Positions 1 through 64,000 of a stretch of 64,000 nucleotides of DNA are shown piece after piece. Source of the DNA: Natronomonas salina (lineage in GTDB: Archaea > Halobacteriota > Halobacteria > Halobacteriales > Haloarculaceae); contig NZ_CP058335.1 in NCBI RefSeq assembly GCF_013391105.1, positions 2,914,001 to 2,978,000 of the forward strand, given 5' to 3'. Numbering within the stretch: position 1 is the stretch's first letter; each line of letters opens with the position of its first letter. The notes beneath the pieces are model-generated. The model worked only from the letters and a program-made list of their open reading frames with translations. It searched no databases and was not told the origin of the DNA. Made by a program: the position numbers and the translations under genes.

Positions 1-1
1 G

Positions 2-49
2 CCTGACCGTCGGTCCCCCCTCGGCGAGGAGGCCGACCCGGCCGAGTAA
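2..49 (+). CDS. 3' end of an upstream gene (partial)
   Basis: The first bases read in frame as a short acidic tail (PDRRSPLGEEADPAE) that ends in TAA at 47-49. The acidic composition and GC-rich third positions suit a haloarchaeal C-terminus. Only 15 codons are visible, so no function can be given, and the frame could be chance. Confidence 0.35.
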   Translation, partial: PDRRSPLGEEADPAE

Positions 50-114
50 GTACCCGCCGCCGCTCAAGCCAACCGACAACCAGCGTTTTTGCCGCGACAG
101 ATGCAGTAAACGGT

Positions 115-903
115 ATGTCCACCGCGCCGAATCTGGGCGAGATATTCGACCGGGCGGTCGACGAGGGCGAACGACGCCTCGACCAGTCGCTCCTGGAGCT
201 CGTCTCGACGAGCTTCATCGCCGGATTCACCATCGTCTTCGGCATCGTCGGGCAGGTCATCGTCCACGCCAGCTTCGCACCGGAGTTCGGCTCGGTCGCG
301 CGGGTCTTCGGCGCGCTCGCGTTCGGCGTCGGGATGGTGTTCCTCATCGTCGGCCGCGCGGAACTGTTCAACGAGAACTTCTTCGACCCGGCCGCGGTGG
401 TGACCGACCGCAGCGTCGGCGACGTTCTCCCCTCGATACTCCGGTTGTGGGCGCTGACGTTCCTCTTCAACCTCCTCGGCGGGGTCATCCTCGTGGCCGT
501 ACTCTCCGTTCCAGGGGTGCTGCCGCACGGCACCGGCGAGGCGCTCCGGACGACCGCCCAGGAGGTGGCCCACCGCAGCCCCGTGGCCAGGTTCGCCAGC
601 GGCATCGCGGGCGGGACGCTCGTCTCGCTGCTGTCGTTCCTCCTCGTCGCCGTCGACAGTGTCGGTAGCCGGGCTGGGATGGCCTACGTCGTGGGGTTCC
701 TGCTCGCGCTCGGCCCGTTCGACCACGTCATCGTCACGCTGCTGCACCTCTCCTTCGGCGTCCTCGCCGGCGCGCCGATCGGTCTCGCCAGCCTGGCCGG
801 CGTCGCGCTCTTCGTCACGGCCGGGAACCTCGTCGGAGGCATCGGCCTGGTCGCGACCACCCACGTCGCACAGGCGGTCGGCGCGAACGAGTCGCGGCAG
901 TAA
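115..903 (+). CDS. Formate/nitrite transporter (FNT) family channel
   Basis: A 262-residue hydrophobic protein resembling the FNT family of pentameric channels for small monovalent anions such as formate and nitrite. About six membrane segments can be seen. They follow an amphipathic N-terminus of about 35 residues that carries the family-like pattern EIFDRAVDEGERRL. The stretch GRAELFNENFFDP (about residues 82-94) matches the conserved FNT region with the LFTEN-type motif. Length is normal for the family. The substrate cannot be read from sequence; no formate dehydrogenase or nitrite reductase gene lies next to it. It stands alone, convergent with the aldo/keto reductase 23 bp downstream. 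Confidence 0.85.
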   Translation: MSTAPNLGEIFDRAVDEGERRLDQSLLELVSTSFIAGFTIVFGIVGQVIVHASFAPEFGSVARVFGALAFGVGMVFLIVGRAELFNENFFDPAAVVTDRSVGDVLPSILRLWALTFLFNLLGGVILVAVLSVPGVLPHGTGEALRTTAQEVAHRSPVARFASGIAGGTLVSLLSFLLVAVDSVGSRAGMAYVVGFLLALGPFDHVIVTLLHLSFGVLAGAPIGLASLAGVALFVTAGNLVGGIGLVATTHVAQAVGANESRQ

Positions 904-926
904 GCCCCGGTTCGGAGCTCTCGGTC

Positions 927-1937
927 TCAGAGCCCGGGGTAGGGGCCCTGCTTGGCCTCGGTGAGCCGGTCGACCTGGTCGTCCGAGAGGTCGATCGTCG
1001 CGGCGGCCAGGTTCTCCTCGAGCTGGTCGACGGTGCGGGCGCCGACGATCGGCGCGGTGACGCCGTCCCGGTGCACCAGCCACGCGAGGGCGGTCTGAGC
1101 CGGCGTGGCGTCCACCTCGTCGGCGACCGCGTCGAGCTCGTCGTGGAGGTCGAAGTTCTCCTCGGTGAGGTACGCCTCCTCGAAGCGGCTGGACTCGGCG
1201 GCGCGGGACTGCCCCGTCAGCCCGTCCTCGCGGTCGTACTTCCCGGTCAGGAAGCCCTGGCCGAGCGGGCTCCACGGGCAGACCGCGAGTCCGTAGTGGC
1301 GGGCCATCTCGAGGTAGTCGCCCTCGATCTCGCGGTCGACGAGGTTGTACCGCGGCTGGACGACCGAGAACGGCTCCCAGCCCTCGCTGCGGGCGATCTC
1401 GTTGGCCTTCGCGACCTTCCAGGCGTTCGGCCGCAGCGTCGACGCGCCGAGGTAGTGGACCTTCCCTGACTCGACGAGCCCATTCAGTGTCTTCATCAGC
1501 TCTCTGGCCGAGGTCTGGTCGTCCCAGCGGTGGATGTACAGCAGGTCGAGGTAGTCGGTGTCCAGCCGGTCGAGGATGCGCTCGACGCGGTGGCGGACGT
1601 TCTTGCGATTCGTCCCGCGGCTGTTGGGGTCGTCCTCGCGGATCTGCCAGTAGACCTTCGAGGCGATCGTGTACCGCTCGCGGTCGCGGTCGGCGAGCCA
1701 GTCGCCGATCCAGCGTTCGGCCTTGCCGTTCCCGTAGACGTCGGCGGTGTCGATGAAGCGGCCGCCCGCGGCCTCGTAGGCGTCCAGCAGCTCGTGGCCG
1801 CGCTCCTCGTCGATCTCGACGTTCCCCGCCTCGGTCTCCTTGCCGAACCGCCAGGTGCCGAACTGGAGTTCGCTGGTCTGCAGGCCCGTCTCCCCCAACT
1901 GGACGAACTCCAGGTCGACGTCTTCCAGGTCGGTCAT
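927..1937 (-). CDS. Aldo/keto reductase
   Basis: A 336-residue (beta/alpha)8 oxidoreductase of the aldo/keto reductase superfamily, expected to use NAD(P)H on carbonyl compounds in the cytoplasm. Catalytic-type residues are visible: Asp and Tyr in DTADVYGNGKAE, Lys in ASKVYWQ, and His in LLYIHRWD. The late block VVQPRYNLVDREIE and the C-terminal cofactor motif region IVGARTVDQLEENL are typical. I chose the ATG at 1937. A GTG five codons upstream (1952) would add MASCS. A TATA-like CTTTAG lies close upstream. The substrate is unknown; the sequence resembles the Tas/YajO-type general reductases. Confidence 0.92.
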   Translation of the reverse strand: MTDLEDVDLEFVQLGETGLQTSELQFGTWRFGKETEAGNVEIDEERGHELLDAYEAAGGRFIDTADVYGNGKAERWIGDWLADRDRERYTIASKVYWQIREDDPNSRGTNRKNVRHRVERILDRLDTDYLDLLYIHRWDDQTSARELMKTLNGLVESGKVHYLGASTLRPNAWKVAKANEIARSEGWEPFSVVQPRYNLVDREIEGDYLEMARHYGLAVCPWSPLGQGFLTGKYDREDGLTGQSRAAESSRFEEAYLTEENFDLHDELDAVADEVDATPAQTALAWLVHRDGVTAPIVGARTVDQLEENLAAATIDLSDDQVDRLTEAKQGPYPGL

Positions 1938-2044
1938 GCTACACGAGGCCACGACCGAGACGCCCTAAAGGGTTCAGCAACCGGCAGGGAAGCGACGAGA
2001 GAACCGTCCGCGAACCTGCCGACCGGCGGACAACCGGTTCGAGT

Positions 2045-2317
2045 TCAGTTCCCGCGGAGCCCGTAGTAGACGGTCGCGACGGCGACCGCGATGACGTAGC
2101 TGACGACGACGAACGGCGGCCAGTACACCCAGAACTCGTAGTTCTGGGCGACCACGCTGCCGACGATGGTCATGAACATCATGAGGAAGTACCCCGGGGC
2201 GGCCAGGGGCGTCCACAGCCGGCCGTCGACGGTACCGGCGATGACCGGCAGGACCAGCAACCCGAAGACGGCCGCCGTCACGGGGCGGGCCAGCGGCAGG
2301 TTGCGGAACACCGTCAT
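2045..2317 (-). CDS. Small three-helix membrane protein
   Basis: A 90-residue hydrophobic protein with about three membrane segments (roughly residues 12-30, 37-58 and 66-86). I do not recognise the family. Its ATG overlaps the stop of the aspartoacylase-like gene by four bases (ATGA), so the two are almost certainly co-transcribed and translationally coupled. The conserved-looking core GYFLMMFMTIVGSVVAQNYEF may sit in the membrane. The role is unknown; the context suggests a partner of the exported hydrolase upstream. Confidence 0.75.
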   Translation of the reverse strand: MTVFRNLPLARPVTAAVFGLLVLPVIAGTVDGRLWTPLAAPGYFLMMFMTIVGSVVAQNYEFWVYWPPFVVVSYVIAVAVATVYYGLRGN

Positions 2318-3120
2318 GACTCCACCCGCTCGACGCCGTGGCGCTCGAGCAGTCGCTCTACGATCTCCAGCGTCCAGTCGATCTGCGTCCCGAGGGAGAC
2401 CAGGACGCCGGTGGTCTCGATGATGTACCCCGGCCGCTGGAGCTCGCCGGCGACCTTGTGCATCAGCAGGGGGGCGCCGCCCGACAGCGGGCCGGAGACG
2501 GCGAACTCGTGGTACGGCATCGTCGTCGGCACGACCTCGTCGTTGACCGCCTCGATGACCGCCCGAGCGTGCTCCTCGGCCTGTGCGGTGGGGAACACCG
2601 CCTGGCCGACCCACTCGGCGTGCGTCCCGAGGATGCCGCGGGAGCGATGGAGGTCGAAGACGACGTCCGGGTCGTGCTCCGTCACCGTCTCCCAGAGCGC
2701 TCGCGCGAGGTCCGTCGTCGGCTCCTGGCCCGTCGGGAACTTGCGGTTCAGGTCGCCCTCGGGACCGCTGCGCTGGTGGTCGTCGATCGCGAGGACGTTG
2801 GCCCACGGGACGACGACCAGCGTCCCCCGGTCGATCGTCCAGCCGGCGATCTCCTCGGCAGCGCGGTAGCCGCTGACCTCGTTGCCGTGCATCCCGCCGA
2901 CGACCATCACCGTCGGCCCCTCGGTGCCGGAGTCGAGCTCGTAGACCGTCGTCTCGCGGTCGGTCCCCTCCATGATCGCCGTGGTCGTCGCGCTCATCGC
3001 CTCGCCCGGCTCGGGCGCCGACCGCTCCACCGGACGGACGGCTGCCCATCCCGCCGCGGTACCCACAGCGCTGGCTGCGGCGACCCCGACGCCTGCGGCG
3101 AGAAAGCTTCGTCTATCCAT
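2314..3120 (-). CDS. Exported succinylglutamate desuccinylase/aspartoacylase-type metallo-hydrolase
   Basis: A 268-residue protein of the M14-like aspartoacylase/AstE fold, which removes acyl or amino groups using zinc. The zinc motif GGMHGNEVSG (H and E ligands) and the later DLHRS histidine are visible, with an intervening LNRKFP arginine stretch typical of substrate binding. The N-terminus MDRRSFLAAGVGVAAAS is a twin-arginine-like signal, so the enzyme probably acts outside the membrane or anchored to it, which is unusual for the intracellular AstE and aspartoacylase. Start chosen at 3120 to place RR at the N-terminus; an in-frame start at 3135 exists. It overlaps the small membrane protein downstream. 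Confidence 0.82.
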   Translation of the reverse strand: MDRRSFLAAGVGVAAASAVGTAAGWAAVRPVERSAPEPGEAMSATTTAIMEGTDRETTVYELDSGTEGPTVMVVGGMHGNEVSGYRAAEEIAGWTIDRGTLVVVPWANVLAIDDHQRSGPEGDLNRKFPTGQEPTTDLARALWETVTEHDPDVVFDLHRSRGILGTHAEWVGQAVFPTAQAEEHARAVIEAVNDEVVPTTMPYHEFAVSGPLSGGAPLLMHKVAGELQRPGYIIETTGVLVSLGTQIDWTLEIVERLLERHGVERVES

Positions 3121-3214
3121 CGGTCCCCGGTACACTATGCTCTGCTATCGTTATCGAATTGCTAAGGGAGCCGTAAGCTGGGCTTCACCGGTACCGGTCG
3201 CGTTCTCGGAATCC

Positions 3215-3364
3215 CTACTGACCTCCTGGACCGTCGAGTTCGCGTTCGATAGCAGCGCGGCAGGTCCCACACAGGGACACGCTAGTGTGGTTCGTGTTTC
3301 TGACCTGCAAGTCGTACGACTTCGCGTCTCCCTCCCCGCAGTTGATGCAGTTCCCCTGGCCCAT
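3215..3364 (-). CDS. Small zinc-finger protein (49 aa)
   Basis: A 49-residue reading frame with two CxxC pairs: CINC at residues 6-9 and CGTC at 32-35. This is the layout of a single treble-clef or zinc-ribbon knuckle, common in haloarchaeal micro-proteins. The start ATG follows a TATA-like region around 3385-3395, and codons are GC-rich as in neighbouring genes. The C-terminus is acidic and helical (AAIERELDG). Function unknown: nucleic-acid or protein binding is the usual guess for such proteins. It is shorter than typical gene-calling cut-offs and easy to miss. Confidence 0.72.
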   Translation of the reverse strand: MGQGNCINCGEGDAKSYDLQVRNTNHTSVSLCGTCRAAIERELDGPGGQ

Positions 3365-3502
3365 ACTATCAGTCCTACTCTCTGGTGATATAAATTATCG
3401 GTTGAGATTGTGTGATGTATTTGGCCGCTTGCGAGCCTCATCTTCCCTGTAATTCGGCGAAGGTTTTTGGTCGGAGCAGTAGATTACTCAGAAACCATGA
3501 CA

Positions 3503-3577
3503 GGCCTGTCGGCCCCAATCTGCGGATTCACCAGAGTTCTCTGGGCCCGTATTGGGGCTACAGGGCTCCGACAGGCC
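3503..3577. repeat. Inverted repeat upstream of the CHAT gene
   Basis: GGCCTGTCGGCCCCAAT (3503-3519) faces its reverse complement at 3551-3577, which is split by a 10-base bulge (ATTGGGG then CCGACAGGCC). In RNA this would give a long stem with a loop of about 31 nt. It lies 42 bp before the CHAT-protein start, so it may lie in the 5' leader or overlap the promoter. Confidence 0.6.
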
Positions 3578-3618
3578 AACTCGAATCATCTTACCAGATT
3601 GAAGGAGATGATGCGGCG

Positions 3619-5847
3619 ATGACGGATGATAACTCCTCGAAATCAGTCGTTCCCCGGTTCGAGTCGCTGGTCGGGCGATCGGGAGTCCACGTCCACGACC
3701 CGGTTGAGGATGTTCAGGCGATGCTGTTCACCGACCGGCAGGTCGATCCGGAACCTGCTTCTCCTGATGGATTCGTCTACCCCGTCGACAGCGCTACTCG
3801 CTTCTATGTGTCCAGAATTCGAACACCGTTCCTCATCGATATACTGGTGCGTAACAGGGAAGGGGACATCATCGAAAAAATTAGCCCCGAGAATCCTGGC
3901 ACGGACGTCCGCGACGCTGACTATCTGATCGAGTTCGCGGGTATGGGGATGAAGATGTACGCCAAGGTAGACGGATGCGGTTTCCACATCGAACCAGGGG
4001 AGGACGGGATAGATATCCAGTTCAACCAAGAAACGGCTCTGAAGATTGGGGCACGATCGACACACTTCCAGCCCGCCCGGACACTCAAGACCACGAGCAA
4101 ACCCGAGGACCTGATGGAGGCCGTCTCGCTGTTCGGGAACGCGATGAAGACCTGGTCGCCTGAACGAACGTGGCCATCCCTCCGGGGGCACCCTCCCCTT
4201 ATCGAACTTGACACCGAACCCGATATTCCGGACGGCCTCACTCCGCCGGAGACTGCTATCGAGATTTCGGTCCCACCGAAGCACGCGTGGGTCTATCCAG
4301 TCGCACCGCTGGCCTACTGGCTTGGTGCGACTATCAGACCAGGCGACCCTGAATTACAGGTCGATGGAAAAACGTATGTCCTGGGTGACGGAGCGGGCTA
4401 TGCGGGAGAGACAGAGCGAGAGGCCTTTGAAAAGCACCTCCAGGACGTACTCCAATTCAGTTTCATACTGGACTGTGCAGCCAGAACAGAGGGATTCTAC
4501 GATGCCGAACTAGATGCTCGACGGCGTGTCGAAGCCGTCGGTCTCCCGCTTGACTTCGAGAGATTATACGAAATGCCGATCGCAGGTAGGCTTCGGACGT
4601 ATCTCGAATTGGATATCTCCTTCGAGGAGATGGCAGGCCGAATCGGCCGACCCGATTGGCGGCTCACTGCAGACGTACAGCCCGATCCGAACCGCGCCAC
4701 GTCGCTGCCGTTCTTGGCCCGTGATCTGGCGGTCGTCCGCTGTCCGACGTCGTCGAAGCTCGATCAGACGAGCGAGACGGTGACCGAAGGGATGGAGGAC
4801 GTCTTTGCCAGATCACCCTCACCGGACGTGGGGTCGGTCGCCAATACAGGGGCGGAGGTAGCATACAGATCCTCCTTCACGTCGAATTCGTCACAGTCGT
4901 CTCGGGCCGGCGAGCGTATAATCGGACTCCCGGAGACCGATAGTATGTCCCAGGCATGGATCGGGGACGGATTCGCTATCGGTGCCGCGAAGGCGAGCAC
5001 GCAGTCGTACCTCCAGCGGCTCGAACAACACGCTGAGGATGCATCGGGAATAAACATCGACGTCGTCGTGAACGACGCCGAGATGGCCGACGAGGCAACG
5101 GTGTCGGAGATATACGGGACTCGCGACCACCTGGAATTCGACATCGACCTCCATCACGACCTCTCTACAGACGACCTCGCCGACGTGTTCGAGAGTGAGA
5201 CCGATTTCATCCATTACATCGGGCACGTCGACCCGGAAGGTTTCGACTGTCACGACGGATATCTCCACGCCGATCAGCTCGAGACCGTCTGTGCTGACAC
5301 CTTCGTATTAAACGCTTGCGCGTCGTACGAACAGGGTCAACTCTTGGTCGACAACGGCGCGATAGCCGGGGTGGTTACGCTGGAGGACGTTATCAACTCG
5401 TTGGCGACGAAGGTGGGGAAGACCGTAGCGAGGCTGCTGAACTTCGGATTCCCCATCGGAAGCGCCACCTCACTGATCCAAGAGACGATATTCACGGGCT
5501 CGAACTACGTAGTCGTAGGCGACTCGAACGCTGCATTGGCTCAGTCCAACGTTGCCATCCCGAACGTCGTCCGCGTAGAACTAAGAAAGGATGGCAAGTT
5601 CGACGTCACGGTCGAGACTTTCGCCAGTTGGAACTACGATACTGGCTCGATGTACCGTCCGTACCTTGACCGGTGTGACTGCCACTACGTCGTACCTGGG
5701 GAGCTCGACACCTGGCGAGTCGGGGACCCGGCACTAGACGAGTTCCTCAACATCTCAACGTTCCCAATTATCGGCTGTGGTAATCTCTACTGGTCAGACG
5801 AGATTACCGCAGAAGATCTACGCGAACAACTTCGCTCCTACAACTGA
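3619..5847 (+). CDS. CHAT-domain caspase-like protease
   Basis: A 742-residue protein whose C-terminal third looks like a CHAT (caspase HetF-associated with TPR) peptidase. The catalytic pair is visible: His536 in IHYIGHV and Cys567 in LNACAS, in the usual order and context (beta-strand, H, then LxAC). The N-terminal 450 residues have no TPR or WD repeats that I can see and look like a haloarchaeal-specific region. A low-complexity Ser/Thr linker follows (about 400-430). Start chosen at ATG 3619, preceded by GAAGGAGATG; the frame is open for 69 more codons upstream, but that stretch has poor, non-acidic composition. Base composition is more AT-rich than neighbours, suggesting transfer. It converges on the 45-residue peptide gene at 5988-6125. 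The target is unknown; CHAT proteases elsewhere cleave partner effectors in immunity or cell-death pathways. Confidence 0.75.
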   Translation: MTDDNSSKSVVPRFESLVGRSGVHVHDPVEDVQAMLFTDRQVDPEPASPDGFVYPVDSATRFYVSRIRTPFLIDILVRNREGDIIEKISPENPGTDVRDADYLIEFAGMGMKMYAKVDGCGFHIEPGEDGIDIQFNQETALKIGARSTHFQPARTLKTTSKPEDLMEAVSLFGNAMKTWSPERTWPSLRGHPPLIELDTEPDIPDGLTPPETAIEISVPPKHAWVYPVAPLAYWLGATIRPGDPELQVDGKTYVLGDGAGYAGETEREAFEKHLQDVLQFSFILDCAARTEGFYDAELDARRRVEAVGLPLDFERLYEMPIAGRLRTYLELDISFEEMAGRIGRPDWRLTADVQPDPNRATSLPFLARDLAVVRCPTSSKLDQTSETVTEGMEDVFARSPSPDVGSVANTGAEVAYRSSFTSNSSQSSRAGERIIGLPETDSMSQAWIGDGFAIGAAKASTQSYLQRLEQHAEDASGINIDVVVNDAEMADEATVSEIYGTRDHLEFDIDLHHDLSTDDLADVFESETDFIHYIGHVDPEGFDCHDGYLHADQLETVCADTFVLNACASYEQGQLLVDNGAIAGVVTLEDVINSLATKVGKTVARLLNFGFPIGSATSLIQETIFTGSNYVVVGDSNAALAQSNVAIPNVVRVELRKDGKFDVTVETFASWNYDTGSMYRPYLDRCDCHYVVPGELDTWRVGDPALDEFLNISTFPIIGCGNLYWSDEITAEDLREQLRSYN

Positions 5848-5987
5848 TACGATATCTCAAGGGAGAAAACCGTTCAGTCTTCTGTAGCACTACGCTGGTT
5901 TGCAAGTGCTACGAGTGGTTCCTCGGTGATGAGGCGTCTCTCCTAGGTTCAAAATAGGCCGAACAGCTTGACGCAGTACGATCGTTC

Positions 5988-6125
5988 TTACGGGCCCATG
6001 TAGCAGGCACCGTTAGCTGCCGCCACGCCGGTCTGCGAGAGCAGCAGCAGCATCGTGAACAGGACGCCAGTCATCTTCGGGTGTTCTGCGAGCAGGGCCT
6101 TGACCGAGCTGTCGTTTGCTGACAT
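5988..6125 (-). CDS. 45-residue hydrophobic micro-peptide next to the CHAT protease
   Basis: A complete frame of 45 residues: a charged N-terminus (MSANDSSVKALLAEHPK), one very hydrophobic segment (residues 18-37, GVLFTMLLLLSQ core) and a short tail with one Cys ending in MGP. It resembles a family of tiny haloarchaeal proteins with an AEHPKMxGVLFTMLLLLSQ-like core that I recall as a DUF only (unverified). A TATA-like AGTTTTATTTA about 27-30 bp upstream of the ATG predicts a leaderless mRNA. It is convergent with the CHAT gene, with 140 bp between stop codons. Possible roles are a protease substrate, a membrane-active effector or an anchor. None is shown by the sequence. Confidence 0.7.
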   Translation of the reverse strand: MSANDSSVKALLAEHPKMTGVLFTMLLLLSQTGVAAANGACYMGP

Positions 6126-6148
6126 GACATCACCGCTTGGACGCATCA

Positions 6149-6159
6149 GTAAATAAAAC
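6149..6159 (-). promoter_or_regulatory. TATA-like box for the micro-peptide
   Basis: On the minus strand this reads AGTTTTATTTA, centred about 28 bp before the peptide start codon at 6125. That is the archaeal TATA-to-start distance expected if transcription begins at or just before the ATG. Confidence 0.5.
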
Positions 6160-6493
6160 TACCTTAAGATTTAAGACATGTATATCAATCGTGTAGGTAA
6201 GGATTCCGGCCGTATCGCGGCCCGAAATAGCTGATATTGCCGCAAACGCCACTTCTGACCCTATCCAGGCGTCAGAGCCCTTCCTTCAGATAAAGGGCGG
6301 AATCTCTACTGCCGAGAAGTGACAGCTGTCAGTGACTTCGAGACGCTGACCGGTCGCTGTCCTTCGAATTCTCGACTCCGCACGACCGAAGCCGCGAGCG
6401 TCGGTCACCACGGGCGAAGTTCACGCGCGCCACAGCGGTCGAGCGTCGCGGGCAACCGCGAGACTAATCCGGCCAGTCGCCGATGTGCCCGGC

Positions 6494-8254
6494 ATGGAAC
6501 TGGAGGAGTACTGGGGAGTCGGCCCGAAGACGCGGGCCACGCTGGAGGGGTCCATCGGCACCGAGGCCGCCATCGCGGCCATCGAGTCCGGCGACGTCCG
6601 GACGCTGGTCGACGCGGGCCTGGAGCCGAGCCGGGCGACGCAGGTCCTGCGGCGCGCCCAGAGCGCGGAGGGGATGGACATGCTGGCGACGCGGGACGCC
6701 CGCTCGGTCTACCGCGACATCATCGAGCTGGCCGCCGAGCACGCCGTCAACCGGGAGGCCGCGGGACGCATCCGGACGCTGACGCCGCTGACCGACCTGG
6801 ACCGCATCGCCGAGCGACAGGACTCGGTCGAGCGCGCACGCGAGACGTGGGCCGGACTGGACGACGGGACCCGGGAAGCAGTTCTCGAAGCGTTCGAGGC
6901 GTACGACGACGTCGGCGGCGGGGAACTCGCCGCCGTCGAGACCGCCGTCGCGATCCAGGAGACGGGCGCCTCGGGGCCGGCCTTCGAGCCCATCCTCGAA
7001 CTCGACGGCGAAGCACTCGAGGACGCAGCCGTCGCGCTCCGGGCCCTCGGCGGCGGTCACGTGGGATCCGGCGCGGACGAGGAACTCGAACGGCTGCGGG
7101 AGGCTCGCGAGACCGTGGACACGATGTCGGCGAACGCGTCCTCGCTGGTCGAGGAGTTCCGCTCGAACGGCGTCCGCGACACCGCGGCGTTCCAGGAGGC
7201 GCTCGTCGAGCACCTCCGCAGCGAGACGGCGATCGACTCGGCACGCATCCGCGAGGCGATGGCTACGGAGGCCGTCGACGCGACCGGGTTCGTCGACGAG
7301 ACGCTGCGGACGCTCCGGCGGTCGCTCGACGAGGCGGTCGACGAGCGGGCCGCGGCGGTGCGCGCCGACCTGGAGGGCGACGTCGAGGCCGCCGGCGACG
7401 ACGTCGAGCGCGCGAGGACGGCCGTCGCCGAGGTCGCCCGCGACCTCTCCCTGGGCCGGTTCGCCGACGCCTACGACCTCCGGCGGCCGGAGTTCGTCGA
7501 CGGCGACGCCCTGGCGGTGGCCGGCGCGAGGAACCTCTCGCTGGTCGACGGCGGCGAGGCCGTCCAGCCGGTCAGCTACGCCGTCGGCGACCACGACCTC
7601 GGGGGCGCGCTCGCGGGGACGAGCGGCGACCAGGTGACGGTGTTGACCGGTGCCAACAGCGGCGGGAAGACGACGCTGCTGGAGACGCTCTGCCAGGTCG
7701 TCATCCTGGCGCACATGGGCCTGCCAGTCCCCGCCGACCGCGCCCAGCTGTCGCCGTGCGACCGCGTCGTCTTCCACCGCCGCCACGCCAGCTTCAACGC
7801 CGGCGTCCTCGAGTCCACGCTGCAGTCGGTGGTCCCGCCGCTGGTCTCCGGCGACCGGACGCTGATGCTCGTCGACGAGTTCGAGGCCATCACGGAACCG
7901 GGTCGGGCCGCCGACCTCCTGCACGGGCTGGTGCGGCTGACCGTCGACGAGGGGGCACTCGGGACGTTCGTCACGCACCTCGCCGACGACCTCGCGCCGC
8001 TGCCGGAGCCGGCCCGCACCGACGGCATCTTCGCGAAGGGGCTGACCAGCGACCTGCAGCTGGAGGTGGACTACCAGCCGCGGTTCGGCGAGGTCGGGCG
8101 CTCGACGCCGGAGTTCATCGTCTCGCGGCTGGTCGCCAACGCCGACGACCGCGCCGAGGAGGCGGGGTTCCGGACGCTCGCACGGTCGATCGACACCGAG
8201 GTCGTCCAGCGGACGCTGTCGGACGCCGCCTGGGGCGGCGTCGAGGGCGAGTAA
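6494..8254 (+). CDS. MutS-family ATPase with helix-hairpin-helix N-terminus
   Basis: A 586-residue relative of the MutS/MSH superfamily. The C-terminal ATPase has Walker A GANSGGKTT (about residues 386-394), Walker B LMLVDEFE (about 456-463) and a switch histidine in VTHL. Before it lie long charged helices like the MutS lever/clamp region (about 100-350). The first 60 residues (YWGVGPKTRATLEGSIG...) look like helix-hairpin-helix DNA-binding repeats. No mismatch-recognition domain (Phe-X-Glu motif) is present, so this is not a classical MutS1. It resembles the MutS2/MutS5-like archaeal branch, which acts on recombination intermediates. Start at ATG 6494; a GTG three codons upstream is possible. 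Monocistronic. Confidence 0.82.
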   Translation: MELEEYWGVGPKTRATLEGSIGTEAAIAAIESGDVRTLVDAGLEPSRATQVLRRAQSAEGMDMLATRDARSVYRDIIELAAEHAVNREAAGRIRTLTPLTDLDRIAERQDSVERARETWAGLDDGTREAVLEAFEAYDDVGGGELAAVETAVAIQETGASGPAFEPILELDGEALEDAAVALRALGGGHVGSGADEELERLREARETVDTMSANASSLVEEFRSNGVRDTAAFQEALVEHLRSETAIDSARIREAMATEAVDATGFVDETLRTLRRSLDEAVDERAAAVRADLEGDVEAAGDDVERARTAVAEVARDLSLGRFADAYDLRRPEFVDGDALAVAGARNLSLVDGGEAVQPVSYAVGDHDLGGALAGTSGDQVTVLTGANSGGKTTLLETLCQVVILAHMGLPVPADRAQLSPCDRVVFHRRHASFNAGVLESTLQSVVPPLVSGDRTLMLVDEFEAITEPGRAADLLHGLVRLTVDEGALGTFVTHLADDLAPLPEPARTDGIFAKGLTSDLQLEVDYQPRFGEVGRSTPEFIVSRLVANADDRAEEAGFRTLARSIDTEVVQRTLSDAAWGGVEGE

Positions 8255-8356
8255 CGCGTCGATCCGCCGGCATCGGGCGACTCGAGCGCCGAAAGCGGCG
8301 ATACCTATTCAGGGCCGCAGTAAATCTACCAGCCATGAGTGTTGGGGGCTAAGGGG

Positions 8357-10666
8357 ATGGGCGTCCGGAGCACATCGGTCGAGCAGCGCCTCGCAGCGGC
8401 GCTGCCGTTCGCCCCCGATTCCGTCCTCTACTTCGTCGCCGGCCTGTTCGCGGTCACCGGTGCCATGGCGACGTCCACCGGCGAGTACGACGCCGTGAGC
8501 ACGTTCCTCTTCGAGGGGTTCGTGAACGTCGGGCTGGCAGCGTTCGTCGTCGGCGCGACGTGGCTCTACCTGGGGCGGTCGGAACTCCCGCGGTCGTCGT
8601 GGTGGAACGTCGTGACCGGCTACGTGGGCGGCATCCTCTTCATCGGAGTCCTGTTGCTGTGGGCGAACCTCCCGGCTCTCCTGTCGGGAGCGTCGCTGCT
8701 GCTGCTCCGCGAGGACTTCGTCTTCTTCGGGAACCTCGGCGGCCTGTTCGGGTTCTTCGTCGGCGTCAGCCGCGCGCGCAGCGAGTACAACCAGCAGCTG
8801 CGGCGGGAGCTGGAGGTCAGCAACGAGCTCGTCGAGAGCAGCCAGGAGGCCCTGTGGATGTTCCGCGACGACTGGTCGGAGCTGCTGTACGCCAACGCCG
8901 CCTTCGAGGAAATCATCGGGCAGTCCATCGAAGCGCTCGAGGCGGACCCGACGTCGTTCATGGCGGCGGTCCACCCGGACGACCGCGACTTCGTCCGCGA
9001 GCAGACCCGGCAGCTCTCCGACGGCGAGGCCCTGGAGTACGAGATCCGCGTCAACCCCCACGAGGAGTACGGCCGGTGGGTCTGGGTGGCCGCCCAGCCG
9101 ATCTTCCGCGACGGCGAGCAGGTCGCCATCTCGGGGTTCGCCCGCGACATCACCGACATGAAGGAGCGCCAGCGGCGCTTCGAGGCCATCTTCAACCAGA
9201 CCTACCAGTTCACCGGGCTGATGGCGCCCGACGGGACGCTGCTCGAGGCCAACGACACCGCGCTCGCCTTCGGCGGCATCGACCGCCGCGACGTCGTCGG
9301 CAAGAAGATCTGGGACGCCCACTGGTTCCGGATCTCCGAGGAGACCCGCGAGCGGACCAGGGCGGACGTCGAACGTGCGGCCGACGGCGAGTTCGTCCGC
9401 CACGAACTGGAGGTCCAGGGCGCCGACGGGACGGCGATCATCGACTTCTCGATTCGGCCCATCACCGACGACGACGGCGAGGTGACGCTCCTCATCCCGG
9501 AGGGCCGCGAGATCACCGAACTGAAGGAACACGAGGAGCGGGTGGTCAGCCTCCACGAGACGACCCGGCGGCTGTTCCAGGCGGAGACGCGGACCGAGGC
9601 GGCGGAGATCGCGACCGCCGCCGCCGCCGAGATCCTCGACCTGCCGGTCAACTCCATCTGGTTCCACGACGCCGACACCGACGCCCTCGAGCCGGCGGCC
9701 TGGACGGCGGAGGCCGACGAGATATTCGGCGACCACCCGACGTTCCAGGCCGGCGAGGGGCTCGCCTGGGAGGTCTTCGAGTCCGGCGAGCCGGAACTAT
9801 TCGACGACGTGCGGTCCAGACCGGAAGTTCAGAACCCCGAGACGGAGATGCGTAGCGAGATGATCCTCCCCCTGGACGACGCCGGCGTCTTCATCGCGGG
9901 CTCGACGACGACCGCGGAGTTCGACGGCCGGCAGGTGTCGCTGGCCAAACTGCTGGCGACGAACGTCGACTCGGCGCTGGAGCGCATCGACAAGCAGCGC
10001 GAACTCGAGGCCAGACAGCGCGAACTCGAACACCAGATCGAGCGGCTCGACGAGTTCGCGGGCATCGTCTCCCACGACCTCCGGAATCCGCTGTCGGTCG
10101 CGAAGGGCCACCTCGAGTTGCTCGAGGCGGACCTGGACGGCGACTCCCGCGAGGACGTCCGGAAGATCGACGACGCGCTCGAACGGATGAGCCGGCTCAT
10201 CGACGACCTCCTGACGCTGGCGCGGGCGGGCGAGCAGCTCGACGACGTCCGGCCCGTCCGGCTCGACCGGGTGGTCCGGTCGGCGTGGAACGCCGTCGAG
10301 ACGGACGGCCACGACCTGCGCGTGGACCTCGACCAGCGGGTGCCGGCCGACGAGAGCCGCCTCGCACAGCTCTTCGAGAACCTCTTCCGGAACGCCGTCG
10401 AGCACGCCGGCGAGGGCGCGTCGATCACGGTCGGCGCGCTCGAGGACGGCGGCGGCTTCTACGTCGCCGACGACGGGCCGGGGATCCCGGAGAGCGAACG
10501 CGAGGACGTCTTCGACGCCGGCTACTCGACGAACGCCGAGGGGACGGGCTTCGGGCTCAGCATCGTCAAGGAGATCGTCGACGCCCACGGCTGGGACATC
10601 ACCGCGACCGAGTCGGCCGGCGGCGGCGCGCGGTTCGAGGTGAGCGGCGTCTCCGAGCGGGCGTGA
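8357..10666 (+). CDS. Membrane PAS/PAS/GAF sensor histidine kinase
   Basis: A 769-residue sensor kinase. Domains in order: four hydrophobic segments (about residues 10-140), a short linker, two PAS domains (about 150-275 and 280-400, each ending in a PAC-like strand such as ISGFARDITDMKERQ), a GAF domain (about 410-545), HisKA with phospho-His in IVSHDLRNPL (near residue 573), and HATPase_c with N-box LFENLFRNAVEHA and G-boxes DDGPGIP and GTGFGLSIV. The stimulus is unknown. ATG 8357 is preceded by AAGGGG; a GTG at 8339 would add six residues. The receiver protein 91 bp downstream is the obvious partner. Confidence 0.9.
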   Translation: MGVRSTSVEQRLAAALPFAPDSVLYFVAGLFAVTGAMATSTGEYDAVSTFLFEGFVNVGLAAFVVGATWLYLGRSELPRSSWWNVVTGYVGGILFIGVLLLWANLPALLSGASLLLLREDFVFFGNLGGLFGFFVGVSRARSEYNQQLRRELEVSNELVESSQEALWMFRDDWSELLYANAAFEEIIGQSIEALEADPTSFMAAVHPDDRDFVREQTRQLSDGEALEYEIRVNPHEEYGRWVWVAAQPIFRDGEQVAISGFARDITDMKERQRRFEAIFNQTYQFTGLMAPDGTLLEANDTALAFGGIDRRDVVGKKIWDAHWFRISEETRERTRADVERAADGEFVRHELEVQGADGTAIIDFSIRPITDDDGEVTLLIPEGREITELKEHEERVVSLHETTRRLFQAETRTEAAEIATAAAAEILDLPVNSIWFHDADTDALEPAAWTAEADEIFGDHPTFQAGEGLAWEVFESGEPELFDDVRSRPEVQNPETEMRSEMILPLDDAGVFIAGSTTTAEFDGRQVSLAKLLATNVDSALERIDKQRELEARQRELEHQIERLDEFAGIVSHDLRNPLSVAKGHLELLEADLDGDSREDVRKIDDALERMSRLIDDLLTLARAGEQLDDVRPVRLDRVVRSAWNAVETDGHDLRVDLDQRVPADESRLAQLFENLFRNAVEHAGEGASITVGALEDGGGFYVADDGPGIPESEREDVFDAGYSTNAEGTGFGLSIVKEIVDAHGWDITATESAGGGARFEVSGVSERA

Positions 10667-10757
10667 TCGGTCGCGGAGCCGGACATCTACGGGAATTTAT
10701 TCAATAGCTAGTTCTGGTTATAATTAGGTTTAATACGGCCACCCGGCTTGAACGAGT

Positions 10758-11195
10758 ATGACCGACCGGGGGCCGGGGACGCTCGAAGACGAACTCACCG
10801 TGCTGTTCGTCGACGACTATCCGGAGTACGCGAAGGCCGGCGTGGAGTACCTGGAGCGTACCGACGACGCCATGGAGGTGCTGTCGGAGACCTGCGCGGA
10901 AGCCGCCCTGGAGCGGCTGTCGATGGACGCCGTCGACTGTGTGGTCTGCGACTACGAGATGCCGACGATGAACGGCGCCGAACTGCTGGAGTCGGTCCGC
11001 GAGGACCACCCGGCGCTGCCGTTCATCATCCTGTCGGGCCACGAACCCGACCGGCTGGCGCCGAGCGTCGAGGCGAGCGCGGCGGTCGTCCTCCAGAAGG
11101 GCAGCGGCACGCACACCTTCGAGCAACTGCGCTCGCAGATCAGGGAGCTCACCCCGGCCGAGACCGGCTTCTGTTTCGACAACGTCACCGGGTGA
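10758..11195 (+). CDS. Single-domain response regulator
   Basis: A 145-residue CheY-like receiver. The acidic pair D19/D20 (LFVDD), phospho-acceptor D65 (VCDYEMP), switch Ser93 (LSGHEPD) and Lys114 (LQKG) are all present, so the domain should be phosphorylatable. There is no output domain; about 20 residues follow the receiver. It lies 91 bp after the PAS/GAF histidine kinase on the same strand. An AT-rich stretch in the gap (TTTATTCAATAGC, GGTTATAATTAGG) suggests it also has its own promoter. It probably passes the signal by protein contact rather than by binding DNA. Confidence 0.88.
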   Translation: MTDRGPGTLEDELTVLFVDDYPEYAKAGVEYLERTDDAMEVLSETCAEAALERLSMDAVDCVVCDYEMPTMNGAELLESVREDHPALPFIILSGHEPDRLAPSVEASAAVVLQKGSGTHTFEQLRSQIRELTPAETGFCFDNVTG

Positions 11196-11303
11196 CCGGA
11201 CCGCCCGTTGGCGTCCGACGACTGGCCGGTTCCAGCGCGCCGCTCGACCGGACGCCGTTCGGACGCACCGAACACCTACCTGTTTCGACCGCCTAGCTAG
11301 GGT

Positions 11304-11789
11304 ATGGAATACAGCCAGCGGCCGCGCTCCGGCTCCTCGCTCCGTGACCTGGTGGCGGCGGTTGTGACGGTCCTCGCTGTCAACGCCCTCGGTGCGAGCC
11401 CGTCGGTGTTCATCGGGTCCGACACCTCCTGGATCGACCGCCCGTGGCTGTTCCCGCCGACGATCGTCTGGACGGCGCTGTTCACGCTGATGGGCGTGGC
11501 ACTGTACCTCGTCGGGCGGCGCGGACTCGGCCGCCGCGACGTCAAGGTCGCGCTGGCCGCCTTCGCCGGCCAGTTCACGCTGAACCTGGCGTGGACGCCG
11601 GTCTTCTTCGGCCTCCAGCGACCCGGGCTGGGCCTCCTCATCATCGGTGCGCTGTGGGTCGCGATCGTCGGGACGATCGCCGCCTTCGACCGCGTCGACC
11701 GTCGAGCCGCCGCGCTCCTCGTGCCGTACCTGGCGTGGGTGTCCTTCGCCGCCCTGCTGAACTACGCCATCTACGCCGGCTGGTCGTGA
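11304..11789 (+). CDS. tspO: TspO/MBR family membrane protein
   Basis: A 161-residue protein with five membrane helices, as in TspO (tryptophan-rich sensory protein / peripheral benzodiazepine receptor). The family binds porphyrins and related ligands and is linked to oxygen or light responses in bacteria. Signature-like patches are WLFPPTIVWTALFTLMG, LAWTPVFFG and WVSFAALLNYAI. The usual N-terminal first helix is preceded by 15 polar residues. It is monocistronic, with the start 108 bp after the receiver gene. Confidence 0.87.
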   Translation: MEYSQRPRSGSSLRDLVAAVVTVLAVNALGASPSVFIGSDTSWIDRPWLFPPTIVWTALFTLMGVALYLVGRRGLGRRDVKVALAAFAGQFTLNLAWTPVFFGLQRPGLGLLIIGALWVAIVGTIAAFDRVDRRAAALLVPYLAWVSFAALLNYAIYAGWS

Positions 11790-11864
11790 GGGCGTACCGG
11801 AGAGCATCTCGCCAGTCGGCGTCGCATCGAAGGCTAACGGACTGCCTGCTCGTGCCGGCGGCCG

Positions 11865-12422
11865 TCAGATCCGACAGGTCCGCGGGTCGCCCGCTCGGCC
11901 GAGGAAGAACACCAGGAACAGGACGCCACCGAGGCGCAGCAGCGTGCCGTCGAAGGGCAGCGCCGCCATCGCGCCGGCGAACCCGAGGAGGCCGAGCAGG
12001 CCGGCGCCGCAGCTCGCACAGCCGGCCGCGAGGAGCCCCGGGACCACGCCGGCGACGGTGGAGACGCCGGAGTAGCGGACGCGACGGACGAGCGCGGCCG
12101 CGTTCGTGACCGCGACGCCCGTCAGGAGCGCGTACGCCGCGAGGAGGCAGATACCCAGCCAGCCGCCGTTCAGCTTGGCCTCCTCCGTCAGCACGGCGAC
12201 CGCCCAGGGCAGGTCCGCCGGGTCGCGGGACAGCAACTGCATCGAGAACTGCGGGAAGCTACTCAACAGGACGAGAACGTAGCTCGCGAGCGTCACGGCA
12301 CCGGCTGCGAGCAGCCGGCCGTCGGAGGTGAGCGGGAACGCGAGCGCGGCCCGGAGGTCGCGCACCCAGGCTCGGGCGGCCGCCGTCCAGGCTCCCGTTG
12401 CGGTCGACCCGACGTCGCTCAT
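11865..12422 (-). CDS. Multi-helix membrane protein with paired cysteines, partner of DsbA-like protein
   Basis: A 185-residue protein with about five membrane segments and a CxxC pair (C135 and C138, AAGCASCGAG) at the edge of the fourth, plus one further Cys near the C-terminus. Its start overlaps the stop of the thioredoxin-fold gene by four bases (ATGA), so they form a coupled operon. The pairing suggests a membrane electron donor or acceptor for the exported thiol-disulfide protein, playing the part DsbB, VKOR or CcdA plays elsewhere, although it does not clearly belong to any of these. Family not recognised; the redox role is an inference. Confidence 0.75.
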   Translation of the reverse strand: MSDVGSTATGAWTAAARAWVRDLRAALAFPLTSDGRLLAAGAVTLASYVLVLLSSFPQFSMQLLSRDPADLPWAVAVLTEEAKLNGGWLGICLLAAYALLTGVAVTNAAALVRRVRYSGVSTVAGVVPGLLAAGCASCGAGLLGLLGFAGAMAALPFDGTLLRLGGVLFLVFFLGRAGDPRTCRI

Positions 12423-13285
12423 TTCTCCAAGAGGCCGTCGATGGCCTCGGCGAAGTTCTCGTAGGGCTGGGCGCCGGCTACCGTATTCACGTCGCCGCTC
12501 TCGCGGTGGTACATCACGAACCCGGGCGTCCCCTCGACGCCGGCCTCCTGGCCGGCCTCCAGGTCCGCCTCGATGGACTGCACGAGTTGGTCCCGCCGGG
12601 ACTCCCGGCACTCTTCGACGGCCTCGAGCGGCACGCCCTCGGTCCGGTCGGTGATTTCGGCGAAGGTCTCGTCGTCGGCCCAGTCGTGGCCGTCCGTCGA
12701 CTGGGCGTCGAAGACGGCGCGGTGCCAGGCCCAGAACGCCGCCGGGTCGGAGTCGGCGACCTGCCGCCAGACGCAGCGACCCCACACGATCGCGGGCATC
12801 GAGTAGTCGTCCATGATCGGATAGCCGAGGACGACGAGCCGGACCTGGCCGGTGTCGACGTACTCGTCGACGAGCTTCGGGAACGTCTCCGTCTCGAAGC
12901 GCTTGCAGAACGAGCAGAGGTACTCCGTCCAGTAGTAGACGTCGACCGGCGCCTCGGGGTCCCCGGCGACGGGTCGGCCGGCGAGGTCGATCCCGTAGCC
13001 GGTCGTCCCGTCGTTGGTCTCCTCCGGCGTGTCTTCGGTCTCCGTCTCCTCGCCGGCCGTCTCTTCGGTGGCCGTCTCCTCGCTCGACGCCTCGGTGCTC
13101 TCTCGGGTGGCGTTCGAACTGTTGTTGGTGTCGAAGGTCGCGGGGGAGTAATCGGCATCCGAGGTGGCCGGCTCCGACGAGCGGTCCGACCCCGACGCGT
13201 AGTACGCGACGCCACCGCCGAACGCGAGCGTCCCGCCGCCGGCCAGAAGCGCGCGCCGCCGCGTGATGGTTTCCTCGGAGTCCAT
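12419..13285 (-). CDS. Exported DsbA-like thiol-disulfide oxidoreductase
   Basis: A 288-residue thioredoxin-fold protein. The N-terminus TRRRALLAGGGTLAFGGG is a twin-arginine-like signal or anchor. Residues 31-95 are a Ser/Thr/Glu-rich linker typical of haloarchaeal cell-surface proteins. The DsbA-like domain starts near 98, with active site C124-S-F-C127, an inserted helical subdomain, and the cis-proline loop EGTPGFV near residue 250. It should make or reshuffle disulfides, or reduce them, outside the membrane. It is co-transcribed with the CxxC membrane protein downstream. Confidence 0.88.
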   Translation of the reverse strand: MDSEETITRRRALLAGGGTLAFGGGVAYYASGSDRSSEPATSDADYSPATFDTNNSSNATRESTEASSEETATEETAGEETETEDTPEETNDGTTGYGIDLAGRPVAGDPEAPVDVYYWTEYLCSFCKRFETETFPKLVDEYVDTGQVRLVVLGYPIMDDYSMPAIVWGRCVWRQVADSDPAAFWAWHRAVFDAQSTDGHDWADDETFAEITDRTEGVPLEAVEECRESRRDQLVQSIEADLEAGQEAGVEGTPGFVMYHRESGDVNTVAGAQPYENFAEAIDGLLEK

Positions 13286-13382
13286 TGTCTACGAGTGACA
13301 TCATCGAACCGTCAAAATAGTGTTTCGGTCGACACTTCTGGGGCCGCGGCGCTCCCCGCCGTACCGAATGGACGTCCCAAAG

Positions 13383-13829
13383 CTACGGCAGCGCTTCCTC
13401 GTCGTCGTACGCGATCGGCAGCTCCGCGGTCAGCGCCCAGAACGCCGTGACGCTCCGGACGACCTCGGCGTACTCGTCGGCGTCGGCCGGTCTGTGGAGA
13501 CAGGCGTTGGCGTGCTTGTCGTAGGCCGTCTCGAGGTCGCTCCGCGATTCGGGGTCGGCGAACGCGAGCACCGGCAGCCGTCGGTAACGGGCGTCCGTCT
13601 TGACGGTCTCCAGGGCCGACGTCCCGCCCGCCGCCGACAGGTCCACCAGCAACAGGTCGGGCGTCGGCGCGTCCTCGTAGCCGTCGTCGCGGCGGAGCCA
13701 CGAGACGGCGGCCTCGCCGGTGTCGACCACGTGCAACCGCCCGGGCGAGTCGCCGTCGTCGAAGGCCCGCTCGAGGGATTCCACCGCGTCGTCGTCGTCC
13801 GCCACCAGCAGGATGTCGATATCGCTCAT
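13383..13829 (-). CDS. Degenerate response-regulator receiver
   Basis: A 148-residue receiver-fold protein of the haloarchaeal type usually paired with hybrid kinases. The acidic cluster D11-D14 and a phospho-acceptor-like D63 (LLLVDLSAAGG) are present. The conserved Lys before the last helix is replaced (ANACLHRPADADEY, His at about 112), and the switch Ser/Thr is Ala (LAFADPE). Phosphorylation switching may therefore be altered or absent. Monocistronic; no kinase is adjacent. Confidence 0.82.
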   Translation of the reverse strand: MSDIDILLVADDDDAVESLERAFDDGDSPGRLHVVDTGEAAVSWLRRDDGYEDAPTPDLLLVDLSAAGGTSALETVKTDARYRRLPVLAFADPESRSDLETAYDKHANACLHRPADADEYAEVVRSVTAFWALTAELPIAYDDEEALP

Positions 13830-13881
13830 CTGTCGGGGCGATCTAGTCCGGCTCCTGGGCAGGGACCCTGCCAGCCGATGT

Positions 13882-13913
13882 CGGCGGGTCGCGGGGTCGG
13901 CGGGTCGCGGGGT
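13882..13913. repeat. Two tandem 16-bp repeats
   Basis: CGGCGGGTCGCGGGGT occurs twice back to back just upstream of the receiver gene. It could be a slippage product or a regulator site; nothing else marks it. Confidence 0.6.
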
Positions 13914-14021
13914 CGGTCACCGTCGGTTCGTTCAGCCATTGCTCCTACTACGCCCGCCGTCCGTGTTAAACGTAGGGCGGGGCTCGGCGGGGGACGTCGG
14001 GGACGGCGGACGGCCCGAGTG

Positions 14022-14813
14022 CTACTGCAGCAACAGGAGCGCGCTGTACCCGGCGACGCCGGCCGCGAACGCCCAGAAGTGGCTCTCCCGATCGGACGGG
14101 AGCTCCTCCTTGATGACGTTGAGGACGATGCTGCCCGCCAGGAACGCGAAGAGCACGGCCAGGTGGAGTTCGCTGACGGGCGTGACGTAGCCGACCGCCA
14201 GCCCGACGAAGACGGAGCCGGCCAGCAGCCAGCGGGCGTAGTGGCGATAGGCCCGACCGTGGTGTTCCCGGAGGCTGTAGTCGTTCACCAGGAAGTGCAG
14301 CGCCATCGCCACGAAGAACAGCAGGAGGCTCTCGACGCCCGTCTCCTCGCGGTGGAGCAGCAGGTACCCGACGAGGGCGTTGTAGAGCGCGAACGACCCG
14401 ATGTGGAGCCAGAAGGCCCCCGTGGAGTTCCCGGGGCCGGTGTCGCCGTCCGGCGCGTCGTCCTGCCTGACGAACTGCTCGAGGCCGTAGAACACCGTGA
14501 ACCCGAGCAGCGCGACCAGGTAGACGTGCTGTTCGAACTGGACGAGGACGCTCCCGCTCTCCTCGATGGCGGCGCCGCGGTGCTGGAGCTCCGGCAGCAG
14601 GTGGACGAAGACGTAGGCGACGGCGCTGCCGCCCGACAGCGACAGCCAGGGGCTCCGCGGGACGACGTCGAGGAGCAGCAGCCGGTAGGCGAACAGGTGC
14701 ACCGCGGCGAGGCCGGCCGCGAGGACGACCGGCAACACGGTCGGGACGGCTACCGCTCCGACGGCGGCCGGTGGACCGACGAGGTGCATCGCGATGCTGG
14801 CGAGTGAAATCAT
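14022..14813 (-). CDS. ZIP-like polytopic membrane protein
   Basis: A 263-residue protein with about eight hydrophobic segments. The pattern SGGSAVAYVFVHLLPEL (about residues 60-76) and the C-terminal FLAGSIVLNVIKEELPSD followed by two more helices resemble ZIP-family metal transporters (HLLPE and EE-P motifs). The central HSx-type metal-binding histidines are weak, so transport is uncertain. A His-rich cytoplasmic-like stretch (SLREHHGRAYRHYARW) lies near residue 185. Monocistronic. It could instead be an uncharacterised membrane protein that shares the ZIP fold. Confidence 0.62.
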   Translation of the reverse strand: MISLASIAMHLVGPPAAVGAVAVPTVLPVVLAAGLAAVHLFAYRLLLLDVVPRSPWLSLSGGSAVAYVFVHLLPELQHRGAAIEESGSVLVQFEQHVYLVALLGFTVFYGLEQFVRQDDAPDGDTGPGNSTGAFWLHIGSFALYNALVGYLLLHREETGVESLLLFFVAMALHFLVNDYSLREHHGRAYRHYARWLLAGSVFVGLAVGYVTPVSELHLAVLFAFLAGSIVLNVIKEELPSDRESHFWAFAAGVAGYSALLLLQ

Positions 14814-15137
14814 CTGTCGACCGGGAAGGGCTCGTGTGGAACGACGCCCCGTCGACGGGAAAAGCCATCGTCGAGCGGACCCGTGCGGACGGCGATCCCC
14901 GCCACTCGTGGACCGAGCGTCGACGGGAACCGCACGTCACGGGAAACGCACGGAACGCACGGACGTGTATCGTGCGCGCGTGGAATCTGGCAGATCAGTG
15001 CAGATCGCCGTCACGCAGCCGAACGTCGACTGCGCGTGCTAGGTGGGTGATTCCACCGAGATTCGAGAAACCTGCTCCATCGGCTATGCCGACTGGCTCG
15101 GTGGAACGGTGTGTCGAAGGCGTCCGACGCCCGGGCG
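14814..15137. other. Non-coding gap, nothing recognised
   Basis: This 324-bp gap lies between the ZIP-like gene (divergent) and the end of the R2-like gene. It has short imperfect ACGGGAA/ACGGAAC repeats around 14937-14970 but no frame, hairpin or motif that I can support. Confidence 0.4.
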
Positions 15138-16076
15138 TCAGTCCGAGCCGGCCGCGGGCCGCTCGCTGCCCTTCATGCCGGCCTCGTAGCTGGCGTCCTG
15201 GATCTGCTTGAGCCGCTCCTCGTGCTGCTCCTCGGCGTACCCCGTGAGGTCGATGATGTTGTCGAGGTCCATCTCCTGGCTGGCGTCGTAGCCTTCCGGA
15301 TCGCGGGCGTCTTCGTTGAGCAGTCCGCCCTTGACCAGTTCGAGGAGCTCCGCGAGGGTGTCCTCGACGTCCGCCATGTCGACGGGGCCGTCCTGGGTCA
15401 GCTGGCGGAGCTGCAGGGCGCCGAAGCCGACGTGGCGGCCCTCGTCGCCGCGGATGTAGTTCAGCCCCTCGTCGAGGCCCGGCAGCTCCGGCGTCACCGG
15501 CGAGATCTTGTCGCGACCGAAGATGGACTGCAGGCCGTAGTAGCCCGACTCGGCGAGCATCCCCTCGATGGTCATGTGGTAGTGGCAGTAGGCGTTCGAG
15601 AGCGCCTCGGGGGAGTCGTCCTCCAGGAGGCGGTGCATCGCCTCCTCGTTACGGTCGAACAGCTCGACGTAGTCCGACCCGAACCACTTGTCGTCGTACG
15701 GCGAGGAGATCTCGTGGCCGAGCTCCTCCTCGACGGGGTTGATGACCTCGGTCCAGTAGCGGTGGAAGAACTCTGCGTGCTTGGACTCCTCGTAGAGCTG
15801 CGTCGTGATGAACATCTGGTCGTTGATGTCGTCGAGGACCGTCGCCAGGGGCGCGAGGTCCTCGGTGACGGACTGCTCGCCCGCCCCGAACCGGGCCAGC
15901 GGGTCCTTCAGCCCGTCGAGGGCCCCCGGCGCGTGAACGAGGTCGGCCTCCATGAGGTTCTGGCGGTCCTCCTCGAGGTCGATCGCGCTGGGGTCCCAGT
16001 GTCGGATGACCTCCGTCCGGTAGTACTGGAAGGGCTTGCTCTCGGGGTCGATCTCCGTGGGTTTCTCGTACGCCAT
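15138..16076 (-). CDS. R2-like ferritin-fold oxidase (R2lox or NrdB-like)
   Basis: A 312-residue di-metal protein of the ribonucleotide-reductase small-subunit superfamily. Metal ligands are visible in order: EESKHAEFF (E and H), TIEGMLAESGYY (E) and GDEGRHVGFG (E and H). The RHVGFG form of the last motif and the short length are more like R2-like ligand-binding oxidases than true NrdB (about 340-370 residues, DExxH). No large subunit gene is adjacent, which also favours R2lox. The C-terminus is acidic and lacks a recognisable NrdB tail. It is divergent from mgtE, sharing a 123-bp promoter region. A Mn/Fe oxidase role is inference. Confidence 0.82.
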   Translation of the reverse strand: MAYEKPTEIDPESKPFQYYRTEVIRHWDPSAIDLEEDRQNLMEADLVHAPGALDGLKDPLARFGAGEQSVTEDLAPLATVLDDINDQMFITTQLYEESKHAEFFHRYWTEVINPVEEELGHEISSPYDDKWFGSDYVELFDRNEEAMHRLLEDDSPEALSNAYCHYHMTIEGMLAESGYYGLQSIFGRDKISPVTPELPGLDEGLNYIRGDEGRHVGFGALQLRQLTQDGPVDMADVEDTLAELLELVKGGLLNEDARDPEGYDASQEMDLDNIIDLTGYAEEQHEERLKQIQDASYEAGMKGSERPAAGSD

Positions 16077-16199
16077 ACCGTAGCATACGTGTCGAGGACC
16101 GACAATTGTTCGCCTCCCATAGCAGGGGAATGTCGTTGCGCGAAGGGCCGCACGCGGGCCGGTCGGAACTATTTACCGCGTGGCAGGAGGGTGGTCGGT

Positions 16200-17447
16200 A
16201 TGGACGAGTCGCTCGCCGACGCCCAGCAGGCGATCGCCGCCTCGTCGACCCCCGGCGAGGAGTTCCAGCAGCTGTCGCCGCGACGGCAGCGCGACGTGTT
16301 CTTCCACCTGCCCGAGACGGTCCGGGAGTCGCTGGTCGCCGACATGGACCGCGACCAGCTCCAGCGGTTCGTCCGCCGGCTCGACCCAGACGAGGTCGCG
16401 GACGTCCTCGGGCTCGTCGAGGAGGGGACGCGGGAGGCGGTCCTCAGGCGCCTCGACGCCGACCGCCGCGAGCGGACCGAGTTCCTCCTGGAGTTCAGCC
16501 CGGAGAGCGCGGCCGGGCTGATGCACCTCGACTACGTCACCGTGGACGTCACCCGCGACCTCGAGGCGGTCGCCCAGCGCGTCCAGCGCCACGAGGACCG
16601 GACCGGCCGGCTGCCGACCGTCTTCGTCACCGACGACGAGAGGCTGCTGGGCGAACTGCCCGGCCAGACGCTCGCGATGACCGACGAGCCCGACCTCGAC
16701 CTCGGAGAGCACGTCGTCGAGACGCCGACGGTCGCCGCCGACAGCTCCGAAGAGGAGGTCCTCGACGTCTTCCGGGCGAACCCCGAGAGCTCCGTCGCCG
16801 TCCTGGAGGACGACGGCAGCATCCTCGGGGTCATCTACGCGGAGGACCTCCTGCGGCTGGTCGACGAGGCGGCCAGCGAGACCCTCTACGAGTTCACCGG
16901 CGTCCAGGAGGAGGAGAGCGTCCTCGACGGCCCCCTCTCGAAGGTCCGCTACCGCTACAAGTGGCTCATCATCAACCTCGGGACGGCGTTCCTCGCAGCC
17001 GGCATGGTCGGCGTCTTCGAGGACACCATCCAGGCGTTCACGCTGCTGGCCGTCTACATGCCGGTCGTCGCCGGCATGGGGGGCAACGCCGGCACGCAAT
17101 CGATGGCGGTGACCGTCCGGGGGCTGGCGTTCGGCCAGATCTCGCTGGCGACCGGCGGCCGGGCCGTCGCCAACGAGGTCGTCGCCGGCGCCGTCAACGG
17201 CGCCATCACCGGCGTCCTCGTCGCCATCATCGCCTCGGTGTTCAATCAGAGCCCGCTGCTGGGGCTCGTCCTCGGCGTCTCGATGGTGTTGAACCTCATC
17301 ATCGCGGGGTTCTTCGGGACGACCATCCCGCTGGTGCTCGACAAGGTCGGCAAGGACCCCGCGACCTCCGCGACCATCTTCATCACGACGGCGACGGACG
17401 TCCTCGGGTTCTTCATCTTCCTGGGGCTGGCCCAGTCGGTCCTCTAA
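16200..17447 (+). CDS. mgtE: Magnesium transporter MgtE
   Basis: A 415-residue MgtE channel. An N-terminal superhelical MgtE_N domain (about residues 10-130, with repeats like RLDPDEVADVLGLV) is followed by a CBS pair (about 135-255) that senses cytosolic magnesium, then five membrane helices (about 275-415). The signature GMGGNAGTQSMAVTVRGL is present near residue 295, and NLIIAGFFGTTIPLVLDKVGKDPA contains the conserved Asp that forms the pore ion site. Start at ATG 16200, about 30 bp after the TATA-like CTATTTACC. No other start gives a proper N-terminal domain. Confidence 0.93.
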   Translation: MDESLADAQQAIAASSTPGEEFQQLSPRRQRDVFFHLPETVRESLVADMDRDQLQRFVRRLDPDEVADVLGLVEEGTREAVLRRLDADRRERTEFLLEFSPESAAGLMHLDYVTVDVTRDLEAVAQRVQRHEDRTGRLPTVFVTDDERLLGELPGQTLAMTDEPDLDLGEHVVETPTVAADSSEEEVLDVFRANPESSVAVLEDDGSILGVIYAEDLLRLVDEAASETLYEFTGVQEEESVLDGPLSKVRYRYKWLIINLGTAFLAAGMVGVFEDTIQAFTLLAVYMPVVAGMGGNAGTQSMAVTVRGLAFGQISLATGGRAVANEVVAGAVNGAITGVLVAIIASVFNQSPLLGLVLGVSMVLNLIIAGFFGTTIPLVLDKVGKDPATSATIFITTATDVLGFFIFLGLAQSVL

Positions 17448-17546
17448 ACCGGACCTCCCGAGGGGCATCCGTCGTCCCCGGTGCAGACGCGGAGCGAGCC
17501 TCGGGGCAGACGCCTTTATCCAGCGCGGCGGCGTAGCCACGGGTAT

Positions 17547-17831
17547 ATGCCCGAAGAAGTTCTGTTCGAGTCCGAGAACGTCCAGAGCCGCGAAGAGATC
17601 GCCGTCTACCTCCGGCGGGTCGCCGAGCGACTCGACGGCGGCGACGCAGTCACCCTGAAGGCGGGGAGCGAATCCGTGACGATGGAACCGCCCGCCCGCC
17701 CGACCTTCGAGGTCAAGGCAGAACGGGAGGGCCCGGCCGACGGTCCCGGCGAACTGAGCATCGAGTTCGAGATCGAGTGGGACGAGACGGACGGCGGCGG
17801 GGCCACGGACGGATCGCTCCAGATCGAGTGA
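17547..17831 (+). CDS. amphi-Trp domain protein
   Basis: A 94-residue acidic protein of the small amphi-Trp family, found in haloarchaea and some bacteria and of unknown function. The C-terminal strand pair ending FEIEWDE carries the aromatic signature, and the first half is a helix with EEIAVYLRRVAERL. Start at 17547, after a TATA-like CCTTTATCC 35 bp upstream; an earlier in-frame start (17481) lies upstream of the TATA-like box. Monocistronic. Confidence 0.82.
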   Translation: MPEEVLFESENVQSREEIAVYLRRVAERLDGGDAVTLKAGSESVTMEPPARPTFEVKAEREGPADGPGELSIEFEIEWDETDGGGATDGSLQIE

Positions 17832-18153
17832 CCGCCGGTCGCACCGCACTGACGGCCGCAACCCACTAGCCGCTCGAACTTACCAGATGAGTGATTTTAT
17901 TCAAAACAGTCAATAGGTTCCAGTCACACATGGGTGATGGGGACGACCGCTGCGGGGGGTGTGACATTCCCGTCATCTCCATCAACAGCGACTCTACTGG
18001 TCGAACCCCCCAGGGTTGTTCCTCGCGACACACGATCGGCAGCCGTCGCTGTGCGTCGACAGCGTCGAGGGGTCCGGGCGCCGAGAATCGTCCCCGAGAT
18101 AGCGACCCCGTGGCGGCACCGCTCTTATCAGCGAGTCGACCGAAGATCGGGTA
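17832..18153. other. Intergenic region with two TATA-like elements
   Basis: This 322-bp stretch holds ATTTTATTC near 17892 and CTCTTATCA near 18121, the latter correctly placed for the next gene. A frame from 17930 to 18154 with a CGGC motif exists but has poor codon bias; see the rejected list. Confidence 0.4.
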
Positions 18154-19059
18154 ATGAGCGACCGGCTCTCGCGGTGGGTCCTCCTCGGTGGGAACCGGTA
18201 TCTCGTCGGCGGCGGCATCCTCGGCCTCATGACGCTCGTCGCGACCGTCCCCATCTTCACGGGGGCCGTCATCCGTAATACGACGCCGCTGACCTACATG
18301 GCGAGTGCGCTGATCACGGGGAACGTCACGCTCATCAGCCTCGTGGTCGCCATCAACCAGGTCGTCCTCTCGCAGGAACTGGAGTCGCCGGGGTCGCTGC
18401 GGGACGAGATCGAAGCGACGGCGGATTACCGCCAGGCCGCCCTCGACCGGGAGACGGCGCCGACCGAGCCAGCGGACTTCCTGCAGGAAATCCTCGAACA
18501 GACTGGCTGTCGCGTCCGATCTCTCGAGTTCCCCGAGGAGACCGACGACGCGAGCGACCGGCTCGTCACGGACCTCTCGGAGCACTGCCGGACGGTCAGC
18601 GAGTCGCTGGAATCGGCGTCCGGGGACCTGTCCGCCGTCGTCCTGCCACTCCTCGGAGCCGACTACGCGGGTTCCATCCGCGACGCACACCGGATCCAGT
18701 CGTCCATCGATGCGGAGCGTCACGAGGAGCTGTCCGAGAACCTCGAGGAACTGGCGCTGGACCTCGAGAACCTCGACGTCGCCAGACAGTACTTCACGAC
18801 GGCCTTCGTCAAGGAGGAACTCGCGGAACTCTCCCGGTCGCTCCTCTACGTCGGCATCCTCGTGGTCTCGATAGCGATCGCACTCCTGTTCCAGCTCACG
18901 ACCTACAGCGGCCCGTCGCCCCCGACGTCGGAACTGTTCGGCCTCGCCGTGCTCACGATGATGTTCGGCTTGACGCCGCTCGCGCTGTTGATAGCGTTCG
19001 TCCTACGGATCGCGACGGTCGCTGGGCATATCGCGTCGATCACGCCGTTCAGTTCGTGA
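18154..19059 (+). CDS. Haloarchaeal four-helix membrane protein of unknown function
   Basis: A 301-residue protein with two N-terminal membrane segments (about residues 17-38 and 48-68, the second with NVTLISLVVAINQVVLSQEL), a long acidic helical domain of about 150 residues, and two C-terminal segments (about 228-247 and 263-285). The layout (2 TM, soluble coil, 2 TM) and the INQVVLSQEL motif recur in an uncharacterised haloarchaeal family. There are no catalytic motifs. It starts after a TATA-like box at about 18121. Monocistronic. Confidence 0.78.
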   Translation: MSDRLSRWVLLGGNRYLVGGGILGLMTLVATVPIFTGAVIRNTTPLTYMASALITGNVTLISLVVAINQVVLSQELESPGSLRDEIEATADYRQAALDRETAPTEPADFLQEILEQTGCRVRSLEFPEETDDASDRLVTDLSEHCRTVSESLESASGDLSAVVLPLLGADYAGSIRDAHRIQSSIDAERHEELSENLEELALDLENLDVARQYFTTAFVKEELAELSRSLLYVGILVVSIAIALLFQLTTYSGPSPPTSELFGLAVLTMMFGLTPLALLIAFVLRIATVAGHIASITPFSS

Positions 19060-19120
19060 CGACGCGCCGTCTCTGCTGGACGGTTGCAGGAATACGTGTA
19101 ACACGACGGCGGCAGCCGGG

Positions 19121-19459
19121 CTACCACTCCGGTCTGTCTTCAGGGAGGGTGACGACTTTCTTGCCGTCCTTCCAGTATCGCGTCACCTGATCGTCCGCTT
19201 CCATCTCGGAGAGGACCTCGCTGACCCGGCCCTCCGAGTAGCCCGTCTCCTCGACGACGTCCTGCTGCCACATCCGGCCGTGGTACTCCTCGAGCAGCGT
19301 GAGGACGCGTTCCTCGGGCGGCAGCAGCAGGAAGTCGTCGACCTGTTTCCCAGCAGAATCGACGTCAGCCCCGCTCTGCGGGGCGGTCGTGGTTTCACCG
19401 TCGGCCGTCAACGACGGCGGGAACTCGAGATCGACCACGGCCAGTAGCTGTCCGATCAC
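19121..19459 (-). CDS. Winged-helix (MarR-like) regulator
   Basis: A 112-residue protein with a variable N-terminus of about 40 residues and a winged-helix domain: EERVLTLLEEYHGRMWQQDVVEETGYSEGRVSEVLSEME is helix-turn-helix, and the wing is VTRYWKDGKKVVTLPE. It resembles the domain of a haloarchaeal DUF734x-type family. Start is GTG 19459, overlapping the stop of a 39-codon frame upstream (GTGA), which suggests translational coupling. The target is unknown. Confidence 0.78.
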   Translation of the reverse strand: MIGQLLAVVDLEFPPSLTADGETTTAPQSGADVDSAGKQVDDFLLLPPEERVLTLLEEYHGRMWQQDVVEETGYSEGRVSEVLSEMEADDQVTRYWKDGKKVVTLPEDRPEW

Positions 19460-19575
19460 GATCCCTCACCCCTGAGTCCGTTCAGTGCATCCTCCCGGTG
19501 GTCGCCCCTGGTTCGAGCGGTCGTCGTACCCCGCTCGGAGACGTCCGATCCGTTCAGCAGGCGCGCGGCATCCAT
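19456..19575 (-). CDS. Possible 39-residue leader ORF of the winged-helix gene
   Basis: A frame from ATG 19575 to TGA that overlaps the GTG of the winged-helix gene by four bases. The product (39 residues, Arg/Gly-rich) has no motif. A TATA-like CTTACCAGTC region is close upstream, so this may be the real first cistron. It may equally be non-coding leader. Confidence 0.3.
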   Translation of the reverse strand: MDAARLLNGSDVSERGTTTARTRGDHREDALNGLRGEGS

Positions 19576-19777
19576 ACTGGTAACTGCATACTTACCAGTC
19601 AATAACAGCTGTCCCATATATTTTAGGGAGCGTCTGCGTGGCCCCCGGTTTACGCTTCCCCGAGAGCTAGGATAATTCGAAGTGCGGAACCAGACGTCAC
19701 GTTCTCGAACGCTTCACTGTCGGCGCTCCAGGTGCGACATCTGAGCGCCGGAACGACCGGTCGTACGGATGGTCCCC

Positions 19778-20632
19778 TTACGCCTCCGGCAGAAAGCCGC
19801 TCTCGAGGAGTCGCCTGAGTACCACGACGACGCCGTTCTCCAGGCCGTTCGCGAGGATGGCCTGCTCCTCGTGGGCGCGCCCCTCGTCGGGGTAGAACGA
19901 GCCCACGAGCAACCGTTCGCGGTCGGTGAGCAGGAGTCGACTGATCGCCACCTCGTCGCTCGTCTCCGGCCCCAGGAGCCAGTCGAGTTCGCTCTCGAAG
20001 ACCGCGACGCCGGGGACGGCGTCGCGGACGGTGTCCGCGATGGCCGCCGTGGCCCCGCCGACGATGATGGAGACGCCTCGCTCGTCGGCCGCCCGTAGCC
20101 GTTCGACCACCTCGTCGGTGAGGAGCCCTTCCTCGACGACCAGCAGGACGATCTCGGAGTCGGCGTCCGCGATCGCGTCCTCGGTCCGAGCCTGGATGGG
20201 TGCCGACCCGGACACCGACCACACCTCCTGCTTCAGGGCGCCCTCGGCGTCGTCGGCAGGCGGTTCGAGGCTCTGCAGGTGTGTCTCCAGGGTATCGATC
20301 CGTTCGTCTTTTTGCCGGCGAAGGGTCCCGACGGCCTCGTCGATACCGACCGCGCGGAACCGCTTGGGACTGCCGTGCTGGACGAAGATCAGCCCGGTCT
20401 CCTCCAGGTTCTCGATCGCGTCGTACACCCGCGTCCGGGGCACCGACGAGATGTCGCTGACCTCCTTCGCCGTCCCGGTATCCAGCCGCGTCAGCGCCAC
20501 GAAACACCGCGCCTCGTACTCCTTCAGCCCGAGCTGTTCCAGGGAGTCGACCGCCTCGTCCCTCGATCGAGTCTGGCTCACGTTCCGTCCCCCGCCTCGC
20601 CCGCTACTCGACTGCCAGTACCGTTCATACAC
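19778..20632 (-). CDS. TrmB family transcriptional regulator
   Basis: A 284-residue TrmB-type regulator. The winged helix (about residues 27-100) contains LKEYEARCFVALTRL and PRTRVYDAIENLEETGLI. After a coiled linker comes a phospholipase-D-like regulatory fold (about 130-280) with VVEEGLLTDEVVERL, like the sugar-specific TrmB C-domain. It is clearly a paralogue of the regulator at 37552-38355 (shared GLKEYEAR, GTAKE, PRTR, SPKRFRAV). A GTG at about 20581 (VSQTRSRDEA) may be the true start, since the first 17 residues are not family-like. The effector is unknown; no sugar ABC operon is adjacent. Confidence 0.88.
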   Translation of the reverse strand: MYERYWQSSSGRGGGRNVSQTRSRDEAVDSLEQLGLKEYEARCFVALTRLDTGTAKEVSDISSVPRTRVYDAIENLEETGLIFVQHGSPKRFRAVGIDEAVGTLRRQKDERIDTLETHLQSLEPPADDAEGALKQEVWSVSGSAPIQARTEDAIADADSEIVLLVVEEGLLTDEVVERLRAADERGVSIIVGGATAAIADTVRDAVPGVAVFESELDWLLGPETSDEVAISRLLLTDRERLLVGSFYPDEGRAHEEQAILANGLENGVVVVLRRLLESGFLPEA

Positions 20633-20704
20633 CCGTCTACCCGTTCACGCGGTAAGTGACACCAGGTTGCCAGGGGCCGGTCTTTATACGTGACTGCGGA
20701 GGGG

Positions 20705-21364
20705 TCACTCCTCTACGGCGTCGCCGGGCGTCGTGAGCGTCGCGTCGACGAGGCTCGTGAGGCCGCGGCGCAGCCGCTCGGACAGCGCCTGGTGTGAGAT
20801 GTCCATCTCCGCGGCGATCTCGCGGATCGTCGTCCGTCGCGGCACCTCGAAGTAGCCACGCTTGCGGGCGAGAACGATGGCGTCGCGCTGGTCGGGCGTC
20901 AGCTCTCCGAAGGTCTGTCTCGGGGCGCCGGGTTCGGTCAGGTCGCGCAACTCGAAGTCGGTCCCCTGCTCGTCGAGGGCGTGCCGGAAGGCGTCGAACT
21001 GCTCGCGGTCGATGAAGCGGATGCGGATCTGCCAGCCGTCCTTGTCGGCCTCGGCGTCGAGGACCGAGCCGCGCTGGTCGATGTAGGCGTCGATCCGCTC
21101 GTCGACGTGCTCGGCCCAGTCGAGCTGGTAGTACTTCTCGTCGGCGAACTCGTAGCCCTCCACGACGTCGTCGACGCTCGGGTCGGCCTCGAGGACCTCG
21201 TCGGTCCGATCGAACTCGGCGTTGGCGGCCCACATACAGGGCATCACCCACGCCCTGCTGTGCGCGGCGATCCGTTCGGCCTCCACCTTCATCTCCGGGA
21301 GTTCCCGGAAGGCGTGCTCGAGCGCGATCGCATCGTGTGGGAGCGAGAAGGTCGCGATAAGCAT
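20705..21364 (-). CDS. HTH-10 (Bat-type) transcriptional regulator
   Basis: A 219-residue protein of the bacterio-opsin-activator-like family. The N-terminal 155 residues form a ligand- or protein-sensing domain that opens MLIATFSLPHDAIALEHAF. The C-terminal HTH_10 domain starts at LTPDQRDAIVLARKRGYFEVPRRTT and continues with IAAEMDISHQALSERLRRGL, the conserved recognition helix. Haloarchaea carry many such regulators, most with unknown targets. Monocistronic, with the start 16 bp after a TATA-like CTTATCG on the minus strand. Confidence 0.9.
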   Translation of the reverse strand: MLIATFSLPHDAIALEHAFRELPEMKVEAERIAAHSRAWVMPCMWAANAEFDRTDEVLEADPSVDDVVEGYEFADEKYYQLDWAEHVDERIDAYIDQRGSVLDAEADKDGWQIRIRFIDREQFDAFRHALDEQGTDFELRDLTEPGAPRQTFGELTPDQRDAIVLARKRGYFEVPRRTTIREIAAEMDISHQALSERLRRGLTSLVDATLTTPGDAVEE

Positions 21365-21424
21365 GGGCCAGCTACGGTCCCTGCGGGAAAAAGTGACGGG
21401 GCGACGAAGGGTATCCGCCGAACC

Positions 21425-21580
21425 CTATTCGCCTTCTGCGACCTCCACGCGGTTGATTAACTCGGCGTCAGCGAACTCGTCCTGGCAGTCTTCGCAGAGA
21501 GCGATGGTCTCGGCTGCGTCGTCCGTGTACACCACCTCCACCAGTTTATCCGTATCCGAGTCACACTCGCTGCAGTTCAT
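21425..21580 (-). CDS. Small zinc-finger protein (51 aa)
   Basis: A 51-residue protein with CSEC at residues 3-6 and CEDC at about 29-32, one zinc knuckle. Starting at ATG 21580 places the first CxxC right at the N-terminus; the upstream in-frame start at 21607 would add MLYRGLPLD. A TATA-like TATTATGC lies just before. Acidic elsewhere. Function unknown; comparable in size to the zinc micro-proteins at 3215 and 33245. Confidence 0.75.
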   Translation of the reverse strand: MNCSECDSDTDKLVEVVYTDDAAETIALCEDCQDEFADAELINRVEVAEGE

Positions 21581-21776
21581 ATCGAGGGGTAACCCCCGGT
21601 ACAGCATAATATTTCCGCGCGTACTTGTGGAACGTTCTAGGTGTTTGAGCCGAGCGTAGCGCTACGTATCAGGCTGGACGTACGGCTATCGGTGGGCCGA
21701 GGAGAGCGGCAGAGCGATACCGTAAGCGCGTTCGATTCGATAGATACGGATTCGTCCGCCGACAGTCGACCCAGAG

Positions 21777-22538
21777 TCACTGTTCGGTCCGGGAGGCTTC
21801 GGTGACGAACGCCTCCAACACGGCGTCCGTCCGTCCACTTCGCGAGAGAACGGTCACCAGGTCGTCGGGTTCGATCACCGTCGTCCCGTGTGGCGTTAGC
21901 ACCTCGTCGCCTCGTTCGATCGCGATGACCAGCGAATCGTCGTCGAGGATCTCGTCCCGGACCGCCTCCTCGAGGGAGCACCCGACGATGGGCGCGGTCT
22001 CGTCGACCGTCACGTCGATCACGTTGGCGTCGCCCGCGAGACTGATGAAATCCGTCGCCTCCGTGCCCGGTGTCTCGTCCTCGGGCCCGAACGAACTGTA
22101 GGGGCTATCCGTTTCGGCCTCGACAAGCGTCTCGTCCTCGATCTCGATGCCCAACTGCGAGAGGGCGCGGGTGACGCGGCGAAGCGCCTCCGTGTTCTCG
22201 CCGACCGCCATGATGTGCAGGTTGCGACGGCCGGTCATCAGTTCGCGGACGTTGATCACCCCCGGGACGACGCTGGCCTCCCTCGCGAGGGACTTCCGTT
22301 CGGAGATCGGCGCGTTGCAGACGTAGAGGTTCGTCAGGTGGCCCTCAGCCTGCTCGAAGTCGATCCCGGCCGTGTAGCCGCGGATGATGCCGTGGTCCTC
22401 GAGCTGGTGGATCCGGTTGCGGATCGTCCCGGGAGAGACGTTCACCGCGTCGGCGATGGTCGGCGCCGACGTGTTCCGAGCGTCCCGCATCAACTCGTAG
22501 ATGATGCGACGGTCGATCTCGTCCAGCCGGTAGGTCAT
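21777..22538 (-). CDS. Lrp/AsnC regulator fused to TrkA-C (RCK_C) domain
   Basis: A 253-residue regulator with three parts: an Lrp-type helix-turn-helix (about 1-62: LDEIDRRIIYELMRDAR, SPGTIRNRIHQLEDHGII), a RAM-like alpha/beta domain (about 68-145), and an RCK_C domain (about 165-245: DVTVDETAPIVGCSLEEA, GTTVIEPDDLVTVLS) like that of TrkA. RCK_C domains bind small ligands such as c-di-AMP or nucleotides. It is divergent from the APC permease-Usp gene and very probably controls it from the shared 200-bp region. The fusion ties amino-acid-type regulation to a potassium/osmotic ligand. Confidence 0.88.
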   Translation of the reverse strand: MTYRLDEIDRRIIYELMRDARNTSAPTIADAVNVSPGTIRNRIHQLEDHGIIRGYTAGIDFEQAEGHLTNLYVCNAPISERKSLAREASVVPGVINVRELMTGRRNLHIMAVGENTEALRRVTRALSQLGIEIEDETLVEAETDSPYSSFGPEDETPGTEATDFISLAGDANVIDVTVDETAPIVGCSLEEAVRDEILDDDSLVIAIERGDEVLTPHGTTVIEPDDLVTVLSRSGRTDAVLEAFVTEASRTEQ

Positions 22539-22704
22539 AGCCGTCGTAGACGGCCGCTCTACTTTAGTCCCGTCGCTCGCATCTACAGCGATCCGGCCTG
22601 GCCGACTCCTGGATATTACGCTTCCAGTAAAATTCTACCCTGATAATTACTGATAGAGTAATAACATCGGGGGAGTTATGAGGGTTCGTTCCAACCGACG
22701 GAGT

Positions 22705-22743
22705 ATGAGCGTCGGGGAGAACACGCAGGAGGGACAGGGATGA
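22705..22743 (+). CDS. 12-codon upstream ORF overlapping the permease start
   Basis: ATG 22705 opens a 12-codon frame (MSVGENTQEGQG) that stops with TGA overlapping the ATG of the permease. The Shine-Dalgarno-like GGAGG for the permease lies inside it. This may be a leader peptide giving translational coupling or attenuation, or simply the true transcript start region. Confidence 0.4.
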   Translation: MSVGENTQEGQG

Positions 22744-25019
22744 GCGACGAGGAACTCGCGAAGGACCTGGGGCTGGTCTCCGCGATGACCATCGGAATCG
22801 GGACGATGATCGGTGCCGGGATCTTCGTCCTACCCGGCGTCGCCGCCAACGCGGCCGGGCCCGTCGTCGTCGTCTCGTTCGTCGTGGGCGGCCTGATCGC
22901 GATGGTGAACGCCCTCTCCGTCTCGGAGCTCGGGACGGCGATGCCGAAGGCCGGCGGCGGGTACTACTACATCAACAGGTCGCTCGGCCCCCTGTTCGGT
23001 TCGATCGCGGGGATGGGCGACTGGATGGGCCTGGCGTTCGCCTCCGCGTTCTACTGTATCGGCTTCGGCCAGTACCTCGCCGTCTTCGTCGGGTTGCCGG
23101 AGGTGGCGTTCCTGAACTCGATCCAGGTCGGCGCGCTCGTCGCAGGTGCCGCCTTCGTCGGCGTCAACTACATCGGCGCCAAGGAGACCGGTGGCGTCCA
23201 GACGGTCATCGTCTTCGTCCTCCTCTCTATCCTCACCGTGTTCGCCGTCGCCGGGTTCACGACGTTCGACTACGCGACCCTGGTCGGTGAGGGACTGCCG
23301 GCCGACCAGAGCGGACTCGCACCGTACGGTACCGGTGCGATACTGCCGGGAACGGCGCTGGTCTTCGTCTCCTTCCTCGGCTACGCGAAGATCGCGACGG
23401 TCGCCGAGGAACTGAAGAACCCGGGCCAGAACCTCCCGCTGGCGATCATCGGGAGCGTCGGCATCGTCACCGTCGTCTACGCCATCCTGGTGACGACGAT
23501 GCTCGGGGTAGTCTCGTGGCCCGAACTGAGCGAGGACGCCCCGGTCGCACAGGCCGCCGAGGTCGCCTTCCCCTCGGCCATCGGCCCGGTCGGCGGGATC
23601 GCCGCGGCGGCGGCCGGTGTCATGACCATCGGCGCCCTGCTGGCGACCGCGTCGTCGGCGAACGCGTCGATCCTCGCCTCCGCGCGGATCAACTTCGCGA
23701 TGGGCCGCGACAAGATCGTCACCAACTGGCTCAACGAGATCCACCCGAACTACGCGACGCCGTACCGATCGATCCTCGTCACCGGCGGTCTCATCATCGT
23801 CTTCATCGCGCTCCTCGGCCGGGACATCGCGGTCCTCTCGAAAGCGGCCAGCGTCCTCCACCTCATCGTGTACGCGCTGATGAACGTGGCCCTGATCGTC
23901 TTCCGCGAGGCCGACGTCCCCGAGTACGACCCGGACTTCGAGGTGCCGCTGTACCCCGTCACCCCGATTCTCGGCGCCGTGCTGTCGCTCGGCCTCGTCG
24001 CGTTCATGGACCGGGTGGAGATCGCATTGTCGGGTGCCTTCGTCGCTGCGGCCGTCCTCTGGTACTTCCTGTACGCCCGCGACAAGACCGACCGGCAGGG
24101 CGTCCTCTCGAGTTACATCCGGAGCCGGGAGGAGGAACTCCCGGACCAGGTCGTCGAGGCCGCCGACGCCGTCGCGCCGACCGGCGACGAGGGGCCGACC
24201 GTCATGGTCGCGCTGGCGAACCCGCGGACCGAGAGCGCGCTCATCACCCTCGCCGGTGCCATCGCCCAGCACGAGGGCGGTCGGGTGCTCGCGACCCACA
24301 TCATCACCGTGCCAGACCAGACGTCGCTGGCGACCGCCGCGGAGAACAGAGACCGGATCGACGCCTCCTCGAAGTCCCTCCTCGAATCGGCGAAGACCGA
24401 CGCCGGAGCGTTCGACGTGCCGATCGAGACGCGGACCATCCTCTCCCATCGGGGGATCGAGGAGGTGTTCGACGCAGCCCAGACGAACGAGGCGGACACC
24501 GTCGTGATGGGGTACGGCGGGACGCAGTTCGCCGGCGGTCGCGCCGAGGGTGCACTCGACGAGCTCACGCACGACCTCCCGTGTGACTTCCTCGTCCTGG
24601 ACGGCCAGGAACTCGCCCTCTCCGACGTCCTCGTGCCGACCGCTGGCGGGCCGTCCTCGGACCTCTCCGCCGAGGTCGCACGGGCGTTACGGGAGACCGT
24701 CGGCGTGGACGTCTCGCTGCTGTACGTCGCCGACGATGGCGAGGAGGGGAGCGGTCGCGAGTTCCTCGGCGACTGGGCTGCCGGTCACAGCCTGGCAGAC
24801 GCGGAGATACGCGTCGAGACGGGGGACGTCGAGGGAACGATCCGACGGCTCGGAACCGAGTACAGTCTAGTGATCGTCGGGGCGACGGAACGCGGCCTCC
24901 TGTCCCGCATCATCCGTGGATCGCTCGTGTTCGAGACGATCGAGACCCTCGAGACGCCGGTCCTCCTGACCGAACGGCCGTCCGCTCGGTCGCTCCGGGA
25001 ACGGCTCCTCGGCCGGTGA
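22740..25019 (+). CDS. Amino-acid/polyamine permease fused to two universal stress domains
   Basis: A 759-residue fusion. Residues 1-450 are an APC-superfamily permease with about 12 helices; TIGIGTMIGAGIFVLPG (helix 1) and KAGGGYYYINRSLGP are classic, and the family moves amino acids or cations. Residues 480-620 and 630-755 are two UspA-like domains; the second ends with VIVGATERGLLSRIIRGSL, near the Usp ATP loop (G-x2-G-x9-G-S). Start ATG 22740 has GGAGG five bases upstream. It is divergent from the Lrp/RCK_C regulator and 95 bp ahead of a free Usp gene. The substrate is undetermined; the Usp tail probably gates transport by nucleotide state. Confidence 0.92.
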   Translation: MSDEELAKDLGLVSAMTIGIGTMIGAGIFVLPGVAANAAGPVVVVSFVVGGLIAMVNALSVSELGTAMPKAGGGYYYINRSLGPLFGSIAGMGDWMGLAFASAFYCIGFGQYLAVFVGLPEVAFLNSIQVGALVAGAAFVGVNYIGAKETGGVQTVIVFVLLSILTVFAVAGFTTFDYATLVGEGLPADQSGLAPYGTGAILPGTALVFVSFLGYAKIATVAEELKNPGQNLPLAIIGSVGIVTVVYAILVTTMLGVVSWPELSEDAPVAQAAEVAFPSAIGPVGGIAAAAAGVMTIGALLATASSANASILASARINFAMGRDKIVTNWLNEIHPNYATPYRSILVTGGLIIVFIALLGRDIAVLSKAASVLHLIVYALMNVALIVFREADVPEYDPDFEVPLYPVTPILGAVLSLGLVAFMDRVEIALSGAFVAAAVLWYFLYARDKTDRQGVLSSYIRSREEELPDQVVEAADAVAPTGDEGPTVMVALANPRTESALITLAGAIAQHEGGRVLATHIITVPDQTSLATAAENRDRIDASSKSLLESAKTDAGAFDVPIETRTILSHRGIEEVFDAAQTNEADTVVMGYGGTQFAGGRAEGALDELTHDLPCDFLVLDGQELALSDVLVPTAGGPSSDLSAEVARALRETVGVDVSLLYVADDGEEGSGREFLGDWAAGHSLADAEIRVETGDVEGTIRRLGTEYSLVIVGATERGLLSRIIRGSLVFETIETLETPVLLTERPSARSLRERLLGR

Positions 25020-25114
25020 TAACCGGACGGTGATCGATTCGTGTCCCTCCCGAAATGCCGCTCACGGAAGCGCTGGAGACGCACATTTTTGGATTCGGCG
25101 ACCGATCAGTGACC

Positions 25115-25561
25115 ATGGCAGAGAACCTCTTCGAGACCGTCTACGTGCCCATCGCCAACCCCGAGGACGCCGAGGCGACCGCACGAGCCGTCCACCGGTA
25201 CGCCGACGAGGACTCGGAGGTGATCGTCACGCACGTCGTCGAGAAGGGCGGCGGCGCGCCCGACAAGGCCTCCGTAGAGCAACGCGAGCAGTACGCCGAA
25301 GAAGCCTACGAGACCTTCCAGAACGTGCTCCCTGAGGGGTGGGGGACGATCCGGTTCGAGACCCTGTACGGCCACGACGTCGCCGAGACGATCATCGACG
25401 GTGCCGGCGACGCGGGCGCGACGGTGATCGCGTTCACGCCCCGGGGCGGCAGCCGGTGGGTCCACCTGGTCACCGGAGACGTCGCGCGGAACCTCATCGA
25501 GAACAGCGACGTTCCGGTCGTCTCCCTCCCCGAGCAACCGACCAGCATCGTCCTGGACTAG
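25115..25561 (+). CDS. Universal stress protein
   Basis: A 148-residue single-domain UspA fold. An N-terminal strand VYVPIANPEDAEATARAVHRYA is followed by FETLYGHDVAETIIDGAGDAGATVIAFTPRGGSRWVHLVTGDVARNLIENSDVPVVSLPE. The ATP-loop glycines are partly replaced (PRGGSRW), so nucleotide binding is uncertain. Start at 25115 is placed behind a TATA-like CACATTTTTGG; an upstream in-frame ATG at 25055 would add 20 poor residues. It sits directly after the APC-Usp fusion and probably works with it. Confidence 0.88.
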   Translation: MAENLFETVYVPIANPEDAEATARAVHRYADEDSEVIVTHVVEKGGGAPDKASVEQREQYAEEAYETFQNVLPEGWGTIRFETLYGHDVAETIIDGAGDAGATVIAFTPRGGSRWVHLVTGDVARNLIENSDVPVVSLPEQPTSIVLD

Positions 25562-25616
25562 CGCGGCAGACAGCGGCGGGCGAATGAGTTACCACAGACG
25601 CATTCTAAAATCAAAT

Positions 25617-25967
25617 ATGGACGAGCCGATCGCCGCGCCGGAGCCGCCGTCGAACGTCTCCGAGGAGCTGGTCGACGAGCTCGATTCGCTGTCCGCTCCC
25701 GAACTCCGGTCGGTACTCAAGTACGTTCGGTCACGCGTCGAGTATCTGGAAGCCCCGATTTCTGAACTCGTCGAAGCGGGGCCGGACGAAGAGATCGTTC
25801 GGATCGACGAGTACGATTTCTACACGGTCGTCGTGAAGGGGCAGCGATGCGAGGAGGGCTGCGAGGACTGCCCGCACGACCCCCACGTCTACGTGGTCAC
25901 CATCGAGCCGAACCTCGACGGCGAACGCCACCTCCACTGGGAAGATCTGGGCGGGATGCTGGGCTGA
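25617..25967 (+). CDS. Conserved haloarchaeal protein with CxxxCxxC motif
   Basis: A 116-residue acidic protein. An N-terminal helical half (VSEELVDELDSLSAPELRSVLKYVRSRVEYLE) is followed by a strand-rich half with CEEGCEDCPHDPHVYVV, a likely zinc or metal site (three Cys and one or two His). The end is EPNLDGERHLHWEDLG. I recognise it only as a conserved haloarchaeal unknown. Start at 25617 behind a TATA-like TTCTAAAATC; a start at 25584 would add 11 residues. It converges on trkH, with 28 bp between the stops. Confidence 0.75.
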   Translation: MDEPIAAPEPPSNVSEELVDELDSLSAPELRSVLKYVRSRVEYLEAPISELVEAGPDEEIVRIDEYDFYTVVVKGQRCEEGCEDCPHDPHVYVVTIEPNLDGERHLHWEDLGGMLG

Positions 25968-25995
25968 CGGCCGTCCCAGTCACCTCGCAATCCCT

Positions 25996-27546
25996 TCACC
26001 GCTTGTAGAGGTTTAGCCGGCGGAAGACCGAATCCAGCAGCACCGCTATCGGGATGATCTCCAGTCTGCCGACCCACATATTGAGGATCAACATCCCCTT
26101 CGTGACGTCCGGCATCCCCGGCCCGGTGATCCCGGCGTCGAGCCCGACGTTACTCTGGGCGCTCATTACGTCGAAAACGACGTACTCGAGGGGATATTCC
26201 GGCGGGAGCGCCCACAGGAAGACCGAGATCCCGATGACGAGGAACGCGATCCAGAGGATGAACACGACGGTCGCTTCGCTGTATTCCCGCTGGAGTTGCT
26301 CATCGCTCAGTCGACGGTCGCCGATCTGGAGGTAGCGGACGGCGGTCTTCGGCTGGAAGACGCTCTCGATCTGCCAGATAGTCCCCTTGATGAGCGTGAT
26401 GACGCGGATGAGCTTGAGGCCGCTGACGGTCGACCCTGCCGCGGCGCCAGTTAGCATTCCCAGGCAGGCGAACAACGTCGCGCCGGCACCCCAGACGCGC
26501 TCGGTCCCGCCGCCGATCGCGACCGTCCCGAAACCGGCGTTCGACGTCGAGGAGACGAACTGGAACAGCGCGACCCGGAAGGTCTCCTCGAACGTCTCGT
26601 ACTGGCCGTTCGCGAAGAGGATCGCGGTCAGGACGACAGAGCCGACGGTGAACCAGATGAACACCCAGCGGGTCTGGAGGTCGGCGTAGAAGTTCCGCAG
26701 TTCCCCCTTGAAGATGAGGTAGTGGATCGGGAAGGCGATACTACCGGCGACCATCACCGGGACGGTGGCGTATTCGATCAGCGGGCTACCGTAGTGGCCG
26801 ATCGAATCGGCGTGGACGGAGAACCCGCCAGTCGAGATTCCCGTCATCCCGTGGTTGATCGCGTCCCACAGCGGCATCCCGACCAGGAGGAAGAGCGCGA
26901 TGGAGGCGAGTGTGAGTCCGAGGTAGATCTTCCAGATTTCCTGGACGGTCGTGATGACACTCGGGTGGATCTTCTCGGAGCGGGCTTCGCTCTCGAAGAG
27001 GGTGTAGGAACCGCTGCCGGGCCGTGCGAGGATGGCGACCGTCAGCACGATGACGCCGACGCCGCCGATCCACTCGGTCAGCGAGCGCCACCAGTGGAGC
27101 GACCGCGGCAGTTGCTCCTCGACGGCAGCCATCGTCAGGCCCGTGCCAGTGAATCCGCTCATGCTCTCGAAGACGGCGTCCAGCGGTGACAGGAAGATGG
27201 CCGTCGAGTCGTCCATCGGGGGCGTGTTCGCCCACGCCGGAAACGGGTCGATAGCGATCGTCCACGCTATCATGAGGAACGGAAGCCCGCCGAGGAGCCC
27301 AGTGAGCCCCCACGCACTCGCCGCTGTGACCATCCCCTCTAGCTTGCCGGGGGCGTCCGCGTCCCGGTAGTACCGGGAGAGTGCGGTGCCGAGCCCACCG
27401 ACGATGACCGCCGAGAGGGCGAAACTCGGGATGGCGTAGAACTCGCCGTGGAGTGCGACGACGACGATCGATGCGGCCAGGAGCAGCGAGAGGACTCGCA
27501 GGATCCGTCCCACGTCTCGGCTGACCGTCCGTGTATCGACGTTCAT
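25996..27546 (-). CDS. trkH: TrkH potassium uptake channel subunit
   Basis: A 516-residue TrkH/KtrB-type protein with about ten membrane helices and the four pore loops that form the potassium filter: SMSGFTGTGLT, TGISTGGFSVHAD, NAGFGTVAIGG and SNVGLDAG. Filter glycines are in place in all four. It forms an operon-like block with trkA (56 bp upstream) and a second trkH farther upstream. In a salt-in haloarchaeon potassium uptake is central to osmotic balance. Complete length. Confidence 0.93.
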   Translation of the reverse strand: MNVDTRTVSRDVGRILRVLSLLLAASIVVVALHGEFYAIPSFALSAVIVGGLGTALSRYYRDADAPGKLEGMVTAASAWGLTGLLGGLPFLMIAWTIAIDPFPAWANTPPMDDSTAIFLSPLDAVFESMSGFTGTGLTMAAVEEQLPRSLHWWRSLTEWIGGVGVIVLTVAILARPGSGSYTLFESEARSEKIHPSVITTVQEIWKIYLGLTLASIALFLLVGMPLWDAINHGMTGISTGGFSVHADSIGHYGSPLIEYATVPVMVAGSIAFPIHYLIFKGELRNFYADLQTRWVFIWFTVGSVVLTAILFANGQYETFEETFRVALFQFVSSTSNAGFGTVAIGGGTERVWGAGATLFACLGMLTGAAAGSTVSGLKLIRVITLIKGTIWQIESVFQPKTAVRYLQIGDRRLSDEQLQREYSEATVVFILWIAFLVIGISVFLWALPPEYPLEYVVFDVMSAQSNVGLDAGITGPGMPDVTKGMLILNMWVGRLEIIPIAVLLDSVFRRLNLYKR

Positions 27547-27602
27547 AGGAGGGTAGCGATGATATCGGTGTCAGTAACTGCCGGTCGTGATCACGAACAC
27601 GG

Positions 27603-28289
27603 TCACTCCAGCCTGTCTTCCGGATGCCCGAAGACGTCGGTGAGTTCCGGGTCGGCGCCGAACCCGGAGTAGACCGTCAGCAGGTCGTTAGCGTGGATCT
27701 CCGTATCCCCCTGCGGGGTCAACGGCGGATCCTGGCCCTCCCGTTCGATCGCGACGACCAGGACGTCCTTCGGCAGGAGGCCCTCCTCTGCCGCCTCGTG
27801 CAGCGTCTTGCCGACGATCGGTGCGTTCTCGGTGACGGTGATCTCGAAGACCTCCGCTTGCTCGCCGATCCGCAGGTAGTCGACGATCGCCGGCCGGGCC
27901 ACCGCCCGGTAGAGGTACTCTGCGATGAGTTGCTGGGGGTTCTCCATCGTGTTGACGCCGATCTGCTCGAAGAGCGCCATGTGCTGGGGATTGTGGACGA
28001 CGGAGACGACGGCGGGAATCTCGAGTTCCTTCGCCAGCAGGCACACCATGATGTTCGTCGCGTCCTGGTCGGTCGTCGATATCATGGCGTCGGCCTGTCC
28101 GGCGCCGGCCTCCTGGAGGGTCTCCTTGGTCGTCGCGTCCGCGTTGAGGACGAGGCAGTCGTGTTCGCTCGCGATCAGGTCCGCCCGCTCGTCGTCCTGC
28201 TCGATGACGACCACCTCGTTGCCGGACCTGGTCGCGATATCGATGAGCGGGCCACCGATATCCCCGGCCCCGACGACGATGAGGTACAT
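27603..28289 (-). CDS. trkA: TrkA regulatory subunit of potassium transport
   Basis: A 228-residue cytosolic protein with RCK_N (about 1-130; Rossmann motif VVGAGDIGGPLIDIA, acidic E30 after it for NAD binding) and RCK_C (about 145-228: EITVTENAPIVGKTLHEAA, DTEIHANDLLTVYSGFG). It binds nucleotides and gates TrkH. It lies between two trkH genes on the same strand, with gaps of 56 and 150 bp. One TrkA may therefore serve two TrkH pores. Confidence 0.93.
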   Translation of the reverse strand: MYLIVVGAGDIGGPLIDIATRSGNEVVVIEQDDERADLIASEHDCLVLNADATTKETLQEAGAGQADAMISTTDQDATNIMVCLLAKELEIPAVVSVVHNPQHMALFEQIGVNTMENPQQLIAEYLYRAVARPAIVDYLRIGEQAEVFEITVTENAPIVGKTLHEAAEEGLLPKDVLVVAIEREGQDPPLTPQGDTEIHANDLLTVYSGFGADPELTDVFGHPEDRLE

Positions 28290-28439
28290 ACGACGCCCTT
28301 CAAAGGTGACTATTGAAAACGTATCGCCTCCGTATTACGGCCTCCTCAAGTCACGTGTGGTCTTCGGCGCCCTGTGACTGCTGGCCCCGCCCGATCGAAA
28401 CGTACTACCTGCGGTCTTCACGCCCGTACTTGCTGGCGA

Positions 28440-29978
28440 TCAATCCCACCAGTACGACGGCGTGAGGATGACGAGCACCGAGAGGATCTCGAGCCGGCCG
28501 ATCCACATCAGGAAGGTCATGAAGAGCTTCGACGCGTTCGAGAACGGGAGGTAGCCGTTCATCGGACCGACGATGCCGAACCCCGGACCGATGTTGCCGA
28601 GCGTCGCCATCGCCATGCTCGTCGCCTCGATCGGCGAGAGGTCGAGTCCGGTCCGGACCGTATCGAGGTACAGCAGCACCGTCGAGACGGCGAACAGGAC
28701 CATGAACAGCAGCGTGAAGGCGAGCAGCCCCTGGACCGTGTCGTCGTCGAGGATTTCGGTGGACGTCCGGATCGGCACGACCGCCGACGGGTGGACGTCC
28801 CGGTACAGTTCGCGGCTGATGACTCGTTTGATGACGTACCACCGGATGATCTTGATCGACCCTGCCGCGGAGCCGACCGAACCCCCGAGGAACATCGAGA
28901 ACAGCAACACCATCTTTGTCGGCTGACTCCACGTGTTGAAGTCCATGCTCGCGTAGCCGGTCGTCGTGATGAACGTCAGGGATTGGAACAGACCGTGTCT
29001 GGCCGACGCCTCTACCGAGCCGGTGAGTCGGCCGACGTTCGTCGGAATCTCGGCCATCCCGATGCCGCTGAACAGCAGGGCGAAGAGCAGGACGGCGACC
29101 CCGCTGAACGCCTTCACGTACGACCGGAACTCGGTGTTCTCGAGGAGGTGCTCCGGCCGCCCGTCGAACGCGTGCCAGAAGAGCGCGAAGTTGGTGCCCG
29201 CGATGATCATGAACGGCATCGACGTCCACTGGATGATCGGACTGAACGCCTCCATGCTCCGCGCTTCGGGGGAGAAGCCCCCCGTCGGCAGCGTCGTGAG
29301 GGCGTGGGAGACGGCGTTGTAGAGGTCCATGTTCGGGGCGAATCCCAGCAGGTTCCACCCGTAGTAGCAGACGAGCGCCAGCAGCGTGAACCCGATGTAG
29401 ATCTTCCAGAGCGCCCGTGCGGTCTCCTGGATGCCCGGCGTGAGCTTCTCGATGTCGAACCCCGGCGCCTCCTCCTCCATCACCTGGGCGCCACCGACGG
29501 AGAGCTTCGGCAGGATGGCGACCATCAGGACGATGATCCCCAGGCCGCCGAGCCACTGGGTGAGCTGTCGCCACAGCAGGATCGACCGGGAGTGCGTCTC
29601 GACCGAGATGTCGTTGAGGACCGTCGCGCCGGTGGTGGTGAACCCGCTCATCGACTCGAAGAGCGCGTTCACCGGCTGGGCCACCGTCCCGTCGCCGGCG
29701 ACGAGATACGGGATCGTCCCCAGCAGCGGGACGGCGAGCCAGGTGAGCGCGACGAACAGGAACCCCTCGCGGTAGCCGAGTTCGGGTTCGGGGTGGAGGC
29801 GTTCGAGTCCCGTTCCGACGACGAGGGCGACGACGATCGTGGAGACGAACGGCAGGACGCTCTCGCCGTAGACGAGCGCGGTGACGAGCGGCGCGAGTAG
29901 CGGGATGGCCATGAACTTCAGCACGGTGCCGACGAGGCTCACCGAGAGGCGGTAGTCAACGCGAACGGCCATTGACAC
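28440..29978 (-). CDS. trkH: Second TrkH potassium uptake channel subunit
   Basis: A 512-residue TrkH paralogue. The pore loops are SMSGFTTTGATV, TLPTGGFSPE, TTTGYASMD and GNIGPGFG; the glycines needed for potassium are kept, though neighbouring residues differ from the downstream TrkH, so affinity or selectivity may differ. It has about ten helices and is full length. It is the first gene of the trkH-trkA-trkH block; no promoter motif stands out beyond an AT-rich patch upstream. Confidence 0.92.
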   Translation of the reverse strand: MSMAVRVDYRLSVSLVGTVLKFMAIPLLAPLVTALVYGESVLPFVSTIVVALVVGTGLERLHPEPELGYREGFLFVALTWLAVPLLGTIPYLVAGDGTVAQPVNALFESMSGFTTTGATVLNDISVETHSRSILLWRQLTQWLGGLGIIVLMVAILPKLSVGGAQVMEEEAPGFDIEKLTPGIQETARALWKIYIGFTLLALVCYYGWNLLGFAPNMDLYNAVSHALTTLPTGGFSPEARSMEAFSPIIQWTSMPFMIIAGTNFALFWHAFDGRPEHLLENTEFRSYVKAFSGVAVLLFALLFSGIGMAEIPTNVGRLTGSVEASARHGLFQSLTFITTTGYASMDFNTWSQPTKMVLLFSMFLGGSVGSAAGSIKIIRWYVIKRVISRELYRDVHPSAVVPIRTSTEILDDDTVQGLLAFTLLFMVLFAVSTVLLYLDTVRTGLDLSPIEATSMAMATLGNIGPGFGIVGPMNGYLPFSNASKLFMTFLMWIGRLEILSVLVILTPSYWWD

Positions 29979-30262
29979 TTCACCCTGCGTCCCCCCGAGG
30001 GATTACTGTTTGGTGATGCGTCGATGCGGACTCGTCGTCGTGGCAACTGTCGCGGTCCCCCGGTCCTCCGTGTGCAATTCCAGCGGGAACGGGACTCCCC
30101 GGATGGCTATCCCAGCAGCGAGAAGACGGCTTCGTATCGGGGGTTTCAGTATGTATTCATGACCGTCCGGGTGTTTGCGGGTTCCTTCGTCGCTCCAAGC
30201 AACTGCCTGGCATTTTCTAACTGGTAATAGGAATCTAAGTTAACGGATGCTATCGAACGAAT

Positions 30263-30622
30263 ATGTCCCACGAAGCGATGGACCCTCCGGCTGTGCGGCG
30301 AGGCGATCACGCGAGCGACGACGGAGCGGTGAGTGATTCTCTCGCGGAAGAGACGACCCGATTGGCGTCGACTCTCGCCACGGTCTACCGTGGGTCGGTG
30401 ACCGTCGACGTGGAGGACGCGTCACCCAGTGATCGATACCTCCGTATCACCCCCGCCGACGCGAGGTCCACGTCCGTCCTGGAGACGGTCGAAGCCCACC
30501 TTCGAGATATCGAGGCGCAGTCCCCCGAGTGTTTCCTGTACAAGTCCAGGGACGACAAACTCTACGTGAAACTCGTCGAAGATTCCGAGAACTTCGACGA
30601 CAGCGCCTGGATGTGGGTCTGA
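30263..30622 (+). CDS. Small acidic protein of unknown function
   Basis: A 119-residue protein. The N-terminal third is polar and probably disordered; the rest looks like a compact alpha/beta domain (VTVDVEDASPSDRYLRITPAD, SVLETVEAHLRDIEA, CFLYKSRDDKLYVKLVED) ending in a Trp-rich tail SAWMWV. I do not recognise the family. A TATA-like GTTAACG and an ATCGAACGAAT run precede the ATG. It is convergent with the surface protein gene downstream. Confidence 0.65.
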   Translation: MSHEAMDPPAVRRGDHASDDGAVSDSLAEETTRLASTLATVYRGSVTVDVEDASPSDRYLRITPADARSTSVLETVEAHLRDIEAQSPECFLYKSRDDKLYVKLVEDSENFDDSAWMWV

Positions 30623-30719
30623 CGAATCCGTTCCGCCAATCCGAGTCTCGTTTCCGTCGTCTCTTCCTCAAGAAATAGCTGAAAAACCGCACTTCCGGAA
30701 ATCCTGGTCAACCGGGGGA

Positions 30720-32333
30720 CTACTCTCTGCGTCGCCGAGTCGAGAGCAGGAGTGCCGTTGCGGCGAGTGCGAGGAGGGCCGCGAGTCCGCCGAGTCCGGG
30801 GCCGTCACCCGACGCCTCCTCGGGGCTACTGACGCTCTCCTCCGTCGCGGTGTCGGTGCTCTCTCCCGACTCGTCCGCCGATTCGGTGTCCTCCTGGTCA
30901 GTCTCGCTGGAAGACGTCGTGGAGTCGTCGCTACCGGTCACCGTGACCGTCACCGGGGTGGACTGTTCCTCGGTCCCGGTCGGCGTCTCGTCCGCGCTCG
31001 AACTCGACACGCCATCCGATCCACCGCTCGTGTCGCGGTCGGTCTCGTCCGGCGTCGCCGTCTCGGTGGTTGTGTCACTGCTGCTCGCCGAGAGCCCGCC
31101 GTCCGCCCCGGCGGTGGTCGAGGGTTCCGGCGTCTGCGTCGCCGTCGCCTCGGGCGTCGAGGTGGGCGTCGCCGTGGCCGTCTCCTCCGGCGTCGCCTCG
31201 TCGGCGCGCTCGCCGAGTGCGTAGGTGCCGTCGTCCTGGACCGTCACCGAGACCGCGCCGTCGGTCGGTTGCAGCGCCGACTCGTACGTCGTCCAGCCGT
31301 CCGCGTGCCGGAGCACGTCGACCGAGTCGTGACTCCCGCTGGGGAGCGTGACCTCTGCGCTCCCGTCGAGTCGCGAGAGGGCCACGCCGTCGTCGAACGT
31401 CCGGTCGTCGGAATCCGAGTTCAGGTCGCTCTGCGGGACGCCCGTGGCGTCGAACTCCTCCTCGTCCTCGACGTCGACGGTCGCGTCGCCGACCTGGACG
31501 TCCGCGAGCGACGTCCTGATATCCGAGTTCAGGTCGCTCTCGCCGTTCCCGGCGAGCGTCGACCCCGAGATATCGAGGTGGACCGCGTTCGAGAACGCCT
31601 TGATACCGTGCTTGCTGTTGTCCGTGACCGTGGTGTCCTCGATCGTGTAGGTGTCGCCGCGGCCGCCGACGACCATCCCCGAGCCGTCGTTCCCGGAGAG
31701 TTCGACCGCCGTCATCGTCACGCCGGAGCTCTCCGTCGTGTGGAAGCCGGTCGCGCCGTTGTCGTTGAACGTCGTCGCGTCGACGGTGATCGGGCCGCTC
31801 GATGCAGCGGTGAAGCCGACTTCCGCGTTCCCGTCGACTCGGCTCTCGCTGATCTGGATGTCGGCCGCGACGTAGTCGGCGTCGACGCCGACATCGTTGC
31901 CGGTCGCCGTGACGCTCTGGAGGACGATCTGCCCGGAGGGGCCGTAGGTGGCGTCGACGCCGGTCCCGAACCCGTCGACGGTCGCGTCCTGCAGCGTGAA
32001 GTCGTCGCTGCTGCCGCCGGCCAGCGAGACGCCGCTACTGTCGGTGTCGCTTCCGGGCCCGGAGATCGTGTGGCCGTCGCCGTCGATCGTGACGGGGTAG
32101 GCCTGGACGTCGAAGCAGGCGCCGGTCTCGCTGGTCTCGACGTCGCTGGCGAGCGTGTAGGTGCCGGACTCGTTGATCGTCGTACAGCTGTCGACCGTCC
32201 GGTGGCTATCGGCGCTGGCGACGCCGGCGATGCCCCCCGCCAGCAGCATACTCGCGACGGTGAGCACTGCAGCGGCGATCATGATCGACCGCGGTCGGTA
32301 CCAGTGGAAACGTGCCGAATGTAGATCCGTCAT
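30720..32333 (-). CDS. Secreted beta-helix surface protein with PGF-CTERM-like tail
   Basis: A 537-residue exported protein. After an N-terminal hydrophobic signal (about 15-40) comes a right-handed parallel beta-helix-type repeat region (about 45-250; repeated TVxGNGxxGV-like coils such as VTATGNDVGVDADYVAADI), a short strand-rich domain, and a long Thr/Ser/Glu-rich linker (about 370-505) of the type glycosylated in haloarchaea. The tail GDGPGLGGLAALLALAATAL followed by RRRRE resembles an archaeosortase PGF-CTERM signal but has PGL in place of PGF. Start chosen at MTDLHSARF (32333), just before the signal. Likely anchored in the S-layer region. Confidence 0.8.
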   Translation of the reverse strand: MTDLHSARFHWYRPRSIMIAAAVLTVASMLLAGGIAGVASADSHRTVDSCTTINESGTYTLASDVETSETGACFDVQAYPVTIDGDGHTISGPGSDTDSSGVSLAGGSSDDFTLQDATVDGFGTGVDATYGPSGQIVLQSVTATGNDVGVDADYVAADIQISESRVDGNAEVGFTAASSGPITVDATTFNDNGATGFHTTESSGVTMTAVELSGNDGSGMVVGGRGDTYTIEDTTVTDNSKHGIKAFSNAVHLDISGSTLAGNGESDLNSDIRTSLADVQVGDATVDVEDEEEFDATGVPQSDLNSDSDDRTFDDGVALSRLDGSAEVTLPSGSHDSVDVLRHADGWTTYESALQPTDGAVSVTVQDDGTYALGERADEATPEETATATPTSTPEATATQTPEPSTTAGADGGLSASSSDTTTETATPDETDRDTSGGSDGVSSSSADETPTGTEEQSTPVTVTVTGSDDSTTSSSETDQEDTESADESGESTDTATEESVSSPEEASGDGPGLGGLAALLALAATALLLSTRRRRE

Positions 32334-32378
32334 GGGCTGTGGAGTCGGTGACTGGTCGGTGACTCCGGGGGTACACAC

Positions 32379-32794
32379 CCATATTTACCAACTACGATTA
32401 CTGAGTCGGACGCGGGATTCTACTGTCGGCCGGGCCTAAATCGAAGCTCGTCCCGTCCTAGCCGGTGGAAGCGTAGCGATGCCTCTGGATTACATCTTGG
32501 TCGGCCAGTTGTGCCCTCGCTAGTATCACTGCTCATATGCCGGCCTGCCGGCATGTGTTTCGTCGACGAGAGACGGGAGTGTAGAGATGATATTGGTGTG
32601 AGAATCCGAGTAAAGGTCTAGCTTATCCCTCTCCCGTCCTTTGTTTCGTATACAGTTCTCGAAAGTACACAGTATGCGTCCGCTCTTTCATGCAGTGGAC
32701 GTCTTTTAGGCGGCGACGCGCCGTCCATTCCCGCGGACCGCCACGTGGTTCGCATACAGAGTTCACACGGTGCCTGTAGAACGCGGACCACACC
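32379..32794. other. Intergenic region with a palindrome
   Basis: This 416-bp gap separates divergently read genes. It carries the perfect inverted repeat ATGCCGGC-CT-GCCGGCAT at 32537-32554 and TATA-like GTATACAG near 32650. No protein frame is convincing. Confidence 0.45.
32537..32554. repeat. Perfect 8-bp inverted repeat
   Basis: ATGCCGGC and GCCGGCAT flank two bases. It could be an operator or part of a terminator of a transcript; no T-run follows, so an operator is more likely. Confidence 0.4.
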
Positions 32795-33112
32795 ATGACA
32801 CTCCAACAGACCTTCCAAGCCGACCGGAAAGACGAACTCCTGACCATCCTCTCGGAGGCGAAGCGACGTGCCATCCTGACGCATCTACAGGACGCCGACG
32901 ACGGCGTCGCGACCGTCCAAGAGCTCGCGAACGAGATCGACCTGCAGAAAGACGGCGACTCCGGGGTGACTCCCGTGGAGCTAGTCCACTCGGATCTCCC
33001 GCGACTCGAAGACGCCGGCGTCGTCGAGTTCGACCAGCGAAGCAGGACCGTCCGGTATCAGGGCTCCACCGAACTGGAGCGATTGCTGCAGTTCGTCGTC
33101 GCCGACCTCTGA
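32795..33112 (+). CDS. Winged-helix DUF7344-like regulator
   Basis: A 105-residue DNA-binding-type protein. The helix-turn-helix is LLTILSEAKRRAILTHLQDADDGVATVQELANEI, followed by HSDLPRLEDAGVVEFDQRSRTVRYQG, a winged-helix layout very common in haloarchaea (DUF7344 class, from memory). The target is unknown. A related protein is encoded at 35841-36227. Monocistronic, with the small zinc protein gene convergent downstream. Confidence 0.82.
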   Translation: MTLQQTFQADRKDELLTILSEAKRRAILTHLQDADDGVATVQELANEIDLQKDGDSGVTPVELVHSDLPRLEDAGVVEFDQRSRTVRYQGSTELERLLQFVVADL

Positions 33113-33244
33113 GTTCCCCTTCGCGTGTCAACGTGTGTCGGCGGGGAGACGGCCGTTCCGGGAACGGACGCAAATAGAGTACGGGAACTGGATCGCGCCC
33201 CGACCTGCGTCTCCACCAGTAACGATCGCGTCGGTCCGAAAACG

Positions 33245-33397
33245 CTACTCGACGAGTGGCTTCACCGAGAGCTTGTGTCCCATCTCCTTGCCGTGTTCGA
33301 TCACGATATCCGCCGGGTCACGGTCGTCGCCGGGTTCGACGACCGTCGAAAACTGACACTCCTTGCACTGGACCTGGGTGGACTTCGGCTCGGCCAT
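33245..33397 (-). CDS. Small C2H2-type zinc-finger protein (50 aa)
   Basis: A 50-residue frame with CKEC at residues 11-14 and His35 and His41 (IEHGKEMGH), a plausible C2H2 zinc site, and a basic/hydrophobic tail LSVKPLVE. Codons are GC-rich and the ATG follows an AT-rich TATA-like stretch. It is too short for normal gene finding. Its convergent position after the winged-helix gene does not suggest a function. Small C2H2 micro-proteins are frequent in haloarchaea; most are uncharacterised. Confidence 0.72.
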   Translation of the reverse strand: MAEPKSTQVQCKECQFSTVVEPGDDRDPADIVIEHGKEMGHKLSVKPLVE

Positions 33398-33526
33398 CGT
33401 CTCAGATCATCCTCGAACGTGTTAGTATTCTAACTGCAATGGTAAGTAACCACCAGAACCGGAAACACACCAACTGTCGTTTCGCAAACGGGCGACCCAG
33501 GGTCTACCGGCGGAGTTGTGGGCCGT

Positions 33527-34738
33527 TCAGGCGTCGCCGTTGACGATACTCGCCACCCGCTGGCGGTCGAACAGCTGTTCGTCGGCGGGGATGTTCGGGT
33601 ACGGCTCGCCGTCCCGGTAGTCGGGCCACTCGCCGAACTGCTCGGGGTAGAGCTGTTTGGCGCCCATCTCGAGCTGGAAGAGGTTCATGATCGGCCCCTG
33701 GTACCGCATCCCGGCCGGGTAGACGCGGCCGTCCTTCACGGCGGTCAGGTCCTTGCCCGCGGGGTGGTCCTCGAGCGTCCGGCGGGTGTCGGCCATGCTG
33801 TAGTTCGGCGTCAGCCCCCAGAGGTGGAGGATGACGTCGGGGTCGGCTTCCAGCATCACCTCGTAGTCGACGGTCCCGAAGAGCCCGTCCCAGTCCTCGG
33901 CGGCGAAGGCGTCCGTCGCCCCGAGCGGCCGGGTGTCGGCCAGCCAGTAGCCCGGCTCGTTGAGGTGATAGGTCCAGAACTTCGAGCCGTCTTCCGAGAG
34001 CGTCGCCCTGACGACCGTCGGTCGGTCCTCCTCCGGCGGGAGCCCCTCCTCGATCCGGGCGAGCAGATCCTCGTGGACCGCCGCCAGCGCCTCGTAGCGT
34101 TCCGCCTCCCTGAAGACCTCGGCAACCTTCCCGAACAGCTCCCAGAGCGTGTAGTACTGGTAGTCGTCGTATCCCTCCGGTGCGGGGTCGTGGGTCCCGC
34201 TGTAGAAGTTCCCGAACCAGGGGGCGAGCGTCGACCCCACTTCCTCGACCTCGCTCTTGGTCCAGCCGCTCTGCGTCGACGCCCACGCCGGGTCGGCCAG
34301 GAGGACGTCGCTGTCGAGCTCGTAGAGCATCTCCTTCGAGAGCCCGTCCTGCAGAGGGTCGTGGAGGCCGTCCCACTCCAGGGACACGCCGTCGAGGTGG
34401 CGGTAGTAGTGGTTCATCGTCGTCCCGGACATCTCCGGGACGTACACCGCGTTCACGGCGTCGCCGTGGCCGAGCGCGACCGCCATGTCGAGGTACTGCG
34501 GGAAGACGGTGAAGACCTGCTCCGGGACGGCGTCGAACTCGACGTCGCCTACTGGGGACATGGACACCGTGTAGGGTTCGTCCACGCCGTCGCCGTTCGC
34601 CCCCGAAGCCGCCGAGTCAGGTGCCGAGTCCGAGTCGTCGGTACAGCCGGCAGTGAGGCCACCGCCGAGCAGCGCCCCGCCGTACTTCACGCAGTCGCGT
34701 CGCGTCGGCCCGCCGCGAACGTTCGAGCGAGATACCAT
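33527..34738 (-). CDS. Iron(III)-siderophore-type ABC substrate-binding lipoprotein
   Basis: A 403-residue exported binding protein. The N-terminus TRRDCVKYGGALLGGGLTAGC is a twin-arginine signal ending in a lipobox Cys, so the protein is lipid-anchored outside the membrane. The rest has two lobes of the TroA/FecB-like class (PEQVFTVFPQYLDMAVALGH in the first lobe; LEADPDVILHLWGL in the second), joined by a helix. No permease or ATPase gene lies nearby, so it is an orphan component. Two DtxR-type boxes at 34742-34794 sit at its promoter, supporting iron control. The ligand is not defined by sequence. Confidence 0.87.
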   Translation of the reverse strand: MVSRSNVRGGPTRRDCVKYGGALLGGGLTAGCTDDSDSAPDSAASGANGDGVDEPYTVSMSPVGDVEFDAVPEQVFTVFPQYLDMAVALGHGDAVNAVYVPEMSGTTMNHYYRHLDGVSLEWDGLHDPLQDGLSKEMLYELDSDVLLADPAWASTQSGWTKSEVEEVGSTLAPWFGNFYSGTHDPAPEGYDDYQYYTLWELFGKVAEVFREAERYEALAAVHEDLLARIEEGLPPEEDRPTVVRATLSEDGSKFWTYHLNEPGYWLADTRPLGATDAFAAEDWDGLFGTVDYEVMLEADPDVILHLWGLTPNYSMADTRRTLEDHPAGKDLTAVKDGRVYPAGMRYQGPIMNLFQLEMGAKQLYPEQFGEWPDYRDGEPYPNIPADEQLFDRQRVASIVNGDA

Positions 34739-34741
34739 GGG

Positions 34742-34757
34742 TTTAGGCTCGCCTAAA
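34742..34757. promoter_or_regulatory. DtxR/Idr-type iron-regulator box, proximal
   Basis: TTTAGGCTCGCCTAAA is a near-perfect palindrome (TTTAGGC-tc-GCCTAAA), the form bound by DtxR/SirR/Idr-type regulators in archaea. It lies 4 bp before the lipoprotein start codon, where a bound regulator would block transcription or initiation. Confidence 0.75.
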
Positions 34758-34778
34758 TAATTGATATAGCTTCCGAAG

Positions 34779-34794
34779 TTTAGGCGGTCCTAAA
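34779..34794. promoter_or_regulatory. DtxR/Idr-type iron-regulator box, distal
   Basis: TTTAGGCGGTCCTAAA is a second palindrome (TTTAGG-cggt-CCTAAA), 37 bp upstream of the proximal box centre to centre. An AT-rich TATA-like stretch (GCTATATCAATTATT on the minus strand) lies between the two, so both could flank the promoter. Confidence 0.72.
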
Positions 34795-34946
34795 GACCGG
34801 CTCCCTCGAACACAACTCCCGTTCAGAATCCGTCCGCAGTAGCAGGGTCTCTCCGACCGTCCAGCACTCGTGACTCCCCGTGATCGAATTCCCGAGCGAA
34901 CTGGTGCGACCGGGTCGCTCACCGGGCCTCACAGCGCCGATCCTCG

Positions 34947-35585
34947 TCACTCACCCGACGAATCACGATCGACGAACAGCCGAGCGAGGAGAGCCCCGAC
35001 GCCCCCGACGGCGCCCGCGAACAGCCCGAAGCCCGACCCGTCCTGGGCGGACAGCCCCGACCCGCCGCCGTCGCCGCCACCGGTCTCGGTCGTGCCGGGC
35101 CCCGACTCGAAGCCGGTGATGTTCCGGAGGTCGACCGGCGAGAGCTGGATCTCGACGTAATCGCCACTACAGGTGCTGGCTCGGCTGATAATGTACAGGG
35201 CGTCGTCCTGCTCCGGTCGCTGGTCCTCGTTGAGGAAGACCGGCAGCCGTACGGCGACAGGTTCCTCCGACCGCCGGTCGGTCAACTGGCCCGCCCGCTG
35301 GACCATGTTCTTTTCCGGCCACGGCAACTCGGTGCAGGCCTCCGTAACGGCCTGGTCTTCGCCCTCCGGTATCGTTTGGCTGCGTATCGTGAGGAACTGC
35401 CCGACGTAGTTGTTCTCGAACTCGTCGACGGCCGGGATGATCACCGTCGGCGTCACCTCCTCCTCCTCCTCGTCTGCCGCGCTCGCGCGTCCGACACCGC
35501 CGACGAGCACCGCGCTCCCCGCTCCGACGAGTAACTGTCGGCGGGTCCAGTACGCTCTGTCCGAAGTCGCTGGAGAAGATGTCAT
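34947..35585 (-). CDS. Tat-exported surface protein with C-terminal anchor
   Basis: A 212-residue exported protein. WTRRQLLVGAGSAVLVGG at the N-terminus is a twin-arginine signal with a cleavage-type ASA. The mature part has strands (VIIPAVDEFENNYVGQFLTIRS, YIISRASTCSGDYVEIQLSPVDL) but no enzyme motif. After a Gly-rich spacer it ends DGSGFGLFAGAVGGVGALLARL plus charges, resembling an archaeosortase tail with GSGF. Likely a cell-surface protein of unknown role. Monocistronic. Confidence 0.78.
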   Translation of the reverse strand: MTSSPATSDRAYWTRRQLLVGAGSAVLVGGVGRASAADEEEEEVTPTVIIPAVDEFENNYVGQFLTIRSQTIPEGEDQAVTEACTELPWPEKNMVQRAGQLTDRRSEEPVAVRLPVFLNEDQRPEQDDALYIISRASTCSGDYVEIQLSPVDLRNITGFESGPGTTETGGGDGGGSGLSAQDGSGFGLFAGAVGGVGALLARLFVDRDSSGE

Positions 35586-35840
35586 TCTACAACAATATGT
35601 TGTGGGTTGTCGTGGTTACGTCTTCTCATCAGTTACCTGCAATCCGTGATGGACCAGGACGGCTGGCCTGACCGTCCTGGAAGAGGCCGGGCTGGTTGTC
35701 GGTTGCTCGTAGAAATCCTGCACCCGACGGACGCTCTCTCGTCATTGCGTGGAATTTGGATATCGACCACTCGATTCCTCAAAAAACAGCTCGACGTGAA
35801 AATCTGCGGGAGTTATCCGGGCGATTCCCTGATATCCGGT

Positions 35841-36227
35841 ATGTCTCACAGGGATGGGGGGCTGTCCGTCGACGACCTGCTGGAGGCGGTGGGTCATCCG
35901 CAGCGTCGTGATCTACTGCTGGAGCTCCTCGAGCGGACGACACAGGACGGTCCCACGCCGACGATCGAGGTCTCGGCGCAGCACGCGCGCTCGGACGGTC
36001 GTCAGTCCACGGTGGACCGCGCTCAGCTCTCCAGACTCGAAGCGTGCGGCATCGTCGACTGGAACGAGACCAGCCACGAGGTGACTCCGGGGCCGAATTT
36101 CGGGCAGGCCGAGCCGCTCCTGCACCTCGCGAAGGACGACGTCATCGATTGGGACGACACGGGCGAGGAGGTGCGGAGGGGCTCCAACTTCGACGACCTC
36201 GAACCAGTCATCGACCTCGTGACGTAG
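35841..36227 (+). CDS. DUF7344-like winged-helix protein with duplicated wing
   Basis: A 128-residue regulator. The helix-turn-helix (VDDLLEAVGHPQRRDLLLELLERT) and the following recognition region (VDRAQLSRLEACGIVDWN) resemble the protein at 32795. The C-terminal strands are duplicated: GIVDWNETSHEVTPGPNFGQAEPLLHL is followed by DVIDWDDTGEEVRRGSNFDDLEPVIDL, about 55% identical. Extra strands beyond the usual wing may enlarge the DNA or ligand surface. Start chosen at 35841 (MSHRDGG). Confidence 0.8.
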   Translation: MSHRDGGLSVDDLLEAVGHPQRRDLLLELLERTTQDGPTPTIEVSAQHARSDGRQSTVDRAQLSRLEACGIVDWNETSHEVTPGPNFGQAEPLLHLAKDDVIDWDDTGEEVRRGSNFDDLEPVIDLVT

Positions 36228-36398
36228 AGGTAAGTTCGATGTCGTTCGGCGCCGGGAGTACGCACGGAGGGCCCTCGTTCCTGACCGCATCGTCACCCGC
36301 GTCTTCTAAATGAAGGTGACTGTCCTCGACGACCGCGTGGCGTACGTCGAGCACGGCGATACCTATCGGTTCGAAGTCACTGCGTCAGGAGCAGCCGG

Positions 36399-36721
36399 TC
36401 AGTGCCCCCCTGACGCGAAGTGGAGGCCGACGATCCCGACGACGATCACGCCGATGAACGTGATTCGGGCAGGGGTCGCAGGTTCGTCGAACAGGACCAT
36501 GCCGAGTGAGGCTGTTCCGACAGCCCCGATCCCGGTCCAGACGGCGTAGGCGGTGCCCACGGGGAGATCTTTGACGGCCTGTGCGAGCAGCACCATACTG
36601 ATGACGAGAGCGATAACATCCCGACCGTGGGCAGGGGCTTCGAGAGCCCGTCGGAGTACTGGAGGCCGAGAGCCCATCCGATCTCGAACACCCCGGCGAG
36701 GACGAGGATGTACCACGACAT
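36399..36721 (-). pseudogene. SMR (SugE/QacE) efflux gene broken by a one-base frameshift
   Basis: Two overlapping frames together make a small multidrug resistance protein. Frame one begins MSWYILVLAGVFEIGWALGLQ (the catalytic Glu is in FEIGWA); frame two continues VIALVISMVLLAQAVKDLPVGTAYAVWTGIGAVG to SGGH. Loss of one G in a G-run (CCC at 36620-36622 on the plus strand) would explain the switch; adding one G restores a full protein of about 107 residues with the four helices. It may be a sequencing error, a recent mutation, or programmed. Intact SMR pumps export cations such as quaternary ammonium or guanidinium. Confidence 0.82.
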
Positions 36722-37090
36722 TTCACTGGTTCGTTGCCCCGCAATCCGTCTATGCGTTCCGTTTTCACCACCCCTGATGGCGGACGCTCGAGTTGGCAGA
36801 CGGGCCCGAGGTTATCGACTGCTGGTCCGATCACTTCCTCTCGACGAAGCGGATTCCTGTGGTGGAGCCTCCGTCCCAGAGAGAGCCCCATTTGTCGGAC
36901 GTGGTCGGCCATCGGAACCAGGGTCCCGTGTTCGCCGAGCCCGATGGCTGTTGATCGTCCCCATCCCCTTCGATAGGCGCGCGGTGAACCTCCAGTTAGC
37001 GGCGCCGAAGCGATCCGGAGCGCGTGAGCCATCTCTCCCCCGAATCACGTGGTATGAAACCTTTTGTTCGAATGCTGGCAATTACCGCGC
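36722..37090. other. Non-coding gap
   Basis: This 369-bp gap shows no convincing frame. Its codon composition is mixed in all six frames and no hairpin stands out. It separates the SMR relic from the DUF4177 gene. Confidence 0.4.
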
Positions 37091-37279
37091 ATGCAGAAGT
37101 GGGAATACAAGACCCTCGACAACACGCAAGCAGAGGACCTCAGCGATATCGATCGGAATCCTATCGAGCAACTGAACGAACTCGGAGAAGAGGGTTGGGA
37201 GCTGACCGCGACGATCGAAGGTGGGCTCAAAGACGACGCAACCCCGACCACGACACTGATCCTCAAACGGCCGAAATGA
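37091..37279 (+). CDS. DUF4177-like small protein
   Basis: A 62-residue protein with MQKWEYKTLD at the start, LNELGEEGWELTATI in the middle and TLILKRPK at the end, the pattern of the DUF4177 family of unknown function. ATG 37091 follows CGCG and lies below a TATA-like TTACCGCG. Expected to be a cytosolic alpha/beta fold. Monocistronic. Confidence 0.8.
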   Translation: MQKWEYKTLDNTQAEDLSDIDRNPIEQLNELGEEGWELTATIEGGLKDDATPTTTLILKRPK

Positions 37280-37551
37280 GGACTCCTCGCTCCAGACGGA
37301 GCGTCGACGTTCGACCTCGCGTGAGCGAAGAATATCGAGGTGCGCTCGCAGGTCAGTTTGCTTCTCGATGTATCCCTCTGTTAGAGATGTGGACGATTCG
37401 AAACGCGAATTGAATATCTAACGATCTCGACCGCGGAAGTCGATTACGCTCATACCTCCTCTCAAATAGTCTTGTAACCTGCAGGGTGAATACCTAACCG
37501 TCTTCGGGCCTATCTTCAGACAATTCTCGGGACGCCCCGGGTGTTTGGCCT

Positions 37552-38355
37552 ATGCCACCGGATCAACCACGGGAGGAGGCGACCGAACTCCTCCAACAGC
37601 TCGGCTTGAAAGAGTACGAAGCCCGGTCCTTTGTCGGCCTCTCTCGGCTCGACGCGGGAACGGCGAAAGAACTCAGCGAGATTACCGAAGTTCCCCGGAC
37701 GCGAATCTACGACGCCGTCAAAGGGCTGGAGGAGCTGGGATTGATCGAAGTACACCATTCGAGTCCGAAACGTTTCCGTGCGGTCACGATCGACGAGGCC
37801 ACCGAGCTCCTCCGTGACACCTACGAGGGCCATATCTCGCGACTCCGAGACAACTTAGAGCGTGTCGACCGTGCCGAGGTGACCGAACAGACTCCCGTCC
37901 AGGAGGTCTGGTCGATGTCTGGCAAGCCCCGCATCGAAACCCGGACGAAAACCCTCATCAGTTCAGCCACCGACGAGATCGTCCTGGTGATCGGCGACGA
38001 GTCACTGCTGACCGAGGATCTCGTCACCACACTCAACGAGGTCGATGACGACGTCGATATCATCGTCGGTGCCCTGACCGAGTCAGCGCGAGACCAGATT
38101 CAGGGGGTGGTACCCGAAGCAACGACGTTCACCTCCGGACTGGAGTGGCTCCAAGGCCCCGGGCGATCCGAGCAGGACACGGAGATCGGACGCCTCCTGT
38201 TGACCGACCGCTCGGCCATCTTGGTCAGCACGCTCGTATTGGCGACGAACGCCGAGAAGGCGATCTTCGGCGAAGGATTCAGCAACGGTCTGATCGTCAT
38301 CGCCCGTCGTCTCATCTCGCAAGGCCTGCTTCTCAGACGTGACCCTGGAACCTGA
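37552..38355 (+). CDS. TrmB family transcriptional regulator, second copy
   Basis: A 267-residue TrmB-type regulator with the winged helix (LLQQLGLKEYEARSFVGLSRL, PRTRIYDAVKGLEELGLI) and a PLD-like C-domain (ELAT-poor; LLTEDLVTTLNEVDDDVDIIVGALT). It is about half identical to the protein at 19778-20632 in the DNA-binding half, so the two probably arose by duplication and may recognise related operators. A hairpin TCCTGC/GCAGGA followed by a T-run at 38421-38450 could be its terminator. Effector unknown. Confidence 0.88.
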   Translation: MPPDQPREEATELLQQLGLKEYEARSFVGLSRLDAGTAKELSEITEVPRTRIYDAVKGLEELGLIEVHHSSPKRFRAVTIDEATELLRDTYEGHISRLRDNLERVDRAEVTEQTPVQEVWSMSGKPRIETRTKTLISSATDEIVLVIGDESLLTEDLVTTLNEVDDDVDIIVGALTESARDQIQGVVPEATTFTSGLEWLQGPGRSEQDTEIGRLLLTDRSAILVSTLVLATNAEKAIFGEGFSNGLIVIARRLISQGLLLRRDPGT

Positions 38356-38745
38356 GGAGAATCGAGAGTATTCAGCGGTCTTCCCCGTCTTGTCGAACCA
38401 TTGGCTACATGTGTTATTTGTCCTGCAAGGAAATATGGCAGGACGCTTTTCTGGTCGTAAATGATTTGTCCTTTGATAGCATACACCATACTGGTGGCCA
38501 CGAGATGATGGTTGGGAACCCAGTAGCAGTACTGGGTCCACCCCCTACAATACTCAGCGATCCGCTGTGTAGCTCCCCTACATGGACCTATCGGGGGTGT
38601 CGTAGAACCCTGTTTCATTCACACTACATCCCCAGAACCAGCTACAAGGACTAGCCTGCGGATAAACAAGCTCGCACGGACTTAGATTTCAGGATTTTAC
38701 TCGCTTACCAAATGATTCATATCGTCGATACCGTATCATGGACTA
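38356..38745. other. AT-rich intergenic region with hairpins
   Basis: 390 bp without a supported frame. It includes an 8-bp hairpin ACCCAGTA-GCAG-TACTGGGT at 38518-38537, an inverted TCCTGC/GCAGGA pair at 38421-38443 followed by CGCTTTT, and a TATA-like ACCGTATC before the next gene. The first hairpin may be a terminator or a regulatory RNA. Confidence 0.5.
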
Positions 38746-38964
38746 ATGGCCCTCCACACTCAGCGGTCGATGGTTCGAATTCCGCTCTATGTGGTGACTC
38801 TCCTCGCATTGGCATTCGCATATTATCTTATTGACCGCATCTCGGTTTGGGTGGCACTGGTGGCAGTTGTCTGGGTAATTTCTCTTATCTGGCGTGGTGT
38901 CCATGCGTTAGAACGAATTGCAACAGCAATGGAACAACAAGGACCCTCCCAAAGAGAGGATTAA
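38746..38964 (+). CDS. Small two-helix membrane protein
   Basis: A 72-residue protein with two hydrophobic stretches (about residues 11-28 and 33-50) and a charged, acidic C-terminus. A later in-frame ATG (MVRIPLYV) could be the real start. No recognised family. Codon use is less GC-rich than in region 1, so recent acquisition is possible. Confidence 0.55.
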   Translation: MALHTQRSMVRIPLYVVTLLALAFAYYLIDRISVWVALVAVVWVISLIWRGVHALERIATAMEQQGPSQRED

Positions 38965-39065
38965 GCTGGCGAGCTTGGTATTATCATTCTGGGGGTCCGA
39001 GTCGTGTCTCTACTTAGGTACATTGAGAGGTCAGCTACCCCCAGTACCGAACAATCAATGGATTT

Positions 39066-39150
39066 CCTGTACCGACCAGATTGGGTAGGATGATTCCAGC
39101 ACTATGAGTCTGGATCAGCTGTGAGAACCAGCGTGCTTACCGACCGACCT
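39066..39150. repeat. Copy of the CTGTACCGACC dispersed repeat
   Basis: It begins CCTGTACCGACC, continues through TTCCAGC and CTGGATCAGCTGTGAGAACC, and ends near GCTTACCGACCGACC. The same word order recurs in several gaps from 39 to 61 kb, so it is a dispersed element. This copy sits between a small membrane gene and the beta-propeller gene. Confidence 0.6.
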
Positions 39151-39256
39151 GATTCCACCAGCGATTTAGTATGTCTCTGTAGACATGTAGTATAAAGAGG
39201 CTGTATACAGCGGGAGCGGATTTACTCACCGGCGAAGAAAACTTCCAGCTGCCGAG

Positions 39257-40855
39257 TCAGAGATCGCGGCTGTCTGAATCCTGCTCTTCGCCTCCCAGAC
39301 GACTGTGCAGCACATACCCGATTCCGCCGAGGCTGGTCACTGTGCTCACGATACCGAGACCCGGGCCGTCACCGTCCGTCTTCTCGGTCGAGGTGCTGTT
39401 TTCGACGGCCTGGTAGTTCTCGCCAGTCGAATTACTGGATTCACCGGTCACGGTATTCGGGTCGGTCGCGGTCGCCGTGTCCGAGGAGGGCTCATCTCCA
39501 CCGGACGACGAGTCTTTGTCGTTAGGACAGCCGCAACCCTCCGGTGTTTCGGGGTCCTCGGGCGACTCGGTATCTTTCGGTGTTTCGGTCTCCTCAGGCG
39601 TTTCGGTCTCCTCAGGCGTTTCGGTCTCCTCAGGCGTTTCGGTCTTCTCGCCAGAAGAACCGTCTCCCGCTGCTGTGTGGACGGCGTGAATTTCGTCATC
39701 ACCGAGGATGTAAATGGCATCGGCTGTCGCTACGACGCCACCACCGGTCGGCGTTTCACACTGCCATTTGATCGTGCCATCGGACTTCTCGAACGCGATT
39801 AGCGAATTCTCGTATTCCTCACCATCGCCACCTTCGGATGGGCCCACGTATGCGTACACCGTGTCGCCAGCGATTGTGGGAGGATGAACGCGAGGACCCC
39901 CAGTATAGAACTCCCAGCTCTCCCGGTCGTCGAAGAACATCGTCTCAAGGTAATAGTATTCGTAGCTATACGAGAGCACATCGTCATTGTGGGCAGGTGT
40001 CACCTCGGCTGTGGTGCCATAACTAGCGATGCCACCTGTTTCGGTGTCGTAGATATGCCGTTCCCCAAACCCAGCGGCTGCCGAAACCTTGCCGTCTGAA
40101 GCGACGATCTCTCCCCAGACGTTATACTGCGGCTCGGTTCGCCACCGCTCCTCACCCGTTGTGACGCCGAGTGCGACCATTACCTCGTCGTTTTGGCTGT
40201 TATCGTCCACGACGGTGGTGTACACCTGACCATTGCTTACTGCAGGCTTCCCGAGGAACGTCTCGTCTGTTCGCTCCCATATGATCGACCCGTCCGTCAC
40301 GTCCAGCGCGTAAAACGATCCCCCGGCGACTGCGAAGACCGTTTCGTAGCCAACGGCTGGCCGCTTCACTTCGCCATCGAGTGCTGTCTCCCAGTCGAGA
40401 CTTCCGTCCTCGATGGAGAGCGCCAGCATGGACCCGTCACCGGTAGTGATGATTCGGTTGTAGGCAGCCGACGGCGATGTGCCGGCACTGAGATCGTCGC
40501 TCGTCCACTGTTCTGAGCCGTCTTCTGCATCGAGCGCGACGATATGGCCGTTCCCGTCAGCAAGGTACATCGTTCCGTCAACGATCACCGGCTCCCCGGT
40601 GAACGCACTGTCGTAGAACAGCGCACACGACGGGTCATCTGACGCGAACGTTAGGCTTCCGTCGACGACTCCGGTGTGGCCAGGATCACTCCGGTAGCTC
40701 ACCCAGTCCTCGTCAGCATACGGCCCCCGTAGCGGCGGCAGTTCCGCCTGGGTCGTAGTCGCTGCCACCGAGCCACTAGATGACAGTACCGCGCCGAATC
40801 CGATAGCTCCACCCGTGAGTTTCACGACATCGCGGCGTGTCTGGCCCACCATCAT
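39257..40855 (-). CDS. PQQ-type beta-propeller surface protein
   Basis: A 532-residue exported protein. The N-terminus (MVGQTRRDVVKLTGGAIGFG) is a twin-arginine signal. The body contains PQQ-like propeller blades: repeats of GTMYLADGNGHIVALDAEDGSEQW and GGSFYALDVTDGSIIWERT. No quinoprotein catalytic residues are evident, so binding or display is more likely than dehydrogenase activity. A Glu/Thr/Pro repeat (ETPEET, from three perfect 18-bp DNA repeats) and a Ser-rich stretch follow, then a PGF-CTERM-like tail GDGPGLGIVSTVTSLGGIGYV plus charges. Start chosen at 40855; two ATGs are adjacent. Confidence 0.82.
   Translation of the reverse strand: MMVGQTRRDVVKLTGGAIGFGAVLSSSGSVAATTTQAELPPLRGPYADEDWVSYRSDPGHTGVVDGSLTFASDDPSCALFYDSAFTGEPVIVDGTMYLADGNGHIVALDAEDGSEQWTSDDLSAGTSPSAAYNRIITTGDGSMLALSIEDGSLDWETALDGEVKRPAVGYETVFAVAGGSFYALDVTDGSIIWERTDETFLGKPAVSNGQVYTTVVDDNSQNDEVMVALGVTTGEERWRTEPQYNVWGEIVASDGKVSAAAGFGERHIYDTETGGIASYGTTAEVTPAHNDDVLSYSYEYYYLETMFFDDRESWEFYTGGPRVHPPTIAGDTVYAYVGPSEGGDGEEYENSLIAFEKSDGTIKWQCETPTGGGVVATADAIYILGDDEIHAVHTAAGDGSSGEKTETPEETETPEETETPEETETPKDTESPEDPETPEGCGCPNDKDSSSGGDEPSSDTATATDPNTVTGESSNSTGENYQAVENSTSTEKTDGDGPGLGIVSTVTSLGGIGYVLHSRLGGEEQDSDSRDL
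39586..39639. repeat. Three perfect 18-bp tandem repeats in the surface-protein gene
   Basis: CGGTCTCCTCAGGCGTTT is repeated at 39586, 39604 and 39622; it encodes the ETPEET repeats of the linker. The copies are identical, pointing to recent expansion. Confidence 0.8.
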
Positions 40856-41219
40856 GGGGCATACCACTCTTCCGATAATCCTTAATTATGAATGATGTAA
40901 AACCGGGAGAGAATACTTAGACCCCCGATTCTTCACTCATGTGAGATGAGATACTCATTGGTCAGAATCGCACGACGGGAGACGATGAAACAGTCTTTTG
41001 GTGAGGCTAAGTGGTTGTTCAAGCGGAGAAATGACGACGGTGAGTGACTCGGAGAATGCGCCGAATACACGCGCCTACAGCATTCGGTCAACTTTCCCAG
41101 CTGCTGTCGGAAGCCAGCTCCAGCGTAAGTCCATTGAGACGTAGTATCCAGTGCCACTCCGTGGATCTCCCATACAGACCGTGGATGAGAGTTAGAGTTA
41201 GAGCGGTCGCCGGCAGGAA
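40856..41219. other. Intergenic region with a possible 33-codon ORF
   Basis: 364 bp between the propeller gene (divergent upstream end) and a winged-helix gene end. It contains a TATA-like AATACTTAG near 40912 and a frame ATG 40946-TGA 41047 (33 residues, basic). No other signal is seen. Confidence 0.4.
40946..41047 (+). CDS. Possible 33-residue basic micro-protein
   Basis: The frame opens MRYSLVRIARRETMKQSF and ends RRNDDGE. It has a TATA-like box about 30 bp upstream. It is too short to judge and no family is known to me. Confidence 0.28.
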   Translation: MRYSLVRIARRETMKQSFGEAKWLFKRRNDDGE

Positions 41220-41528
41220 TTACAGTAGCTGTTGTTCTTCGAGGTTATCCCACACGGCTTGACCGGTTTCGGTGAGTCCGTAGACGCGACCTTTCCGACG
41301 GTCCTCATCGACGAGGAGTTCGACGCAGTCTTTCTCTCCGAGTTCTGAGAGCGCATTGCTGATACTGGCGATGGAGGCGTCCGATCGCTCGGCTATCTGT
41401 GAAGGCGTCGACGGGCTCTCGTTCAATTCGCGGATAACGATCTTCCGGTATCGCGAGGAAATGATAAACCCGATATGATCCCATTCGTCTGTCATGCCGA
41501 TATACGTATTCTCCCGCAGATAGCTCAT
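41220..41528 (-). CDS. MarR/PadR-like winged-helix regulator
   Basis: A 102-residue protein with a winged-helix core: GFIISSRYRKIVIRELNESPSTPSQIAERSDASIASISNALSEL, then a basic wing VDEDRRKGRVYGLTETGQAVWD. A TATA-like TTATACATAGTAGG centred about 25 bp before ATG 41528 predicts a leaderless transcript, so I keep that start over ATG 41495. Target unknown. It lies between the surface protein gene and the zinc micro-protein. Confidence 0.82.
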   Translation of the reverse strand: MSYLRENTYIGMTDEWDHIGFIISSRYRKIVIRELNESPSTPSQIAERSDASIASISNALSELGEKDCVELLVDEDRRKGRVYGLTETGQAVWDNLEEQQLL

Positions 41529-41802
41529 AGTTTTACACCGCCTACTATGTATAATTCGACAACTCGCCTGGGTACGCCATTGTGTCAGACGGCTCCGCCG
41601 ACTCTTCCTTTTTTATCACCAAATACCGCCCTGAATCACATTTCACGCCTCACCGTATAGTGCCTACAATCCACGAATCCTCAGCCCACCTGTGTTTCGT
41701 CCTTAGCGATCAATCTCGTTTGTGCCTATCTGGGGTCTCTGTCCATTTGCTCAAAAAATCATAATAATCTTTGTTAACTAATACCAAGGGGCTGGTGGGA
41801 TA

Positions 41803-41973
41803 ATGGCTAAATTAGAGGGGGAACAAAGGTGTTTTGCGAAGTGCCGATCATGCGGTTCGATATTTTCCGCGGTAGTTCGATCAGATGGGACAATTAAGCC
41901 GATCAGCATTGCCCCTGACTGCACCTGTGGGGAGGCTGACTTCTGTCGGATGAACGGGGCGGGCAGCGACTAA
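41803..41973 (+). CDS. Small cysteine-rich protein (56 aa)
   Basis: A 56-residue frame with CFAKCRSCG near residues 10-18 and CTCGEADFC near 41-49, a likely zinc-binding pair of CxxC-type knuckles. It begins MAKLEGEQR and ends NGAGSD. It follows an AT-rich TATA-like TAACTAATACC and is short enough to escape gene finding. Function unknown. Confidence 0.65.
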   Translation: MAKLEGEQRCFAKCRSCGSIFSAVVRSDGTIKPISIAPDCTCGEADFCRMNGAGSD

Positions 41974-42252
41974 TTTCCTCCATCACCTCCAATTAATGAC
42001 GTTCCTCTAGGGACCCTCGATAACTCGAGAGAAATTCGCTCCACCAGGTGCCTCCAATGTCAGCGGTGCTCACATAGCGAGGACGACTGGTGACCCTCGA
42101 CTGGCCGTCGCGGGTGTCGCTGACAGCCGCCACTTGCTCACGGATTCCTGCGGTCGCCGTTCACATTGAAGCACCCCTGACGGTTGCGCTCCGCATCACT
42201 TGCGACCGACTATTCCGGTGTATGGGTCAGTATTGCATCGGGGAGATACCAC

Positions 42253-43497
42253 TCACAGCAGGAACTCGAATACCGGATACGAGGCGACGATCGCCAGCGT
42301 TGGCGTCAGCACCCACATAGTCACGATACGCTTGGCCGCTCTCGGATCGAAGAGACTCTGTTCGTCGAGATCCGCCGGCCCCTCCGCGCCAACGTCTGGT
42401 ATGTCTGGAATCTCCTCTGGTTTCTCTGCGGGTTCTTCGTGTCGAGCAATATCCCCAATGGTCGGGCCAGTAGGAGCGTCCTCGGCGCGTGAGGTGAGCA
42501 ATGCTCCTGTCGCGACTTCTAACTCCGGACGCCCAGGCGCTGGCGTCGCTAACTCTGCTAATGTCGCCGCCCGACTCGCCCGACCCCACCCCAGCCCAAT
42601 GATTGTAGACGTCGTACTTACCGCGAGACTTGCAGGGATCCCGAGGTAGGACAGTATCGTGATCACTGTGCCCCCGACCACGGAGACGATCAGCGACGCG
42701 AGAATTGGTAGCTCCGTAATATCGTCCCCGACCGTCTCCAGCGTCCGACGGGCGATAGTGAAACTGCCCAATCCGAAGGCCGCCACCGCGAGCAGAACGC
42801 CTTGATCGACGGTGAGTGAGCCACCTTGACCGACGAGCGGAGCCACGGCGTTTGCCGCGTTGGACGCCCCCGCCGAGAACGCCATATAGCAGGCGATGAT
42901 GACCACCGAGAGTGACCCGGCGATATCCTGTGGTGACGCGTTTACATTTACGTACGGACGTGGAATCGTCCCCGACCGATCGAGCTGGATGAAATGGAGA
43001 TCGAACTTCGTGAACGCCATGTACCGGTCGAGATACGGGTAGATATAGCGTCCGACCACGACCCCGATAAGAAAGCATACCAGTGGTGCGACAATCCACG
43101 CGGAGACGATAACGAACATCAGTGCCTGGTTGAGTGTGTCGGACGCCAACCCCAGGCCCACGATGGCACCAACAGCGGTCATCGAAGTCGAGGCTGGGAC
43201 GCCATAGAGGTTCGAGATAAACAACGAGGCGCCCGTGAAAAACAGTACGGCGACGCTTGCAGCGGGCGTGAACTGGGTCGCCGGCACGATACTGCTGCTC
43301 ATCGTCGCGATGACGTTCCGCCCGACGGTCCAGGCACCTAACAAAGCGAAGCCGACGAACAAAGCGCCCGCAGTCGTCTTCCGAACCAGTCGTGACCCGA
43401 CTGCCGGACCGAACGCGACGCCGGTCGATGATCCTCCGATGTTGAACCCCACGAATACAGCAACGGCAATACCAACGACGGTTAGCAGTGCTACCAT
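42253..43497 (-). CDS. pit: PiT-family inorganic phosphate transporter
   Basis: A 414-residue PiT/Pho-4 transporter with about 10 helices. Signature repeats are near the N-terminus (VGFNIGGSSTGVAFGPAVG) and in the second half (FSAGASNAANAVAPLVGQGG), where the family has GANDxANxxG. The first copy lacks the usual Asn-Asp of that motif. It should couple phosphate to a cation gradient (proton or sodium). A long soluble loop (about 310-380, Pro/Glu-rich) precedes the last helix. Start at ATG 43497. Confidence 0.9.
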   Translation of the reverse strand: MVALLTVVGIAVAVFVGFNIGGSSTGVAFGPAVGSRLVRKTTAGALFVGFALLGAWTVGRNVIATMSSSIVPATQFTPAASVAVLFFTGASLFISNLYGVPASTSMTAVGAIVGLGLASDTLNQALMFVIVSAWIVAPLVCFLIGVVVGRYIYPYLDRYMAFTKFDLHFIQLDRSGTIPRPYVNVNASPQDIAGSLSVVIIACYMAFSAGASNAANAVAPLVGQGGSLTVDQGVLLAVAAFGLGSFTIARRTLETVGDDITELPILASLIVSVVGGTVITILSYLGIPASLAVSTTSTIIGLGWGRASRAATLAELATPAPGRPELEVATGALLTSRAEDAPTGPTIGDIARHEEPAEKPEEIPDIPDVGAEGPADLDEQSLFDPRAAKRIVTMWVLTPTLAIVASYPVFEFLL

Positions 43498-43934
43498 CCT
43501 ATCGTACCTGGGTCAAGATTGCCTAGCCCCTAATTATATTCCCTGGTTAGATTCTGAGCTATCCTGCCTAGCGTCGAACGTGGCCGCATCGGGATTGTTC
43601 TTGGCGCTTACCCGGATGACGGTTCGACAGTATCGAACCCCTGTACCGGCCGAATTGGTCAGTGTTGGTTCAGTGCCACTCCACGAGAAATCCACGTGCA
43701 GGAAGCCACTCACGGGTAGTCCGAGTGGTCAAACGGGTCACTCCTTCGGTCTCGGCTCGTCGAAACCGAGTGAACGCATCCGCGTAGTCGATCGCCTCTA
43801 CAGGTGGATCCAGTGCTGCGGGCTCAGGGCGTTCTGACTAAATCGACACCCGGTGACGAGTGAGAATCTCCATATAACTCAGAGCAAATGCCACAAGGTG
43901 TGCCCAGGTCGGAGTGAGAAATCGCAGAGACGAC
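43498..43934. other. Non-coding gap with a repeat-like copy
   Basis: 437 bp with no convincing frame. At 43638-43670 it holds CCCTGTACCGGCCGAATTGG, one degenerate copy of the dispersed repeat. Otherwise nothing recognisable. Confidence 0.4.
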
Positions 43935-44330
43935 TCAGGCGTGGTACGTATCGAGGCGCCCAGGAACGCCGAAGCCGATGCCACATCGATCTTCGACCGG
44001 GTCGCGGGAGCTGTTCTGGGCTGTCCGGGACGCGTTGTCGCTCGCGGCGGTGTCGTCTGCGAGGGGGGTGACGACGACCTCACCGCTGCCCCGGACGAGG
44101 ACCTCACAATCCGCGACCTCGAATCGAAGGTCGGTGATCGAGATTGCCGAGCCTGCGTGACTGAAGAGGGCGTCCAGAGCGTCGGGGTCGATGCTGTCGT
44201 ACAGCGGCGGGAGGTCGAGGGGATCGACGCCCTTCGCGTCCGCAACCGCTTCGATTATCCGTTGGCTGATCGCTCCGTCGCTGATGTTCGTCTGTACCGT
44301 GTCGTCGGGTGCGCCCGTCTTCGTCGCCAT
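43935..44330 (-). CDS. HalOD1-type output-domain protein
   Basis: A 131-residue protein with a HalOD1-like domain at about residues 15-90: SQRIIEAVADAKGVDPLDLPPLYDSIDPDALDALF, then GSAISITDLRFEVADCEVLVRGSGEVVV. HalOD1 is a haloarchaeal output domain often joined to receivers, here alone. The last 35 residues are low complexity and poorly conserved-looking. Start at 44330 (MATKTG). Confidence 0.8.
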   Translation of the reverse strand: MATKTGAPDDTVQTNISDGAISQRIIEAVADAKGVDPLDLPPLYDSIDPDALDALFSHAGSAISITDLRFEVADCEVLVRGSGEVVVTPLADDTAASDNASRTAQNSSRDPVEDRCGIGFGVPGRLDTYHA

Positions 44331-44482
44331 ATCACTATGTACGGCTCGAGAGGGATAGGGCAACCTTCAATACCCGTAGCTTTCCGGTCCAGATGGACAC
44401 TATACATGTAGTGTGGGTTGCAGAGCGATTCTGCAACAGGGTCCTGCCGGCCGGCTGCAGGGTTGAGCAGCAATCAACTGGC

Positions 44483-44587
44483 TCACAGTCCGAGTTTGTG
44501 CAACACGTAGGTGTAAAGAAGGACTCCAGACAGAATCACTGCGAGCAGACGCAGGTCGAAGCTCTCCAAGAAAACAATCTCTACCAA
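44483..44587 (-). CDS. Possible 34-residue one-helix membrane protein (TTG start)
   Basis: From TTG 44587 the frame reads a single membrane helix with LLAVILSGVLLYTYVLHKLGL at its end and an acidic N-terminus. A TATA-like GATAAAACC lies about 45 bp upstream and is shared with the divergent SDR gene. No ATG is available in frame, so the start is uncertain. Confidence 0.4.
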   Translation of the reverse strand: MVEIVFLESFDLRLLAVILSGVLLYTYVLHKLGL

Positions 44588-44664
44588 TCCCAGATTCCAG
44601 ATTAGGTGTGAGCAGCCGTCGACAGTGTATCGGTTTTATCGATAGAGGGTGTCTTTCCTGAACG

Positions 44665-45429
44665 ATGACCACCACGTCACCTAGCCAAGTCGTCGTTCTC
44701 ACTGGTGCCAACCAGGGGATCGGCTACCACATGCTGAGGGCGCTCGTCGACGATGGATATCGGGTCGCCGGCCTCGATCTCGATGACGATAACGTCCGGA
44801 CCGTTCGGGACGACTCCCCCGACAAGGTCCGTCTCTACGAGTGTGACGTAACCGACGCCGGCGACGTAGATGCCGCAGTGTCCGACGTGATCGAGCAGTG
44901 GGGACGGATCGATATCCTCGTCAACAATGCTGCTATAGCCGATTTCGCCCCCTTCAGCGAGCAGACGATGGCAGACACACGGCAGGAGTTCGAGACGAAC
45001 TTTTTCGGGTACCTCCGGATGATTCGGGCGGTCCTCCCCCACATGCAGCCTCGTGGCAACGGCATCATTCACAACGTGGGCTCGGGAACCGGCAACGTCG
45101 GCCATCCCGGCCTCTCGGGGTATGCCGCCACGAAAGGGGCGATCAAAGCGATGACCCGTTCGCTCGCACTGGAACTGCGACACACCGACATCTCGTGTAC
45201 GCTGATGGTACCTCCGACAACGGACACTCGGATGTCGGCCAATCTGGGATACCCGGAGTGGATGCGAGCGACACCGGAAGACGTCGGGCGGAAGTTGGCC
45301 AAGAAGATCGAATCGACCGATCCCGTAATCACGCCCGATCGCCAGACCTCCATCGGCCTGTATCTCATCCAACGGTTCCCCAGCTTGTGGGCGAAGCTGA
45401 CTGAACGGGCCGTCGACCGCGAAGAATAA
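44665..45429 (+). CDS. Short-chain dehydrogenase/reductase
   Basis: A 254-residue SDR with the NAD(P) motif TGANQGIGYHM, NNAAIAD (Asn-Asn-Ala), catalytic Ser in VGSGTGNVG and the Tyr-x-x-x-Lys pair in YAATKGAIK. Classical length. The substrate is not predictable. The C-terminal end (SIGLYLIQRFPSLWAKLTERAVD) is hydrophobic and might touch the membrane. Monocistronic, with a TATA-like TTTTATCGA about 30 bp upstream of the start. Confidence 0.92.
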   Translation: MTTTSPSQVVVLTGANQGIGYHMLRALVDDGYRVAGLDLDDDNVRTVRDDSPDKVRLYECDVTDAGDVDAAVSDVIEQWGRIDILVNNAAIADFAPFSEQTMADTRQEFETNFFGYLRMIRAVLPHMQPRGNGIIHNVGSGTGNVGHPGLSGYAATKGAIKAMTRSLALELRHTDISCTLMVPPTTDTRMSANLGYPEWMRATPEDVGRKLAKKIESTDPVITPDRQTSIGLYLIQRFPSLWAKLTERAVDREE

Positions 45430-45539
45430 CGACTCCACGGTCTAGTGCCGTTGCTGGGAGGACTCGTAACCTGGGCGGAACATTGCTGATATGCTACAGC
45501 CGGTGCCTGGCGAAAATACTGTTCGAGTGGAGACGCCCC

Positions 45540-45809
45540 TCAGTGGGACGCCTGGCCGCGGGTCCAGCCGGGGTCGTGGCCGGTGCGGTCGATGAGGTCG
45601 GACCGACACGCCGGACAGTAGTCGGGGAGGTCGGATTCGCTCCGGGGAACGTACACCGCGCCGCCGCACTTCACGCACGCATCCGCGACGATGGTCGCGC
45701 AGTCCGCGCAGACGTTGAAGTCGTCAGCCGTCAGCTCGCGCAGGGGTTCGAGTTGTTTGTCCAGGATGTACTCGTCGATGACCGTCTGGCAGCTGTGGCA
45801 CGGTTTCAT
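45540..45809 (-). CDS. Zinc-ribbon protein with four CxxC pairs
   Basis: An 89-residue protein with CHSC, CADC, CVKC and CPAC, eight cysteines in total, enough for two zinc sites in tandem. The start is ATG at 45809. Function unknown; double zinc ribbons of this size are frequent in haloarchaea as possible RNA- or protein-binding accessories. Confidence 0.8.
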   Translation of the reverse strand: MKPCHSCQTVIDEYILDKQLEPLRELTADDFNVCADCATIVADACVKCGGAVYVPRSESDLPDYCPACRSDLIDRTGHDPGWTRGQASH

Positions 45810-45990
45810 AGCGATGCCCTTGTTACCTTGTACCCGTCCCGTAAATACCTGCCTCCGAAACCAGGCCGAAAACTGGGGATTTGCTGGGGAGGCACGCTCG
45901 ATCGAGGGTTTTCACAGACTGGAACGGCAGTGGTGCGGTAACCCGGACCGCGGAAGGGTTATCCCTCGGGGTACCCTACATTTGTTTGTA

Positions 45991-46197
45991 ATGGCAAACG
46001 GTAAGGTTGACTTCTTCAACGACACTGGCGGCTACGGTTTCATTTCGACTGACGACGACGATGTAGACGACGACGAGGACGTGTTCTTCCACATGGAGGA
46101 CGTCGGCGGCCCGGACCTCGAAGAGGGTCAGGAGGTCGAGTTCGACATCGAATCATCCCCGAAGGGACCCCGCGCGACGAACCTCGTCCGCAACTAA
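45991..46197 (+). CDS. cspA: Cold-shock (CspA-type) protein
   Basis: A 68-residue OB-fold cold-shock protein: KVDFFNDTGGYGFIST carries RNP1-like FNDTGGYGFI and DVFFHMEDV is RNP2. It binds single-stranded nucleic acid, likely melting RNA structure. A TATA-like CTACATTTG is just upstream. Very acidic with an Asp-rich insertion (DDDDVDDDED), typical of halophiles. Confidence 0.95.
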   Translation: MANGKVDFFNDTGGYGFISTDDDDVDDDEDVFFHMEDVGGPDLEEGQEVEFDIESSPKGPRATNLVRN

Positions 46198-46378
46198 CGA
46201 CTGATCGCGCCCATCGCGTATAGCGACGGGCGGTTATTCGTTTTCTCGGACTGCTACACCGTGATAGAGACTTCTGCACGCTGAGACGTAGATTTCTCAT
46301 CCGACGGCGGTAACGGCGAAGAGGACAGTTACTTTCAGCGGGTCACGGCCCAGTCGTAGCGGGTGCCTCCCGCTGACT

Positions 46379-47650
46379 TCAGGGCCAGAGTCCGCGCAGT
46401 TCGTGTGCCTCGACGAGGCGGTCCAGCGCGACCATATACGCGCCTTCCCGCCACGTTACGCCCTCCTCCTCGACGCGCTCCTCGGTTTCAGCGAACGCTT
46501 CCAGCATCTTCTCGCCGAGTTCCTCGCGGACCTCTTCGAGCGTCCACTCGCGCCGCGAGATGTCCTGCAGCCACTCGAAGTACGAGACCGTCACGCCACC
46601 CGCGTTCGCGAGGACGTCAGGGATGACGGGGATGCCGCGTTCCTCGAAGATTCGATCGGCGGCGGGCGTCGTCGGGCCGTTCGCACCCTCGACGATGAGG
46701 TCGGCCTTCACATCCGCCGCGTTGGACTCGTTGAGGACACCGCCGATAGCCGCCGGGATGAGGACGTCCACGTCGAGCGTCAGCAACTCGTCGTTCGGGA
46801 GTTTCTCCTCGTAGCAGTCTTCACAGTCGGCGAACCCGAGTTCGGTCTCCTCGATGATGTAGGGGATATCGAGGCCATCGGGGTCGTAGTACGCCCCGTT
46901 GAGGTCGCTGACGGCGACCACGGTGGCGCCCCATTCGTGGAGGACTCGCGCGGCGTTTTCGCCGACCGCGCCGAACCCCTGGACGGCCACGGTCATGTTG
47001 TCGAGCTGGAGGTTGTAGTGGTTGCACGCCTCTCGCACGGCGATTGCCGTGCTACGGCCCGGTGCTTCCATCCGACCGTGGCTGCCGCCGATGGCGGGCG
47101 GTTTTCCGGTGACGACGCCGGGTTGCGCTTCGCCGGCTTGCATGCTGTAGGCGTCCATGAACCACGCCATCGTCTGCGCGTCGGTCCCCATGTCCGGTGC
47201 GGGGACGTCGTAGTTCGGGCCGATGAAGCGACGGAGTTCTTCGGCGAAGCGTCGCGTCACGCGCTCGTGCTCTCTGTCGCTGAGGTCCTTGGGATCGACG
47301 ACGACACCGCCTTTTGCGCCGCCGAACGGGAGGTCGAGGAGTGCACACTTCAGCGTCATCCAGATGGCGAGGGCTTCACACTCGGCTGCGTCCACGTCGG
47401 GATGGAAGCGGAGCCCGCCCTTGTACGGGCCGAGAACGCCATCGTGTTGGACGCGGTAGCCGGTCAGCACCTCGATGCTGTCGTCGTCGCGTCGGAAGGG
47501 GATGGAGACCTTGTGTGACTGGTCGGGGTGGGTGAGTATTTCGAGGAGGTCCCCATCGAGGTCGATGAGGTCGGCAGCACGCTCGATCTGTGATAGCGCA
47601 GCGTCGAGCGGTGATTCGTCGGTCGTGTCTGCATCAGCGTGGTCTGACAT
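46379..47650 (-). CDS. gdh: Glutamate dehydrogenase (Glu/Leu/Phe/Val family)
   Basis: A 423-residue amino-acid dehydrogenase. [13 protein letters not shown] and the catalytic Lys in [15 protein letters not shown] are in place; the Rossmann motif is [17 protein letters not shown]. It interconverts glutamate with 2-oxoglutarate and ammonia, with NAD or NADP unclear. Start chosen at 47650; four codons upstream another start exists. A TATA-like AATATATGG lies upstream. Confidence 0.93.
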
Positions 47651-47729
47651 GATGAGGGACACGCCTTCCGGCTGACGTGATACTGAATATATGGTTCCTG
47701 GCTGATATATGTGCTACGGTATCATAGAT

Positions 47730-47795
47730 CTCCAGTACCGATCGAATCTAGCGGAGGCTGTTCCAGCGCGACAGGACTGGATCGGTCTCAGACTG
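47730..47795. repeat. Copy of the dispersed repeat near the lipoprotein gene
   Basis: TCCAGTACCGATCGAATC, then GGAGGCTGTTCCAGCGCGAC and GGACTGGATCGG follow the order of the repeat copies at 39066 and 58777. It lies 67 bp upstream of the lipoprotein start. Confidence 0.5.
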
Positions 47796-47861
47796 AACCT
47801 GCGTAGCGAACGGTCGCTATCCCAGCCGAAGACATTTATTCAGACCCGAATACTGCTCTGT

Positions 47862-48368
47862 ATGCGTCGTCGCGCCCTCCTCGCATCGGCAGTTGTTCCA
47901 GCCACGGTTGCCGGTAGTGGCTGTCTCTCGACGGTACGGAGTGTCCTCCCGACATCGGTCAAGCTCGGCTGGTTTGGCATCCATAACGCCGATCCAGAAT
48001 CGGCCCACACCTTCGACCTGATGGTCGAGCGGGACGGAGAGACGGTTCACGAGTCTACACACCGGGTGAAGGCAGCTGATGCGTCAGGAAACGGTGTCCG
48101 AAGTGACGGTGCAGTCGCCGACTGTGACTGGGGTCAGACAGCCGGAGATTACACCGTCCGGGTTCGAATGGACGGAACCCTCGAAGCCGAAGAGTCCGTG
48201 ACAGCGTACGCCGACCGAACCGGGGCGGATTGTGTCATCGCCAGCGCCGAGTATCGGAACCACGACGCCGTCTCCCACTTCCAAGATGGGAAAAATCTCG
48301 CCATCTGGTTGGAGGACCAGTGTGGTGAAGATGGGTTCGTCGGACGCTGCTCGTTCACCGAGGACTGA
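47862..48368 (+). CDS. Secreted lipoprotein of unknown function
   Basis: A 168-residue protein with MRRRALLASAVVPATVAGSGC, a Tat-like signal ending in a lipobox Cys, so it is lipid-anchored outside. The mature part has an immunoglobulin-like strand pattern (HTFDLMVERDGETVHES, YTVRVRMDGTLEAEESV) with three further Cys that may form disulfides. No enzyme motif. A TATA-like CATTTATTCAG precedes the start. Family not recognised. Confidence 0.75.
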   Translation: MRRRALLASAVVPATVAGSGCLSTVRSVLPTSVKLGWFGIHNADPESAHTFDLMVERDGETVHESTHRVKAADASGNGVRSDGAVADCDWGQTAGDYTVRVRMDGTLEAEESVTAYADRTGADCVIASAEYRNHDAVSHFQDGKNLAIWLEDQCGEDGFVGRCSFTED

Positions 48369-48392
48369 TCACCCCTGAGAGGACCGTCAGCT

Positions 48393-48807
48393 GTACTGGC
48401 CGATTCAAACGTTCACTGTACGACCGAGAAGGGCCACGATACGCAGATCGGCTGGCAACTCGCCCTCCACAACGCGGGCGAGATTGCCAGCCTCGCCGCC
48501 GACAAAAGCTACGGTTGGCAGCAATTACGCGATAAATTGCGCGAAGAGGGTGTGAGACCGTTGATCAAGTATCGTGAGTTCCGACCCCATCGACTGCGCG
48601 CATAACGCGCGCATCGATGGGTCTCTATACAGCCAAAGAGCACTGTCTGAGACCGTCTTCTCGACGATCAAGCGGACGCTCGGGCACGCGGTGCGTGCCC
48701 GAGCGTGGTACCGCGAATTTCGTGGGATCGTTTTGATGTGTGCGGTCTACAACATCAAGCGAGCCGTAAAACAGTGAAATCAAACGCCGTCTGGCGATTC
48801 ACCAGAG
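48393..48807 (+). pseudogene. IS5/ISH-type transposase remnant with frameshift
   Basis: The 3' part of a DDE transposase. The first frame reads DSNVHCTTEKGHDTQIGWQLA through LASLAADKSYGWQQLRDKLREEGVRPLIKYREFRP, then stops at TAA. A one-base shift near 48585 restores PIDCAHNARIDGSLY and the end ETVFSTIKRTLGHAVRARAWYREF. It is truncated at the 5' end, so no intact element. A second 3' relic of the same family lies at 49873-49979. Confidence 0.8.
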
Positions 48808-48817
48808 CCGACGACGC

Positions 48818-49816
48818 TTATTCGTTGACGAGCAGGATCTTCCCGCGGAAGTCGCCCGCTTCGCCGAGTCGGTGTGCGTCCGCGATGTCTTCGAAGGCGA
48901 ACCGCTCGTCGACGTGGGGCTCGACGACGCCGTCGTCGACGAGCGACGCGATGTCGGCGAGTTCCTCACCGATGCGCGCCTGTCGATCGCCGAGCAGCAC
49001 CGGCAGGATGACGAGCACGACGCCGAGTTCGAGCGAGTTGGCGTGCAGCGCCGAGATGTCCTGGGTCGAACTCGACTCCGTCGTGACGACGGCGCCGAAC
49101 GGTCGGACCGCTTCGAACGCCGTCTGAAGGTGGTCGTCGCCGACCGGGTCGAACACCACGTCGAAGCCGTCGGCGTCGGCGTACTCTTCGACGTACGCCT
49201 CGACGTCGGTCGCCGTGTAGTCGACGGTGTGGTCCGCGCCGAGTTTCTCGGCGAAGTCGCGCTTCTCCTCGGTCGAGCCCGTCGCCGTCACGTCCGCGCC
49301 GAACCATCTGCCGAGCTGGACGCCGATGTGGCCGACGCCGCCGCTGGCGCCGTAGATGAGCAGGTCGTCGTCGATGCCGACCGTCGCTTTGTCGGTGAGC
49401 AGTTGCCACGCGGTGAGTGCGACGACTGGGAGCGACGCGGCGTCCTCGAGCGGGATCGACTCCGGCGCGCGAGCGAACGTGCCGGCGTGCCCGACGACGT
49501 AGTCGGCAAGCGCGCCCTGCCGCCCCGCACCGCCGGGCATCCCGTACACCTCGTCGCCCGGCTCGAACTGTTCGACGTCCTCACCGACGGCGTCGACGAC
49601 GCCGGAGACGTCGCAGTGGAGCGTCGCGGGAAACTCGGGCGTGAAGTCGGGGATCTCGCCCTGACGGATCTTGTAGTCGACGGGATTGAGGCTGGAGGCG
49701 GCGACGTCGACCCGGAGTTCGTCGGCAGCCGGCTCGGGGACCTCGCGGGTCGTTCGTTCGAAGACGTCGGGGTCGCCGTACGATTCGATCACGAACGCGG
49801 TCATCTCGGTGGCCAT
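48818..49816 (-). CDS. Quinone-type NADPH oxidoreductase (zinc-independent MDR)
   Basis: A 332-residue medium-chain reductase: N-terminal GroES-like part (AASSLNPVDYKIRQGEIPDF), Rossmann part YGASGGVGHIGVQLGRWFGA, and C-terminal EDIADAHRLGEAGDFRGKILL. No zinc ligands are visible, so it is a quinone-oxidoreductase-type enzyme using NADPH. It is flanked on both sides by 3' remnants of one transposase family in the same direction, suggesting capture as cargo. Codon use is GC-rich, unlike its AT-rich surroundings. Confidence 0.9.
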   Translation of the reverse strand: MATEMTAFVIESYGDPDVFERTTREVPEPAADELRVDVAASSLNPVDYKIRQGEIPDFTPEFPATLHCDVSGVVDAVGEDVEQFEPGDEVYGMPGGAGRQGALADYVVGHAGTFARAPESIPLEDAASLPVVALTAWQLLTDKATVGIDDDLLIYGASGGVGHIGVQLGRWFGADVTATGSTEEKRDFAEKLGADHTVDYTATDVEAYVEEYADADGFDVVFDPVGDDHLQTAFEAVRPFGAVVTTESSSTQDISALHANSLELGVVLVILPVLLGDRQARIGEELADIASLVDDGVVEPHVDERFAFEDIADAHRLGEAGDFRGKILLVNE

Positions 49817-49872
49817 GTCGTAACGGCGGGGCGCTGGAGGGGAATAGTCGTTGGTCGTCGGACCGAGCGCAC

Positions 49873-49979
49873 CCTCTCAGTCTACGGTGAATTTCGTGAG
49901 CTTGCCTTGATGTGTGTGGTTCACAACATCAAGAGATCTCTGAACCCGTGAAATCACGCTACGGCTAGCGATTCACCAC
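49873..49979 (+). pseudogene. 3' remnant of a second IS5/ISH-type transposase
   Basis: The frame reads SVYGEFRELALMCVVHNIKRSLNP and then TGA (49949-49951), matching the C-terminus of the relic at 48393 (WYREFRGIVLMCAVYNIKRAVKQ). Both stops are followed by TGAAATCA and GCGATTCACCA, the likely element end. No upstream part survives. Confidence 0.78.
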
Positions 49980-50207
49980 GGCCCTCTCGGACGTGATACC
50001 GAGTCGCTGGAGTATCACCTGTGATGCCCCGTCGTCTAACGCAATGTCTCGTCCGGGATACGTAAGAACGTACTCGACATCAAAGTGTTCTGATGCTTTC
50101 TCTGGAATCTGTCGCCTCCTGGCAAGCCTCGCTATCAATTCGGCTGGCTCTTCAGGAATTCTGACCTCATCTTCTATCCACTGGTCGTCTCCCGGAGAGT
50201 CAGTCAT
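49965..50207 (-). CDS. Small protein whose end overlaps an IS terminus
   Basis: An 80-residue acidic protein (MTDSPGDDQWIEDEVRIPEEPAEL... FDVEYVLTYPGRDIALDDGASQ). I do not recognise it. Its last codons (AVVNR stop) lie inside the conserved IS-end sequence, so the native C-terminus may have been replaced by the insertion. Start chosen at 50207; 50249 is an alternative. Confidence 0.6.
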   Translation of the reverse strand: MTDSPGDDQWIEDEVRIPEEPAELIARLARRRQIPEKASEHFDVEYVLTYPGRDIALDDGASQVILQRLGITSERAVVNR

Positions 50208-50514
50208 GGAACGTTCGATGCCAACGGCGCGGATATAATTTACCCCCACGACTTTCCCGACTGCAAGATGAGTTCCCTGTACCGACCGGAGTGGTAGGTA
50301 GATGGTTGTCTCATCTCGAGAGTGGATGGCCTGAATGACTGGGCCGGGTCAGCGTGCCAACTTCGGTCACAGTCACTACGTTTCGAGAACCGTCCAGTTA
50401 CGTTGGATCGAGGCCCGATCATTCCGTATTTTGTGTACTTAGTACCCAATCGACAATAAACCACACCCAATACGAGGGTATTTTTATGTGTGAACTCTCG
50501 TTCGAGCAGACTAT
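50208..50514. other. Intergenic region with a repeat copy and promoter
   Basis: 307 bp. A copy of the dispersed repeat starts at 50275 (CCCTGTACCGACCGGAG). A TATA-like GGGTATTTTTATG near 50475-50487 is placed to serve the acyl-CoA synthetase gene at 50515. Confidence 0.45.
50275..50362. repeat. Copy of the dispersed repeat upstream of the acyl-CoA synthetase
   Basis: It starts CCCTGTACCGACCGG and ends with GTCAGCGTGCCAACTTCGGTC, matching the two ends of the 39066 copy (CCAGCGTGCTTACCGACC). The middle is diverged. Confidence 0.5.
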
Positions 50515-52197
50515 ATGGGTGAGAGTCACAATCTCTCGGACTACGAGTCGATGCGAGAGGGATTCTCTTGGACCGATATCTACGAGGCGGCCGACTGGAA
50601 CGCACCAGAGGAGTTGAACATCGCTCACGAGGTTGCTGATCGCCACGCCACTGACCGGGAGAAAGTAGCTCTCTATCAGGTCGGGACAGATGGCGAGGTG
50701 AACAAACTGACTTTCTGGGAGTTGGCAAACCGCTCAAACCAGTTTGCGAACCTCCTCGATGAACTCGGCATCGAAGAGAACGACCGGGTCTTCTCATATA
50801 TGCCGCGCATCCCCGAACATTATGTCGCGCTCGTCGGGACGCTCAAACACGGCGCCGTCTGGGGGAGTGTCAACGAGCGATTCGGCCCCGACGGCATCTC
50901 CTATCGGCTAGATGACTGTGACACGAAAGTGGTCGTCACGACGAGCGACAACCGCGATACAGTCACCGAAGCACTGGCTGAGGCTCCGTCCGTCGAACAC
51001 ATCATCACCGTCGATCGTGGTACTGGAGCACCACCAGAAGACGTCGTCTTCAACACGGCACTCGACGATTTGAGCACGGAGTACGACACTACCGAAACCA
51101 ACGGTGAAGATAACGCACTCTTGTATTATACGTCGGGGACGACCGGTCTGGCGAAGGGCGTATTACATAAACACCGCTGGGTCGCGGGGGTTGCTGCTAC
51201 ACAGCGGTACGCCGTCGATCTCCAGGAAGGTGATCTCTACTGGTCGACCGGTGACCTCGGGTGGTTGACCGGAGCCATCAACACCCTCGGGGCCTGGTTT
51301 TGGGGGAGCTCGCTATTCACCTACGAGGGCGAGTTCGACCCCGAGGAGTGGGCCGAGCTCCTCGATGAATACCCCATCAACGTGCTGTTTTCGGTCCCGA
51401 CAGCCTACCGAATGCTTCGGGAACACGAGGAGGTACTGGAAGGCGTCGACCTTGACCTCCGACACGCACTCTCTATCGGGGAACCACTCTCTGCGGGCGT
51501 CGTCGAGTGGGGCGAGGAGTCCCTGGGCGTCACCATTCTCGACACCTACGGTCAGACCGAGACCGGCAACATGATCATCAACAACTACCCGACGATGGAG
51601 CTCCGACCCGGCTCGATGGGCAAGCCGCTGCCGGGCATCGAAGCCGACATCGTTGACCCCGAGTCGGGCGAGGTGCTGGGACCGGACGAGACCGGTGAAA
51701 TCGCCCAACGGGGAGATTACCCGTGTTTCTTCGCCGAGTACTGGGAAAAGCCCGAGAAGACCGCCAGTTGCTTCATCGACGGTCCGGATGGCGAGTGGTA
51801 CCTCTCCGGCGATCTCGCGCATAAAGACGAGGACGGCTACTTCTGGTTCGAGGGGCGTGCCGACGACGTCATCCTCTCGTCAGGGTACCGAATCGGTCCC
51901 TTCGAGGTCGAAAGCTCTCTCGGCGAACACGAGGCCGTCGCCGAAACGGCCGTCGTTCCCAAGCCGCATCCTGAGCGGGGGAACATCGTCAAGGCCTACG
52001 TCGTGCCCAGCGAGGGGACCTCACCGTCCGACGACCTGAAAGATCGGATCAGGAACCACGTGAAAGAGGAGCTATCGGCCCACGAGTACCCCCGTGAAAT
52101 CGAGTTCGTCGGAGAACTCCCGAAGACGGTAACGGGGAAGATTCGCCGGACAGAACTTCAGGATAAAGCCGAACAGGAAGCCGACGTCGATACCTGA
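50515..52197 (+). CDS. AMP-forming acyl/acetyl-CoA synthetase
   Basis: A 560-residue adenylate-forming ligase. YTSGTTGLAKGVLH is the ATP-binding P-loop-like motif, DTYGQTETG the A5 motif, and SGDLAHKDEDGYFWFEGRADDVI the A7-A8 region. The C-terminal catalytic Lys is in KTVTGKIRR. The length is shorter than classical acetyl-CoA synthetase, closer to acyl-CoA synthetases of haloarchaea. It activates a short- or medium-chain acid to its CoA ester; the acid is unknown. TATA-like TATTTTTATG lies upstream. Confidence 0.92.
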   Translation: MGESHNLSDYESMREGFSWTDIYEAADWNAPEELNIAHEVADRHATDREKVALYQVGTDGEVNKLTFWELANRSNQFANLLDELGIEENDRVFSYMPRIPEHYVALVGTLKHGAVWGSVNERFGPDGISYRLDDCDTKVVVTTSDNRDTVTEALAEAPSVEHIITVDRGTGAPPEDVVFNTALDDLSTEYDTTETNGEDNALLYYTSGTTGLAKGVLHKHRWVAGVAATQRYAVDLQEGDLYWSTGDLGWLTGAINTLGAWFWGSSLFTYEGEFDPEEWAELLDEYPINVLFSVPTAYRMLREHEEVLEGVDLDLRHALSIGEPLSAGVVEWGEESLGVTILDTYGQTETGNMIINNYPTMELRPGSMGKPLPGIEADIVDPESGEVLGPDETGEIAQRGDYPCFFAEYWEKPEKTASCFIDGPDGEWYLSGDLAHKDEDGYFWFEGRADDVILSSGYRIGPFEVESSLGEHEAVAETAVVPKPHPERGNIVKAYVVPSEGTSPSDDLKDRIRNHVKEELSAHEYPREIEFVGELPKTVTGKIRRTELQDKAEQEADVDT

Positions 52198-52521
52198 CTG
52201 CCAGAGACTCCCGTCCTGACCGAATATCACCACATCCGACTATCTCTGATATACCTCAGCCAATTCTGGCTGTGTTCATGTGTCGAGACGATTCTCGGCG
52301 GCTTCACTGTCCCCACGACCGGCAGGCCCACTGTCCCGAATGAGGAAACCGGCCGTCATTCTGAAATCTCACACTGGTCAATGTATATCCTCTATAGACC
52401 GAAACAGGTGTCAATTCGTTTCAGCCCGACGAAACTGCACCAGCCGAGGGAACCAGTTTGCGAATCTTTCGTCCAGAGATCCCCCGGAAAGTATATGCGC
52501 AATAGTTCGAGACTGGATATA

Positions 52522-52686
52522 ATGAGTGCGATGGACGAGGTACACCCGATAGCGATTCTCCTTGTTATACTGCTTAGTGGTCTCACAGGGCTATTGATGA
52601 TAGGGACGGCTGGTCTAGTGGTCGGACCCGTCATCGGCCTTCTCCTCTTCGAGTTGACGGTTACTGATGTCGAGACCGAGAGATAG
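52522..52686 (+). CDS. Small two-helix protein resembling the C-terminus of an AI-2E-type permease
   Basis: A 54-residue product from ATG 52522 (MSAMDEVHPIAILLV...) to ELTVTDVETER. The pattern HPIAILLVILLSGLTGLLMIGTAGLVVGPVIGLLLFEL is like the last two helices of AI-2E/PerM transporters. Since the rest is absent, it is either a relic or an independent small membrane protein with borrowed sequence. An upstream frame is open but poor. Confidence 0.55.
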   Translation: MSAMDEVHPIAILLVILLSGLTGLLMIGTAGLVVGPVIGLLLFELTVTDVETER

Positions 52687-52693
52687 GTTGACG

Positions 52694-52752
52694 CTCTGTA
52701 CCGATCGATTCCGAGTAGGCGGTTTTACCTCGCGTCGCTGAACCAGCGGAGG
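52694..52752. repeat. Copy of the dispersed repeat
   Basis: CTCTGTACCGATCGATTCC, then GAGTAGGCGGTTTTACC and GAACCAGCGG. It lies just after the 54-residue membrane ORF. Confidence 0.5.
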
Positions 52753-52866
52753 GGTGCATAACGAATCCAACGGTGGGTTCTCCCACTACTTGGTGGCAGA
52801 AGATACAACTAACACTGGAGACGCAGACGATGCAAACAGCTACCGAGCGCCGGCGAAACACCACCC

Positions 52867-53082
52867 ATGGACAAGATACGACGGGCCTATAGCCATCTGG
52901 ACACCTGGACCCAGGGCCTCTCTCGTGGCGGATACGCCACCCTCATCGGTGTCGTCTCCGCCATCGGGGCGCTTGCAGTTGGCGTCGTCTTCGGCGAGCC
53001 CAACTACGCGTTCGCGCTGGGCATCAGCGGCATGCTAGCGGGGCTGAACTACCTGTCCGATCCAAACCGGCAGGCGGAGTGA
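52867..53082 (+). CDS. Small two-helix membrane protein
   Basis: A 71-residue protein. An amphipathic N-terminus (MDKIRRAYSHLDTWTQGLSRGG) is followed by two helices (ATLIGVVSAIGALAVGVVFG, YAFALGISGMLAGLNYL) and a short polar end. Unknown family, but the tidy topology and GC-rich codons suggest a genuine gene. Single transcription unit. Confidence 0.72.
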   Translation: MDKIRRAYSHLDTWTQGLSRGGYATLIGVVSAIGALAVGVVFGEPNYAFALGISGMLAGLNYLSDPNRQAE

Positions 53083-53253
53083 CTAGGGTAGCACTCTCGG
53101 TATCCCGACCGATAGAGATCGCTACGCCTCCATCCCCAGCCCACGACCGGCGGACCTGTCTCGGCGAGAGTGCACGCTGCCGTGGGATAGGGAGGCTCCC
53201 AAACGAGGGGATACTTCTACCCGTCACGTGCGCCTCGGTACACGTCACCAACC

Positions 53254-53826
53254 ATGACGAACCCCGAGGAGATCGAAGACGCACTCGACGGCGACGACGA
53301 AGAGGTTCTCGCATCGCTCCCCGGCGCGCTCGAGGGCGTCGACGACGACGTAGAGACGCTGCTCGCCGAGCACCCCGATACCTACGAACGACTGGTCACG
53401 CGCGTGTCGACGCTGGAGAACGCCGACGAACTCGTCGCTGAGCATCCCGAGACCGCCGACCGCTTTCTGTCGATCCTCTGGGGCGGCCTCGAGGTCATCG
53501 CCCGCGTCTCGCCGGCCGTCCAGGAGGAGATCACCGACGACTTCCAGGTCCAGTGGGACGCCGACGACTCCGACGCCGAGTGGTACGCCGAGACCGACGC
53601 CGACGCCGGCAGCATCGCAGGCGGTCCCGGTCGTATCGACGACCCCGACGTCACGTTCACCGGCGACACGAACACGCTGTTCAGTATGCTCGGCGACGAC
53701 GACTACGACCCCCAGCAGGCGTTCATGCAGGGCGACTTCCAGCTCGACGGCGACATGCAGGTCGCCCTGCAGTTCGGCCAGACGATGGACGCCGTCCAGC
53801 GGAACGCCGAGGACATGAACGTCTAG
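53254..53826 (+). CDS. Acidic SCP2-like (sterol-carrier-fold) protein
   Basis: A 190-residue, extremely acidic protein. Residues 1-85 are helical. Residues 105-190 look like the second half of an SCP2-type fold: DVTFTGDTNTLFSMLGDD then DPQQAFMQGDFQLDGDMQVALQFGQTMDAVQR, where the family has the G-x-l-x-i-x-G-D motif. The fold carries lipids or hydrophobic ligands. No partner gene is adjacent. The assignment rests on the C-terminal motif. Confidence 0.68.
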   Translation: MTNPEEIEDALDGDDEEVLASLPGALEGVDDDVETLLAEHPDTYERLVTRVSTLENADELVAEHPETADRFLSILWGGLEVIARVSPAVQEEITDDFQVQWDADDSDAEWYAETDADAGSIAGGPGRIDDPDVTFTGDTNTLFSMLGDDDYDPQQAFMQGDFQLDGDMQVALQFGQTMDAVQRNAEDMNV

Positions 53827-53839
53827 GCCAGAGCGACGA

Positions 53840-54328
53840 TCAAGGCGGATTACTCCCCGCGTTCAGTGGTGCGAGCGAGTTCGCGTGGTAGGCAGCACGC
53901 CAAAGCTTCACGACGGCCCTCGTGACGAGCTTCGGTGGCGATTCGTGGATGCACGAGGCTTCGACCGCCGTCGGATCCGAGGAGGCGTCCGGAGGAGGAT
54001 GGAAGTGTTCCAGTCCAGGGACGTGGACGTACTCGCGGTCGTGGGCGTGCTTTCCCCATCGGAAGTTCACGTCCCGGTCGTCTGTATAGTGGAACTTGTA
54101 GTCGTCCTCGGTCGTCCATTGGACGTCGATCCGGCCGACACTCGCGTCCCCAAGTCCATCGGCCAGTGATATCTCGAGGGTCGTCGGATTCAGGTAGTCG
54201 TCCAGTTCTGGCGTGGCTAGCGGCTCGAGCTCGCCGTACACGTCGCGAATCGATATCATGGCAGCCCGATCGATTGGGCCTCGCAACGCGTGGACCTCAC
54301 CTGAACTCGCAGAATCGTCCCTCCTCAC
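53840..54328 (-). CDS. TumE-like toxin-type protein
   Basis: A 162-residue protein. Central strands end in YKFHYTDDRDVNFRWGKHAHD, with VPGLEHFHPPPDAS further on, the pattern of small toxins in the TumE/DUF6516 class (arginine-His rich, PHHKH-type). Its GTG start overlaps the stop of the HTH gene by four bases (GTGA), the usual antitoxin-toxin arrangement. Start may also be ATG 54259. The toxic role is inference; its length is a little larger than most TumE proteins. Confidence 0.55.
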   Translation of the reverse strand: MRRDDSASSGEVHALRGPIDRAAMISIRDVYGELEPLATPELDDYLNPTTLEISLADGLGDASVGRIDVQWTTEDDYKFHYTDDRDVNFRWGKHAHDREYVHVPGLEHFHPPPDASSDPTAVEASCIHESPPKLVTRAVVKLWRAAYHANSLAPLNAGSNPP

Positions 54329-54906
54329 AGCGCTGAAGGCGTCTCCTCGGGCTCATCACCGACGAACTTCCGAGCATTCGCGATCGAGAGCGCCGCGTTC
54401 GCGAACGCGAGATTGCGACGGGTGGTCTGCCACTCCCGGAGCGTCTCGGCGTCGATCGATGCCGCGTCAGTGTCGGCTGCGAGCGTCTCGTTCGTCTGCT
54501 CGACAGTCGCCTCCGCGGGAGATTCCACCCCGTATTCGGCCTGGAAGTCACGCACCGTCTCACGCATCTCAGAGACTCGGGCGACCAGTTCGTCGACGGA
54601 GACGTTCGACAGGATATCGGCTGCCTGCTCGACGACCAATGACTCCGAGGACCGGCGATAGCGAGTCCCGCCATGTGCTCCCGGCTCCGTACTCACGAAT
54701 CCTTCCGAGGCCAGCGCTTCGAGGTGCTTTCGAGCCGTCTTGGGGGACGTATGGGCGTCTTCGGCTACCTCGTCGGCCGACACCGGAGTGTAGGTGTGCG
54801 CAACCACCTCTCGAACGCGCTCGGCCGGTGTCGTCTCGGCCGTCCATTCCTCGATGACGACATCGTTGACGTCGTCGAAGCGGACGGAGTCCGGAGCATC
54901 ACTCAT
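54325..54906 (-). CDS. Winged-helix antitoxin-like regulator
   Basis: A 193-residue protein. The HTH (about 29-75: VREVVAHTYTPVSADEVAEDAHTSPKTARKHLEALASEGFV) is ArsR/TrmB-like, with a wing GAHGGTRYRRS. The remaining 120 residues are helical (coiled), ending in ANAALSIANARKFVGDEP, likely to bind the partner. It overlaps the TumE-like gene by four bases and would autoregulate the pair if this is a toxin-antitoxin unit. Confidence 0.75.
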   Translation of the reverse strand: MSDAPDSVRFDDVNDVVIEEWTAETTPAERVREVVAHTYTPVSADEVAEDAHTSPKTARKHLEALASEGFVSTEPGAHGGTRYRRSSESLVVEQAADILSNVSVDELVARVSEMRETVRDFQAEYGVESPAEATVEQTNETLAADTDAASIDAETLREWQTTRRNLAFANAALSIANARKFVGDEPEETPSAL

Positions 54907-55075
54907 ACGGTCAGGTTCGGGATGGGGAAATATAGTACTTTGCCAGGTAGTATTCTACTCTAGTCCAGCGCGTCTCAATTCGAAGACTCAGTTGATCTGC
55001 CCGTGTTGCTGCGAGTTCCCATCAGGATTCGATTGACCAGAATGTACTTCGGGCCGGCACCTAAACAGCCCGCTC

Positions 55076-55279
55076 ATGTCCAAGGCTACCTTCGAGGTGT
55101 ACGAGGACCGCGCGGGACAGTGGCGCTGGCGGCTCGTCCACGACAACGGGAACGTCATCGCCGACTCCGGTGAGGGATACGCCAGCCGTCAGAAGTGCGA
55201 GCAGGGCCTCCAGAGCGTCAAGCAGAACGCACCCGAGGCGAACGTCGAGAAGGTTCAGGAGCCGACAGGCGGGGAGTAA
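55076..55279 (+). CDS. DUF1508 (YegP/HVO_2922-type) protein
   Basis: A 67-residue protein matching the DUF1508 pattern: FEVYEDRAGQWRWRLVHDNGNVIADSGEGYASRQKCEQGLQSVK. One copy of the domain, in haloarchaeal style. The family is small, dimeric and of unknown function. GC-rich codons, own promoter. Confidence 0.9.
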   Translation: MSKATFEVYEDRAGQWRWRLVHDNGNVIADSGEGYASRQKCEQGLQSVKQNAPEANVEKVQEPTGGE

Positions 55280-55342
55280 CGATCTCGCTGCCGTCGCGAT
55301 AACCTCGCGGACTCTAGTGCCCTTGGAGAGCGAGTACCGACG

Positions 55343-55864
55343 CTATCCCCCCTGTCCATTCCCTCTACCGTTTCCGTTCCCCGGATTATCGTCGCGCCCG
55401 TTCGCGTTCCCCGGGGGCCAATCCACGCCATCCCCGTCCTCGCTTTCTTCCTCCTCTTGTTCTTCCTCACGTTCTTCTTCCTCCTCGCGCTCCTCTTCAC
55501 GTTCCTCTTCTTGCTCTTCCCGCTCTTCCTCGCGTTCTTCTTCTCGCTCCTGGCGCTCTTCCTGCTCTTCTGTTTGCTCCTCTTCGCGTTGCGTGTCTGC
55601 CTCGTCGGTCGTTTCGCCATCCGCTTGGATCGCCGCCTCCTCCCCGCTCTGCGTGGCGTCGCTGCTCCCGTCGTCTGGGGTTGGCGTCGCTTCCTCGGTG
55701 GTCGGCGACTCGTCGACGACCGGCGAATCGTTACCGCCGGAGTCGTCGAGGACGCCGACCATAGCCGACAGTGGCCCGGCAGCGAGTACCGCCCCAAGAA
55801 TGAGTGCTACGCCGCTGATCATCAACGCCCGTTCGATCCACACCTGGGTCGTATCGGGGGCCAT
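55343..55864 (-). CDS. Single-helix membrane protein with a long Glu/Arg repeat tail
   Basis: A 173-residue protein. A hydrophobic segment at about residues 10-35 (ALMISGVALILGAVLAAGPL) is followed by a linker and a long tail rich in EER/EEQ repeats (about 95-145), which should form a charged helix. The end is Gly/Asn-rich (GNGNGRGNGQGG). Start at 55864 (MAPDTTQVW); an upstream frame is open but poor. Function unknown; the repeat may be a stalk for cell-surface exposure. Confidence 0.65.
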   Translation of the reverse strand: MAPDTTQVWIERALMISGVALILGAVLAAGPLSAMVGVLDDSGGNDSPVVDESPTTEEATPTPDDGSSDATQSGEEAAIQADGETTDEADTQREEEQTEEQEERQEREEEREEEREEQEEEREEEREEEEEREEEQEEEESEDGDGVDWPPGNANGRDDNPGNGNGRGNGQGG

Positions 55865-56815
55865 CAGTTGAGTTTGGGATTGACAGTTTCGTTGGCAGTG
55901 TGATTCGATCTTGAGTGTCCGTTCGGGCCACGTCACGTCGGACGGGTGAAATCTGGGATGGGACCGACGGGCCTCGATTGGGATGGCTGGTGCTACATAA
56001 TTGTAGTTCAACTGTAAAAAATCAGTTGGCCGATTGCGCTGGATGTTGTTCACACCTCCTCACATTGGGGGGACTGAACACTTCCAGCGACCTGGAACTC
56101 TCACATATGGGACGTCCTTCTCTGCTAGTCCACAATGGGATGCTCCGTCAGGGTGTGAAAGGTGGAAGTCACGTCCGAAATCACACCCTTCTCTCGGGTG
56201 CGAATCGGCAGAAGACAGTTTATCAGTCCGGTGTGGAGGGTATAACACCCATTGAGACTCTCCGGAAGTTACTGTGTCTAATGCCGTGTGGTGACCAAGC
56301 AACGCAGGGCCAGGCAGAATTGGATCGGTAACTGGCCGTACCCAGTACTAGGTCGCTGAAACAGCCGGATAGGGGATATTGAGTGCTGCAGAGATGACTG
56401 TCGGCCATGCTTCTCGGATTTGCTGGCTCGAGTCCGAGAATCGAAATCGGCCGGAACACCCCCCGATTGTAGGGGGTGTGACGGGGTTTCAGTATCCTGT
56501 GTCTCGGTCAGAATAGCGGTTGCACTGCATGGAGGGCTCCGGTCGATAGCAGCGGAGAACGCGTGTTCGACCCGAAACAATGGTGCCGGATATCAGTGTC
56601 ATCGATAGCTGGAAGCCGGTCGCTCAATACGGCGCGGCACACAGGGCACGACAGTTCACCTTTCGGAGCGACGGTCTCCCTGTGGAATCAGCCACAGCCG
56701 TTCGTCAGGGCCACAGGCATCGAGACAGCCGTTTCGTAGGGGTGTGACGAACTTGGTAGAGAGACTGAATCGTAATCGATTCATTTCCTCCAGGTAACGC
56801 GTCAATGAATGCTCG
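55865..56815. other. Long non-coding region with GGGTGTGA repeats (candidate origin)
   Basis: About 950 bp with no convincing gene. The word GGGTGTGA occurs three times on the plus strand (56151, 56474, 56740) and once inverted (56181); TCACACCT at 56050 is a near copy. The pair at 56151-56188 faces each other across 22 bases. A hairpin ACACCCCC/GGGGGTGT sits at 56456-56479. This is next to the prim-pol gene, as expected for an iteron or origin. Confidence 0.55.
56456..56480. repeat. G-rich hairpin ACACCCCC/GGGGGTGT
   Basis: An 8-bp inverted repeat around CGATTGTA, part of the repeat-rich gap before the prim-pol gene. G-runs flanking origin repeats are typical of haloarchaeal origins, but this is suggestive only. 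Confidence 0.45.
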
Positions 56816-57955
56816 ATGGTAGATTCGCTGCCGACAGCTGGTGACCTCCCGGCGTCGCTCCTCGAGTACGACCAGTGGCTCTGCTGGCGGACCGAAGACC
56901 GCGACGGGAAGGCGACCAAAATCCCGATCGATCCGACGAGTGGAGAGTTCGCCTCGACGACCGATCCGGAGACGTGGGCGTCCTTCGCGACGGCGCGAGA
57001 ACAGGTGCAGTTCGGGACCGAAGATGGCGTCGGCTTCGTGTTCACGGACGACGATCCGTTCGTCGGCGCGGACCTCGACGACTGTCGCGATCCCGATGCT
57101 ACCACGACGGCAGCGTGGGCCGACGACATCATTGAGACGCTCGATTCGTTCACCGAGGTGAGTCCATCAGGTACTGGGGTCCACGTGCTGGTGGCAGGGA
57201 GCCTGCCGGAGGGTCGGAACCGGAAGGGCGACGTGGAGCTGTACGAGACTGCACGGTTCTTCACCGTCACCGGCGACCACGTCGCGGGAACACCGTCTGA
57301 GATTCACGAGCGGACCAGTGAACTCGAATCCGTATACGAGACCTACGTCGCTCCAGATGAGGAAGCGAGCGACTCCGAGTCACAATCTGCTGTGGATGCA
57401 GGTCGAACGGTCACCCTGACTGACGAGGAGTTACTGGAGAAGGCGACAGCAGCCGCGAACGGCGAGAAGTTCGAGCGGCTCTGGCGGGGATCGACGAGCG
57501 GGTACGAGAGCCACTCGGAGGCTGACATGGCACTGTGTTCGTTGCTCGCATTCTGGACCGGTGGCGACCCACAGCAGATGGATCGCCTCTTCCGCGATTC
57601 CGGCTTGATGCGACCGAAGTGGGACGAACAGCACTACGCAGATGGCAGCACGTACGGCGAGAAGACGATCGAGCGAGCGATCGCCGGAACGAGCGAATTC
57701 TACGAACCTGACGCAACCACTTCTGGAGGTGACAGTGCAGAGACAGCGCCAGCAGTCGATCTCGAGGATATCCGGGCTCGAGAAGCCGAGCGAGCCGACC
57801 GCATCGACGAACTCGAAAAGCGGCTCAACGAGGTTCTGCAGGAGAAGCGTGAGCTGCAGGACGAATTAGAGCGGGAACGGGCGCGTCGTAAAGAGCTGGA
57901 GGCTGAACTTGACTCGATTCGTTCTGAAGAGGCGTCGCTGTTCAATTGGTTCTAG
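56816..57955 (+). CDS. NrS-1-type primase-polymerase (prim-pol) protein
   Basis: A 379-residue protein of the phage/plasmid NrS-1 primase-polymerase class. The catalytic Asp pair is in FVGADLDDCRD (about residues 82-92), with metal or nucleotide contacts in SFTEVSPSGTGVHVLV (about 115-130) and ETARFFTVTGD. A helix-bundle part with GYESHSEADMALCSLLAFWTGGDPQQMDRLFRDSGL follows, then a C-terminal coiled coil of about 60 residues (RIDELEKRLNEVLQ...). The helicase domain of full-length relatives is missing. It is likely the replication protein of an integrated element. Confidence 0.85.
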   Translation: MVDSLPTAGDLPASLLEYDQWLCWRTEDRDGKATKIPIDPTSGEFASTTDPETWASFATAREQVQFGTEDGVGFVFTDDDPFVGADLDDCRDPDATTTAAWADDIIETLDSFTEVSPSGTGVHVLVAGSLPEGRNRKGDVELYETARFFTVTGDHVAGTPSEIHERTSELESVYETYVAPDEEASDSESQSAVDAGRTVTLTDEELLEKATAAANGEKFERLWRGSTSGYESHSEADMALCSLLAFWTGGDPQQMDRLFRDSGLMRPKWDEQHYADGSTYGEKTIERAIAGTSEFYEPDATTSGGDSAETAPAVDLEDIRAREAERADRIDELEKRLNEVLQEKRELQDELERERARRKELEAELDSIRSEEASLFNWF

Positions 57956-58065
57956 GGAAGAAACCGATCGATCGTATCAGTAGGACGTAATGAAATGAGA
58001 CAATCTGATTCATCCGTATTGCAAACCAACACCTGATTCCAGCACGAATCTCACGATAGAATCCG

Positions 58066-58212
58066 TTATCCCGGCTCTGGCTCTTCGACGACACCAGCCC
58101 CGATTACCAGGCCCAAGAACAGACACAGAAGGGCAAAGAGCGGCCCACCGAACACGAACCCGAACCCCGTCACGACGGTGGGCATCCCCACGAGCGCATA
58201 CACTGGCTTCAT
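58066..58212 (-). CDS. Tiny two-helix membrane protein (48 aa)
   Basis: A 48-residue frame from ATG 58212: an N-terminal MKPVYALVGMPTVVTGFGFVF helix and a second helix LFALLCLFLGLVIGAGVV, ending EEPEPG. It is preceded by AT-rich DNA. Sequence is typical of a double-helix hairpin. Function unknown. Confidence 0.6.
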   Translation of the reverse strand: MKPVYALVGMPTVVTGFGFVFGGPLFALLCLFLGLVIGAGVVEEPEPG

Positions 58213-58594
58213 AAGCAGCCTCCGACGTTTTCTGATATAGGGTTTCGGGTCAACACGCTCCCTATACCGATCGATTGGAGGGAAGGTAGTTCCAGCTCAA
58301 CGAGACTGAAACAGCTGTGAGAATGGATTTGCAAACAGACCGATTCGTCTCGGGGCTTCTCACCTCTCTGTTCAAGCTCCTTGGCATCTCGTTCGAATTC
58401 CCTCACTTGCTCACTCTACTCCTCTGCGGTAGCCCTACCAAGTCCCAGCCATAGGACTGGACTCAGGATAGCGAGGAAGGGCCCACCGGGCTTGCCCCCG
58501 ATACCCGTCAGGTCTGTCAGCAACACCACGATGATTTAGAATGATTTCAGTGCTACATCCTGCTTTCAGGACTTATGACGAGTGATAGGTCGTT
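58213..58594. other. Intergenic region with a repeat copy
   Basis: 382 bp with no convincing gene (a minus-strand frame at 58209-58406 overlaps the repeat and has poor composition). It holds the dispersed-repeat copy at 58258-58330. Confidence 0.45.
58258..58330. repeat. Copy of the dispersed repeat
   Basis: CTCCCTATACCGATCGATTGG is followed by AGTTCCAGC and CTGAAACAGCTGTGAGAATGG, in the same order as other copies. Located in the gap between two tiny membrane genes. Confidence 0.6.
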
Positions 58595-58699
58595 TTACTC
58601 TCCGAAGTAGACGTGAAGTGCAGTAAGTGTTCCAAGATATACCCCTCCTGCGATAATGAGAAAGAGGAGGACGGCTCCAATTGTGATTTCCATTATCAT
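58595..58699 (-). CDS. Tiny one-helix membrane protein (34 aa)
   Basis: A 34-residue frame: MIMEITIGAVLLFLIIAGGVY then LGTLTALHVYFGE. One membrane helix. ATG at 58699 and 58693 are both possible; a TATA-like TTTATACTC lies upstream. Such peptides are frequent in haloarchaea; the role is unknown. Confidence 0.55.
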   Translation of the reverse strand: MIMEITIGAVLLFLIIAGGVYLGTLTALHVYFGE

Positions 58700-58776
58700 A
58701 CCGGCTAAGAGTTCTAATCAGAGTATAAATTCTTTCGGTTCAAATACTTCCAAAACGTATCTTTCCAGATACACCA

Positions 58777-58895
58777 CCTGCACCGACCGATTGGTCCACT
58801 CCCTGTACTGACCAAACCAGAGGCAGGTCAGCTTCAGCGGGACTGGGCTGGATCAGGTAAGAGAACCAGCTTGCTTATCGGTCGGTCAATTCACT
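58777..58895. repeat. Copy of the dispersed repeat, with inverted end
   Basis: ACCTGCACCGACCGATTGG and CCCTGTACTGACC occur in tandem, then TTCAGCGGGACTGGGCTGGATCAGG, GAGAACCAGCTTGCTTA and TCGGTCGGTCAA, which is the reverse complement of the start. This copy shows the terminal inversion clearly. Confidence 0.6.
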
Positions 58896-58924
58896 TCATC
58901 CGATCAAGAGTAAGAGAGGTACGT

Positions 58925-60109
58925 CTACGGTAGTGCCGTTCGCAGATCATCGCGGAGGTCATTAACGTCTTCGAGGCCAACCGACACCCGAACCAACGTC
59001 TCCGGAATCTCCGCCGTCGCCTCCCCATGGCTCACCTCGTCTGGAATCATCAACGACGGTACCTCAACAAGGCTCTCAACACCACCGAGACTGGCTCCCG
59101 GCGTGAAGACATCAAGCCCCTCGAGAAACGCTTCTAGTTCGATCAGCGAGCCGTCGAACTCGAAGGACAGCATCCCGCTGTATCCCGACATCTGCTCACT
59201 CGCAAGCTCATATTGTGGGTGACTCTCAAGACCCGGATAGTACACGCAGCTCACCCGGTCGTGGTTCTCAAGGAATCGCGCCACCGCGATCGCGTTTGCT
59301 TCGTGGTGTTCCATCCGTGCTGGCAACGTCTTCAGCCCCCGCGAAACCAGATAGCAGTCGAACGGCGACAACATGTTGCCAAGCCCGACCCGCTGGGCAA
59401 ACGCCAGCTGCTCAAACACTGCATCGTCGTCGGTGATGATGGCCCCACCAATCGAGTCGGAATGCCCGTTGAGATACTTGGTCGTGCTGTGGACAACAAT
59501 GTCGGCCCCTAGTTCGAGCGGAGCTTGGAAATACGGACTCCCAAAGGTGCTATCCACACCTAAGGGAATGTCGTGGTCGTCAGTAATTTCAGCTATCGAC
59601 CGGATGTCGTACAATCGTATCAGCGGATTCGACGGCGTCTCTACCCACACCAAGTCGGTGTCTGAATCGACGGCGGCAGCGACGGTGTCGGGATCACGCG
59701 CATCGACGAAATCGATGTCCACCCCGAAATGTCCGGCAGCGAGTTCCGTGAGAAGTTTCTCGGCGCCACTATAGAGTGAATCGGCGGCGACGATATGGCC
59801 ATTGGGGGGAACCAACGACAGTATCGTCGTCGAGATGGCTGCCATCCCGGAGGCGAACGCCAACCCATGCTCGCCGCCTTCGAGGCGGGCTAACTGGTCT
59901 TCGAGAGCTGCTCGCGTTGGATTGCTCTCGCGTGAGTAGTCGTGTTCATTCGCGTCGTCGCCGCTGGCCCACTCGAACGTGGTGGTGAGGTGGATCGGCG
60001 GAACAACGTCGTTCGTCCCCCTTCTATGGGGGCGCCTCTCGGTCTCTGTTGACCCGACGGCTTTGGTTGCAAAGCGGTTCCCATCAAGTCGGTCATCACG
60101 TTGTGTCAT
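58925..60109 (-). CDS. Cystathionine gamma-synthase/lyase-type PLP enzyme
   Basis: A 394-residue Cys/Met-metabolism PLP enzyme. The cofactor Lys is in VHSTTKYLNGHSD and phosphate-binding residues in ASGMAAISTTILSL; the substrate Arg region is EVPSLMIPDE. It either joins homoserine esters with cysteine (gamma-synthase) or cleaves cystathionine (lyase). Start at 60109 (MTQRDD), as longer N-termini are Arg/Pro-rich and unlike the family. It is complete and stands alone. Confidence 0.88.
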   Translation of the reverse strand: MTQRDDRLDGNRFATKAVGSTETERRPHRRGTNDVVPPIHLTTTFEWASGDDANEHDYSRESNPTRAALEDQLARLEGGEHGLAFASGMAAISTTILSLVPPNGHIVAADSLYSGAEKLLTELAAGHFGVDIDFVDARDPDTVAAAVDSDTDLVWVETPSNPLIRLYDIRSIAEITDDHDIPLGVDSTFGSPYFQAPLELGADIVVHSTTKYLNGHSDSIGGAIITDDDAVFEQLAFAQRVGLGNMLSPFDCYLVSRGLKTLPARMEHHEANAIAVARFLENHDRVSCVYYPGLESHPQYELASEQMSGYSGMLSFEFDGSLIELEAFLEGLDVFTPGASLGGVESLVEVPSLMIPDEVSHGEATAEIPETLVRVSVGLEDVNDLRDDLRTALP

Positions 60110-60328
60110 AAGTGGCTCAGTTCTGATTCTATTGACCGGTGGTGGTCTCCACCGATACCATAGACGTGACCATAGGGGTGGCCGGTCTAAAGGTGACTTG
60201 TTGTGGAATTTTGGCGTTGAGAGAACAATATCCCGAGTTGGCCGACGGGGCAAGTGAGTGGTCTCAAAAAAGATGGTGCGTCACTGGAGGAGAAACGTCT
60301 TGTTCGCGTATGGGAGTGAACTGTAGTA

Positions 60329-60649
60329 ATGTATCTTGTTACGTTCCGGCTTGCTCCGGGGGAGTACGATACAGAGTTCCATGAGTTGAATGACGCAATC
60401 CAAGCAGCTGCAGAGGACAGGGAGGGATATTTGGGCAAGCGGACGTGGAATGCCCCGGAGAGTGAGGAGGTTCTCGTCGTGTATTATTGGGAGTCGTTGG
60501 ACGCACTGGAGTCGTTCGGGGCAGATCCTGACCATGAACGAGGAAAACAGCGGTGGACAGAGTGGTACGAAGCGTATGAAGTCACTATCACAGAAGTTGT
60601 TGAGGCATACGGGAGTGGGTTCGGGGACGATGCAGACCCACCTGTATAG
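60329..60649 (+). CDS. ABM-like small dimeric alpha/beta protein
   Basis: A 106-residue protein: MYLVTFRLAPGEYDTEFHELNDAIQAAAEDREGYLGKRTW and VLVVYYWESLDALESFGADPDHERGKQRWTEWY. This is the layout of antibiotic-biosynthesis-monooxygenase-like (ABM) proteins, dimeric ferredoxin folds that act on small molecules or haem. No residues define a reaction. AT-rich codons compared with the rest. Confidence 0.75.
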   Translation: MYLVTFRLAPGEYDTEFHELNDAIQAAAEDREGYLGKRTWNAPESEEVLVVYYWESLDALESFGADPDHERGKQRWTEWYEAYEVTITEVVEAYGSGFGDDADPPV

Positions 60650-60702
60650 GACATCTACATCTTCTTCGATTGGTGCAATCCGTCATAGTGAAACATCTCC
60701 CC

Positions 60703-60748
60703 TTCTGTACCGACCGAGCAATGGCTTCTCTACATTTACCGATCGAAT
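60703..60748. repeat. Copy of the dispersed repeat
   Basis: TTCTGTACCGACCGAG and TTTACCGATCGAATTGGAGG occur 20 bp apart. It sits just before a reading frame without a proper start codon. Confidence 0.5.
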
Positions 60749-60806
60749 TGGAGGTTGTGGTCTTGCAACCGACTTAGACAGCCGTGCCTTCCTCCTGCGA
60801 AATTAG

Positions 60807-61112
60807 CCAGGGGATGTTGCGGAACCACGACGATTATTCTGCCTCTGGCTGAAAAATCACGCTCAGATTCCACCTGCCAAGCCCACCTTTTCAACGCCAC
60901 TGCTTCACGCGCCTGGTCTGGGTTTCCTTCTCGTAGCGAGCGCGATAGCGATACAGATTTTTGGAGCGATCTGGGCATACGTGGATGCGAACCGACGAGG
61001 CGAGGAAAACCCGGGATACTGGGTTTGGGTCGTAGGATCACCAGCAATCGGACTCATCGGGCTGATAGCCTATCCCCATCACAGAAAGCAGACAGCAACA
61101 ACCGAGAGCTGA
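60807..61112 (+). pseudogene. Frame for a two-helix protein, no start codon (probable truncated gene)
   Basis: An open frame of 101 codons after a stop at 60804-60806. The second half reads a membrane protein (GLGFLLVASAIAIQIFGAIWAY, then YWVWVVGSPAIGLIGLIAY) with a polar end. No ATG or GTG is present in frame before the first helix, so this is likely the tail of a lost gene. It lies just downstream of a repeat copy. Confidence 0.4.
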
Positions 61113-61150
61113 GTCGCGAATACCAGTCGGCTGTTCTGCGCCGAGACTAG

Positions 61151-64000
61151 CTACGCTTGCTCTAGGAGTGAATCACGCAGGTACTGCAGCGTGTGTAACT
61201 CGGTCATCCCCTCGAAGTCGAGTTGGAACTGCTGCGGTGGCGTGTTCTGACTGTAGACTTTGTCGACCCGCGGTTCACCCTCCGGGGGTTCGTTGAGCGC
61301 CTTCAACACGTCGTGGACGCCGTCGCGATTCTTCACCACCCAGATGGCCTCCTCAGGTTCGAGCGCCGCCATCTTGTCGTAGTCGGCGGGGACGGCCGTC
61401 CGGGTGTCGTGATTCGACCGCTCGGCCTCCACCACGACGATCACATTCCCATCCGCGTCGAGCCCAACCACGTCATATCGATGGCCGTCAGCCTCGTAGT
61501 AGGCCATCACCTCGACGACCGGCGACGACGGATCGTCGACGAATGCCTGTACGAGGTACCGCCGACTCAGCTCCACCATCATCACGTGGAGACTGGATTC
61601 CCCGAGGTCGCCCTCGCCATGGCCGTACCCGACGCCCTCGGTGTAGTCGATCTTCGCTGCCTCACGCCCCTCGGCTGTCACCGTGTAGAGCTTGTGCGGG
61701 TACGAACAATCTTCGGCGAGGACCCCGGCCTCGAGCAGTTCCTGTACCTCGTCGTGACTCACGTCGACGTACTCCTGGAGTCGAACCATACTGTCGTAAA
61801 GGAGGTCGTACTCCCATTCAGCGTCGAACTGCTGTTGGTGAGCCATATAGACGGCCTGGAGGAATCGGAGTTGTGCGTCCGTGTACGGGCTCTGGCGGCG
61901 CTCGGCTGCCGAGAGCTTCAGATTCAACTCACAGATCGGGATCTCATCTCGGGTGACGTCCGCATCGCTGTGACAGCAGTTGATCGCTTGTCGCATGCCG
62001 TCGCTCGTTGGATCGAACCGATTCTCGCAGTTCGCACAGAGGAGGGCATGCTTCTCGGCATCGTACTCGACCGGATCAGGCATCCGGTTCGTGTACGGGA
62101 GCGCGGAGTCGAGTCGAGCATCCTCGTCGATGGCGGCTACGGATGCCGGCTCGGTCTCCGGCACAGGGTCTGTCTCAATCTCGCTGGACGTCGTCTGCTC
62201 TTGATGGCGGGCCATCCGCGCCTGCTGGGTCTGCAACGCAACATCGATCCCGTGCTCCAGTCGCGTCTGATCGCGGACGACGTCCATCGCCGCGTCGAAG
62301 GCAGTCTGGCGGACCTCCGAGAACGGCTCGTCGCTCTCGGGATGGCCCGCTGGAATCGGCGCGCTCTCCAGCAGGAACGGGCGGGGTTCCTCGACGCCGA
62401 ACTCGGAGGGTAGCGACGCGAACCACTGGCCACGATGGAGGCCGCGTAGCCTGTTTGCGACCTCACTCGGTGGCATGTCCTCGGTGGCGAGCCGCTTCGC
62501 GAGGTCGTCGTCGACGGCGACGTTCCCAGTGATGATCGTCGAGACGTTGTTCAGGAGTTCTGCATAGGCCTCGTGGTCGGCCTGCCGGAGCTGGGCGGGG
62601 AACTGCATCGCGAGCGTCATCGACAGCCCGAACGCCCGCGAGCGAGCGAGCAGGTCGGTGACCAGCCCCGAGGAGGCGATGGTCGCTGCCTCCTCGAGGT
62701 ACAGGTTCACGAGCGGGAGGTCCTCTTGGTCGGCCTGGCGGTGGCGTCGCTGGAGTGCACTCCAGAGCTCCGAGAGCAACACGAGCGTGATCGTCCGTTG
62801 GCTCTCGGAGCGGAGCGCCCCCGTATTGACGATGACGACCGCGTCCTCGTCGATCACGTCCCGGAAGTCGAACTGTGGGTCGTCCTCGTCTTCGGGGATG
62901 TGATTGAACAGCTGGCCCAGCCGGTCGTCGAGCGGGACTTTTTCGATACGGTTGGCCACACCCTGCATCAGCTCGTCGAACGATCGCTTGCTGTTGGCGG
63001 CGACACCGGAGAGCATCCGCTGGAGATCCTGGTCGGAGACCGGTGGAGCGTCGCGCGTCTCGTGCATCCGGCTCGCCGCTTCCTGAAGCTCCCGGTGGCG
63101 AAAGGCGTCAGCGCCGTGGACCGGGTCGAACATCGCCTTGACCAGGTACTGGATGATGTCCGGCGATCGGACGGCACTCCAGAATCGGTCGGAGCCCATG
63201 ATGCCGACGAGCATCTCGACGTAGTGGTCGACGATGTTCTCGATCGCGGTCGTCCGATAGATGCCGTCATCGAGCTGATCACGGATATCGAAGAAGGAGA
63301 TCGCGGGCAGCGTCTCTCGGCAATCGAAATAGTAGACGTTCTCGAGGTCGCCGTATCTCGCGTAGTGGGCTTTGAGGTACTCGATGGGCATCCCGTCGCC
63401 CTTCGGGTCGATGAGGATGTTCGCACCGCTGGTGGCCTCATGATTCCAGAGCATGGCGTTGATGAGCGCCGTTGACTTCCCGGAGCCGGTCTTCCCGAAC
63501 CAGGCGGTGTGGAGGTCCTGTAGCGACGGTGGAAGGGCCACGGGTGTCTCGAGTCGGGTGCGGTCGCTGGTCAACGGATAGCCGAGCAGCATCCCGTGGT
63601 CGTACTGGGATAACAGATCGTCATCAGGGCGAGGGATGCCAGTCCGCTCTTCGGGCGTCGCCTGCATCGCCCGTCGGCCCTCGTGAGTGAGCGATTCGCC
63701 ATCGAGCAGACAGAAGTTCGGCGTGGTGAGTGGGTCGGCGACGATGGCTCGCGAGTCGTTCTGCGTGATCGGGAGGCGCTGTCGGAGGCGCTTGGTGAGC
63801 GGCTGGCTGTCGATACAGTCGACGGCGTCGATCTGGTCGGCGATCTCAGTGGTCGACTCGTCGTCAGTGTAGACGCGCGGGACGATGCGATAGTGCTCGT
63901 TGCTCACCGGTTGGAAGGCGCTGCCGAGTTCCTCGAGGACCGGCTTGGCGTCGGAGCCGTCGGCGACCGCACGGACGTTGACGGTGAAGGACTGCCGCGG
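61151..64000 (-). CDS. VirD4/TraG-like DNA-transfer ATPase, cut off by the window edge
   Basis: A very large protein read from the right edge; the frame is open across a GTG at 63907 and continues beyond 64000, so the true start lies outside. Walker A is FGKTGSGKSTALIN (63460-63510) and Walker B LVNLYLEEAATI (about 62690-62715). The motor domain is like VirD4/TraG coupling proteins of conjugative elements. After about residue 570 (counted from the GTG) come a Cys-rich CANCENRF...NCCH site, a winged-helix-like part (VDVSHDEVQELLEAG) and a C-terminal domain with RYDVVGLDADGNVIVVVEAE, resembling a PD-(D/E)xK nuclease fold. Complete length unknown. Likely the DNA pump of an integrated element. 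Confidence 0.85.
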   Translation of the reverse strand, partial: PRQSFTVNVRAVADGSDAKPVLEELGSAFQPVSNEHYRIVPRVYTDDESTTEIADQIDAVDCIDSQPLTKRLRQRLPITQNDSRAIVADPLTTPNFCLLDGESLTHEGRRAMQATPEERTGIPRPDDDLLSQYDHGMLLGYPLTSDRTRLETPVALPPSLQDLHTAWFGKTGSGKSTALINAMLWNHEATSGANILIDPKGDGMPIEYLKAHYARYGDLENVYYFDCRETLPAISFFDIRDQLDDGIYRTTAIENIVDHYVEMLVGIMGSDRFWSAVRSPDIIQYLVKAMFDPVHGADAFRHRELQEAASRMHETRDAPPVSDQDLQRMLSGVAANSKRSFDELMQGVANRIEKVPLDDRLGQLFNHIPEDEDDPQFDFRDVIDEDAVVIVNTGALRSESQRTITLVLLSELWSALQRRHRQADQEDLPLVNLYLEEAATIASSGLVTDLLARSRAFGLSMTLAMQFPAQLRQADHEAYAELLNNVSTIITGNVAVDDDLAKRLATEDMPPSEVANRLRGLHRGQWFASLPSEFGVEEPRPFLLESAPIPAGHPESDEPFSEVRQTAFDAAMDVVRDQTRLEHGIDVALQTQQARMARHQEQTTSSEIETDPVPETEPASVAAIDEDARLDSALPYTNRMPDPVEYDAEKHALLCANCENRFDPTSDGMRQAINCCHSDADVTRDEIPICELNLKLSAAERRQSPYTDAQLRFLQAVYMAHQQQFDAEWEYDLLYDSMVRLQEYVDVSHDEVQELLEAGVLAEDCSYPHKLYTVTAEGREAAKIDYTEGVGYGHGEGDLGESSLHVMMVELSRRYLVQAFVDDPSSPVVEVMAYYEADGHRYDVVGLDADGNVIVVVEAERSNHDTRTAVPADYDKMAALEPEEAIWVVKNRDGVHDVLKALNEPPEGEPRVDKVYSQNTPPQQFQLDFEGMTELHTLQYLRDSLLEQA

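Follow-up and report, generated by a model that had tools for sequence, protein, structure and literature searches.

The region of interest spans positions 55865 to 56815 of a 64,000-nucleotide window (the whole stretch of DNA analysed, G000:C1:2914001-2978000), which derives from a genome, G000, represented by a single contig of 3.75 Mb. It is non-coding, as the first-pass annotation had stated, with a membrane-protein-like ORF on the minus strand (start at approximately 55865) on one side and the start of a prim-pol gene (56816 to 57955, plus strand) directly on the other. Pfam and structure-chain matches indicate that the 379-amino-acid product of this gene carries an NrS-1-type AEP and HBD part without a helicase. 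Specifically, the protein matches PF22763 (NrS-1 polymerase HBD domain) with an E-value of 5e-33, and residues 14-299 match solved NrS-1-type primase chains (PDB 7rr3, 6k9a and 6a9w) with an E-value of 8e-44. These chains presumably belong to the NrS-1 phage polymerase, an enzyme that has a C-terminal helicase. The AEP and HBD part, corresponding to residues 14-299, is common to this polymerase family and the window prim-pol, whereas the latter yields no helicase match in Pfam, stops at 379 amino acids and ends in a coiled-coil-like tail. Relatives of the protein (E-value of at most 1e-60) are present in 90 of 293 related genomes. Matches were also obtained on 133 of 72,556 plasmid records, and those listed are haloarchaeal.

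A TraG/VirD4-like ATPase gene (61151 to 64000, minus strand) is convergent with the prim-pol gene and runs beyond the end of the window. This ATPase family is found in seven of the ten prim-pol loci that were compared. Positions 58925-60649, between the two genes in the window, hold a gene for a Cys/Met-metabolism PLP enzyme and a monooxygenase-like gene, and in locus L129 the prim-pol and ATPase genes are separated by 17 bp.

A word search of the window located four exact copies of the box GGGTGTGA in front of the prim-pol gene. These reside at 56151 to 56158 (plus strand), 56181 to 56188 (minus strand), 56474 to 56481 (plus strand) and 56740 to 56747 (plus strand), the last of these approximately 70 bp upstream of the prim-pol start. 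A near copy, AGGTGTGA, occurs at 56050 to 56057 on the minus strand. The count of four exact copies and one near copy on both strands that had been reported previously is therefore confirmed, as are the inverted arrangement of the 56151 and 56181 boxes, with 22 nucleotides between them, and the longer form common to the copies at 56474 and 56740, which is seen as TAGGGGGTGTGACG at 56470 and TAGGGGTGTGACG at 56738. Elsewhere in the window the 8-mer is present only at 17957 and 48548. Nor is it as frequent elsewhere in the genome: a count over all 3.75 Mb gave 59 copies (36 plus and 23 minus), whereas the reversed control has 21, and a cluster of four copies within 1 kb occurs nowhere else.

The first-pass annotation had also proposed that chance predicts well under one copy. 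This holds for the particular 8-mer, but a test that considers any 8-mer is fairer because the word was chosen after the region had been inspected. At least four copies of any 8-mer in 951 bp arise with P values of 0.010, 0.018 and 0.08 under Markov models of order 1, 2 and 3, respectively (2000 simulations for each order). On its own, the cluster is thus modest and suggestive rather than decisive. The decisive evidence is the comparison with homologous loci and not the number of boxes.

The third exact box overlaps the right arm of a central palindrome, ACACCCCC-N8-GGGGGTGT, at 56456 to 56479. When 20 genomes of the genus were searched for ACACCCCC-N6..10-GGGGGTGT, the pattern was found at nine places in four genomes, whereas the reversed pattern used as a control gave none. 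A search for the window's own sequence covered 392 genomes of the order. The 63-bp element at 56436 to 56498 (plus strand) has a second copy, 90% identical, at 2831970-2832032 of its own genome.

The module in the window is located directly upstream of a prim-pol gene, as are those at 1.71 Mb in genome G010 (G010_pp) and at 2.02 Mb in genome G002 (G002_pp). The module at 1.08 Mb in G002 (G002_1083) sits between mcm and a shortened prim-pol gene, whose 209-amino-acid product was identified by its N-terminal sequence and has no Pfam match. Others are found just downstream of mcm (G010 at 2.81 Mb), just downstream of a prim-pol gene (G011), beside an HRAMP operon (G000 at 2.83 Mb, G000_HR), beside a tyrosine recombinase gene (G002 at 1.98 Mb, G002_1979) and without a telling neighbour (G010 at 3.50 Mb, G010_3496). 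In five of the nine, no prim-pol start follows the module. The mcm gene adjoins the module directly in two species (L155:9606-13271:- and L153:4663-8664:+); Pfam identifies an intein in the L155 product. More loosely related modules are found in upstream regions of G003 and G008, giving nine strict and two looser modules in all. Alignment of the nine reveals homology that extends past the palindrome, although it is weak for G002_1979. Extended half-sites of the palindrome reach P<0.05 in only one of the nine copies, and the flanks of the window copy give a P value of 0.59.

A divergent operon of three genes lies approximately 450 bp from the G000_HR copy. Its first product is a weak match to a type III RAMP family, and relatives of this product were found in 45 of 195 genomes. 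HRAMP is described as an array-less, type III-derived relative of CRISPR (PMC8730458, PMC12669027), and the 2.83-Mb operon fits this description.

Boxes occur at these modules in genome-specific forms, here counted between -320 and +330 of the module centre. The two G000 loci carry four and two copies of GGGTGTGA, the three G010 loci carry six, six and two copies of GGTGTAC, and the three G002 loci carry six, eight and four copies of GGGTGTA. The agreement inside genomes was equalled by only 2 of 560 label permutations in a test confined to the two letters after GTGT and to boxes outside the palindrome, with G011 omitted as it has a single locus. Related boxes are also enriched upstream of the prim-pol genes of other genomes, at L129 (P of 0.003), L131 (0 of 300) and L073 (P of 0.02). 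The positions of the boxes tend to match among copies, and the sequence between them is mostly unalignable. Because the boxes differ between genomes and agree within them, a trans-acting binder is indicated, and one such binder per genome would be the simplest reading. In one case, G010_3496 and G010_pp align with 69% identity over 611 bp, and therefore common descent contributes to the shared boxes, some of which may have arisen by duplication within a genome.

A second recurring feature is an ORB-like sequence, which occupies one alignment column at approximately +110 from the module centre. With a pattern composed after the loci had been inspected, it was detected in 5 of 11 modules (G010_pp, G002_pp, G002_1083, G003 and G008) and in none of 400 shuffled sets of 11 modules. 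The same pattern has a single match in approximately 758 kb of other non-nested sequence and seven in 11.5 kb around the orc1/cdc6 genes of G000 itself (L158). Neither G000 module matches; in the same column, the window copy has TTCGACCCGAAACAATGGTG (56566 to 56585, plus strand), a degenerate ORB-like sequence that lacks the G-string. The ORB-like sequence of G003 and G008 continues straight into GGGGGTGT, and one ORB of the orc region in G000 ends in GGGGTGTGGGGGG, which together suggest that the boxes correspond to the G-string ends of ORB-like sites.

Other characteristics of origins are unevenly distributed among the copies. Outer arms are supported at P values of 0.04 or below in six of nine modules, and the inverted score exceeds the direct score in four of these. 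Inverted arms are clear in all three G010 modules (0 of 500 shuffles) and in G002_1083 (0.004), whereas G002_pp (0.04) and G000_HR (0.018) give direct-repeat scores that are equally high. The arms are not significant in the window copy (0.16), G002_1979 (0.17) or G011 (0.19). A check for an AT-rich zone identified 55985 to 56034 as the most AT-rich stretch, with a peak of 68% AT over 40 bp at 55995 (the 99th and 99.9th percentiles of the window are 60% and 70%). This is at best a weak candidate for an unwinding zone; AT-rich stretches are modest across the module copies and vary in place, and none is strong or constantly located. Furthermore, no orc1/cdc6 gene is present beside the window module, and the nearest one in the genome that scores above the family cut-off is approximately 197 kb away. 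Because the window copy is among the weakest with regard to the ORB-like sequence and the arms, it may be inactive, although its prim-pol gene is intact.

Iteron origins consist of regularly spaced direct repeats that precede the gene for a replication protein and are bound by that protein. The region resembles them in having short repeated boxes and an adjacent replication gene (prim-pol, 56816), which had led to the proposal that this is a standard iteron origin bound by the prim-pol. This proposal is unsupported. The exact boxes are irregularly spaced (30, 293 and 266 bp) and lie on both strands with one copy inverted, no DNA-binding domain was recognised in the prim-pol besides its AEP/HBD part, and the same boxes appear at modules without a prim-pol start behind them. 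Moreover, none of 35 regions upstream of other prim-pol genes (one locus, L015 = L084, being counted twice) contains two or more copies of GGGTGTGA, and conservation of this box before prim-pol orthologs was rejected on these grounds.

We consider the best explanation, at roughly even chances, to be that 55865-56815 served, or still serves, as the replication origin of an integrated plasmid-like element whose initiator is encoded elsewhere. The candidate origin proposed in the first-pass annotation is thus plausible and is the best-supported reading, on account of the homologous modules and not of the number of boxes. The element would carry the prim-pol and the TraG-like ATPase, with the region acting as its origin in cis. 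The boxes, with a GGGGTGT core similar to the G-string end of haloarchaeal ORBs, would be bound by an initiator, for which a single Orc1/Cdc6 paralog encoded by the host is the likeliest candidate. The initiator would then open the DNA in or close to the module, after which MCM of the host would be loaded, and the prim-pol would provide priming and early synthesis. Support comes from comparison, which reveals that the module recurs, that its boxes are specific to each genome, that some copies have an ORB-like spot and that replication genes are neighbours. Against an origin are the weakness of the window copy (in G-string, arms and flanks), the lack of a nearby orc1/cdc6 gene, the fact that most prim-pol orthologs are box-free, the absence of the module from plasmid and viral records, the lack of a strong or constantly located unwinding zone and the possible contribution of duplication to the shared boxes.

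Haloarchaeal origins are marked by orc/cdc6 adjacency, inverted ORBs and G-strings (PMC3528665, PMC4010727). The modules resemble such origins in that 5 of 11 have an ORB-like sequence with a G-string and in being non-coding and located beside replication genes. They differ in lacking an adjacent orc/cdc6 gene, in having a single ORB-like spot rather than several inverted ones, in the additional GGGTGT boxes and palindrome and, for the window copy, in the missing G-string. A non-coding region directly before a prim-pol gene is also a feature of prim-pol plasmid replicons such as pRN1 (PMC4234260), whereas the window prim-pol has no helicase and no free plasmid was found. Indeed, among the 72,556 plasmid records there is no match to the window region, and two homologous modules gave only chance-level matches. 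The module is present in none of the viral contigs, and a viral source was rejected for this reason. No published description of the module was found in the literature searched, a search in which subscription papers were mostly outside the scope.

A different function for the same boxes would be that of an operator, at which a trans-acting transcription regulator controls prim-pol and other genes located elsewhere. The position of the last box, some 70 bp ahead of prim-pol, and a similar placement in the G010 and G002 copies are consistent with such a role. However, the gene start closest to the other three exact boxes is approximately 290-340 bp away, five of the nine strict modules have no prim-pol start to regulate, and an ORB-like spot is unexpected in an operator; we regard this possibility as unlikely.

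It is quite unlikely that the region is a partition or site-specific recombination site, with a centromere or an att/res site formed by the arms and palindrome. Some copies do have inverted arms, and tyrosine recombinase genes are present near three of the nine modules (L129, L153 and L156), but these genes are on differing sides and at distances from approximately 170 bp to 3 kb, and none was noticed in passing at the other six. We are still more doubtful that the modules are remnants of a non-autonomous mobile element that was copied around each genome, such that the boxes are common by descent only. The one to three scattered copies per genome with differing flanks, and the within-genome pair that aligns over 611 bp, would be expected from such an element. 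In contrast, other copies within a genome align at the boxes, arms and palindrome only, which indicates selection on those parts, and a non-systematic inspection revealed no sharp ends or target duplications.

A structured RNA, such as an HRAMP guide RNA, is very improbable. The 63-bp element does recur beside the HRAMP-type operon, and its predicted fold has a z score of -2.3, with 6 of 200 shuffles equally good. Yet there is no meaningful match in Rfam, eight of the nine copies are away from HRAMP operons and the boxes are on both strands. The guide RNA reading specifically was rejected because the other copies lie elsewhere and the HRAMP leader-RNA model R1 gives no match in the region. Finally, a chance cluster of an 8-mer, although P rises to 0.08 in the order-3 simulations, is hardly credible given the independent clusters of related boxes at homologous loci of other genomes.

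Several observations concern HRAMP loci themselves. A conserved three-helix RNA is found upstream of HRAMP cas7, for example at L067:15796-15892:- and at 17 other HRAMP-locus places, often approximately 20 nucleotides before a small ORF. Its model yields 19 matches at E-values of 0.001 or below in 28 sources, 18 of them at HRAMP loci, and in 13 sources it has no match to Rfam up to an E-value of 0.5. In the 19-row alignment, which was fitted to the model, 93.8% of cells pair compared to 34-54% when the alignment is slid, and 9 of 17 pairs are changed on both sides. This RNA is possibly a leader or guide RNA of the array-less CRISPR relative. The match in G000 (G000:C1:766240-766336, or L112:6241-6337:+; E-value of 3.7e-8) is away from the 2.83-Mb operon. 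In L061, L063 and L072, HRAMP cas7 is overlapped or immediately preceded by a short TnpB-like gene, with one weak OrfB_IS605 match; the idea that the HRAMP leader hairpins are a TnpB omega-RNA was rejected because the RNA is situated immediately ahead of small ORFs and also recurs where no TnpB-like gene is present. NrS-1-like prim-pol genes are located within several kb of HRAMP operons in L073 (G008) and L137/L074 (G101). In 5 of the 21 HRAMP loci that were mapped (L064, L069, L074, L075 and L076), Orc1/Cdc6-like genes, one member of which was checked by Pfam, are within approximately 6.5 kb of cas7, and HRAMP may therefore move on elements that bring their own origins.

More tentatively, the modules could constitute a dispersed family of orc-less origins in one genus. 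Each genome would keep no more than three copies, next to prim-pol, mcm or HRAMP genes, and a single initiator in trans would serve them all; its box would have changed between species in every copy together, a genome-wide co-evolution of initiator and sites. The copy at 2.83 Mb would also tie an HRAMP-type operon to a plasmid-type replication module. If the modules are origins, then haloarchaeal chromosomes hold initiation sites that are missed by looking beside orc1/cdc6 genes, and the box sequence is a direct handle on the pairing of initiator and site. The change of the box among species over dispersed copies would then preserve a natural record of how initiators and their sites co-evolve.
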